A stretch of 33,533 nt of DNA, taken from positions 1-33,533 of IMG/VR virus record IMGVR_UViG_3300031963_009720. One strand, 5' to 3'. The notes beneath the pieces were generated by a model. That model searched no databases. It had not been told where the DNA came from and saw nothing but the letters and a program-made list of their open reading frames with translations. The translations under genes were made by a program, and so were the position numbers. Source of the stretch: a virus. Shown here piece by piece: positions 1 through 33,533 of this stretch (its first letter is position 1; every line of letters begins with the position of its first letter).

Positions 1-586
1 GATCTCCACCATAGATACGGTTCAATATGTTAACTTCTTGTAATCGTAATAACATGTCGAATCCAGATGTCATAAGGTATGAACCTTGATATCCCATTTG
101 TGCATAGCCAGCTCCACCACCTAAACCAGGTGCTCCTGCAAATCCACCACCCCACGGATTAAATAATCCTGATGTCATCTCTGATGGTGTAAACCATAAA
201 ACCTCGTTTACCTCACGACCTGCAGGTATTTCATAAAGTTGTGTATTTGCGGAAAGGGTAATGTAATCTTTTTTGAGAACCCATGGACCCGATGTTTGAA
301 GACCAACAATCTTTGAATATGCGTACGTGAATTGGTTTTCAAAATCCATTGTTCTTGTTACCAATGCTTTGGCAACAGATTTCTCATCCATATTTAAGTT
401 AACTAAGTTAACCCATTGTGACTCGATCAACCAATCTAAAGTGTATTGTGTATAATCTTGAATTGATAGTTCCATCAAAGAATCCATCATTTCATCCTCC
501 AATTCTACCGAACGTAGAGGGGCACCTAACTGATGTTTGATACGTGTATAAATTCGACCTCTTTCTGGTTCTCCGATTACTGCCAT
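1..586 (-). CDS. Putative neck/connector-type virion structural protein (3' end outside window)
   Basis: The frame is open from an ATG at 586 leftward to the window edge, giving 195 residues with no stop. It begins MAVIGEPERGRIYTRIKHQL. The N-terminal third is predominantly helical and acidic (ELEDEMMDSLMELSIQDYTQ). A middle part reads like a beta-sandwich (VLKKDYITLS...YEIPAGREVNEVLWF), followed by a Gly-rich loop at about residues 142-160 (PWGGGFAGAPGLGGGAGY). I associate this helical-plus-IPAGREVNEV pattern with connector or neck proteins of T4-like environmental phages, but I cannot name the T4 equivalent (gp13 is one possibility). It is the last leftward gene seen, 24 bases after the SOD-fusion gene, and has its own TATTTATA motif only 5 bases before the ATG, so it is probably late. 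Coding status is secure; function is inferred from composition and from the neck genes across the divergent promoter. Confidence 0.6.
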   Translation of the reverse strand, partial: MAVIGEPERGRIYTRIKHQLGAPLRSVELEDEMMDSLMELSIQDYTQYTLDWLIESQWVNLVNLNMDEKSVAKALVTRTMDFENQFTYAYSKIVGLQTSGPWVLKKDYITLSANTQLYEIPAGREVNEVLWFTPSEMTSGLFNPWGGGFAGAPGLGGGAGYAQMGYQGSYLMTSGFDMLLRLQEVNILNRIYGGD

Positions 587-591
587 AATAA

Positions 592-599
592 TATAAATA
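592..599 (-). promoter_or_regulatory. TATTTATA motif before connector-like gene
   Basis: The minus strand reads TATTTATA then TTATT then ATG. This is the same octamer found before sheath, tube, tape measure and other virion genes. A spacing of 5 bases to the start would imply a nearly leaderless transcript if it acts as a -10 element. Promoter activity is inference. Confidence 0.4.
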
Positions 600-610
600 C
601 TTTCTAAAAG

Positions 611-2143
611 TTATTTTATATCGTACAACAAAGCGTCTTTAGGAAACACGAAGTTTCCACCGATGATATTTGGTTTTTTATTGAATATGAGAACATTCTT
701 TCCTTTTTGGAAAATCATCCAATCTGTTGAATATTGTTTGACATTACCTGTACCTGTAAGAATTATCTTATCACCTTTTTCTATTCTATCTTTGAACCCC
801 TTGATTTGTGCGGTGTATTCTTTTCCGTCTACGGTGATTTTTGCGTCGATACCCTTTGTCATATCTTCTTCGTCTCCCAACCCACCAGTTTTAACTGCGG
901 ATCCCGCTCCCAAAAATCTATTGATGATTGCAACTGTAATTTCTTCCCTTTTTTCTCCTGCTGAGTCAGTATCAATCAATGTTCTCATTAAGTTTTGGAA
1001 TGTAGAACTTTCCTTGTCAAATATTCTGAATTTAAAATGGTCTATTGCCTTGTTGAATCTTGTTATTTCTGCAAGTTGTTCGCCTGGCGTCTTACCAACA
1101 AAATCTATCAACGGCTTTTTCGGATCAATAGATTTGATCACCTTATTTATATCGTTAACCAATATACAAAAAGCGTTGTAGTTGGTGTTTAGTTTATTTA
1201 CAACAGATCTACCTGGTGATTCCAAATTATAAACACCGGCCATGTTTCCTTGATTGTCCCTTTCGGCCCAATTTTCTCTGAATACCTCTCTTAATACGTT
1301 GTTGATATTAGCACTGTATTCGTATTTTATCTTTTTGTTTACATTAAACATTACTCTCACAGCTTCAACAAACTCACTAGAACACTTCTCTGATTTTCCT
1401 TCAGATAAAATCTGTTTGAATTTTATAGACTCAGCTAATTTTGTTTCCGTCTTCATCTCATACATTTTTGAAACAAAGTCCCAATTTACCACTTTCCAAA
1501 AATTTGCAATGTACTCGTCTCTTTTGTTTCTGTATTTCAAATAATAAGCGTGTTCCCACAGATCAAGACCCAATAAAGGAAAACCCCCACCTTCAATTAC
1601 ATTCATCAGCGGGTTGTCCTGATTAGGAGTTGACATTATCTTCAACTTGTTTTGACTCGTTAATACCAACCAAACCCAACCTGATCCGAATCTTTCTTTG
1701 GCTATTGTTTCAAACTCTTTTTTGAAGTTGTTGAAATTTTTATATTGTTTTTTGATTTTCTCTTCGAGTTCCCCTTTTAGTTTCATTGGTTTTGGGGATA
1801 ACATATTCCAAAACAATGCGTGATTGAATGCACCACCTGCGTTGTTTCTTATTGTTTTGTCATACTTTGATATCGATTTTATTATCTTCTCCAAATCGAG
1901 ATCGCCGTATTTTTTCTTAGAAAGTGCGTCGTTTAGTTTATCAACATAGCCTTTGTAATGTTTGTTGTAGTGGAAGTTCATCGTTTCTGCGTCGATGAAT
2001 CCTTTGAGGGCTGAGTAAGAATAGGGTAATTTTTCTATTCCTATTTTTTTCATTTCTGTGATTAACAACTTGGTTTCTTCTTGAATGTGTGTTTCTGTAA
2101 TTTGTTTTTCAAGTTGTTCAATCTTCTGTTCTAGTTTATTCAT
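611..2143 (-). CDS. Mn/Fe superoxide dismutase fused to a C-terminal PD-(D/E)XK nuclease-like domain
   Basis: The 510-residue product has a short helical leader (1-35) and then a full Fe/Mn superoxide dismutase domain at about 38-230. All four metal ligands are present: His58 (NFHYNKH), His108 (FNHALFW), Asp194 and His198 (LDLWEHAYY). Tyr66 and the flanking GSGWVWLV and FWKVVNWDF blocks also match. Residues 103-104 are Gly-Gly and Gln175 lies in NQDNPL, the arrangement of Mn-type enzymes rather than the Fe-type Gln in the first domain. Bacterial SODs are about 200 residues, so about 275 extra residues follow. Their last part (about 395-505) has Glu400/401, then GIDAKI (Asp433) and AQIKG (Gln446, Lys448), the spacing of a PD-(D/E)XK active site with a Q-x-K variant. 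The SOD call is firm; the nuclease fold is inference. The preceding TATTTATA motif suggests late expression, so it may be packaged or act late against superoxide. Confidence 0.9.
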   Translation of the reverse strand: MNKLEQKIEQLEKQITETHIQEETKLLITEMKKIGIEKLPYSYSALKGFIDAETMNFHYNKHYKGYVDKLNDALSKKKYGDLDLEKIIKSISKYDKTIRNNAGGAFNHALFWNMLSPKPMKLKGELEEKIKKQYKNFNNFKKEFETIAKERFGSGWVWLVLTSQNKLKIMSTPNQDNPLMNVIEGGGFPLLGLDLWEHAYYLKYRNKRDEYIANFWKVVNWDFVSKMYEMKTETKLAESIKFKQILSEGKSEKCSSEFVEAVRVMFNVNKKIKYEYSANINNVLREVFRENWAERDNQGNMAGVYNLESPGRSVVNKLNTNYNAFCILVNDINKVIKSIDPKKPLIDFVGKTPGEQLAEITRFNKAIDHFKFRIFDKESSTFQNLMRTLIDTDSAGEKREEITVAIINRFLGAGSAVKTGGLGDEEDMTKGIDAKITVDGKEYTAQIKGFKDRIEKGDKIILTGTGNVKQYSTDWMIFQKGKNVLIFNKKPNIIGGNFVFPKDALLYDIK

Positions 2144-2149
2144 ATAAAT

Positions 2150-2170
2150 GGATTATTCTATAAATAATCC
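2150..2170 (-). promoter_or_regulatory. Hairpin carrying the TATTTATA motif before the SOD-fusion gene
   Basis: GGATTATT (2150-2157) is exactly complementary to AATAATCC (2163-2170), with a 5-base loop. On the minus strand TATTTATA occupies 2159-2166, overlapping the loop and one arm, and ends 15 bases before the ATG at 2143. The stem is AT-rich and has no U-tract, so a terminator is unlikely. It may be a promoter with dyad symmetry, or an RNA hairpin near the 5' end. Confidence 0.45.
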
Positions 2171-2179
2171 GTAAGTTCG

Positions 2180-3934
2180 TTATTGTCTACGTTGGTTAAT
2201 TTGTTTCATAATTTCTTCTACTATATCTACATCATTCTTTACATCACCCATCACCGTAGCAATAACTTGTTTTTTCTTATTGAGTATGTCGTAAATGATA
2301 CCTTCTATGGTATTTTCAAATATTGGATAGTAAACTAGTACATTGTTTTTTTGTCCGTATCTATATGCTCTGTCTTCCGCCTGAGAGTGGTCGGACGGTA
2401 AAAATGATAAATCGTTCATGATAACAGCTTCAGCGGCAGTCAGGGTAATTCCCACCCCAGCGGCTTTTATATTACCAACGAACACTTTTACTTTATCATC
2501 ATTTTGGAATTTATCTACACTATTTTGTCTGTCGGGTTTTGACATTGATCCATCTAATCTAACAGCCGCTTTCCCGAAGTGTTGTACAATCTGTTCTAAT
2601 GAGTTTGTGAAGTTACAAAATATAATAACCTTTTTACCTTGTTCTATGATGTTTTCCGCTAATTCAATAGTATTCAAGACTTTCTCATTTGCAATCACTT
2701 GTCTTACCTCAGTTAGTTTGGTGAACTGTACTGTTAGTGATTTACTTTCATCAGGATTTTTTTCGTACCAATTGTAATAGTCACCCATAACTTCCTCATA
2801 TTTTTTGGATTTCAGTCTAAGGTAAACTGGGGTAATAATTTTGTCAGGTAGATCCAACACATTTTCTTTCAACCTTCTTAGGACCATGTTGGATGTCCTG
2901 TCTCTGAGTTCCTCAAGATTGGACGCACCCATAACGTTCCAAACTTTTCTAGCACCAACTTTGAACTGATACCCCTCACAATATCGGATAACATACGCCA
3001 TCCAATTTTTGGCAACAGGAGAATCCACGAGGTTCAAGAGATTATAATAATCTATGGGTCTTGAAGTCATGGGAGTACCAGTCAATAACCAAAGTCTATC
3101 AACTCTTTTTACAAAGTCGTTGATGAGTTTGGTCCTTTGGGCTTGAGGATTTTTAATATAGTGTGCTTCGTCAATAACCACCAAATCAAAACCGGCTCTA
3201 AGAATCTGCGAATCATCTTTCTTTTTAGGGTCATGGAAATTTTTTATAATGTCATAGTTTATGATAACAAAGTCGTGTTCCGTACTGAAGTTCTTACCTT
3301 CGGAAATGTATACCGATCTTTGTGTGTAATTTTCTATTTCTCTTTGCCAGTTAATCTTCAAAGAGGCTGGACAAATAATCAGAATTTTCTTTGCACCTGA
3401 TTCGAGAGCCGCTATAATGGTAGACGTAGTCTTGCCAAGACCCATATCATCCGCCAAAACATAACGTTTATTTTCAACCAACTTTTGGATAGCTTCTTTC
3501 TGATGGTTGAGTGGTGGTCTGTTAGAATATTTTTCATAGTTGATATTAACGTCTTTTACGGTGTGGTCTTTGATCACAGCCGCTTTTGGTAACCAAAATT
3601 CATGGAGAGATTCCGATTCAAAAACTTTACCCCAAATATGGTACGCTTTATCTTTTTCGGCCAATAGTTTTTCAACCCAAACTTTTTCAGGTATTTGAGT
3701 ATAAAGTTTATCGTTAGCTAGTTTCTGTGCGAAATAGGTGTCTAACATTGCCCACTTCTTTGCAACTTTAGGTTGTTTATCGTGGTTATTGATAATGTAT
3801 TCTGATTGACTTCTTGTTGGATAGAACTTTTTGTTGAGTTGGAATTTACGTTTGAGTTCCTGAATATAATTGTTGGAACCTTCGTAGGTTTCCAAAATTG
3901 AAAGTGCTTTAGATTCTATTGATATGTCACTCAT
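2180..3934 (-). CDS. SNF2-family ATP-dependent DNA translocase/helicase
   Basis: The 584-residue protein has two RecA-like lobes of the SNF2 (superfamily 2) type. In order: an N-terminal accessory region (1-135), the Q-motif-like stretch LNHQKEAIQ at 142-150, Walker A ADDMGLGKTT at 161-170, ICPASLKINW at 187-196, DEAH at 255-258, LTGTPM at 284-289, lobe-2 motif IV (VIIFCNFTNS) near 436-445, motif V (GNIKAAGVGITLTAAEAVI) near 487-505, and motif VI DRAYRYGQKN at 521-530. The last is the SNF2 RAxRxGQ arginine-finger motif and distinguishes it from T4 UvsW. It resembles the SMARCAL1/HepA type, which remodels forks or displaces proteins from DNA. Its start overlaps the SET gene stop by 4 bases (ATGA-type overlap), so the two are translationally coupled. 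It could serve replication fork restart or host-protein removal; which is not visible from sequence. Confidence 0.93.
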   Translation of the reverse strand: MSDISIESKALSILETYEGSNNYIQELKRKFQLNKKFYPTRSQSEYIINNHDKQPKVAKKWAMLDTYFAQKLANDKLYTQIPEKVWVEKLLAEKDKAYHIWGKVFESESLHEFWLPKAAVIKDHTVKDVNINYEKYSNRPPLNHQKEAIQKLVENKRYVLADDMGLGKTTSTIIAALESGAKKILIICPASLKINWQREIENYTQRSVYISEGKNFSTEHDFVIINYDIIKNFHDPKKKDDSQILRAGFDLVVIDEAHYIKNPQAQRTKLINDFVKRVDRLWLLTGTPMTSRPIDYYNLLNLVDSPVAKNWMAYVIRYCEGYQFKVGARKVWNVMGASNLEELRDRTSNMVLRRLKENVLDLPDKIITPVYLRLKSKKYEEVMGDYYNWYEKNPDESKSLTVQFTKLTEVRQVIANEKVLNTIELAENIIEQGKKVIIFCNFTNSLEQIVQHFGKAAVRLDGSMSKPDRQNSVDKFQNDDKVKVFVGNIKAAGVGITLTAAEAVIMNDLSFLPSDHSQAEDRAYRYGQKNNVLVYYPIFENTIEGIIYDILNKKKQVIATVMGDVKNDVDIVEEIMKQINQRRQ

Positions 3935-4329
3935 CGGTTCTCTTCCTTAACTCTTTTTATCATGTCCCAATATTCTTCGGACCCGTAGTAAACCAAAATC
4001 TCTTCCCCTTTTTCGATCTCTCTCAATGCGTAGAACTCAAAGGTGTTATTTTCTTTGTTAGATCTCCAAGCGGCACTTGCTTTTTCGCTATGATTATAAA
4101 ACATACCATAACCACCAGAAACTACTTGTTTCTCAGGGTTTCCACCTTGAGGCCAGTTAAATCTATAATCTATTAGAATACGTGATGGATCAGAGTCTTT
4201 CAAGTTGATGTCAACAATGGGACAGATTTCGATCACTTCCCATATTTTGATTTTATTGCTGGCGAACACACCTATCCCGTGTATTGGACTTTTATCCAAA
4301 TATATTTTGGTGGGTGGGTTTATTCTCAT
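3931..4329 (-). CDS. SET-domain protein (predicted lysine methyltransferase)
   Basis: Starting at the ATG at 4329 this is 132 residues. SET signatures are visible: SPIHGIGVFAS near the N terminus (the SAM-binding G-x-G), a central GGYGMFYNHSEKASAAW with the NHS core motif, and the C-terminal REIEKGEEILVYYGSEEYW (the GEE-I-x-x-x-Y motif with the catalytic tyrosine region). There is no pre-SET or Cys-rich post-SET segment, as in small bacterial and viral SET proteins. The frame stays open to an ATG at 4377, but a Bacteroidota-type promoter lies between the two ATGs, so 4329 is preferred. It is first in a two-gene operon with the SNF2 protein, overlapping by 4 bases. The substrate is unknown; candidates are host nucleoid or translation proteins, or phage proteins. 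Confidence 0.85.
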   Translation of the reverse strand: MRINPPTKIYLDKSPIHGIGVFASNKIKIWEVIEICPIVDINLKDSDPSRILIDYRFNWPQGGNPEKQVVSGGYGMFYNHSEKASAAWRSNKENNTFEFYALREIEKGEEILVYYGSEEYWDMIKRVKEENR

Positions 4330-4343
4330 AACAATTTTTAAGA

Positions 4344-4375
4344 CAAATATAATTCTTTCCGATGTATTTATCAAC
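4344..4375 (-). promoter_or_regulatory. Bacteroidota-type promoter for the SET-SNF2 operon
   Basis: On the minus strand GTTG (4372-4375) is followed by a 20-base spacer and TATATTTG (4344-4351), an exact match to the TAnnTTTG -7 element of Bacteroidota. The expected transcript start falls a few bases before the ATG at 4329, giving a very short leader. Confidence 0.6.
4365..4372 (+). promoter_or_regulatory. TATTTATC motif before neck gene, overlapping the divergent promoter
   Basis: TATTTATC ends 5 bases before the ATG at 4378, the same spacing as the motif before the leftward gene starting at 586. It overlaps the -33 region of the divergent SET-SNF2 promoter by one base, so the two promoters may compete. 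Confidence 0.4.
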
Positions 4376-4377
4376 AT

Positions 4378-4890
4378 ATGGATAGACAGGTCCCAATAAC
4401 AAGGTTAGGTAAGTTTTTCGGTGGGGAAGATTTTGCCCTTGATATTGGCATGGGTGAAGAATGGCTTGAGGGTGATTTGAATTTCACATTAGTTTTATAC
4501 AAGGTAGATAAGAAAAAGACTAAGACTGATGATGTTTATGGAGAGGCTCTCGAGGACGGAATTCAATTTTTACCACCTGTAGAGTTTAAGGGTTATGTGA
4601 AAATACTACCTCCTACCAATCAAATGCTTGGTGGATCAAGAATTAACCAATCAGAGCCAGGAAACCTTCAGGTTTCTGTTTATCAACAAACGTTGGACGA
4701 CCTTGAAATTTCAATCGACTTTGGAGATTACATAGGTTATTATGAAACTGAAAGCCGTGTTAGATATTATAGTGTGGTTGATGATGGGAGGGTTAATTCA
4801 GATAATAAACACACTTATGGTGGTTATAAACCGTTCTACAGGACGATACTTGCCACTTACGTAAATGATAATGAATTTAGAGGAATATGA
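4378..4890 (+). CDS. Putative head-closure/neck structural protein
   Basis: The 170-residue product has an N-terminal segment (DRQVPITRLGKFFGGEDFAL), an acidic beta-rich middle with DVYGEALEDGIQFLPPVEF at about 54-70, and a Tyr-rich C terminus. A DVYGE...PPVE-type strand followed by further beta strands is seen in head-closure and neck proteins of tailed phages, and the position, first of three genes before the tail sheath, matches T4 gp14. No firm family match can be claimed by eye. The stop overlaps the next start by 4 bases. The ATG is the only sensible start and sits just after the TATTTATC motif. An alternative is a tail-completion subunit. Confidence 0.55.
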   Translation: MDRQVPITRLGKFFGGEDFALDIGMGEEWLEGDLNFTLVLYKVDKKKTKTDDVYGEALEDGIQFLPPVEFKGYVKILPPTNQMLGGSRINQSEPGNLQVSVYQQTLDDLEISIDFGDYIGYYETESRVRYYSVVDDGRVNSDNKHTYGGYKPFYRTILATYVNDNEFRGI

Positions 4891-5309
4891 TTTATTTAAT
4901 ATCTGAATCACAAGAATCTTTGTTACGTGATAACCTTTTGGGTCAGAAGGTAATGGTGTATTATAATCTACACAAACATACTTTCTCAATTCAGAAAAGT
5001 GGTCTCGTAGTTCTACACGCAGATTTTGTGGTTCTATCAGATGTTGAGTTTCGTGTTAGAAAGGGTGGGAAAGAAAAAGTTAGAAAAGAGAAATCCAAAA
5101 ACGTTCACGCGTTTGTAATCGGTACGTTGGAGGATTATTGTGAATATCCTTGTGAAGAAATTCCGAATTTAGATGGGGGTGATGTTATTTCGTATAACCC
5201 TTATGTAAATGATTCGTTCGTTATAAAATCAACTCAAGAACCAATTTACCAAGCATCACAAGTTGCTTTGGTGAATGGATCAAATAAAATTTATTTATTA
5301 GAACCATAA
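4887..5309 (+). CDS. Hypothetical protein in the neck/tail-completion operon
   Basis: The 140-residue product is not assigned. It starts within the stop of the preceding gene (ATGA overlap) and its own stop shares a base with the next ATG (TAATG), so all three genes are likely translated in series from one late transcript. The sequence is basic in the middle, with a cluster (RVRKGGKEKVRKEKSKN at about 57-73), two cysteines close together (EDYCEYPCEE), and otherwise short beta strands with no signal peptide or membrane segment. The segment MVYYNLHKHTFSIQKSG is a pattern I associate with small conserved T4-like phage proteins of unknown function. Its location suggests a structural or assembly role. 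Confidence 0.7.
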   Translation: MIYLISESQESLLRDNLLGQKVMVYYNLHKHTFSIQKSGLVVLHADFVVLSDVEFRVRKGGKEKVRKEKSKNVHAFVIGTLEDYCEYPCEEIPNLDGGDVISYNPYVNDSFVIKSTQEPIYQASQVALVNGSNKIYLLEP

Positions 5310-6349
5310 TGCCTTTTCCTAAACAAGTAAAAAAACAGATTGATTTAGTTCCTCAGAAAGAGTTACTTGCTCGTAGGGAACAACTCTTGGATTATATTAC
5401 AAGAGATGGAACTTACTTACCTAAGTCTGTTCTTCATGCTGATTTAGATAGAGGTATGTTGGATTTTGTGAAGAACGATTTGGAAACGGTTACTTCAGGT
5501 AAAGTTGTGCCAGTCGTGGATATCATGATTACAACACAGAACTGGGCTCAGTTTACTGAGACTTGGAATTTTTCTGACTTAGATAAGAACGTTAAAGTTC
5601 CTTTCATGACTGTGGTAAGAAATCCTGATGTAAAATATGGATCAAACCCAGCTTTGATTTACAATATCCCCAACAGAAGACAGTATTATTTCGCAACTGT
5701 TCCAACATGGGACGGACAAAGAAAGGGTATGGATATCTACACAATACCTCAACCTGTACCTGTCGATATAATTTACAGCCTTAAGTTCATGTGTAATAGA
5801 ATGCGTGAATTGAATCAATTGAATAAGATTGTAATGCAAAAATTTGCTTCTCGTCAAGCATACACATTTGTTAAAGGGCACTACGTTCCAATAATTCTTC
5901 AGAACGTTTCTAATGAATCAGTTTTAGAATTAGACAAAAGAAAATATTACATTCAAAGTTATGATTTTCTTATGATGGGATTCTTGATTGATGAAGAGGA
6001 GTTCGAAGTGAAACCCGCAATCTCAAGGACCGTACAGTTATTAGAAACAAGTAATTCGAAAAGAAGGAGACCTAAAAGAGTTTATCCTGAAAACGCAACC
6101 GAGTTTCCTTTAACATTCAACTTCGCTGTTGGTGAAAGTGCTTATACCGAGACTTACAATTATACCGCCAATTTCAATTATAGTAGTAATATAAATGTTG
6201 ATAGTTGGGACGTTTATCTGAACGATTATTACTATGGACAAAACGTTTACACTATACAGGTAACTTCAGGAGATGTTGTTCGTTTTGAAATCACTCCTGT
6301 GGATCCTTCGGCACCTTCGTCTTTACTCTATATTGCAAGTCTCGTCTAA
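5309..6349 (+). CDS. Putative tail completion/sheath-terminator protein (gp15-like position)
   Basis: The 346-residue product sits directly before the tail sheath, where T4 has gp15. After a short basic N terminus, residues about 65-230 carry features seen in tail terminator proteins: VPVVDIMITTQNWAQF, a YGSNPALIYNIPNRRQYYF segment, and the amphipathic PVDIIYSLKFMCNRMRELNQLNK helix, which recalls the vPVDIxY...MxxxNxfN pattern in T4-like terminators. LDKRKYYIQSYDFLMMGFLIDEEEFEVKPA follows. A Lys/Arg patch (NSKRRRPKRVYPEN at about 250-263) leads into an extra 80-residue Tyr/Asn-rich beta domain with no T4 counterpart. The function is therefore probably capping the tail tube or sheath at the neck, with moderate confidence. 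Its last 4 bases overlap the end of the antisense small gene. Confidence 0.6.
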   Translation: MPFPKQVKKQIDLVPQKELLARREQLLDYITRDGTYLPKSVLHADLDRGMLDFVKNDLETVTSGKVVPVVDIMITTQNWAQFTETWNFSDLDKNVKVPFMTVVRNPDVKYGSNPALIYNIPNRRQYYFATVPTWDGQRKGMDIYTIPQPVPVDIIYSLKFMCNRMRELNQLNKIVMQKFASRQAYTFVKGHYVPIILQNVSNESVLELDKRKYYIQSYDFLMMGFLIDEEEFEVKPAISRTVQLLETSNSKRRRPKRVYPENATEFPLTFNFAVGESAYTETYNYTANFNYSSNINVDSWDVYLNDYYYGQNVYTIQVTSGDVVRFEITPVDPSAPSSLLYIASLV

Positions 6350-6519
6350 TCTTCCCCGTACAAATCGGTTTTCTCTCTACATTTTTCCATGATTAAATTT
6401 TCAAGGAACTTATAGATTTTCAAACCCCTCTTGTCACAGTATTTTCTCAACCTTTCGTGGGACTCAATAGAGATCTTGATGTTTTTTATCTCTTTCTTTG
6501 TTTTTGACGTTGTTTTCAT
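6346..6519 (-). CDS. Small ribbon-helix-helix-like protein (possible regulator)
   Basis: This 57-residue frame on the minus strand runs from ATG at 6519 to a stop at 6346-6348. The N terminus is very basic (MKTTSKTKKEIKNIKISIES), then a beta-strand-like NIKISIES, a helix HERLRKYCDKRG, a turn, and a second helix IYKFLENLIMEKCREK. That strand-helix-helix order with alternating hydrophobic residues is typical of Arc/CopG/MetJ-type DNA-binding proteins. It is the only leftward gene between the neck and tail genes, and its tail overlaps the end of the terminator-like gene by 4 bases. If expressed, it may bind near the sheath promoter at 6598. There is no clear Shine-Dalgarno or promoter match. Its length and coherent composition make it more likely real than chance, but this is not certain. 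Confidence 0.6.
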   Translation of the reverse strand: MKTTSKTKKEIKNIKISIESHERLRKYCDKRGLKIYKFLENLIMEKCREKTDLYGED

Positions 6520-6597
6520 GGGCAGAAAAAAGGCAGAATTAAATATCCTGATTTACAAATACATATGCGGGAACAAAGATTTTTGTCTTTAATTTAA

Positions 6598-6605
6598 TAT
6601 TTATG
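6598..6605 (+). promoter_or_regulatory. TATTTATG candidate late promoter of the tail sheath gene
   Basis: The octamer ends 32 bases before the sheath ATG at 6638, exactly the same distance as the motif before the tail tube gene. The leader between is A/T-rich and has no Shine-Dalgarno site. The rest of 6520-6597 contains no other feature I can support. Confidence 0.5.
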
Positions 6606-6637
6606 AATAAAATAAATTCAACTAGAACTTTTTAATA

Positions 6638-9600
6638 ATGGCAACAGCACAAAAAGTATTCGTATCACCTGGTGTTTACACTACAGAGACTGATTTATCA
6701 TTCGTGGCTCAGAGTGTGGGGGTAACCACTTTAGGTATCGTTGGGGAGACCTTGACCGGCCCAGCCTTCGAACCAATTTTCATAACAAGTTTTGATCAGT
6801 TCCAAGCTCTCTTTGGACCTACGTCTCCTGAGAAATTTGTGAACACTCAAATCCCTAAATATGAAGCGGCTTACATTGCTAAGTCATATCTTCAACAATC
6901 AAACCAATTGTTCGTTACAAGAATTCTTGGTTTATCAGGATATGATGCGGGTCCTTCATGGTCATTCACAACAATAGCAAATGTGAATCCTACTACAATT
7001 GGAACTTCAGGTTCTTCTGTAGATTTCGTCTATAGTTTCTCAGGAAACAGTGGAGGGACAATAAATCTAACTCAAGGTACAATGCCAAGTATTATTTGGA
7101 ATAACCTTGATACACCGTATACTCAAAATAACGGTTCGACTTCATCTTTAAGAGATGATATCGAGGCTCAAATTATGGGTATTGCAAACGCTTCGGGATC
7201 AACTTCAGGATCGAGTTTGTATGTGTATGGTGCTATTGATACACAAGATCTAATAGATTTGACGGGTGGTACATACACAGATGTTACTAACGTTTTCAGT
7301 GTAAGTGATTTGGATAACTCTAATATTGTGTTCTCCGCAGAATCAAACGATGAGTGGTATTATGCAACCTTCGACAAACCAAATACTTCTCAGACAGGAT
7401 ATAGTGGTTATTCATTCTTGAACTACGTATCAACAATTAATGGTCAAGGTTCAGCAACATATGCTACTTTCTCAGGTGCTATGTCAGGTTCGGTTTATTA
7501 TTATTCAGGTACTTCTTACTCTGAGTACGACAACGTTGTTGTTGCTACTTTGAGATCAAGAGGTATTTCGCTTTATAATGCAACAACTGCGGGTCCAAGA
7601 TATCAAGTATCTGGTTTAACAGATCTTGGATTGGATATTTCAGGTTCATATTCAGGATTGACTTCAAATCCATACTCAACTTTTGCAATTACGGGTACAA
7701 CTTATGAAGGTGACAATTTCTCATTTGAGACTTCGTTCCAATCTTCAGACTCCGAATATATTACAAAAGTATTGAGTATTTCTAATTTCTCAAAATCAAG
7801 ATTGGATGTTCCTGTATTCGTGGAGGAAGTTTATCAAACAATGTTAAACTGGTCTTACAATAACGGTTACATTCGTGGTATCAATTCTGAGTTCGTAGCT
7901 TTACCAGAAGCTAGAAACGGAGATTTGACATCAATCGCTAACAACCTATTCCAATACCAAAGTCCAAGAACACCTTGGGTTGTTTCTGAACTTAGAGGTA
8001 ATAAAGTTTATAATCTTTTCAAATTCGTTTCTATCTCTGATGGAGACGCAGCGAATACGCAAGTTAAAATCTCAATCATGAACATGTCGTTCAATAACTC
8101 GACATTTGATATCATGGTTAGATCGTTCTTCGATACAGATGCTAATCCTGTAGTTCTTGAGAAATACACTAACTGTACAATGGATCCAAATTCTAACTCA
8201 TTCGTGGCTAAGAAAATTGGTTCTTCAGATGGGGAGTATCCTCTGAATTCAGCATACATCATGATTGAGTTATCAGAAGAATATCCAATCGATGCACTTC
8301 CTTGTGGATTCGAGGGTTATACTATGAGAGATTATCAAGGTAATACTCAATCACCAATCCCAATTTATAAGACAGCATATAATTTCCCTGGTCAAGTAAT
8401 TTACAACCCTCCTTTTGGAACAACTAATGGTGGATCTAATGTGGTTACAAGTTCAGGTGATAACGTAAGAAGAACTTTCTTAGGTTTCTCTAATACAATT
8501 GGTATTGATGAATCGTTCTTACAATTTAAAGGATTCCAAAACATAGCTAACCATTGTGGTACAAACGCTGAAATTCCTTTCAATTATAGAACCAAAGGTT
8601 TCCACATGGATTCAGGTGCGACTGTTGTTACAATTGCAAATACATTCATGACCAGTGGTCAAACAGCATTTGAGGTTGGAGATGCTAGTTTCAACTCTGA
8701 ACCAACTTCTCCTGAGAATCCTTACTACAGAATCTTCGCAAGAAAGTTCACACTATGTTTTGCGGGTGGATTCGATGGTTGGGATATCTACAGAGAATCA
8801 AGAACAAATACCGATGAATATATCTTAGGTGCTTCAGGTTACTTAAAAGGTGCTTGTCCTACTTCAAGATATCCTTCAGCGACAGGATGGGGAGCTTTCA
8901 GAGATTATGCATACGGTGATAACGTATCAAATTGGGGAAGTAGTGACTACTACGCATACCAATTGGGTATTACAACATTTGCAAATCCTGAAGCAACTAA
9001 CATTAACGTGTTTGTTACTCCTGGTATTGATTATGTAAACAATAGTGGTCTTGTTGAATACGCAGTTGACATGGTTGAGGATGACAGAGCAGATTCTATC
9101 TATATCTGTACTACTCCTGACTATGATATGTTCCTACCAACAACTTACGATAACGTAGGTTTAATTTACCCAACCGAAGCGGTAAACAATTTGGAAGAAA
9201 CAGGTATCGACTCTAACTATACAGCGACATACTATCCTTGGATCTTAACTAGAGATACTGTTAATAACACACAACTTTATATTCCTGCAACAGGTGAAGT
9301 TTGTAGAAACTTAGCATTGACAGACAACATTGCTTTCCCATGGTACGCATCAGCGGGTTACACAAGAGGTCTTGTTAATTCAATCAAAGCGAGAATCAAA
9401 CTAACTCAAGAAAACAGAGATACCTTGTATCAAGGAAGAATTAACCCAATCGCAACCTTCTCTGATGTAGGTACAGTAATTTGGGGTAACAAAACTCTAC
9501 AAGTTGCAGAATCTGCTCTTGATAGACTTAATGTTAGAAGACTTCTATTACAAGCTCGTAAGTTGATTTCGGCAGTAGCAGTAAGATTGTTGTTCGAACA

Positions 9601-9832
9601 AAACGACGAGATCGTAAGACAACAATTCTTGGATAGTGTGAACCCTATCATGGATTCAATCAGAAGAGACAGAGGTGTTTACGATTTCCGTGTAACAGTT
9701 TCTTCATCTCCTGAAGATCTTGACAGAAATACACTAACAGGTAAAATTTATCTTAAACCTACGAAGTCTCTTGAATTCATCGATATCGAATTCTTGATTA
9801 CACCAGCAGGTGCGACTTTCGAAAATATCTAA
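6638..9832 (+). CDS. Contractile tail sheath protein (gp18-like), enlarged
   Basis: The 1064-residue protein has the conserved tail-sheath ends. The N terminus reads VFVSPGVYTTETDLSFVAQSVGVTTLGIVG with TGPAFEPIFITSFDQFQALFG. The C-terminal domain (about 900-1064) contains the sheath core ...GLVNSIKARIKLTQENRDTL, INPIATFSDVGTVIWGNKTLQ, a long Arg/Leu helix (ALDRLNVRRLLLQARKLISA), and a final strand EFIDIEFLITPAG. T4 gp18 is 659 residues; here about 400 extra residues lie mainly between about 110 and 500, rich in Ser, Gly, Tyr and Thr, and probably form surface domains on the outside of the tail. The sheath contracts around the tube on infection. It has its own candidate late promoter and is followed 8 bases later by a strong terminator, as expected for a major virion protein. 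Confidence 0.96.
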   Translation: MATAQKVFVSPGVYTTETDLSFVAQSVGVTTLGIVGETLTGPAFEPIFITSFDQFQALFGPTSPEKFVNTQIPKYEAAYIAKSYLQQSNQLFVTRILGLSGYDAGPSWSFTTIANVNPTTIGTSGSSVDFVYSFSGNSGGTINLTQGTMPSIIWNNLDTPYTQNNGSTSSLRDDIEAQIMGIANASGSTSGSSLYVYGAIDTQDLIDLTGGTYTDVTNVFSVSDLDNSNIVFSAESNDEWYYATFDKPNTSQTGYSGYSFLNYVSTINGQGSATYATFSGAMSGSVYYYSGTSYSEYDNVVVATLRSRGISLYNATTAGPRYQVSGLTDLGLDISGSYSGLTSNPYSTFAITGTTYEGDNFSFETSFQSSDSEYITKVLSISNFSKSRLDVPVFVEEVYQTMLNWSYNNGYIRGINSEFVALPEARNGDLTSIANNLFQYQSPRTPWVVSELRGNKVYNLFKFVSISDGDAANTQVKISIMNMSFNNSTFDIMVRSFFDTDANPVVLEKYTNCTMDPNSNSFVAKKIGSSDGEYPLNSAYIMIELSEEYPIDALPCGFEGYTMRDYQGNTQSPIPIYKTAYNFPGQVIYNPPFGTTNGGSNVVTSSGDNVRRTFLGFSNTIGIDESFLQFKGFQNIANHCGTNAEIPFNYRTKGFHMDSGATVVTIANTFMTSGQTAFEVGDASFNSEPTSPENPYYRIFARKFTLCFAGGFDGWDIYRESRTNTDEYILGASGYLKGACPTSRYPSATGWGAFRDYAYGDNVSNWGSSDYYAYQLGITTFANPEATNINVFVTPGIDYVNNSGLVEYAVDMVEDDRADSIYICTTPDYDMFLPTTYDNVGLIYPTEAVNNLEETGIDSNYTATYYPWILTRDTVNNTQLYIPATGEVCRNLALTDNIAFPWYASAGYTRGLVNSIKARIKLTQENRDTLYQGRINPIATFSDVGTVIWGNKTLQVAESALDRLNVRRLLLQARKLISAVAVRLLFEQNDEIVRQQFLDSVNPIMDSIRRDRGVYDFRVTVSSSPEDLDRNTLTGKIYLKPTKSLEFIDIEFLITPAGATFENI

Positions 9833-9840
9833 TAAAATAT

Positions 9841-9864
9841 GGGGGGACTAGTTCCCCCCTTTTT
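9841..9864 (+). terminator. Rho-independent terminator after the sheath gene
   Basis: GGGGGGA (9841-9847) pairs with TCCCCCC (9853-9859) around a 5-base loop and is followed by five T residues. It ends 8 bases before the first ATG of the HAD gene. Confidence 0.9.
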
Positions 9865-9872
9865 AGCCAAAC

Positions 9873-10694
9873 ATGAAAAAAGAATTTAGGGAAGGTTTTA
9901 CGGAAAAAGGAAGTCCCGATATGAAATATTACGCATTTGATTGGGACGACAATATTGTTCATATGCCAACTGAAATTGTACTCAAAACTGAAGATGGTGA
10001 TGAGATTGGTATGTCTACCGCAGATTTTGCCGAGTATAGAGGTAAAATAGGTAAAGAGAATTTTGATTATAAAGGTGATGTAATTGTTGGTCTTGCTGAA
10101 GATCCGTTTAGAAACTTCAGAACAGCAGGAGATAAACAGTTCCTGATAGATGCAATGAAAGCAAAACAAGGACCAGCATTCGATGATTTCAGAGAAGCTA
10201 TCAACAATGGTTCAATTTTTTCTATCATCACTGCAAGAGGTCACAATCCAAATACAATTAAACAAGCCGTTTACAATTATATCATAAATAATTTTAATGG
10301 TATAAGTAAGGAGGAGTTATTAAAGAACCTTAAGAAGTACCGTTCATTTGTGGGTGAAGAAGAAATGACGGACGACGAATTAATCAAGACATATTTAGAA
10401 CTCAACAAATACCACCCCGTGTCTTTTGGAGATGAAGGAGCTGCGAAGAATCCTGAAGAGGCGAAGGTCGAGGCAATGGAGGGGTTTGTAAACTACATCA
10501 AAGCCATGGCGGCTTTATTAAACAAAAGAGCATTCCTTAAAAAAGACATTGCAAATAAATTCACACCTAGTATTGGATTTTCTGATGATGACATTAGAAA
10601 TGTAGAAGTAATGAAGAAAAGGTTTGATAAAGATCCAGATAATATTGTTAAAACTTATTATACTGGAACTGGAAAGAAATCTAGAATGGAATAA
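9873..10694 (+). CDS. HAD-superfamily phosphatase-like protein
   Basis: The 273-residue product carries the haloacid dehalogenase active-site motifs: motif I at 22-26 (FDWDD, nucleophile Asp23 and acid Asp25), motif II at 118-121 (IITA, Thr120), and motif IV at 236-240 (FSDDD). Between II and IV an Asp/Glu/Lys-rich helical insert resembles a cap or substrate domain. The substrate is not predictable; nucleotides, polynucleotide 3' ends or phosphoproteins are possible. The gene is inserted between sheath and tube, which are adjacent in T4. The start may be the ATG at 9873 or at 9921 (MKYYAFDWDD), where AAGGAAG precedes with better spacing; the first 16 residues are charged and dispensable to the fold. 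The sheath terminator just upstream implies low expression by read-through. Confidence 0.82.
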   Translation: MKKEFREGFTEKGSPDMKYYAFDWDDNIVHMPTEIVLKTEDGDEIGMSTADFAEYRGKIGKENFDYKGDVIVGLAEDPFRNFRTAGDKQFLIDAMKAKQGPAFDDFREAINNGSIFSIITARGHNPNTIKQAVYNYIINNFNGISKEELLKNLKKYRSFVGEEEMTDDELIKTYLELNKYHPVSFGDEGAAKNPEEAKVEAMEGFVNYIKAMAALLNKRAFLKKDIANKFTPSIGFSDDDIRNVEVMKKRFDKDPDNIVKTYYTGTGKKSRME

Positions 10695-10745
10695 TGAATA
10701 TCTTTTTTCACCGAATAAGTAAATAGAAAAAAATTTTCGGGGATA

Positions 10746-10753
10746 TATTTATA
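10746..10753 (+). promoter_or_regulatory. TATTTATA candidate late promoter of the tail tube gene
   Basis: The octamer lies 32 bases before the ATG at 10786, within a leader free of Gs after the motif. It is the clearest copy, together with that at 6598. Confidence 0.5.
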
Positions 10754-10785
10754 CTTATAAACACAAAAACAAAAATTAATATATT

Positions 10786-11274
10786 ATGGCTGACTTACTG
10801 ATGAAAATGCCGATACCCTACGAACCGAAACGTCAGAATAGATTTATTCTGAGATTCCCTTCGACTTTGGGTATAAATGAGTGGTTCGTGGAATCCGCGG
10901 CCAGACCTCACATTACAATCAATGCGACGGAAATTCAATTCCTTAATACATCAACTTATGTTGCTGGTAGATTTACATGGCAAACAATCCCTGTAACCTT
11001 CCGTGACCCAATTGGACCTTCAGCGGCTCAAGCTCTTATGGAGTGGGTTCGTTTACACGCTGAGTCTGTAACAGGACGTATGGGATACGCAGCAGGTTAC
11101 AAGAAAGATATTGACCTTGAAATGTTGGACCCAACAGGAGTTGTTGTTGAGAAATGGATCCTTTATGGAACTTTCTTAACAGATGTTAACTTCAACGCTT
11201 TATCTTATTCACAAGATGCGTTGGCAAACATTTCTACAACTTTGAGAATGGATAGATGTGTTCTTGTATATTAA
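10786..11274 (+). CDS. Tail tube protein (gp19-like)
   Basis: The 162 residues equal the T4 gp19 length (163). Diagnostic features are the start MADLLMKMPIPYEPKRQNRF, the FxLRFP strand, the IxATEIQFLNTSTYVAGRFTW segment, VTFRDPIGPSAAQALMEWV and the closing beta strands DVNFNALSYSQDALANISTTLR, all typical of phage tube and Hcp-like folds. Stacked hexamers form the DNA channel inside the sheath. It has its own candidate late promoter and is closed by a strong terminator, so it is a high-expression monocistron. No sign of rearrangement is seen. Confidence 0.95.
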   Translation: MADLLMKMPIPYEPKRQNRFILRFPSTLGINEWFVESAARPHITINATEIQFLNTSTYVAGRFTWQTIPVTFRDPIGPSAAQALMEWVRLHAESVTGRMGYAAGYKKDIDLEMLDPTGVVVEKWILYGTFLTDVNFNALSYSQDALANISTTLRMDRCVLVY

Positions 11275-11306
11275 TTCTTTAAAAAAAGTAAAGTCAGTTT
11301 ATATTT

Positions 11307-11338
11307 AACCGTGGAGACAAAACTCCACGGTTTTTTTT
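11307..11338 (+). terminator. Rho-independent terminator ending exactly at the next start codon
   Basis: AACCGTGGAG (11307-11316) pairs with CTCCACGGTT (11323-11332) around a 6-base loop, followed by a run of eight T residues (11331-11338). The ATG of the gp26-like gene begins at 11339, directly after the T run. Confidence 0.93.
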
Positions 11339-12082
11339 ATGGATAGTCAAACACAACAATACGCGACACAAAATTTAAACCTACCTCATGACGTGGTGCC
11401 TTTACCATCGGGTGGTGTTTTTTATAAGAACAAAAAATCTGCAGTTAAGGTTGGATATCTCACTGCAAACGATGAAAATATCATCTTGGGTGGAGGAACC
11501 AATCTAACAATGGACCTCATCAGGGCTAAGTTATATGAACCTGATATGAAACCTGAAGACTTGGTTGAAACAGATATCGAGGCAATCCTTATTTTCTTGA
11601 GAAACACATCTTTCGGACCTGAAATTCAAATGACAGTGAACGATCCTAAAACTAATAAAAGTTTCGAAGCGGTTGTTTCATTGGCAGAGTTGAATATTAA
11701 AAAGGGGGTCGAACCTGATGCGGAAGGTTTATTCGAAACTACATTACCCGTATCCAACAGTGTTGTGAAAATTAGACCACTCACACTCGGACAAATAAAT
11801 GAAATTTCTGCAATGGTTGACCAATATCCAAAAGGTAGACCAGCACCAAGAATCACATGGAGACTCGAGAGACAAATTGTTGAGGTTGATGGGTCAAGAG
11901 ATAGAGCACAGATTGCTCAGTTCGTGAGTAGGATGATGATTGCGGATTCCAAACACATAAGAAAATTCTTGGATGACAACGAGCCAAGACTTGATATGCA
12001 ACGTGTTGTAACAACCCCATCAGGAGATAAGCTAACCGTATTCGTTGGCTTTGGGGTGGACTTTTTTCGTCCTTTCTTCTGA
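11339..12082 (+). CDS. gp26-like T4 baseplate/tail assembly chaperone, N-terminal product
   Basis: The 247-residue product begins MDSQTQQYATQNLNLPHDVVPLPSGGVFY and continues VGYLTANDENIIL, the LPSxGxxY...LTAxDE pattern of the T4 baseplate gp26-like family. Later it has FEAVVSLAELN and VVKIRPLTLGQINEISAM. It lies between tube and tape measure, where phages place tail assembly chaperones that coat the tape measure during tail growth. It ends FFRPFF with a stop at 12080; a second frame (+1) runs on from 12045 to 12227 with a gp51-like sequence. The start is unavoidable: the next stop upstream in frame is at 11306 and no other ATG lies between. Translation from an ATG directly after a U-tract without a Shine-Dalgarno site suggests low output. 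Confidence 0.8.
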   Translation: MDSQTQQYATQNLNLPHDVVPLPSGGVFYKNKKSAVKVGYLTANDENIILGGGTNLTMDLIRAKLYEPDMKPEDLVETDIEAILIFLRNTSFGPEIQMTVNDPKTNKSFEAVVSLAELNIKKGVEPDAEGLFETTLPVSNSVVKIRPLTLGQINEISAMVDQYPKGRPAPRITWRLERQIVEVDGSRDRAQIAQFVSRMMIADSKHIRKFLDDNEPRLDMQRVVTTPSGDKLTVFVGFGVDFFRPFF

Positions 12083-12227
12083 TTATAGAAAATCTCAAAT
12101 TGATGAATTCTATTATTTGAGTACATTAATGAAGATCAGTTGGCAGGATTTTTTGATTATGCCAGTTTTTGTGAGGAAGTATCTACTTGAAAAGTGGATT
12201 GAAGATAATAAAAAAGATGGGACCTAA
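12045..12227 (+). CDS. gp51-like C-terminal extension in the +1 frame
   Basis: This frame overlaps the gp26-like gene and is open from before 12045 to a stop ending at 12227. The only in-frame initiator near the overlap is a TTG at 12045 with no ribosome-binding site. The unique part reads SSDYRKSQIDEFYYLSTLMK followed by ISWQDFLIMPVFVRKYLLEKWIEDNKK, a helical F-YYL...W-D-L-x-MPV-x-RKY pattern seen at the C terminus of tail assembly chaperones and gp51-type baseplate proteins. It is therefore probably not an independent gene but the C-terminal domain of a frameshift fusion of about 295 residues. T4 encodes gp26 and gp51 as separate genes. Exact fusion residues are inferred from the slippery site at 12062-12068. 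Confidence 0.6.
   Translation: MALGWTFFVLSSDYRKSQIDEFYYLSTLMKISWQDFLIMPVFVRKYLLEKWIEDNKKDGT
12062..12068 (+). promoter_or_regulatory. Candidate +1 translational frameshift site (T6-C)
   Basis: Frame 1 reads GAC TTT TTT CGT CCT. Slippage of tRNA-Phe from TTT (12065-12067) to TTC (12066-12068) moves to frame GTC CTT TCT, which stays open to 12227. The gp26 frame stops 12 bases later at 12080. A single-base homopolymer error in the T6 run would give the same picture. Confidence 0.5.
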
Positions 12228-12242
12228 AATTGGTCCCTCTTC

Positions 12243-12250
12243 TATTTATA
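12243..12250 (+). promoter_or_regulatory. TATTTATA motif before tape measure gene
   Basis: The octamer lies 13 bases before the ATG at 12264. The leader AGAAAATACAGTC has no Shine-Dalgarno site. Confidence 0.4.
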
Positions 12251-12263
12251 AGAAAATACAGTC

Positions 12264-14057
12264 ATGGCTGGAGAAGATTTAGATTCGTTAGGAACATATG
12301 ATGAGGAACTGAAAAAGTTTGCCAAAATTCCTGGTGAAATTGCTGATGCTATTCAGAATCTGAATCTTTATGCGAGTGATGTGAATAGGACCTTTGGTCA
12401 AATGAGACAGCGTATAAGTGATGCTGTCCGTGAAATATCTTTAGCCACTCCTGAATTGAACAAAGTAGGTGGAACCGCGAAGGATGCCACTCAGACTATT
12501 ATTGACACGTCAAGTGCTTTAAAAAAGAATGTTATTGCTTCAAGTGAGGCAATCACCGAGTTGTTTACAACTTCAAAGGTTTTAGGGAAGGATGTTGAGA
12601 GTATAGTCTCTACAATGGCTGATGTGGGTATCCAATTTGGAAATGTTCAGGAAAATATGGTCGGAGCTGTTAATTACGTACAATCTATTGGTATGAATAC
12701 CCAACAGATAATGGGAGACGTTGTTAACAATGCCGAGTTACTGAACAGGTTCAACTTTGACGGAGGAGTACTTGGATTGACCAAAATGGCAGCACAATCC
12801 GCAATGTTGAGGGCGAATATGAGAGATGCCGAAAACTTCGCGGAAAAAGTTTTTGAACCAGAAGGAGCGATAGAAACCGCAGCCGCATTCCAAAGATTGG
12901 GAATTTCTGTTGGTGCGTTGTCAGATCCTTTTGCATTGATGAATGCTTCAATAAATGATCCTGCGGGTCTACAAATGTCTTTGGCGGAAGCTGCAAAGAA
13001 ATTCACAATATTTGACGAAAAAACGAAATCGTTCAAGATAGATCCAGGTGGAATCAGACAGATGAAAGAGCTGGCGAAGGCTGCTGGAATGTCTTACGAT
13101 AATTTCACTAAGATGGGATTAGCGGCAGCTAACTCCGAAAGATTATTTTCACAAATAAGATTTGCTGGTAATTTATCCGAAGAAGATAAGATGTACATCT
13201 CAAGTATTGCTGAAATGAAAGGTGGTGAATACCAAATCAAAGTAAGAGATGAAAAGGGTGAAGAGGTATTCAAAAATATACGTGACTTATCTGAAGAACA
13301 ACTCAAACAAGCTGTTGAACAAAATAAGAAAGAGCCGAAAACAATGGAAGAAATTGCTAAGGCTCAGATGGATACAGGAAAGGTAATGGCTGGAGATATT
13401 GCCTCAATAAGAAACAGAATTGTTTATGGTGTTGCCGGAGCAGATGGTGTAAGACAAATACCCGAAATAACAAGGAAGTTAGGGGAAAGTGTAACAGATG
13501 CTCTTCAAAAGATTGCTCCTGAAACAAAGGATATACAGAATGTGACAGGAAAGGCAATCACTGAGTTGGGTAAATCGATGGCCGATGTAATACAAGGTAA
13601 CAAATCATTCCAAGATGTAGGAAAAGAATTGATGGACAAACTCAAAGGATCAGGAGTTGATATTTCTCAATTTGCAGATAAGATGGGAACCCTCCCCGAA
13701 AAATTGATGGATTCTGTTTACGAAAAATTCAAAGATGATAGAAGTGAGTTAGGAAAAATGATTAGTGGTTACTTGAAACCTGGGTCTTCTGCAAGAGGAG
13801 AATTCCAAAAAGGAATGAAGTCTACGATGGATCTTGGTAAAATGACAAAGTCTGCCCAAGTTACAGAGTCCAAGACCGTGACACACGACGGTAAAATTAC
13901 TTTCGAATTCAAATCTGACGGTAGTATGGACCCACAAGTTGTCAGAACAATTGAGAAGTGGGTTGAATCACAAGAAGGTTCTAAGAAACTTTATACATTA
14001 TTGTCCACAATGAAAGACGCTACGGGACAATCCATACTTGAAAAGGCAAAGAAATAA
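12264..14057 (+). CDS. Tail length tape-measure protein (gp29-like)
   Basis: At 597 residues it is almost exactly the length of T4 gp29 (590), implying a tail of similar length, about 100 nm. The sequence is strongly helical, rich in Ala, Met, Lys and Glu, with long amphipathic stretches (ADAIQNLNLYASDVNRTFGQ; ELFTTSKVLGKDVESIVSTM; VVNNAELLNRFNFD) and no cysteine. A FNFDGGVLGLTKMAAQSAML segment is similar to those in many tape measures. The C-terminal 70 residues turn beta-rich (KTVTHDGKITFEFKSDGSMD), likely the baseplate-proximal end. The position after the chaperone pair and before the baseplate genes supports this. No membrane segments are visible, which differs from many siphovirus tape measures but fits T4. 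Confidence 0.85.
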   Translation: MAGEDLDSLGTYDEELKKFAKIPGEIADAIQNLNLYASDVNRTFGQMRQRISDAVREISLATPELNKVGGTAKDATQTIIDTSSALKKNVIASSEAITELFTTSKVLGKDVESIVSTMADVGIQFGNVQENMVGAVNYVQSIGMNTQQIMGDVVNNAELLNRFNFDGGVLGLTKMAAQSAMLRANMRDAENFAEKVFEPEGAIETAAAFQRLGISVGALSDPFALMNASINDPAGLQMSLAEAAKKFTIFDEKTKSFKIDPGGIRQMKELAKAAGMSYDNFTKMGLAAANSERLFSQIRFAGNLSEEDKMYISSIAEMKGGEYQIKVRDEKGEEVFKNIRDLSEEQLKQAVEQNKKEPKTMEEIAKAQMDTGKVMAGDIASIRNRIVYGVAGADGVRQIPEITRKLGESVTDALQKIAPETKDIQNVTGKAITELGKSMADVIQGNKSFQDVGKELMDKLKGSGVDISQFADKMGTLPEKLMDSVYEKFKDDRSELGKMISGYLKPGSSARGEFQKGMKSTMDLGKMTKSAQVTESKTVTHDGKITFEFKSDGSMDPQVVRTIEKWVESQEGSKKLYTLLSTMKDATGQSILEKAKK

Positions 14058-14073
14058 AAAATTAGCTTTTCCC

Positions 14074-14081
14074 TATTTATT
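14074..14081 (+). promoter_or_regulatory. TATTTATT motif before first giant baseplate gene
   Basis: The octamer lies 14 bases before the ATG at 14096 and may start the baseplate operon, whose next two genes overlap and have no separate motif. Confidence 0.35.
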
Positions 14082-14095
14082 ATAAAACAAACTGA

Positions 14096-17000
14096 ATGCC
14101 TAGCCCATTAGATTACGGTAGTACAGAAGCCTTCAGAAAACGACTTCTAACAAGAAATCTGAGATCATACAAGTTGGCCCCATACGTCGACCCAAATCAG
14201 GTTGCTTACCCAACAGTACTGACTGACCAAGCGGTTGTAGACAGTCAACCAGACCCATCGGGTTATGGATTGGTTGTCTTCAATGACAGAATGGCTAGAT
14301 TCAATGTTTATTCTCCAGATACACCATTCGAATATTCCACAGGAACTGTAATTAAGGAATCAGAGTTTGAACCATATCCAAACTTCAATTCATCATTTTA
14401 TGAACCTGTTGACATATTATTCGATAGAGATCCATTAGGTTCCAATGGTCTTTTGAGTTCAGATTCATTCATTGCCAAGATTGGTGCAACACAACTTAAA
14501 AAACTTTTTGAAGAAAGAATTGCGGTAGAAATATACCAACGAACTGTCGGTAGAGCAAACATTGCGGGGGCGGCAAGTGGTAGTAATCTTTTCGGAGTTC
14601 TAACAAACAGAATTCCTCTTATCGAGCCGAATTATCAAATTACCCAACCGGCAAATCCTTTATTGTCGGCAGTAGATTTAGCCGTGAGATTAGCAGGAAG
14701 TTATATTCCTTTTTCACCAATTCCAGGTTCTTATTGGGACACAGAAATAAGACTTGGACAACCAACAACAATACAACAAATTGAGAAAGCTTTTTCTTTT
14801 GTCACTCAATCAGGTATAGGAAAATTCTTTGCCAGATTACTTGGATCTGCGGATTCAGGTTCTCAAAAGTTCTTAAGTAACACAGGTCCTGGTCAAAAAA
14901 GTGTTCTGTTCAAGAACATTGACATGAACAGGTTCAAACCTGATTATGACAGAAACTTCTTCGATAGATTGGGAGGTGCAATTGTTGGAGGTCAAGCAAA
15001 TAGTTCAAACTATTACGTTGGATCTAGAACCTCGGATCCATCTATGGTGTTTTCACCAATTGGTGATTTACCAACAGACCACTTTGGAAGACCTATACAA
15101 TCCCCTGTTTATGGCCCATCTGAGTTAGCTCAACTATATGAAGGAGTTGAACAGTCACCAGGTTTAGGTCCTGCGGGAGTGCCATATGTAGATGGTGGTG
15201 GTATAGAAGGTGGAATGACTTGGGTGTCACCAAAATACAAAAGGAATGCTGGAAAATACGTAGGTCCTGGTGGTAAGGAAATGGGAGAAGATCCTGATTT
15301 TGACCCCTCTACTTATGACGACTCAAACTCGACAAGATTCAGATTCAGAACAGGATCTATCTTGGACGAAACACAGAGAATTGTAGAAAGTCAGCCAGCG
15401 GGTGCAAAAAGATTTGAACATGTAGGAAATGCCATAGATCAAGTAAGTAAAGTATTCAGTGATGGATACAAAGAAATGACGAAAGGTTCGAGAGTAATTT
15501 CGTATGTAGGTGAAATTGGAAATGAGGTAGGTGCAGAATATTGTAGGGTCTTTACCAAAGATACTCCATTCCTACAGTATAACGATTTACAGAAGACTGA
15601 TGGTATGACAACTGAGGGACGTAGATTCTCTTATTCGGTGTTCGATAAAACATACAACCTGAACATTGCTCCAAACAGAAGAAACGGGGGACAAGACTCA
15701 AGTAATCTTATTGGTGGTGCTAATGGGGCTTATGCAAAGAAATATATGTTCTCGATTGAGAACTTGGCGTGGAGAACATCGAAAATGTTCGAAGATCTTG
15801 CGGATTGTGAGAAAGGGCCTAATGGAGGTAGAGTAATGTGGTTCCCTCCTTATGGTTTAACTGTTAATGAAAATGTAAGTACAGGTTGGAACACATCTGA
15901 GTTCTTAGGAAGACCTGAACCAATTTACACCTATAAATCGACACAAAGAACAGGTACACTCTCGTGGAAGATTATTGTTGACCACCCATCAGTTCTTAAC
16001 GTTATCGTTAACAAAGTATTAAAAGATCAGACGAAGAAGAACATCATTGATGGGTTAATCAATTCATTCATGGCGGGATGTACAAAGTACGACCTTTATG
16101 AACTCGCTAAAAAATATGCAACAATCAATAGATCGGATTTGTATGAGATACAAAGGATGTTGACAAATCCTACTGTTACCAAAGAAGAAATATTAGAGGC
16201 AAATGCTCAATTGAACGTAGGTATACCGGCACCCACAAATAAAACCAATCCTTCACCTGAACAAAAAGACACCACACCAAGTTTAGATCAATACAAAAAC
16301 TCCGCAGTGTATTTTGAAAATGATATCCCTAAAAAAGGGGCTGTTGGAAGTTATGGTGGTTATTATACAACTTATGTTTCTCCAACAAACCAAGCAACAT
16401 ACACAAAAAACGCTACCGGTCCGAACGGAAAAAAAGATACAAGTGCTACCCAACAAGTACAAAACATGTTTAGTAGCGGGGTTATTGAAAGCTTCAAAAA
16501 ATTGAATAATACCTCAACATTCTACAATGAACTCAAGAAGATATTAGATGATGGTTATAGTGTTGTAATAGATATTGAAGGAGGAGCGTCTGCACCTGCA
16601 ACAGCCAATTATAACAACGAATTAGGACAAAGACGAGGTCAATCCTTGGTTGAGTATTACAAAGAGACGGATCTTAAGAAATACATTACAGATAAAAAAA
16701 CATTAACATTTAACATCAGATCAGTAGGTGAGCAAGGAACAACAGATGCTGGAGGTGCACCACAAGCGGGTGTGACTAACGTTCAAACTTTGGGTACAAA
16801 TCAAATCAATTGTACAAGTGGTAAGGGTGACGTTGGTGATAAAGATATCTATACAAGGAACGCAATGGCTTGTAGAAGGGCCAAGATAACAAACATAAGA
16901 GTAGTTCCTAAACCTTCAGATCCACAACAAAACATCACAACAACCCAAACTATATCTGCGGCGGTGCCAGCGGGACAAGCTCCACAGGCAATCCAAGGAT

Positions 17001-18985
17001 CGTCACAAACAAATGTACAGGGACCTGTAGAGACAGTTACCGAGGTTCAACGAGATAATATAACGAAGAGAGTGTTAAGGAAATTCTTAACAGAGTGTGA
17101 TTACTTTGAGGTTATCAAAGAAGAGACACCCATGGTTTATGATAACCTGAAAGACAAATTACAATTCTTTGATCCTGCGTTCCACTCGATGACACCTGAA
17201 GGACTTAACTCAAGATTGACGTTTTTACAACAATGTATGAGACCAGGGGAATCAATTCCTACGATCAAAGAAGTTAATGGTCAAACAACGATACAGTACG
17301 ACCAAGCGATGAATACAGCTTTTGGGGCACCCCCAATCCTCATATTGAGAGTTGGTGATTTTTACAATATTAAAATTGCACCAACAAGTCTAGGAATCAC
17401 GTACGAGCCTCTATTAGATATAAATCCTGAAGGTATTGGAGTTCAACCTATGATTGCTAACATTACCTTAGGATTCAACTTCTTAGGTGGTGCTGGATTA
17501 AAAGAACCTGTTGACAAACTACAAAACGCCCTTTCATTCAATTACTACGCAAATACAGAGATTTACGACGAAAGAGCAGATGCTACCGATATAGAAAGTG
17601 CTCAAGCCCTTGATGCTGAGTTTATTAAATCAGTACAGGCTAATGAGACGTTGAATAACCTTAATGCGGTTAACAGTAATGATGCTTATAACGGAAAAGG
17701 TAATAGTGAAACTATTGGTGTAATAACAAGGAGAGCAATAAACGATTCACAATTAGATACAGGAGATATCAATTACAAAGATATTATGAATGTGCTTTTG
17801 GATTCATCTCAAACATTCTTTACAAACACAATCAATCAGTCTAAGACTATTGTAAGTCAATATGGTGGAGTTATGTTACAACAATGGGGATATCAGAGGT
17901 ATTATATGGAGGGACTTATCAATTCGGATGGAGTTACTGCTAATAACTTAATTGGTAAATCTCAGAATATTGAGAAGAGGATGAATAAGTTTTTCACTGA
18001 TTATGAAACAAGTATTAATAATGGGTCCAATGGTTTTATAAATTACTTAGAAAGTACGAACTTTAACTTCTCTAATAAATTGATAAGGGTTGTTAAGAAA
18101 AATTTTGCTTCTTATATCAACGAAAGAAGATCAAATTATTACAACTCTATCACTAAGATAATACAAGAGACAACACAACAACAATTGAATCTCACTGCTA
18201 TTCTGAACAGACTGAATGTTTTATATCAGGACAGTGGTACGTTCCTATATGATGGTTATGCTCTCCAAAACGGAACAATAAAAATGTATCAATGTGCCTC
18301 TACTACAGAAGTTGACCCATCAAGTCAGAACCCACCAAACACAAATACCTACATAGAAATGCAAAACGACATAACAAAAGTCGCAGTTGCTCTAAAAAGT
18401 TTCAATGAAAAAATTGCAACGGATTATTCTTACAACATAACAGCAGGATCAATCAAAGGTAGTGTAATTAAAAACGGATTAAATAATCAAGGAGGATTAG
18501 AAACCAATGTATTCGAAGCACTTACAAACCCACAAAATCCTGTAGGATCAGGATTCTTTTGGAATGAGAATGGTGTTACAAACAAAATAGGTTACATGAT
18601 TATGAATAATGTGATTCTTGATGATAAGGAATACCAAAACTTCAGATCAAAAATCTTGAACGACATTGTAAACAAAGCAGAGCTTAAAGGGGACGGTAAT
18701 CAAGAAATTGCTAGAGTTTTTGACGACTATTGGAAGGATAAAATAAAACCTTTATATCAAGCAGAAACAAAGGCAACACAGACGTTGATTGAAAAATTCG
18801 AAAAAGAAAAAGTAGCTGACTTTATGAAGTTTACGCCTTATACTAAGAATAAACCAAGGAAGTTCGTGTTCACACAATTGACATCTCCTACAGAAAACCA
18901 AAAAAATTCTATTAAGAACTTAGGGAAGACTGTCAATACAAATACAAGTAATAAAACTTGGAACGACAAAGTTAAATTTAACTAA
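14096..18985 (+). CDS. Giant baseplate hub-like structural protein with OmpA-like domain
   Basis: The 1629-residue protein has several visible regions. Residues about 1-380 are Pro/Gly/Ser-rich (PSPLDYGSTEAFRKRLLTRN). Residues about 480-660 form a conserved block (PFLQYNDLQKT; GGRVMWFPPYGLTVNENVST; GRPEPIYTYKSTQRTGTLSW; DHPSVLNVIVNKVL) typical of large hub proteins related to tube-initiator folds. Residues about 795-935 look like an OmpA C-terminal domain: VVIDIEGGASAPATANYNNE, LGQRRGQSLVEYY and later YTRNAMACRRAKI. Residues about 1060-1160 (ILRVGDFYNIKIAPTSLGIT; DINPEGIGVQPMIANITLGF) are a second hub-barrel block. The tail (1230-1629) is helical. The gene starts a baseplate operon and shares one base with the gp53-like start. 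It is a virion protein, most likely central baseplate; no T4 gene of this size is equivalent, so it may merge several hub or tube-initiator functions (gp48/gp54-like). Confidence 0.75.
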   Translation: MPSPLDYGSTEAFRKRLLTRNLRSYKLAPYVDPNQVAYPTVLTDQAVVDSQPDPSGYGLVVFNDRMARFNVYSPDTPFEYSTGTVIKESEFEPYPNFNSSFYEPVDILFDRDPLGSNGLLSSDSFIAKIGATQLKKLFEERIAVEIYQRTVGRANIAGAASGSNLFGVLTNRIPLIEPNYQITQPANPLLSAVDLAVRLAGSYIPFSPIPGSYWDTEIRLGQPTTIQQIEKAFSFVTQSGIGKFFARLLGSADSGSQKFLSNTGPGQKSVLFKNIDMNRFKPDYDRNFFDRLGGAIVGGQANSSNYYVGSRTSDPSMVFSPIGDLPTDHFGRPIQSPVYGPSELAQLYEGVEQSPGLGPAGVPYVDGGGIEGGMTWVSPKYKRNAGKYVGPGGKEMGEDPDFDPSTYDDSNSTRFRFRTGSILDETQRIVESQPAGAKRFEHVGNAIDQVSKVFSDGYKEMTKGSRVISYVGEIGNEVGAEYCRVFTKDTPFLQYNDLQKTDGMTTEGRRFSYSVFDKTYNLNIAPNRRNGGQDSSNLIGGANGAYAKKYMFSIENLAWRTSKMFEDLADCEKGPNGGRVMWFPPYGLTVNENVSTGWNTSEFLGRPEPIYTYKSTQRTGTLSWKIIVDHPSVLNVIVNKVLKDQTKKNIIDGLINSFMAGCTKYDLYELAKKYATINRSDLYEIQRMLTNPTVTKEEILEANAQLNVGIPAPTNKTNPSPEQKDTTPSLDQYKNSAVYFENDIPKKGAVGSYGGYYTTYVSPTNQATYTKNATGPNGKKDTSATQQVQNMFSSGVIESFKKLNNTSTFYNELKKILDDGYSVVIDIEGGASAPATANYNNELGQRRGQSLVEYYKETDLKKYITDKKTLTFNIRSVGEQGTTDAGGAPQAGVTNVQTLGTNQINCTSGKGDVGDKDIYTRNAMACRRAKITNIRVVPKPSDPQQNITTTQTISAAVPAGQAPQAIQGSSQTNVQGPVETVTEVQRDNITKRVLRKFLTECDYFEVIKEETPMVYDNLKDKLQFFDPAFHSMTPEGLNSRLTFLQQCMRPGESIPTIKEVNGQTTIQYDQAMNTAFGAPPILILRVGDFYNIKIAPTSLGITYEPLLDINPEGIGVQPMIANITLGFNFLGGAGLKEPVDKLQNALSFNYYANTEIYDERADATDIESAQALDAEFIKSVQANETLNNLNAVNSNDAYNGKGNSETIGVITRRAINDSQLDTGDINYKDIMNVLLDSSQTFFTNTINQSKTIVSQYGGVMLQQWGYQRYYMEGLINSDGVTANNLIGKSQNIEKRMNKFFTDYETSINNGSNGFINYLESTNFNFSNKLIRVVKKNFASYINERRSNYYNSITKIIQETTQQQLNLTAILNRLNVLYQDSGTFLYDGYALQNGTIKMYQCASTTEVDPSSQNPPNTNTYIEMQNDITKVAVALKSFNEKIATDYSYNITAGSIKGSVIKNGLNNQGGLETNVFEALTNPQNPVGSGFFWNENGVTNKIGYMIMNNVILDDKEYQNFRSKILNDIVNKAELKGDGNQEIARVFDDYWKDKIKPLYQAETKATQTLIEKFEKEKVADFMKFTPYTKNKPRKFVFTQLTSPTENQKNSIKNLGKTVNTNTSNKTWNDKVKFN

Positions 18986-19308
18986 TGGGAGGGCAGTATT
19001 ATAATAGGTATCAGGAGTTTCTCATCAATGGTGAGCAAACAGTTGTGCCTTTTGTTACAATACCAAATAAACCATCAGATAAGGTTCATATCTATAAGGT
19101 TAATAGAAGTAGACTTGATAAAGTATCTGAGGAATATTATGGGTCACCATATTTCGGATGGTTAATTCTACAAGCCAATCCACAGTTTGGTGGGTTAGAA
19201 CAGAACATTTTTGATGGTGCTTTCTTGGTTGTTCCATACCCATTGATTACTTCACTACAGGATTATAAAGCGGCTTTGGATAACCATTTCTTATATTATG
19301 GCAGGTAA
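18985..19308 (+). CDS. Baseplate wedge protein, gp53/LysM-like
   Basis: The 107-residue product has the LysM-like core of T4 gp53 baseplate proteins: KVHIYKVNRSRLDKVSEEYY followed by GSPYFGWLILQANPQF and ending IFDGAFLVVPYP. The pattern I-Y-x-V-x-x-x-R-L-D-x-[IV]-S-x-x-Y-Y-G-x-x-x-x-x-W-x-I-L-x-A-N is characteristic. T4 gp53 is 196 residues, so only the core is present. It fits between the two giant baseplate genes, with a TAATG junction upstream and an 11-base overlap downstream, so it is tightly coupled to both. Its role is joining wedges to the hub. Confidence 0.8.
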   Translation: MGGQYYNRYQEFLINGEQTVVPFVTIPNKPSDKVHIYKVNRSRLDKVSEEYYGSPYFGWLILQANPQFGGLEQNIFDGAFLVVPYPLITSLQDYKAALDNHFLYYGR

Positions 19309-22300
19309 CAGTATATTCACAGGACAAGACGGAAACATCTATGTTGATTTTGACGTTCAAAACTTTATTGTGGTTGATCCTAATAAGATCGTTGATAAGA
19401 AGGGAAAAATCCAAGAGAGATCGGTTGCCCAAGAAAATCTTGTTATGTATGCCAATTTGGAAACGAAACTTCTCCCGAGAACAAAACTTGCGGTAGGACA
19501 AACTATACAGGATCAGATTACCACTGTTTCAATAGCGGAAATAAATTTCATGAAGCCTGGTGGTCAGAAGTACCTCACAAACGATTATACAAATGAGATT
19601 ACGGGTCAGGGTATTTTGAACAAGGGTACAACCAATAAATCTTCAGCATCATTCACACCATCGACAGGACAAAAACCTTTTGCTAATGTACAAGCTGGTT
19701 TACCAACACAAAATCAAAACGATACTGGACTACTTGGTATAACATCTATAAATTGTAAGATAGATACATCATTCGTTCCACAAGTAACTATTGAGTTAGA
19801 GGATGTACAAGGAAGGGCTTTATTTGAAAAAGGTGATTTATCCCCATACGCAGCATTCTTTCAGTTACCGTATCCGCCATTTTACCTTACACTTAAAGGA
19901 TTCTATGGGCAGGCCATTAGATATCAACTAAATCTAATATCTTTCAATGCTAGGTTTAATACCTATTCAGGTAACTACCAAGTTACTTTACAGTTCTATG
20001 GGTACAAATTCAACATTTTGAATGAGATATCAATACAGTCGATACTGGCAGTACCTCACATGTATTCTACACAATATACAATAAGTAAACCATTATCTGA
20101 CAGTACAAAATCAGCATCACTGACACAGATTGAGGAAGGTGGTACCGCAAAAATACACGAAGTCTATAGGGATTATAAACAGAAGGGATTGATACCAATG
20201 GATTTCCCTGAGTTGGCTGTTGATGAGTTATTGAACAGATTAGAGATGTTTGAAACTAATTTAATGAATTCATGGACCAAGGAAGATGTGTCTTCTTTAA
20301 CAGAAAGTGTGAATTTCAAAAACAGTTTGAATGCCTTTCAAGGTGAAATTCTCACTAACAAAGATTCATGGTTCGAAGTCAATTGTGATAAAGAAAAGGC
20401 GTTGGTGGTTAAGGGAGGGGGAGAGGCTTTATATCCACTGAAAAAGACAGTCAAAGATGGTGCGAATAGTGCTGGTGAAAGTACAAAACAGAAAGCGGAT
20501 GCGAGTTTGAAGGCAAAGGTACAGAGTAATAATGACATACTTGCTAGTAATTCTGTTTTTGGATCGGAAGGAGCTAAGGATAAAAACCTCGAAGTTAAAA
20601 GTACTATCACATATGAAAACATGTTTGTTGAAATTGAACCAAATTCAATAGACTTTGTTGCAACTTTCAAAATAAGAAACAAAACAGATAGAACTCCAAC
20701 CCCATCTGAAGATGCAAACATAAGGTCTCAGATTGCCACTGAGCTGATTTCTAATATAGAATTGTCTGATCAATCACAAGAAAAAAATGACAAGATAAAA
20801 CTCTATGTTTTCGAAGGTAAAAATAGATTCACGGGGTTAATAAATAAAATGTTAGAAACCCTAAACTCTAAGGCTCAAGCAGAAGAAGAAAGAATTACTG
20901 CTGTTTTGGCAGCAAAACTAGAAGACAAGGCACAAGGTATAGGCTTCAGACCATCAATAAGAAATATTATAACAGTTCTGATGGCATCTACCGAAGCTTT
21001 TATCAGAATTATGGATGATGTCCACAAAAAAGCGTGGGACAAAAGAGATGATCCTGACAGAAAAAAAGCCGTGATGAAGTTCCCATCTTCAGACATGAAA
21101 GACAATGTTCCTGTCGATCCGATGGCACTGATGAATAATTCCATTTATGCTAACTCACAACAACCAATATATCCTTGGCCACAATACTTCGTTCAGGATG
21201 ATAAAAATCCTGACAGGTTTGTTATTCAATACCCAGGTGATCGAAGTGTAGTTGATTCTACAAAGGCTTTCGATTATTCAAAATGGCCTGAAGTACAATT
21301 CGTAGAGGAGTTTGTTAAGGCTTCAACAGAAAAAGGACCACAAGTTCAAGACAACACACAGAAAGATAATGAAGATCAGGAGATCAACAGACTAACTCTG
21401 AATGGTATTGAATTCCCACAAACTAATATTCCTTACTTTACAAAAGAGGAAGTTAAGTTCTTCTTCGAAATATGGGAAAGGACATACGTTAACTCACATT
21501 ATAATAGATTCCAAAGAGGAGGTAACGTAAAGGAGATTTATGAAACAATAGGAAGAAACGAAGCTGACAATATTATCACCGCTTTGGGGGTATCGTCGCC
21601 ATTTTTGATTCAGAAACTCAAAAATTACGGATTCAATTTCCAAAACTTCTTAGGAGTTTTATCTCACATTTCTAATCAGGGTACCGGACCATCCATACAA
21701 AAATTGATTCGTGATATTTTTGCAACACCATATATCCAAAATGAAGTTGATAGACCATTCGAAATATATGATTCAAGTACTATAGATGGTGCAAGTTCAA
21801 CAGTCACAAGAGGATTGACACAAACAGATCTAACTAATTTTAACTCTTTAATTAAAACAAACGTCCAACCAGATTTTTGTGACACGTATCCATTTACAAG
21901 CGCGATTTGGAATCAAACAAATTTAGAAACAAGCGCGAAGGCGGCTCAAGGTCTATTCTATAATACTAAGACAACTCTTTTTGTTAATGGTGATAAAAAA
22001 GTTATTTCCAACTACATTGAAAGTACAACGAAAGAAACGATCAGACCTGTCACAAGTTTTGCCTATAAAAACTTCACTCAGCCAGTAGTTCCACAGAACA
22101 ACTTGAATATATTTTATCAATTCAGAGACAAACCTTCACAGTTTTTGTCAACAGAAGGGTATTGTGTTGGATTAAGTGGATCAGGATTTGCAACACAGAC
22201 GACATCAATATTGAATACACCATATTTTGTAAACGCATTACAGAATGGAGTTCAAGAATGGCAGTCAGGTAACAAATACCCATATGTACAAGGAGCATAC

Positions 22301-25300
22301 CTTTTAGTGAATTCTTTACCCTTATCCACATTAAGAGGTACATACAAAAATAAGGGAGAAGTTGAAAGTTTAGACTACATAGCTTCTTCGATAAAAAGAT
22401 TCGGAGGTATACACAAATTACCATATGCGTGGATCCTCAAATTGGGTTCTGTTTATCACAGATATAAAAAATTTGTTAATGACAATGTTGATATTTTAGA
22501 TACATGTTGGAAAGATTTTGATTATGTACAAAACTTTGACCCGATAACATTCAGAGAGGATAAAGTTTATAGCCTTTCTTTTGCTTCTGGTACTACCTCA
22601 CAAGTCTACTTACAAGGATACTATTATAATCCACCCCTTCCACCACCAGCAATATCTTTAAGTTTTACAAGCCAAACTATTCAATCGGGATTTTATCCGA
22701 AACTGATCAATGACATGAACGTTTTCTTGAACGGCAAACCATGTTTTTCAACTTACTCAGATGAGGAGATACAATTATATGTTGATTCAACAATGAGAGT
22801 TGGTAACATAGCGGAATCCAACGTGGATCAAGTTTTCGTTTCGGGTGGTACACCTTTGAACATATTCAGAATGAACCCTTGGACAACAACTATCAAGAAC
22901 ACCTCAACTGGTTCATATTACACGTCACCCTCATTCGGAACAATTTATAATCAAGTACCGTATTCAATATTTGACTCCGTGACAACTCAAGGATCTTATG
23001 TTGCAAACAGAAATATTTTGAGTAATCCTGCAATATACAACGGATCAGTAAGATGTTTTTGGGGGGCTTCTAATTACGGATATTTTGATGTAACTAGAAA
23101 TCCGAAACCTAACCCATCAGAATATATTACATTAGTAGAACCTGAAGGTGAGGTTTATCCTATGAGTTTAGGATTTGGATATTCTAGTATTGAAGACATT
23201 TTTGCGGTTTTCAATAAGGAACAACTGGACGTGATGGAGCAGAAGTTCTTGGACTTCAGTAGATCCGTATATGACATCAACCCTAAAGTTGGGCCTGGAC
23301 AACCACAGATAACAATCAATGTTGATACAAATGATCCGAATAGATATTTGAAAAACTTTCAGTTGATGGTGAGAGAATTTTTCGAAATCAATGCACCACA
23401 GGCTGGACAAAGTACACAGGATTACCTCAAGAGTGCCATCAGTCAACAATTTGGTAACATCATAACAATCCTGAATAATTTCATGGAATATGATGTTGTG
23501 GTTAAGATGGGTAATCCATCTAACTACAATAGGAAATTGTTCGATAGTTTTAACCCTGACTACGAAACAGGATATGAGTTTGTTGACAACACAACCTCAC
23601 AAACAAATACAACCGTCGGATTTAAATTGGTGGACCCGTTCAAGTTTGAAACATACATTCCTGGAACTCTACCAACCAGTGGAGGGACAACCACACTCGC
23701 CGCATCATACCAAACAAACACTGAAGCATGGAAAGAACTGTTGACACAGATGGGACCATCTACAATCCCAAGAATGATACCCACAAGTAACGGTTCTTAC
23801 ATAACGGATTTCTTTGTTGATAATAATATTAGATTCAATAAGAATAACGTACAAATTTGTGCTCCCCTAATTAGGATATATGCAACTCAAAAACTTAAGA
23901 ATCCATCACTCAATGGAGAAAGTTTCAAAAACTTAGTTCAAAACTATTCTGAACAAATGTTGGAGTATCATGAAAACGTATTCAATAATTTATTCCAAAA
24001 TCTTCAGAAAGGTTTACCAAGTGTTTCATATCCTGTTGAGGGTAAGATAACTAGTGCAATCACAGGGGATTTGATCAAGGCTCAATTATATGAGAACTTC
24101 AAAGCAATCAATGACAAATGGATTGCAGGAAACGCCTACAATGAAGAGACACTTCTTCAAGATTTCTTATTTGTTGACAGAGCATCTAGGAACGTTGGAG
24201 ACAGTATATTGGTAGATATTTTTTCAGTTAAGAATAGATTGAGAAACTTAAATGTGGATGCGAGTGTTTACACCATGATATCAGGAATATTGGTTGAAAA
24301 CAATTTCTCTGTAATGCCACTACCGGCATATGTAAACTTCTATAATATTCAGACACCTGATGGAAAAAATCCTGTCCCTAAGACTGAGAACTCCGCAGAT
24401 TTTGCGAACAATCTTTGGGGGACATTCTTAAGTGTTGATTATAGAAACTCTCAACCTAAGTTGGTATGTTTCTATTCTGAGAAACCTTCCAACTATCCCG
24501 ATTTAGGTAGAAACCAAGACTTCAGATACAAAAACGACGGATTCAATTGTAACAGTGTAACCAGTAACCCACTTATCACAAATGATGGAGATAAAACTAA
24601 CTACGCTTTATCAAACAGATGTGTTGGATTCAATGTTGATATGGGTATCAGAAATCAAAACGTTTTCACATCTTTTTCTGTATCACAAGATATTGGTAAG
24701 GCAACTTCTGAAAGTTTGATTGCCGTAAACAACTTGGCAAACCAAGCCTCAGGTAGGGACGTTGCATCTTCGAATGTGTCATTACTCAACATATACAATG
24801 AGAGAAGTTATGCTTGTAATGTTGTTAGTTTAGGTAACGCATTGATACAACCAACAATGTATTTCTGTTTGAATCACGTTCCCATGTTCAATGGGGCATA
24901 TTTGATTACATCAGTTGAACATACGATTACACCAGGTGTTTTCCAAACATCCTTCACTGGAGTTAGACAACGTGTATTTGCAAGTATCAGACCGAATAAC
25001 TATCTAATAAGTTTGAATAAGAACTTGTTACAAAAGTTGGTAACCACAGACTTGAAAACAGCCACAGTTAAACCTAACGTGGGTGATATCAATCAAACAA
25101 GTAAGAAAGCCAACGATGCTCAAAACAGTTGCCAAGAATCTGTAACATCAGGAGTTACAAGATACCAAAAGGGTTACACTGCAATTGCAGCAAATGAGAC
25201 TACGGTTACCTTACAATCTTTTGTTAGTGCCCTTAGTACAAATTTACAAAGTTCGTCTTCAGACCAAAAACTTAGATCACAACTTGCGATGGCGGTTTTC

Positions 25301-26371
25301 GTGTTCAGTTATGTTTCTTCAGCGGCATCAGAACAAATGAAATCATTTGGAAACAACTATACTAACGTAAACTTACAAATAGATTGGGGTCCTAAGTCTG
25401 ATGTATATTTTGAGAAACAATTCTGTTGTGTGAATATAGGAACAGATAAAGGTAATCAATCTAAACCTTTTGCAAGATTTGATAGTTTGGAAAAGTTCAT
25501 AAAATTTATGTGTGATAGTTTGGATCAATCTTGTGTAAACAATCAGTTTGTAACAGTGTCTGCGAATTCTTTCATACCTACGGTTGATTCAATGTATAAC
25601 TATTATAAAAGAGTTTGGCCAAGAATTAGAAATGAACAACAACAAAAAGATTTTGAGACCAACCAAGGTAAAGAAGTCAAAGCGAAGATATCTGAGGCGT
25701 TGGATAAAATCGGAGTATTATTCCCAACGGCAGGAATCCCATTTGTATCAACAACAAATCAGACAACACCAAATCCGGCAACACCAAATCCGACACCAAC
25801 CCCTTTAGGGCAACAAGTCAATCCAAATCTTACACCTAACGCCCCTGACAGAACAATATTCTCAAATGCTAGAATACCAGGTTCAGGTACAATATATGTT
25901 CTGAGACCATCGGTTCTTGCAGATGGTAAATTGAAAGTGAGAGGTGGAATTGGTCCGGATTTATTGAGTAAAGATTATGAGGTGGACATATATCTAATTG
26001 TATTGAACGGGATGGGTACCCAAATAAAGATAGGATCTAGTATATTAAAAAAAGGTGACAATAATATAAATTCTTTTGAGTTTATAACACCAAAATCATT
26101 CACAAGAGAATTAGATACTGCTGCAGGATCTACAACAAGTAATAACTCAAGGGAAGTTGGATTTACATTCAAGATAAAAGAATATCCTGAATACGAATTT
26201 GGGACGGTTAAGGTAGTGTTACCTTATGAGTGTCCAGGTGAAAGTTATAGAATATATGATTTGGTTGAAGAATCGGTGTACAAATCTATATTAGAGGACC
26301 CATGCGGAGAGTGTTATCCTAATGGAACGAATGGTCAAGAAATAATTCTCTACGGTAAAAAATGTACATAA
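19298..26371 (+). CDS. Giant baseplate structural protein (gp27-like hub region, Pro-rich linker, possible cell-wall domain)
   Basis: At 2357 residues this is the largest protein in the window. An N-terminal block (about 145-260) has INCKIDTSFVPQVTIELEDV and YPPFYLTLKGFYGQAIRYQL, like baseplate proteins of other environmental myoviruses. A helical stretch runs 340-620; the centre (700-1600) is large, Tyr/Asn-rich and without a recognised motif. Residues about 1790-1900 hold a hub-like block (NIYNERSYACNVVSLGNALI; QPTMYFCLNHVPMFNGAYLI; HTITPGVFQTSFTGVRQRV). Residues about 1945-2115 resemble a GH73/lysozyme-type domain weakly (FGNNYTNVNL; PFARFDSLEKFIKFM). A Pro/Thr linker follows at about 2150-2180, then a C-terminal beta domain. 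It is translated from an 11-base overlap with the gp53-like gene. It is surely a virion protein, probably combining hub and wedge roles; exact T4 equivalence is not resolved. Confidence 0.75.
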   Translation: MAGNSIFTGQDGNIYVDFDVQNFIVVDPNKIVDKKGKIQERSVAQENLVMYANLETKLLPRTKLAVGQTIQDQITTVSIAEINFMKPGGQKYLTNDYTNEITGQGILNKGTTNKSSASFTPSTGQKPFANVQAGLPTQNQNDTGLLGITSINCKIDTSFVPQVTIELEDVQGRALFEKGDLSPYAAFFQLPYPPFYLTLKGFYGQAIRYQLNLISFNARFNTYSGNYQVTLQFYGYKFNILNEISIQSILAVPHMYSTQYTISKPLSDSTKSASLTQIEEGGTAKIHEVYRDYKQKGLIPMDFPELAVDELLNRLEMFETNLMNSWTKEDVSSLTESVNFKNSLNAFQGEILTNKDSWFEVNCDKEKALVVKGGGEALYPLKKTVKDGANSAGESTKQKADASLKAKVQSNNDILASNSVFGSEGAKDKNLEVKSTITYENMFVEIEPNSIDFVATFKIRNKTDRTPTPSEDANIRSQIATELISNIELSDQSQEKNDKIKLYVFEGKNRFTGLINKMLETLNSKAQAEEERITAVLAAKLEDKAQGIGFRPSIRNIITVLMASTEAFIRIMDDVHKKAWDKRDDPDRKKAVMKFPSSDMKDNVPVDPMALMNNSIYANSQQPIYPWPQYFVQDDKNPDRFVIQYPGDRSVVDSTKAFDYSKWPEVQFVEEFVKASTEKGPQVQDNTQKDNEDQEINRLTLNGIEFPQTNIPYFTKEEVKFFFEIWERTYVNSHYNRFQRGGNVKEIYETIGRNEADNIITALGVSSPFLIQKLKNYGFNFQNFLGVLSHISNQGTGPSIQKLIRDIFATPYIQNEVDRPFEIYDSSTIDGASSTVTRGLTQTDLTNFNSLIKTNVQPDFCDTYPFTSAIWNQTNLETSAKAAQGLFYNTKTTLFVNGDKKVISNYIESTTKETIRPVTSFAYKNFTQPVVPQNNLNIFYQFRDKPSQFLSTEGYCVGLSGSGFATQTTSILNTPYFVNALQNGVQEWQSGNKYPYVQGAYLLVNSLPLSTLRGTYKNKGEVESLDYIASSIKRFGGIHKLPYAWILKLGSVYHRYKKFVNDNVDILDTCWKDFDYVQNFDPITFREDKVYSLSFASGTTSQVYLQGYYYNPPLPPPAISLSFTSQTIQSGFYPKLINDMNVFLNGKPCFSTYSDEEIQLYVDSTMRVGNIAESNVDQVFVSGGTPLNIFRMNPWTTTIKNTSTGSYYTSPSFGTIYNQVPYSIFDSVTTQGSYVANRNILSNPAIYNGSVRCFWGASNYGYFDVTRNPKPNPSEYITLVEPEGEVYPMSLGFGYSSIEDIFAVFNKEQLDVMEQKFLDFSRSVYDINPKVGPGQPQITINVDTNDPNRYLKNFQLMVREFFEINAPQAGQSTQDYLKSAISQQFGNIITILNNFMEYDVVVKMGNPSNYNRKLFDSFNPDYETGYEFVDNTTSQTNTTVGFKLVDPFKFETYIPGTLPTSGGTTTLAASYQTNTEAWKELLTQMGPSTIPRMIPTSNGSYITDFFVDNNIRFNKNNVQICAPLIRIYATQKLKNPSLNGESFKNLVQNYSEQMLEYHENVFNNLFQNLQKGLPSVSYPVEGKITSAITGDLIKAQLYENFKAINDKWIAGNAYNEETLLQDFLFVDRASRNVGDSILVDIFSVKNRLRNLNVDASVYTMISGILVENNFSVMPLPAYVNFYNIQTPDGKNPVPKTENSADFANNLWGTFLSVDYRNSQPKLVCFYSEKPSNYPDLGRNQDFRYKNDGFNCNSVTSNPLITNDGDKTNYALSNRCVGFNVDMGIRNQNVFTSFSVSQDIGKATSESLIAVNNLANQASGRDVASSNVSLLNIYNERSYACNVVSLGNALIQPTMYFCLNHVPMFNGAYLITSVEHTITPGVFQTSFTGVRQRVFASIRPNNYLISLNKNLLQKLVTTDLKTATVKPNVGDINQTSKKANDAQNSCQESVTSGVTRYQKGYTAIAANETTVTLQSFVSALSTNLQSSSSDQKLRSQLAMAVFVFSYVSSAASEQMKSFGNNYTNVNLQIDWGPKSDVYFEKQFCCVNIGTDKGNQSKPFARFDSLEKFIKFMCDSLDQSCVNNQFVTVSANSFIPTVDSMYNYYKRVWPRIRNEQQQKDFETNQGKEVKAKISEALDKIGVLFPTAGIPFVSTTNQTTPNPATPNPTPTPLGQQVNPNLTPNAPDRTIFSNARIPGSGTIYVLRPSVLADGKLKVRGGIGPDLLSKDYEVDIYLIVLNGMGTQIKIGSSILKKGDNNINSFEFITPKSFTRELDTAAGSTTSNNSREVGFTFKIKEYPEYEFGTVKVVLPYECPGESYRIYDLVEESVYKSILEDPCGECYPNGTNGQEIILYGKKCT
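25765..25794 (+). repeat. Two tandem 15-base units encoding a Pro/Thr linker
   Basis: AACACCAAATCCG occurs at 25765-25777 and again at 25780-25792, a 15-base period that encodes repeated TPNP(A/T). It lies between the possible lysozyme-like domain and the C-terminal beta domain of the giant baseplate protein, so it is likely a flexible spacer that can change length by slippage. Confidence 0.75.
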
Positions 26372-26385
26372 TCGTATTTGCAGTA

Positions 26386-26393
26386 TATTTATA
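26386..26393 (+). promoter_or_regulatory. TATTTATA motif before two small structural-type genes
   Basis: The octamer lies 10 bases before the ATG at 26404, in the short gap after the giant baseplate gene. Confidence 0.4.
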
Positions 26394-26403
26394 AAGAAAA
26401 AGT

Positions 26404-26628
26404 ATGAATATTAAATTAGCCTTAGACAATTACTTAGGTAAATCAGCCAGATATTCTGAAATGGATAATGGTGATGGTACCAAGCAAGTTTGTGACTTGG
26501 ATACTGGTGATTGTTACACAATCCGTATGAAAGACGGACTTATCGAAAGGGTTGATAATACCATGACGATAAATAAAAAAGTTAGAGTTGAAACACCACA
26601 CGGTGTCAAACAACTATTAAATGGGTAA
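26404..26628 (+). CDS. Small hypothetical protein
   Basis: The 74-residue product is not recognised. It starts MNIKLALDNYLGKSARYSEM, has two cysteines in a repeat-like VCDLDTGDCYTIRMKDG beta hairpin and closes with a basic KKVRVETPHGVKQLLNG. No signal peptide or membrane segment is present. It has a TATTTATA motif upstream and is separated by 3 bases from the next gene, so the pair is probably co-transcribed late. The composition, with paired strands, suggests a small compact beta protein. A virion or assembly role is inferred only from context. Confidence 0.7.
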   Translation: MNIKLALDNYLGKSARYSEMDNGDGTKQVCDLDTGDCYTIRMKDGLIERVDNTMTINKKVRVETPHGVKQLLNG

Positions 26629-26631
26629 AAA

Positions 26632-27261
26632 ATGAGCTTAGATAAGAAAATTTTAGCTGAGATTGAAAAGTACAATAAAGTAAATAAGTACATAATGGAA
26701 CAGGATGCGGCTGTGGCTCCACCTGTACCGGCAGATCCAGCGGCGGCACCAGCACCCGAAGCAGCACCTGCACCAGCACCAACTCCTGAAAAGATCGATG
26801 TTGAATCAGATCCTGATGTAGAGAAAGTAGATATGGAGGGTAAAAGCCAAGAGGGCGACGCAGGAACTGAAGAATTAGATATCACTGAGTTGGTTGACTC
26901 ACAGAAAAAAATCGAGACTAAGCAAGACGATTATTTCGATAACCTCTTCAAACAATTGGGGTCATTAGAGCAGAAACTTTCTGAGATGGATAGTATCATG
27001 GCGAGATTGAACTCAATTGAAAATAAGATTGAAAAATATAGAACTAAAACTCCTGAAGAAAGACTTGAACTCAGAAGTTATGATTCTTATCCTTTCAATC
27101 AGAAATTATCACAATTCTTCGACGAAAAAGAAGAAGAGATGGAAAAGACGGGTAAAAGAGACTATGTTTTGACACCCGATGATGTAACAGACATCAATCC
27201 TTCAGAAATAAAGGATACATTCCAACCAAAACCAGATAACGTAAAAGATTTCGGTTACTAA
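26632..27261 (+). CDS. Acidic protein with Ala/Pro linker and coiled coil (possible virion or scaffold protein)
   Basis: The 209-residue product has a short helical head (1-20), a low-complexity Ala/Pro segment (about 26-50: PPVPADPAAAPAPEAAPAPA), an acidic stretch (DVESDPDVEKVD), and a predicted coiled coil at about 85-140 (FDNLFKQLGSLEQKLSEMDS; IMARLNSIENKIEK). A conserved-looking C-terminal region follows (YPFNQKLSQFFDEKEEEMEK; YVLTPDDVTDINPSEIKDTF). Net charge is strongly negative. It is followed by a strong terminator that closes the late block, with the early-type SSB promoter next. Low-complexity linkers and coiled coils are common in scaffolds and virion-associated proteins. No family is assigned. 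Confidence 0.7.
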   Translation: MSLDKKILAEIEKYNKVNKYIMEQDAAVAPPVPADPAAAPAPEAAPAPAPTPEKIDVESDPDVEKVDMEGKSQEGDAGTEELDITELVDSQKKIETKQDDYFDNLFKQLGSLEQKLSEMDSIMARLNSIENKIEKYRTKTPEERLELRSYDSYPFNQKLSQFFDEKEEEMEKTGKRDYVLTPDDVTDINPSEIKDTFQPKPDNVKDFGY

Positions 27262-27281
27262 GAGAATACACATATAAAAGG

Positions 27282-27307
27282 GGGATTAGGAAACTAATCC
27301 CTTTTTT
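27282..27307 (+). terminator. Rho-independent terminator closing the structural block
   Basis: GGGATTAG (27282-27289) and CTAATCCC (27294-27301) form a perfect 8-base stem around a GAAA tetraloop, followed by six T residues. Confidence 0.95.
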
Positions 27308-27308
27308 A

Positions 27309-27340
27309 TTTGACAGATGGACTATGTTCAACTATATTTG
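27309..27340 (+). promoter_or_regulatory. Bacteroidota-type promoter of the SSB gene
   Basis: TTTG (27309-27312), 20-base spacer, TATATTTG (27333-27340) match the Bacteroidota -33/-7 consensus at both elements. It begins directly after the terminator T-run and lies 35 bases before the ATG at 27376, consistent with early host-polymerase transcription of the replication block. Confidence 0.75.
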
Positions 27341-27375
27341 ACATATATTAATTAACACTTTAAAACAGAGTAATC

Positions 27376-28224
27376 ATGAGTGCATTAGATGCCGTATTGG
27401 CGCAGTACGAAAAAAACAAACAGTCATCGGGCGGGGCCCAATCTAAGATGTCACAAGAAGAGAGAATGAAGAAATACTTCGCTCTTATTCTTGAAGAAAA
27501 AGAAAGTTCAGGACAGAGAAGAATTAGAATTCTTCCTACTCCTGATGGATCATCACCATTCAAAGAGGCTTGGTATCACGAGATCCAAGTAGGTGGTAAA
27601 TGGCAAAAGTTTTACGATCCAGGAAAGAACGACAACGAACGTTCTCCATTGAATGAAGTTTACGAAGAACTTATCTCTACAGGTAAGGAGTCAGACAAAG
27701 AATTGGCAAAACAATATAAGTCACGTAAATTCTATATTGTAAAAGTTATCGATCGCGATAAAGAAGAAGAAGGACCAAAGTTCTGGCGTTTCAAACACAA
27801 CTATAAGAACGAAGGTATCTTGGATAAAATTATTCCTATTTGGAGAAACAAAGGTGATATCACAGATCCTGAGAAAGGTCGTGATTTGATCATCGAGTTG
27901 ACAAAATCCAAAACACCTAAGGGTAAAGAATATACCACAGTATCAACTATCATGTACGATGACCCATGTCCTGTACACACAGACAAAGACGTAATGAATC
28001 AGTGGGTTTCTGATGATTTGACTTGGCAAGATGTATATTCCAAAAAACCTGTTGAATACCTTGAAGCAATTGCACGTGGTGAAGTTCCACGTTGGGATTC
28101 TGAAAAAGGTGGATACGTTTACGGAAACGATGAAGAAGCAACAACTTCATTGGGTGGTACCAAATCTACCTCATATGTAGATCCACAAGCAGATGCTGAT
28201 GTTGATGGTGACTTACCATTCTAA
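27376..28224 (+). CDS. Single-stranded DNA-binding protein (gp32-like)
   Basis: The 282-residue product has the gp32 core: KKYFALILEEKESSGQRRIR into ILPTPDGSSPFKEAWYHEI at about 32-70, and further strands KFYIVKVIDRDKEEEGPKFW at 118-137. It coats ssDNA for replication and recombination; its neighbours UvsX, RNase H and helicase support this. T4 gp32 (301 residues) binds zinc through three Cys and one His; here the corresponding stretch (about 65-100) has no cysteine, and the whole protein has only Cys198. The tail (DADVDGDLPF) ends like bacterial SSB tips (D-D-[IL]-P-F), used to recruit partner proteins, rather than like T4 gp32. It has an early-type promoter and a hairpin downstream, consistent with high expression. 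Confidence 0.88.
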   Translation: MSALDAVLAQYEKNKQSSGGAQSKMSQEERMKKYFALILEEKESSGQRRIRILPTPDGSSPFKEAWYHEIQVGGKWQKFYDPGKNDNERSPLNEVYEELISTGKESDKELAKQYKSRKFYIVKVIDRDKEEEGPKFWRFKHNYKNEGILDKIIPIWRNKGDITDPEKGRDLIIELTKSKTPKGKEYTTVSTIMYDDPCPVHTDKDVMNQWVSDDLTWQDVYSKKPVEYLEAIARGEVPRWDSEKGGYVYGNDEEATTSLGGTKSTSYVDPQADADVDGDLPF

Positions 28225-28232
28225 TTTATATC

Positions 28233-28260
28233 ATGTTCCCGACATTTCTGTCGGGAACAT
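28233..28260 (+). terminator. Strong hairpin after the SSB gene (attenuating terminator)
   Basis: ATGTTCCCGAC (28233-28243) and GTCGGGAACAT (28250-28260) form a perfect 11-base stem with a 6-base loop. Only a short A/T stretch (ATTTTAAT) follows, so termination may be partial, letting the recombinase gene at 28277 be read at a lower level than the SSB gene. Confidence 0.8.
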
Positions 28261-28276
28261 ATTTTAATACAATAAT

Positions 28277-29278
28277 ATGGCGATCAAGAAAAACGATTTT
28301 AGTAATTTAAAAAAGAAGTATTCTACTTCTGCAAAATACAAACCACAAAGGTTCTTGGATTTGGGTGCAGACTTTTTGGATGCAGTTGGACTTCCCGGTC
28401 CCGCAGTTGGACATATCAATATGTTCTTAGGTCATTCAGATACAGGTAAAACTACTGCAGCGATTAAAGCAGCGGTTGATGCACAGAAAAAAGAGATCCT
28501 ACCTGTATTCATCATCACCGAACAAAAGTGGAGTTTCGATCATGCAAAACTGATGGGATTTCAATGTGAGGAAGTTGTCGATAAGGAAACGGGAGAATTG
28601 GATTGGGATGGGTTTTTCTTGTTCAACAACAACTTCAGTTATATCGAACAAATCACAGATTATATCAATGAGCTCTTGGATGCACAAGAAAAAGGTGAAT
28701 TGAACTACAGTTTGTGTTTCATATGGGATTCTGTTGGATCAGTACCATGTAAGATGACTTACGAAGGTAAAGGTGGTAAACAACACAATGCATCTGTACT
28801 TTCAGATAAGATTGGTATGGGTATCAACCAAAGAATTTCAGGATCGAGAAAGGCAGACACAGAATACGAAAATACTCTCATCATTATCAACCAACCTTGG
28901 GTTGAACTACCTGATAATCCTTTCGGACAACCGAAGATTAAAGCTAAAGGTGGCGAATCAGTTTGGTTGAACTCATCATTGGTATTTCTATTCGGAAACC
29001 AAAAAGGTGCGGGTACAACAAAAATTACAGCAACTAAAGACAAACGTTCAGTTAAGTTTGCGGTTAGAAGTAAAGTATCCGTTATGAAAAATCACATCAA
29101 CGGACTTGGATTTGACGATGGTAAAATTATTGTAACACCACACGGTTTCTTAGCAGGTAAAGATTCAACGGAAGAAAAAGCATCTATTGAAACCTACAAG
29201 AAAGAATATGCTGACTATTGGAAAGATATCATCGGAGCTGAAGGTGATTTCACACTTACAGAAGAAAAAGAAGATTGA
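28277..29278 (+). CDS. UvsX/RecA-like recombinase
   Basis: The 333-residue protein has a RecA-type ATPase core: Walker A GHSDTGKTT at 52-60, IITEQKWSFDHAKLMGF at 79-95 with the catalytic Glu82, Walker B YSLCFIWDSV at 144-153 (Asp151), then LIIINQPWVE and a long loop with KAKGGESVWLNSSLVFLF, followed by acidic C-terminal residues. T4 UvsX is 391 residues; this one is shorter, mainly by lacking part of the N-terminal domain. It catalyses strand exchange for recombination-dependent replication with gp32. It lies between gp32 and RNase H genes and shares their direction, 16 bases after the SSB hairpin. RadA/Sak4-type is the alternative; the neighbours favour UvsX. Confidence 0.85.
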   Translation: MAIKKNDFSNLKKKYSTSAKYKPQRFLDLGADFLDAVGLPGPAVGHINMFLGHSDTGKTTAAIKAAVDAQKKEILPVFIITEQKWSFDHAKLMGFQCEEVVDKETGELDWDGFFLFNNNFSYIEQITDYINELLDAQEKGELNYSLCFIWDSVGSVPCKMTYEGKGGKQHNASVLSDKIGMGINQRISGSRKADTEYENTLIIINQPWVELPDNPFGQPKIKAKGGESVWLNSSLVFLFGNQKGAGTTKITATKDKRSVKFAVRSKVSVMKNHINGLGFDDGKIIVTPHGFLAGKDSTEEKASIETYKKEYADYWKDIIGAEGDFTLTEEKED

Positions 29279-29301
29279 TTGTTCACCCTTAAATTGAATA
29301 T

Positions 29302-30300
29302 GTGACAAAGACATTGTTGGTGGATGGGGACAACCTATTCAAGATTGGATTCCACGGGGTCAAAGAACTCTTTTACGACGGTAATCACATTGGTGGGGTG
29401 TATCACTTCATTAATACCCTCAGACGATTCTTGGAGGAGCAGGAGTACGATAAGGTCGTAGTCTTTTGGGATGGTGACTCAAACTCCTCAGCTAGAAAAA
29501 GAATTTACCCTGAATACAAGGCGAACAGAAGGGTAAACATGAATGAATACAAATACGAATCTTACTTAACACAAAAAAGTAGAGTTAAACAGTATTTGGA
29601 GGAGGTGTTCGTTCGACAAGTCGAGATGAAAGATAATGAGGCAGATGATCTCATTGCCTACTACTGTAAAGTGGCGACCCAAGAAACTATTACCATATTC
29701 TCAGCCGACAAAGACTTAACACAACTCATAAGTCCACAAGTTTCAATTTATTCTCCAATAACAAAACAAGTTCACACGTTTGGAACTAAAATCAAATTCA
29801 AAGATATTGAAGTACCACATGAAAATGTTTTGACTTGTAAAATCCTGATGGGAGACAAGTCCGATAATATTGAAGGTATACAATCATTAGGTGAAAAAAG
29901 TTTGTTGAAATATTTCCCAAATTTGTCGGAAAAATCCTGCACTATCGAAGAAATCCTTGATAATGCACGAAATATCCCGCAAGAAAAACCTATAAAAGTA
30001 ATCTCTAATATTTTGACAGGTAAGACAAAAAGTGGTATACTTGGAGAACAATACTACCAAATAAACAAACTGATAGTGGACTTAAAAAATCCACTGATCA
30101 CGGATGAGGGAAAACAACTTGTTGAATCCATTCATACCGAAGAATTAGATCCCACTGATAGAGGATATAAAAATTTGATGAAATACATGATGGAGGATGG
30201 ACTATTCAAATACCTACCAAAAAACGACGAAGCGTGGGTAAATTTCCTGAAACCGTTCATGAAGTTAATAAGAAAAGAAAAACGAAAATTTAAAAACTAA
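29302..30300 (+). CDS. T4 RNase H-like 5'-3' exonuclease (FEN family)
   Basis: The 332-residue product uses a GTG start at 29302 (MTKTLLVDGDNLFK). The PIN-like metal centre is complete: Asp8 and Asp10, Asp57 and Asp59 in VFWDGDS, Glu113, Asp115 and Asp116 in NEADDLIA, Asp136 and Asp138 in FSADKDL. The helix-hairpin-helix region GDKSDNIEGIQSLGEKSLLK at 184-203 supplies Asp185 and Asp188. T4 RNase H is 305 residues and removes RNA primers from lagging strands. The order SSB-recombinase-RNase H-helicase supports that role. Only 5 bases separate it from the next gene, so the pair is co-transcribed. Confidence 0.92.
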   Translation: MTKTLLVDGDNLFKIGFHGVKELFYDGNHIGGVYHFINTLRRFLEEQEYDKVVVFWDGDSNSSARKRIYPEYKANRRVNMNEYKYESYLTQKSRVKQYLEEVFVRQVEMKDNEADDLIAYYCKVATQETITIFSADKDLTQLISPQVSIYSPITKQVHTFGTKIKFKDIEVPHENVLTCKILMGDKSDNIEGIQSLGEKSLLKYFPNLSEKSCTIEEILDNARNIPQEKPIKVISNILTGKTKSGILGEQYYQINKLIVDLKNPLITDEGKQLVESIHTEELDPTDRGYKNLMKYMMEDGLFKYLPKNDEAWVNFLKPFMKLIRKEKRKFKN

Positions 30301-30305
30301 AAAAC

Positions 30306-30755
30306 ATGAGAGACCAAGATCAAGTAAAGATGGAGTTCCTCCTAACACTCAACGACAACATTGTGGTACAGAGATTTTTCAATGTCAGAGGGTACAACCC
30401 AAAGGCAAGAGTTGCAACAGACCTATACGAATATATGTATGAGGTTAAACAAACTCTCCATGATTATTTGAAAATGAAAACTGTTGTTTACATGTTGGAC
30501 AACAAAGAGGCCATCATTCACGATCCAAAAATTATGGAGACATCATTCACTGATGGACCAGAGAATTTCCACCTTTATGTGAAAGTTGGAGATGAGACAA
30601 TTTGTCATAGAATTTTTGACGCAAAATTATATCCGCCAAAAGTTCGTTATACAGTGGACGTAAGACCATATTTGAAAGAGATCCTTTCGTCATTGACTGA
30701 CATTTTTTCAAAAACAGAATTAAATCACGAATACTGCGGAATTGAGTTGGCATAA
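30306..30755 (+). CDS. Hypothetical protein between RNase H and helicase genes
   Basis: The 149-residue product is not recognised. It has two similar-looking halves: KMEFLLTLNDNIVVQRFFNVRGYNP and ENFHLYVKVGDETICHRIFDAKLYPP. Each is a beta strand pair with N/G-D/N turn, then an [QH]R[IF]F[ND]-V/A-x-x-Y-x-P motif, then a helical stretch (VATDLYEYMYEVKQTLHDY; VDVRPYLKEILSSLTDI). This internal duplication was seen by eye and suggests a duplicated small domain. It sits in the replication operon, so a helicase loader or recombination mediator (UvsY-like) role is possible but unsupported by motifs. No membrane segment is visible. Confidence 0.7.
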   Translation: MRDQDQVKMEFLLTLNDNIVVQRFFNVRGYNPKARVATDLYEYMYEVKQTLHDYLKMKTVVYMLDNKEAIIHDPKIMETSFTDGPENFHLYVKVGDETICHRIFDAKLYPPKVRYTVDVRPYLKEILSSLTDIFSKTELNHEYCGIELA

Positions 30756-30759
30756 GGAG

Positions 30760-30767
30760 TATTTATA
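30760..30767 (+). promoter_or_regulatory. TATTTATA motif before helicase gene
   Basis: The octamer lies 27 bases before the ATG at 30795, just after the stop of the preceding gene. A purine-rich stretch (AAGGGGTGAGAG) lies between the motif and the start, unusual here because most starts lack any Shine-Dalgarno-like sequence. Confidence 0.35.
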
Positions 30768-30794
30768 AATCTAAGGGGTGAGAGAACAAGATAT

Positions 30795-32177
30795 ATGCAA
30801 AAAAATTTCGATTATTTAGGTAATACCTTCCAGATTCAGTTAATCAATCAGATCGTCGTAGACAAAGACTTTTCACACACAATTATGGATGTGTTAGAGA
30901 CTACGTACTTTGATAACAAGTATTTCAAGATGATTGTTGCGATGATCAAAGAGTATTTCACTAAGTATCAATCTACCCCAACCTTCGAAACTTTGGAACA
31001 GATTGCTAAGTCAGAGATTTCTACTGAGTTAGTTTTGAAAGTAATTCTTGACACAATCAAACAGGTCAAGGAAGCTCCATTCGACGGTAGTGTGTTTGTT
31101 CAAGAGAAAGCTTTGAAGTTCTGTAAACAACAAGAGTTACAGAAAGCGATGAAACAAGCGCAGAAGATTATCGATGAGGGTGACTTCGAATCTTATGACA
31201 AAGTAGAAGAGTTAGTAAGAGATGCAATTCAAGTTGGAGAAAGAGATTTAGGTACAGGAGACGTATTCGAAAACTTAGACGTAGTTTTAGATGAAGACTT
31301 CAGATCTCCAATACCAATGGGTATTAAAGGTATCGATAATCTACTTAAGGGTGGATTGGCTAAAGGTGAAATTGGAGTAATCTTAGCACCGACTGGTGTG
31401 GGTAAAACCACAATCCTCACGAAGATAGCAAACACTGCCTTCAACATGGGATTCAATGTTCTTCAGATATTTTTCGAGGACAATCCCAAAATTATTCAAA
31501 GAAAACATTTTACCATATGGACTGGTATCGAACCCGATAACTTAGTCTTTCATAAAGAAAAAGTATTCGAAAAGATTCATGAGATTCAGAACTCAATGCC
31601 TAACAAATTGGTTCTGAAAAAACTACCTTCTGATTCACTCACAATGCTTCAAATCAAAAACCAACTCAGAAAAATGATTGCTGATGGTACAAAGATTGAT
31701 TTGGTGGTGTTGGACTACATTGATTGCGTAATGCCAGAAAAGGCTTTAGGTGATGAATGGAAAAGTGAGGGATCAGTCATGAGACACTTCGAAGCCATGT
31801 GTCACGAACTTGGTTTGGTTGGATGGACCGCAACTCAAGGTAATAGAAGTTCAATCTCTTCCGAGGTTGTAACTACTGACCAAATGGGTGGATCTATCAA
31901 GAAAGCACAAGTAGGACACGTAATCATTTCTGTAGCAAAAACTCTCCAACAAAAAGAACTAAATCTGGCTACAATTGCGATTACCAAGTCACGTATTGGT
32001 AAAGACGGGGTTGTCTTTGAGAACTGTAAATTCAACAACGAACTTCTTGAAATCGATACAGAGGCATCTGTTACGTTCTTAGGATTCGAAGAACAACAAG
32101 AACAGAAGAAATCTGATCGTGTCAAGGAACTTCTTGAAAAGAGGAAACAAAGAGAACAACAAAAACAAGGAAATTAA
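30795..32177 (+). CDS. Replicative DNA helicase (gp41/DnaB-like)
   Basis: The 460-residue product (T4 gp41 is 475) has an N-terminal helical domain (1-160) with DnaB-type TPTFETLEQI, then the RecA-like ATPase: KGIDNLLKGGLAKGEIGVIL at 178-197, Walker A APTGVGKTT at 198-206, QIFFEDN with the catalytic Glu228, Walker B IDLVVLDYIDCV at 301-312 (Asp307), WTATQGNR with the sensor Gln, and an arginine-finger region (ITKSRIGKDG). The C-terminal 30 residues are Lys/Arg/Gln/Glu-rich, as for partner binding. It unwinds DNA at the phage fork as a hexamer. No primase gene lies in the window. Confidence 0.92.
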   Translation: MQKNFDYLGNTFQIQLINQIVVDKDFSHTIMDVLETTYFDNKYFKMIVAMIKEYFTKYQSTPTFETLEQIAKSEISTELVLKVILDTIKQVKEAPFDGSVFVQEKALKFCKQQELQKAMKQAQKIIDEGDFESYDKVEELVRDAIQVGERDLGTGDVFENLDVVLDEDFRSPIPMGIKGIDNLLKGGLAKGEIGVILAPTGVGKTTILTKIANTAFNMGFNVLQIFFEDNPKIIQRKHFTIWTGIEPDNLVFHKEKVFEKIHEIQNSMPNKLVLKKLPSDSLTMLQIKNQLRKMIADGTKIDLVVLDYIDCVMPEKALGDEWKSEGSVMRHFEAMCHELGLVGWTATQGNRSSISSEVVTTDQMGGSIKKAQVGHVIISVAKTLQQKELNLATIAITKSRIGKDGVVFENCKFNNELLEIDTEASVTFLGFEEQQEQKKSDRVKELLEKRKQREQQKQGN

Positions 32178-32214
32178 ATATCTCCTTGTCGTAAAAAAAA
32201 CTTTAAAAAAACAA

Positions 32215-32286
32215 CGATTTTTTTATTCAAAATCGGGACTGTTAGATGATGAACCTATATTTATCATTTAAAATCCCCGATTTTTT
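32215..32286 (+). promoter_or_regulatory. Attenuator-like leader with two mutually exclusive hairpins
   Basis: Segment 1 CGATTTT (32215-32221) can pair with AAAATCG (32229-32235). The same segment 2 (AAAATCGGG, 32229-32237) can pair with CCCGATTTT (32276-32284), forming a terminator-like hairpin that ends in a T-run (32281-32286). The loop of the second hairpin contains a further TATTTATC copy (32258-32265). The structure sits in the 142-base gap between helicase and reductase genes. Regulation is inferred from complementarity only. Confidence 0.5.
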
Positions 32287-32296
32287 CATAAATTAG

Positions 32297-32304
32297 TATT
32301 TATT
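32297..32304 (+). promoter_or_regulatory. TATTTATT motif before the reductase gene
   Basis: The octamer lies 15 bases before the ATG at 32320, after the terminator-like hairpin, so it could restart transcription into the reductase gene. The leader is A-rich (AAAATTCACAAAAAC) without a Shine-Dalgarno site. Confidence 0.35.
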
Positions 32305-32319
32305 AAAATTCACAAAAAC

Positions 32320-33533
32320 ATGGACATTTCAAACCGAATACTCTCGGAAATTACAGTGTATATGAAATACGCTAAGTATATCCCTGAGTTGAAGAGAAGA
32401 GAGACTTGGCAAGAGCTCGTAACAAGAAACATGGAGATGCATATTAAAAAGTATCCCCAATTAGAAAAAGAAATCCGTGAGAACTACATGTATGTTTACA
32501 AGAAACAAGTTCTCCCATCAATGAGATCAATGCAATTCGCAGGAAAACCGATTGAAATATCTCCAAACAGAATCTACAACTGTGCATTTGCACCTGTGGA
32601 TGACTGGAGAGTATTCTCAGAAATCATGTTCCTTTTATTAGGTGGAACAGGTGTTGGCTACTCAGTACAAAAACATCACGTAGAACAACTACCTGAGATT
32701 AGAAAACCTAATCAAGAAAGAGGAAGAAGATGGTTAGTTGCTGACTCTATTGAAGGATGGGCAGATGCCGTTAAGGTTCTTATCAAATCTTACTTCTTCG
32801 GTGGTTCAAAAATTGAATTTGATTTTTCAGATATCAGACCAAAAGGAGCACGTCTTGTAACATCAGGTGGTAAAGCTCCCGGTCCTCAACCTTTGAAAGA
32901 ATGTCTTATCAAACTTGAGGGAATCTTGGAATCAAAACAAGATGGTGAAAAACTCAGACCAATCGAAGTTCATGATATGGTTTGTCATATTGCAGACGCA
33001 GTTCTTGCAGGTGGTATTAGAAGAGCAGCTCTTATCTCTTTATTCTCAGCATCTGATGATGAGATGATTGGTTGTAAGAGTGGCGCTTGGTGGGAAACAA
33101 ATCCACAAAGAGGAAGAGCTAACAACTCTGTAACTCTGATGAGACACAAGATCGATAAAGATTACTTTATGGATCTGTGGAAAAGAATCGAAGCAAGTGG
33201 TGCTGGTGAACCTGGTATCTATTTGAGTAATGATAAAGATTGGGGAACCAATCCTTGTTGTGAGATCGCACTTCGTCCTTTCCAATTCTGTAACCTTACA
33301 GAAGTAAACGTATCTAATGTGGTATCTCAAGAAGATTACGAAGCAAGAGTAAAAGCTGCAGCGTTCATTGGAACACTTCAGGCAGGTTACACAGACTTCC
33401 ATTATCTAAGACCAATTTGGCAAAGAACAACAGAGAAAGATGCTCTTGTTGGTATCTCAATGACAGGTATCGGATCAGGTGCGGTTCTTGGTTTGAATAT
33501 GAAAGCGGCGGCTAAAGTTGTTAAAGAAGAGAA
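32320..33533 (+). CDS. nrdJ: Class II (adenosylcobalamin-dependent) ribonucleoside-triphosphate reductase, 5' part
   Basis: The frame runs 404 residues from ATG at 32320 to the window edge. It makes deoxyribonucleotides from ribonucleotides for phage DNA synthesis. Diagnostic residues of the monomeric RTPR-type enzyme are the first redox cysteine Cys88 (YNCAF), LLLGGTGVGYSVQ at 105-117, DFSDIRPKGARLV, the thiyl-radical site NPCCEIA with Asn311, Cys313 and Glu315, and the second redox cysteine Cys324, eleven residues after Cys313 as in the Lactobacillus enzyme. Usual active sites read NPCGE; here the Gly is Cys314. No separate small-subunit gene is needed for this class; the cobalamin cofactor must come from the host. 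The frame is incomplete, so the C-terminal cysteine pair cannot be checked. An attenuator-like leader precedes it. Confidence 0.9.
   Translation, partial: MDISNRILSEITVYMKYAKYIPELKRRETWQELVTRNMEMHIKKYPQLEKEIRENYMYVYKKQVLPSMRSMQFAGKPIEISPNRIYNCAFAPVDDWRVFSEIMFLLLGGTGVGYSVQKHHVEQLPEIRKPNQERGRRWLVADSIEGWADAVKVLIKSYFFGGSKIEFDFSDIRPKGARLVTSGGKAPGPQPLKECLIKLEGILESKQDGEKLRPIEVHDMVCHIADAVLAGGIRRAALISLFSASDDEMIGCKSGAWWETNPQRGRANNSVTLMRHKIDKDYFMDLWKRIEASGAGEPGIYLSNDKDWGTNPCCEIALRPFQFCNLTEVNVSNVVSQEDYEARVKAAAFIGTLQAGYTDFHYLRPIWQRTTEKDALVGISMTGIGSGAVLGLNMKAAAKVVKEE

Follow-up and report, generated by a model that had tools for sequence, protein, structure and literature searches.

The minus-strand open reading frame at positions 611-2143 of the window, that is, of the whole 33,533-nucleotide stretch of viral DNA analysed here, codes for a protein of 510 residues that is a genuine fusion, in one chain, of a superoxide dismutase (SOD) and a PD-(D/E)XK nuclease-fold module. 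The phages that carry it are large relatives of T4 known solely through environmental DNA. That the product is a late, capsid-targeted precursor, cut in the prohead so that both enzymes are delivered with the DNA, is an explanation we find evenly poised between acceptance and doubt; packaging, cleavage, the two catalytic activities and the biological targets of the protein are what we infer. The features discussed below are the following, a slash marking the candidate cut in residue strings.

2159-2166, minus strand: late-type promoter motif TATTTATA, inside the hairpin and 23 nt ahead of the fusion ATG, found upstream of the gene in 46 of 46 distinct close homologues
2150-2170, minus strand: inverted repeat GGATTATTTATAGAATAATCC just upstream of the ATG, a predicted RNA hairpin in read-through mRNA (covariation, folding)
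611-2143, minus strand: SOD-nuclease fusion gene, 510 aa (open reading frame and translation, full-length IMG/VR homologues, dN/dS)
2033-2143, minus strand: residues 1-37, predicted N-terminal helix ending I/L-x-E-M-K-K-I-G-I-E, a possible targeting leader (conserved end, partly retained in SOD-less orthologues)
1454-2032, minus strand: residues 38-230, Mn-type superoxide dismutase (Pfam, PDB match, invariant ligands)
1379-1453, minus strand: residues 231-255, linker with two conserved prohead-protease-like sites (alignment of 34)
1430-1432, minus strand: codon of E238 in the linker, LAE/S, candidate prohead-protease site
1400-1402, minus strand: codon of E248 in the linker, LSE/G, candidate prohead-protease site
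614-1399, minus strand: residues 249-510, helical region and putative PD-(D/E)XK nuclease-fold core (AlphaFold2 model, Foldseek, invariant residues)
944-946, 845-847, 806-808 and 800-802, minus strand: codons of the nuclease residues E400, D433, Q446 and K448

The fusion in its family

The search for the same fusion in environmental phages was productive: relatives are encoded in 157 IMG/VR stretches, the 80 of them that match over the full length or up to a contig end were kept, and clustering at 85% identity gave 33 sequences, which with the window make 34 non-redundant homologues. Contigs obtained independently, from many samples, carry the fusion in frame, with identities of 57-100%. Pairwise dN/dS, where dS could be estimated, is 0.02-0.09 for the SOD and 0.06-0.18 for the C-terminal module; purifying selection acts on both halves, and the SOD half is the better conserved.

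The SOD is not a constant part of the locus and is absent from one subclade. Sixteen fetched IMG/VR loci encode the C-terminal module without it, and the gene sits between a SNF2 helicase gene and a neck-like gene in 24 of 24 syntenic loci checked, SOD-less ones included, all of these loci having been located through the gene itself. In some SOD-less orthologues the leader is retained as far as ...NEMKKIEIEKL and is followed directly by KSIISE/GKSERCS, bridging the SOD; others begin MNNNENKVSLVLSE/TKAEKC. In a tree of the C-terminal module the SOD-less sequences L212 and L216 group with the SOD-bearing L222 at 100/100, and deeper branches have the SOD, which makes it likely that the SOD was lost at least once at this locus. 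Six SOD-less records, two of them 308 and 318 kb long, were searched for a SOD gene at another place, and none was found.

The superoxide dismutase half

The Pfam domains Sod_Fe_N (9e-23) and Sod_Fe_C (2e-40) together span residues 36-226, and both pass their curated cut-offs (137 and 81 bits against 20.9 and 27). Among solved Mn-SODs the closest PDB relative found by phmmer is 6gsc (E 3e-59, residues 38-230). The metal ligands H58, H108, D194 and H198 are identical in all 34 non-redundant homologues, as is the second-shell Gln175, and a reading of the sequence adds G103 and G104 (the Gly-Gly before the His ligand), F111 and D176 to Q175 as Mn-type second-shell residues, where these five positions presumably correspond to those of the E. 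coli SOD numbering. The sequence-only reading of residues 38-230 as a complete Mn-type SOD with four ligands and Gln175 is thereby borne out; the half is a member of the Fe/Mn SOD family, with predicted dismutase activity. It resembles that family (PF00081/PF02777) in its two full domains, all ligands, the Mn-type second-shell Gln and its closeness to solved MnSODs, but differs in that the phage protein carries a nuclease-fold module and an additional N-terminal helix. The SODs of Vibrio phage 2.275.O and of PA5oct, in contrast, are stand-alone products of separate genes and far more distant from the fusion. The SOD-like protein of PA5oct bears the label 'ESI-MS/MS' in its record; the paper searched does not mention it.

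The C-terminal module

An AlphaFold2 model of residues 249-510, built with 41 sequences, has a pLDDT of 91.4 and a pTM of 0.85. It places E400 within a long helix, D433 just ahead of a strand, and Q446 and K448 on the next strand, which, as modelled, is the canonical PD-(D/E)XK layout with Q-x-K, a known variant of the motif. All four residues are invariant in the 34 non-redundant homologues and E401 varies, so the conserved acid is E400; from the pattern Glu400/401-Asp433-Gln446-x-Lys448 proposed earlier, everything but E401 has therefore stood. In Foldseek comparisons the top PDB match is I-Ssp6803I (probability 1.00, E 5e-3), followed by Hjc and, lower, by BsaWI, PrfA and RecU; all of the top six matches belong to the PD-(D/E)XK superfamily (probability 0.54-1.00), even the best E-value of just 5e-3 being that of a remote match. 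The predicted core shares with I-Ssp6803I and archaeal Hjc an E in the first helix, a D before and Q-x-K on the following strands, and it differs from PD-(D/E)XK nucleases in an N-terminal helical part of its own, of ~130 residues.

Searches at the level of sequence gave less. Beyond residue 230 no curated family was reached above threshold in Pfam, PHROGs or PADLOC, the weak matches being DUF6602 (8.5e-4, best member) and PADLOC PD_DExK (2.5e-3), and a PDB sequence search with the module returned no real match, any likeness to solved members being undetectable in that way. Since sequence fails to connect many true members of the superfamily, the missing family match lowers the case for membership without excluding it. 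That case is carried jointly by the fold matches and the invariant residues, the single E-values being modest. Structure prediction thus upheld the nuclease fold that had been suspected in the C-terminal part, the best solved matches being PD-(D/E)XK nucleases; the fold assignment is supported by the model, and nuclease activity may be expected from it.

Among deposited phages the only relative of the module found is a distant stand-alone homologue (L104) in the 735-kb uncultured phage LR756501/LR756503, in which the E, D, Q and K are retained. A SET-domain gene adjoins this stand-alone module. Near the fusion gene, the window too encodes a SET-domain protein (3931-4377, minus strand, E 5e-14); SET-domain proteins are, to our knowledge, rare in phages. 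The model also matches, at a TM-score of 0.85, part of an 1113-aa uncultured marine phage protein (BFVD A0A8D9CCA0) of apparently different, larger architecture.

Expression signals upstream of the gene

Counting both strands, the window has 16 copies of the heptamer TATTTAT, 12 of which lie at most 80 nt upstream of a gene on the same strand; 11 genes are preceded in this way. The motif that had been described as one seen before virion genes does precede the fusion gene, but it is not restricted to virion genes, since TATTTATA also precedes the DnaB-like helicase and ribonucleotide reductase genes of the window. What sets the fusion gene apart among the 11 motif-bearing genes is its repeat, which is longer and more closely placed than that of any other. 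The arms of this repeat change together across homologues (GGATTAT/ATAATCC, GAGTTAT/ATAACTC, GGGTTAT/ATAACCC, CGGCTTATT/AATAAGCCG); 94% of the alignment cells are paired, and the covariation exceeds that of all 500 shuffles and of all slides. The longer RNA folds at -7.9 kcal/mol (z -3.1), and an RNA beginning inside the repeat gives no fold. In T4, I-TevI, soc, e and other genes have the late motif within a hairpin, the arrangement shared by the fusion gene, and there the hairpin keeps read-through RNA from being translated until the onset of late transcripts, whose start lies within it (PMC2988022). By analogy, the hairpin of the fusion gene would block its translation before the late phase, and the gene would stay silent until then.

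The linker and candidate processing sites

T4 gp21, the prohead protease, cleaves after L/I-x-E (PMC9026906). In the alignment of 34, E238 and E248 are present in every sequence with a hydrophobic residue (L/I/V/M) at -2, the residue at +1 is small in 33 and 32 of the 34, respectively, and no other conserved Glu column combines a hydrophobic -2 with a mostly small +1. Many of the 34 proteins have no [LI]xE[AGST] site besides those of the linker. The two linker sites fit a protease of gp21-type specificity. Against reading them as cleavage sites stands the shortness of the L/I-x-E motif. E30 was considered as an equally good site and rejected, its +1 residue being almost always Met instead of a small P1' residue.

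A gp21-type protease gene is not within the 33-kb window. A Peptidase_S77 gene is present in 9 of 18 related records, many of which are fragments, and the gp23 capsid protein in 13 of the 18; the gp23 of relatives carries LINE/A at residue ~60 in 11 of 11 cases. The internal proteins of T4 have N-terminal capsid-targeting propeptides of 10-19 residues, and the SOD-less orthologues have short leaders ending in an L/I-x-E-type site (e.g., MNNNENKVSLVLSE/TK) that, by analogy, resemble such targeting sequences. The likeness to T4 internal head proteins and Alt would thus comprise the L/I-x-E sites, the short leaders of SOD-less orthologues, the S77 protease and gp23 of relatives and the late signals. 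The difference is that T4 targeting sequences are N-terminal, whereas the best sites of the phage fusion are internal, between two enzyme domains.

The linker also seems to resemble a tag that other proteins of these phages carry at the N-terminus. The pattern [KR][LI]xE[ST]-x4-11-[VIL][LIM]xE occurs nine times in the 521 ORFs of two relatives, eight times at an N-terminus, and the sole internal occurrence is the SOD-nuclease linker; 29 of the 34 homologues have a tag-like linker. The spacer range of the pattern was relaxed after the linker had been seen, so as to admit it, and the count is accordingly suggestive only. An N-terminal L/I-x-E is associated with the late motif in one relative (G005, p 0.008) and not significantly in the other (G003, p 0.13).

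Separately, a tag of the form MK..IITES[QKR] or MKK.I[KR]LTES[DE]L..IVKRVL.E[QS] stands on 24 of the 353 ORFs of the 308-kb relative G003 (L285-L300), where ~1.5 would be expected, and the window gene at 4887-5309 begins MIYLISESQ. From its sequence, this recurrent N-terminal tag is a possible capsid-targeting or processing tag; tblastn with the tag peptide gave no match among deposited phages.

Prior records

The sequence-only reading had not known the fusion as described, and the records agree with it. No fusion was found in a collection of 50,697 deposited phage records, full-length searches of bacterial and archaeal genomes returned SOD matches only, and we found no published description in the literature searched. 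One UniProt entry, A0A6J5L953 (uncultured Caudovirales phage, 501 aa), is the same fusion: it is 50% identical over 480 columns, and its C-terminal part matches the nuclease model at a TM-score of 0.91 (Foldseek, viral library), but its annotation reads 'superoxide dismutase' only. SODs are listed among the ROS-defence genes of freshwater phages, with no fusion mentioned in the part of that source consulted (PMC6802176). Each half is of a known kind, and it is the combination, the linker and the SOD+/SOD- polymorphism that appear undescribed.

Elsewhere in the window, between tail/baseplate genes, two ORFs of 1629 and 2357 aa (14096-18985 and 19298-26371) have no PHROG match at E 1e-3.

Discussion

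Our consideration of how the two halves work together starts from the conserved linker sites, whose resemblance to head-protease sites suggests packing of the two enzymes into the particle, followed by their separation. The earlier suggestion that the protein may be late and particle-borne is backed indirectly by these sites, by the likeness of the linker to a tag and by the late motif with its hairpin. We propose that the gene makes a late bipartite precursor, a manganese SOD followed by a nuclease of PD-(D/E)XK fold, in which the linker perhaps derives from a tag at the N-terminus of the nuclease that served its targeting and processing, or has a likeness to such a tag. The precursor would most likely enter the prohead core as T4 internal proteins do, and a gp21-type protease might then cut after E248, as well as after E238 and possibly E30, freeing SOD and nuclease in the head. 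Both would be delivered together with the DNA: once a new cell is infected, the nuclease might act on DNA there, and the SOD might keep superoxide from harming DNA and protein, whether packaged or incoming. The fullest version of this proposal, in which a protease-released two-enzyme polyprotein is injected with the genome and a tag shared within the lineage loads many proteins into the head, we put forward tentatively, leaning slightly against it as a whole.

The main rival is an uncut bifunctional enzyme of the cytoplasm, made late and left unpackaged, in which the SOD dimer or tetramer holds the nuclease domains and detoxifies the superoxide of phage-driven metabolism. SODs of the Fe/Mn family are oligomers, PD-(D/E)XK nucleases often work as dimers, and stand-alone phage SODs exist. 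Phage SODs are, moreover, usually taken as protecting the infected host (PMC6802176). The nuclease at the same locus in SOD-less orthologues, however, needs no SOD scaffold, and an uncut enzyme leaves both the conserved L/I-x-E/small sites and the tag-like linker unexplained; we regard this rival as a serious though unlikely alternative to the packaged precursor.

It is less probable still, to the point of being a minor concern, that the C-terminal module, with a PD-(D/E)XK fold that is catalytically dead or serves only to bind DNA, tethers the SOD to packaged DNA. DNA-binding-only members of the fold exist, and the better conservation of the SOD half would suit such a role, but all 34 sequences keep E400, D433, Q446 and K448 amid variable neighbours, as expected of an active site, and the module also occurs without any SOD to tether. 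Capture of a SOD gene by a homing-type endonuclease would account for the top PDB match, itself the homing enzyme I-Ssp6803I, and for late-promoter and hairpin control like that of T4 homing endonucleases. The constancy of the locus in all 24 syntenic loci checked, with or without the SOD, points instead to vertical inheritance, and we consider a homing origin very improbable; no empty site was seen among these 24 loci, though empty sites could be missed in a set found through the gene itself. A sequencing or assembly artefact joining two genes, or a frameshift missed here, has practically no claim left and is ruled out by the in-frame homologue family, the sole split copy being a divergent homologue (L197, 5030-6591) with its SOD and nuclease parts in different frames, whose near-identical sister L217 is in frame.

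Returning to the packaged precursor, a SOD joined to a nuclease by a site like those of head processing would give the particle an antioxidant enzyme in its interior, where the DNA is delivered, in contrast to the normal view of phage SODs as helpers of the infected host. The natural pair of SOD+ and SOD- forms at one conserved locus makes the contribution of the SOD directly testable. Lastly, the recurring N-terminal tag might show which proteins are packaged by a large phage lineage that is uncultured.

Follow-up and report, generated by a model that had tools for sequence, protein, structure and literature searches.

A short gene for a SET-domain protein, overlapping a gene for an SNF2-type ATPase, brings together in a tailed phage two folds familiar from chromatin, and raises the question of whether the two proteins act as a pair or are neighbours for other reasons. 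The original prediction favoured a pair. In its fullest form this is a phage analogue of chromatin remodelling: SET would methylate SNF2 itself or, in the host, nucleoid proteins or RNA polymerase, and these host proteins would be displaced by SNF2 as it translocates on DNA. The window (the whole stretch of 33,533 nucleotides analyzed; IMG/VR record IMGVR_UViG_3300031963_009720) comes from a T4-like tailed phage of freshwater and forms a virus record of 33.5 kb. Tail sheath, tube and baseplate-type ORFs are present, to judge by sequence and synteny rather than a family search, and the window also encodes a UvsX-like recombinase, an SSB and a DnaB-like helicase.

The two reading frames, their families and their overlap are as originally described. 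The SET ORF (132 aa) spans 3931 to 4329 and the SNF2 ORF (584 aa) 2180 to 3934, both on the minus strand, and the stop of the former and the start of the latter share the 4-nt ATGA at 3931-3934 (-). The ATG at 4329, chosen at first reading as the SET start, is preferred over the in-frame ATG at 4377, because the latter would be placed before the promoter and lacks counterparts in relatives, which share the N-terminus M(R/K)IxPPTKIYL counted from 4329. The order of the locus is constant over 80 loci: sheath, g346, often a gp82-like gene, g170, a divergent promoter, SNF2, SOD-fusion, neck, g112 and polB; SET, where present, sits between the divergent promoter and SNF2. The SOD-fusion, which follows SNF2 directly in almost every relative examined, encodes in the window an Fe/Mn superoxide dismutase fused to a C-terminal domain of about 275 aa (611-2143, minus strand; PF00081, PF02777 and synteny). 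Deposited phage SODs match the SOD part alone of this protein, and the C-terminal domain found no significant match among the solved structures searched. In a 735-kb uncultured phage lacking this SNF2 (LR756501, locus L102, 5020-6354), SET is divergent from a protein weakly matching the same C-terminal domain (36 bits).

The SET ORF matches Pfam SET (PF00856) over the full profile, positions 1-105, with an E value of 4.9e-14 and 53.1 bits against a cut-off of 22.4. In an alignment of 34 SET sequences spanning phages, bacteria and archaea, there is no variation at G20, F22, N79, H80, E110 and Y115 and hardly any at G18, counting residues from the start at 4329. The GxGVF motif, the Asn-His pair of the SAM site, whose contacts in SET domains have been described (PMC1282579), Glu110 and the catalytic Tyr115 are all kept. 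Catalytic tyrosine and SAM site, on whose retention the original prediction depended, are thus both intact. By these residues SET looks active, and it is best read as a protein-lysine methyltransferase of the vSET/SpSet7 type.

The nearest solved relatives are compact SET enzymes, namely 5h6z ('SET domain-containing protein 7', SpSet7, Set7 of S. pombe), 4rz0 and 1n3j (vSET, from a chlorella virus). Set7 (E 3.5e-23) and vSET, the A612L product of PBCV-1 (E 2.9e-18), are like the window protein stand-alone SET domains devoid of long flanking domains, and have the same SAM-site Asn-His and catalytic Tyr; unlike the window SET, which comes from a tailed phage, they belong to eukaryotic settings, in which histone H3 is available. 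A histone-like substrate encoded by the phage itself was considered and set aside, no HU or histone gene being found in five long records of relatives. This speaks against a functional pair, and the analogy with chromatin drawn at the outset is one of fold names. SET genes had already been annotated in tailed phages of Stenotrophomonas (Moby, Mendera, Ps15; PMC9025141). These proteins differ from the window SET, to which they are about 33% identical over 78% of the query, and the gene of Moby has small hypothetical genes arrayed around it, with no SNF2 next to it.

The SNF2 ORF matches PF00176 (SNF2-rel, E 5.5e-30), PF00271 (Helicase_C, E 1.5e-20) and the DNA helicase family phrog_62 (E 1.1e-116); Walker A (DMGLGKT) and DEAH motifs are invariant in relatives. 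The family is common, being found in 1179 of 50,697 phage records at E 1e-10, and a scan of viral contigs in IMG/VR identified 573 relatives of the window protein. Domain order is that of the SNF2/SWI2 helicases of PHROG 62, but the window lineage is distinct, less than 60% identical to any deposited phage protein, and features a conserved N-terminal region of about 140 aa. With RapA, ZorD, DISARM DrmD and eukaryotic remodellers only the ATPase core is shared: the window protein reaches no curated NCBIfam whole-protein cut-off and lacks RapA, nuclease and chromatin-reader domains. A defence role of the ZorD, DpdE or DrmD kind was similarly discarded, as matches to the shared core fall far below the curated cut-offs.

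SNF2 is a core gene of this phage group, and the only strong SF2/ResIII-type ATPase in the five long records. A dedicated UvsW besides SNF2 was sought; the second SF2-like match, checked in one record (G026) alone, turned out to be the DnaB-like helicase. Snf2/Swi2 helicases have been proposed to replace UvsW in jumbo phages in a comparative study (PMC7824862). SNF2 is most likely a core recombination or replication helicase, which probably stands in for T4 UvsW.

SET and SNF2 are preceded by a Bacteroidota sigma-A-type promoter, TTG-N20-TATATTTG, located at 4374-4344 (-), ahead of the SET ATG. The arrangement TTGATAAATAC...TATATTT(G/A), with the same 20-nt spacing, is kept in relatives with and without SET; in the SET-less ones the promoter is retained in front of SNF2. 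The number of motif copies in the window (3 found vs. 0.99 expected) is not significant by itself, so that the case for the promoter is made by conservation and position. The sole other intergenic copy, TTGACA...TATATTTG, is found at 27310-27340 (+), ahead of the SSB gene. TAnnTTTG is the consensus of the sigma-A -7 box in flavobacteria (PMC9723704), and the promoter type therefore suggests, as the one indication used, a host among the Bacteroidota.

A different element marks other genes. TATTTAT occurs 16 times in the window, nine of them no more than 70 nt ahead of a gene start (binomial p 1e-11, a descriptive value, since the motif was spotted in the same data and its occurrences are treated as independent). 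The nine gene starts follow their copy at a distance of 13-40 nt, in the same orientation (e.g. 4365, 10746, 12243, 14074, 26386 and 30760 on the plus strand, 2166 on the minus strand). The genes so marked include g170 (4378, plus strand), first of the divergent structural block, whose motif at 4365-4371 (+) overlaps the TTG region of the SET promoter, and the SOD gene, which has its own copy at 2160-2166 (-); SET and SNF2 are not among them. The reverse complement of TATTTAT forms the core of the T4 late promoter TATAAATA, and the motif is possibly the late promoter of this phage group. Lacking it, the SET-SNF2 unit probably belongs to a separate, likely early, expression class. Transcription of both genes from one host-type promoter, as first proposed, is upheld by the conserved element with its fixed spacing. 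The shared promoter and the tight packing of the two genes, together with the intact catalytic motifs of both products, are what a functional pair would show.

Neighbourhoods were surveyed in the 80 closest of the 573 SNF2 relatives (82-100% identity, near-copies included). An apparently full-length SET lies directly upstream of SNF2 in 57 of them, a truncated one in two (L012 and L013), none in 21. Adjacency thus recurs in most close relatives, far beyond chance, though it is not fixed, and in this respect the survey bears out the original prediction and favours a pair. The spacing between the two genes varies, including the 4-nt overlap, 1-nt overlaps, gaps of 0 to 12 nt and, at truncated SETs, 25 nt; the exact geometry of coupling is therefore not conserved.

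Sixteen of 53 distinct SNF2 genes are not accompanied by an intact SET. On the tree of the 53 proteins this pattern needs about 10 changes, at least nine of them on well-supported branches. SNF2 is thus stable without SET, which argues against a pair, and the co-occurrence expected of a conserved SET-SNF2 module is not upheld. Relatives with one gene only, named in the original prediction as evidence that would count against it, do occur. A SET was sought over the entire length of the 21 SET-less and two SET-truncated records, without success; two of these records measure 317 kb and 122 kb, and most of the others are short fragments. Remnants of the gene are visible in some relatives: both SET ends are retained around an internal deletion in L014, a deletion scar, and 46 codons are left in L012. 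Conversely, two non-identical SETs are arranged in tandem upstream of SNF2 in L031 (4136-4989), L072 (4190-4989) and L156 (5902-6767).

Relatives with a missing or degraded SET might be taken to mean that the gene has no biological role, its position next to SNF2 reflecting mere compact packing at an insertion hot spot. This is very improbable, as SET is under strong purifying selection and its catalytic residues are invariant across very divergent proteins. The dN/dS ratio is 0.03-0.09 in most close SET pairs, reaching 0.29, and 0.01-0.05 in close SNF2 pairs, values unreliable in detail because several dS exceed 1. SET evolves faster than SNF2, yet is strongly constrained.

Scanning with a SET profile yielded 80 viral loci, in 65 of which SET adjoins SNF2; two are at a contig end, and in 13 the genes are not adjoining. 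Five of these 13 records encode SNF2 elsewhere (71-74% identity), at about 6 to 220 kb from SET, and there the divergent promoter region leads straight to SNF2, with no SET in between. In these five sister phages the two genes are separated, and adjacency whenever both are present, a further mark of a conserved module, does not hold. Nor was any SNF2 neighbour found at 39 loci of bacterial and archaeal SET relatives, a sample drawn from one peptide pattern. Both observations weigh against a pair. SETs related to the phage proteins (33-40% identity) are found in many genomes of Methanoculleus and other Methanomicrobiales (L183-L206, L214). A GreA/GreB-type transcription elongation factor is encoded near SET in one phage contig (L157, 5103-5576).

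In several phages with a relocated SET the gene is surrounded by glycosyltransferases and an NAD-dependent epimerase, or adjoins adhesin-like or neck-like structural genes; sugar-modification genes lie near SET in all four inspected of the five sister phages. These neighbours may indicate that SET modifies lysines on surface proteins of the phage's own virion (tail fibres, adhesins, capsid), evading receptors or defences, and a fast turnover of SET would fit selection in an arms race. The neighbourhoods are indirect support, however, and the window SET is under a host-type promoter, as opposed to the structural genes, marked by TATTTAT. A role at the virion surface is rated as unlikely.

The divergence of the two genes is uncoupled. 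In 40 distinct pairs of adjoining genes, the identity of SET is hardly correlated with that of SNF2 (rho 0.18), in disagreement with the correlated divergence expected of a conserved module and with a functional pair. In L027 and L031 the SNF2s are 98% identical, the directly adjoining SETs 31% (L031 has a second SET further upstream). The L019 SET groups, with strong support, with those of L140, L141 and L156, the L019 SNF2 in the clade of the L022 group. With its few columns and many weak forks, the SET tree was used for its starred groups only.

Gain and loss, relocation and uncoupled divergence all speak against joint action of SET and SNF2, and this part of the original prediction is not sustained: a functional pair is considered unlikely. 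The literature searched, with partial coverage, did not mention phages in which SET and SNF2 are paired. The locus is best explained, with a probability of about 0.62, by SET being an independent accessory methyltransferase located at an insertion site ahead of the core SNF2 helicase, both genes being served by an early host-type promoter. SET would be a moron-like gene, repeatedly gained, lost, duplicated and replaced, which settled at a permissive site next to the divergent promoter, directly upstream of SNF2; the latter would be a replication or recombination ATPase, probably a substitute for UvsW. The shared promoter would place both genes in the early class read by host RNA polymerase, and SET would therefore probably methylate, early in infection, a protein of the host or of the phage, with no need of SNF2. 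Against this explanation stands the strong co-localisation inside the group, 65 of 80 sampled phage SETs adjoining SNF2, by which a selected partnership may exist in a subset. Joint action may thus occur in some phages; its positive support is confined to co-transcription.

A host protein is one possible substrate of SET, the surface of the phage itself another, and substrates can differ between subtypes. That SET is replaced rapidly while purifying selection acts on it suggests conflict or adaptation to the host. A broader proposal, improbable as a whole, is that diversifying phage lysine methyltransferases act early in infected Bacteroidota on host transcription, nucleoid or defence proteins and, where the gene lies beside SNF2, that both proteins act together.

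A lesson of the locus is that operon overlap in a single phage genome does not amount to evidence of a functional pair. SET in phages was known from annotation; what is new is that large freshwater phages have a SET family under selection and in rapid exchange. Hardly any work exists on protein-lysine methylation by phage enzymes, and the literature searched, covered in part, contained nothing on the subject. The many natural SET variants, with SET-less sister phages as controls, offer a means of finding the substrate.
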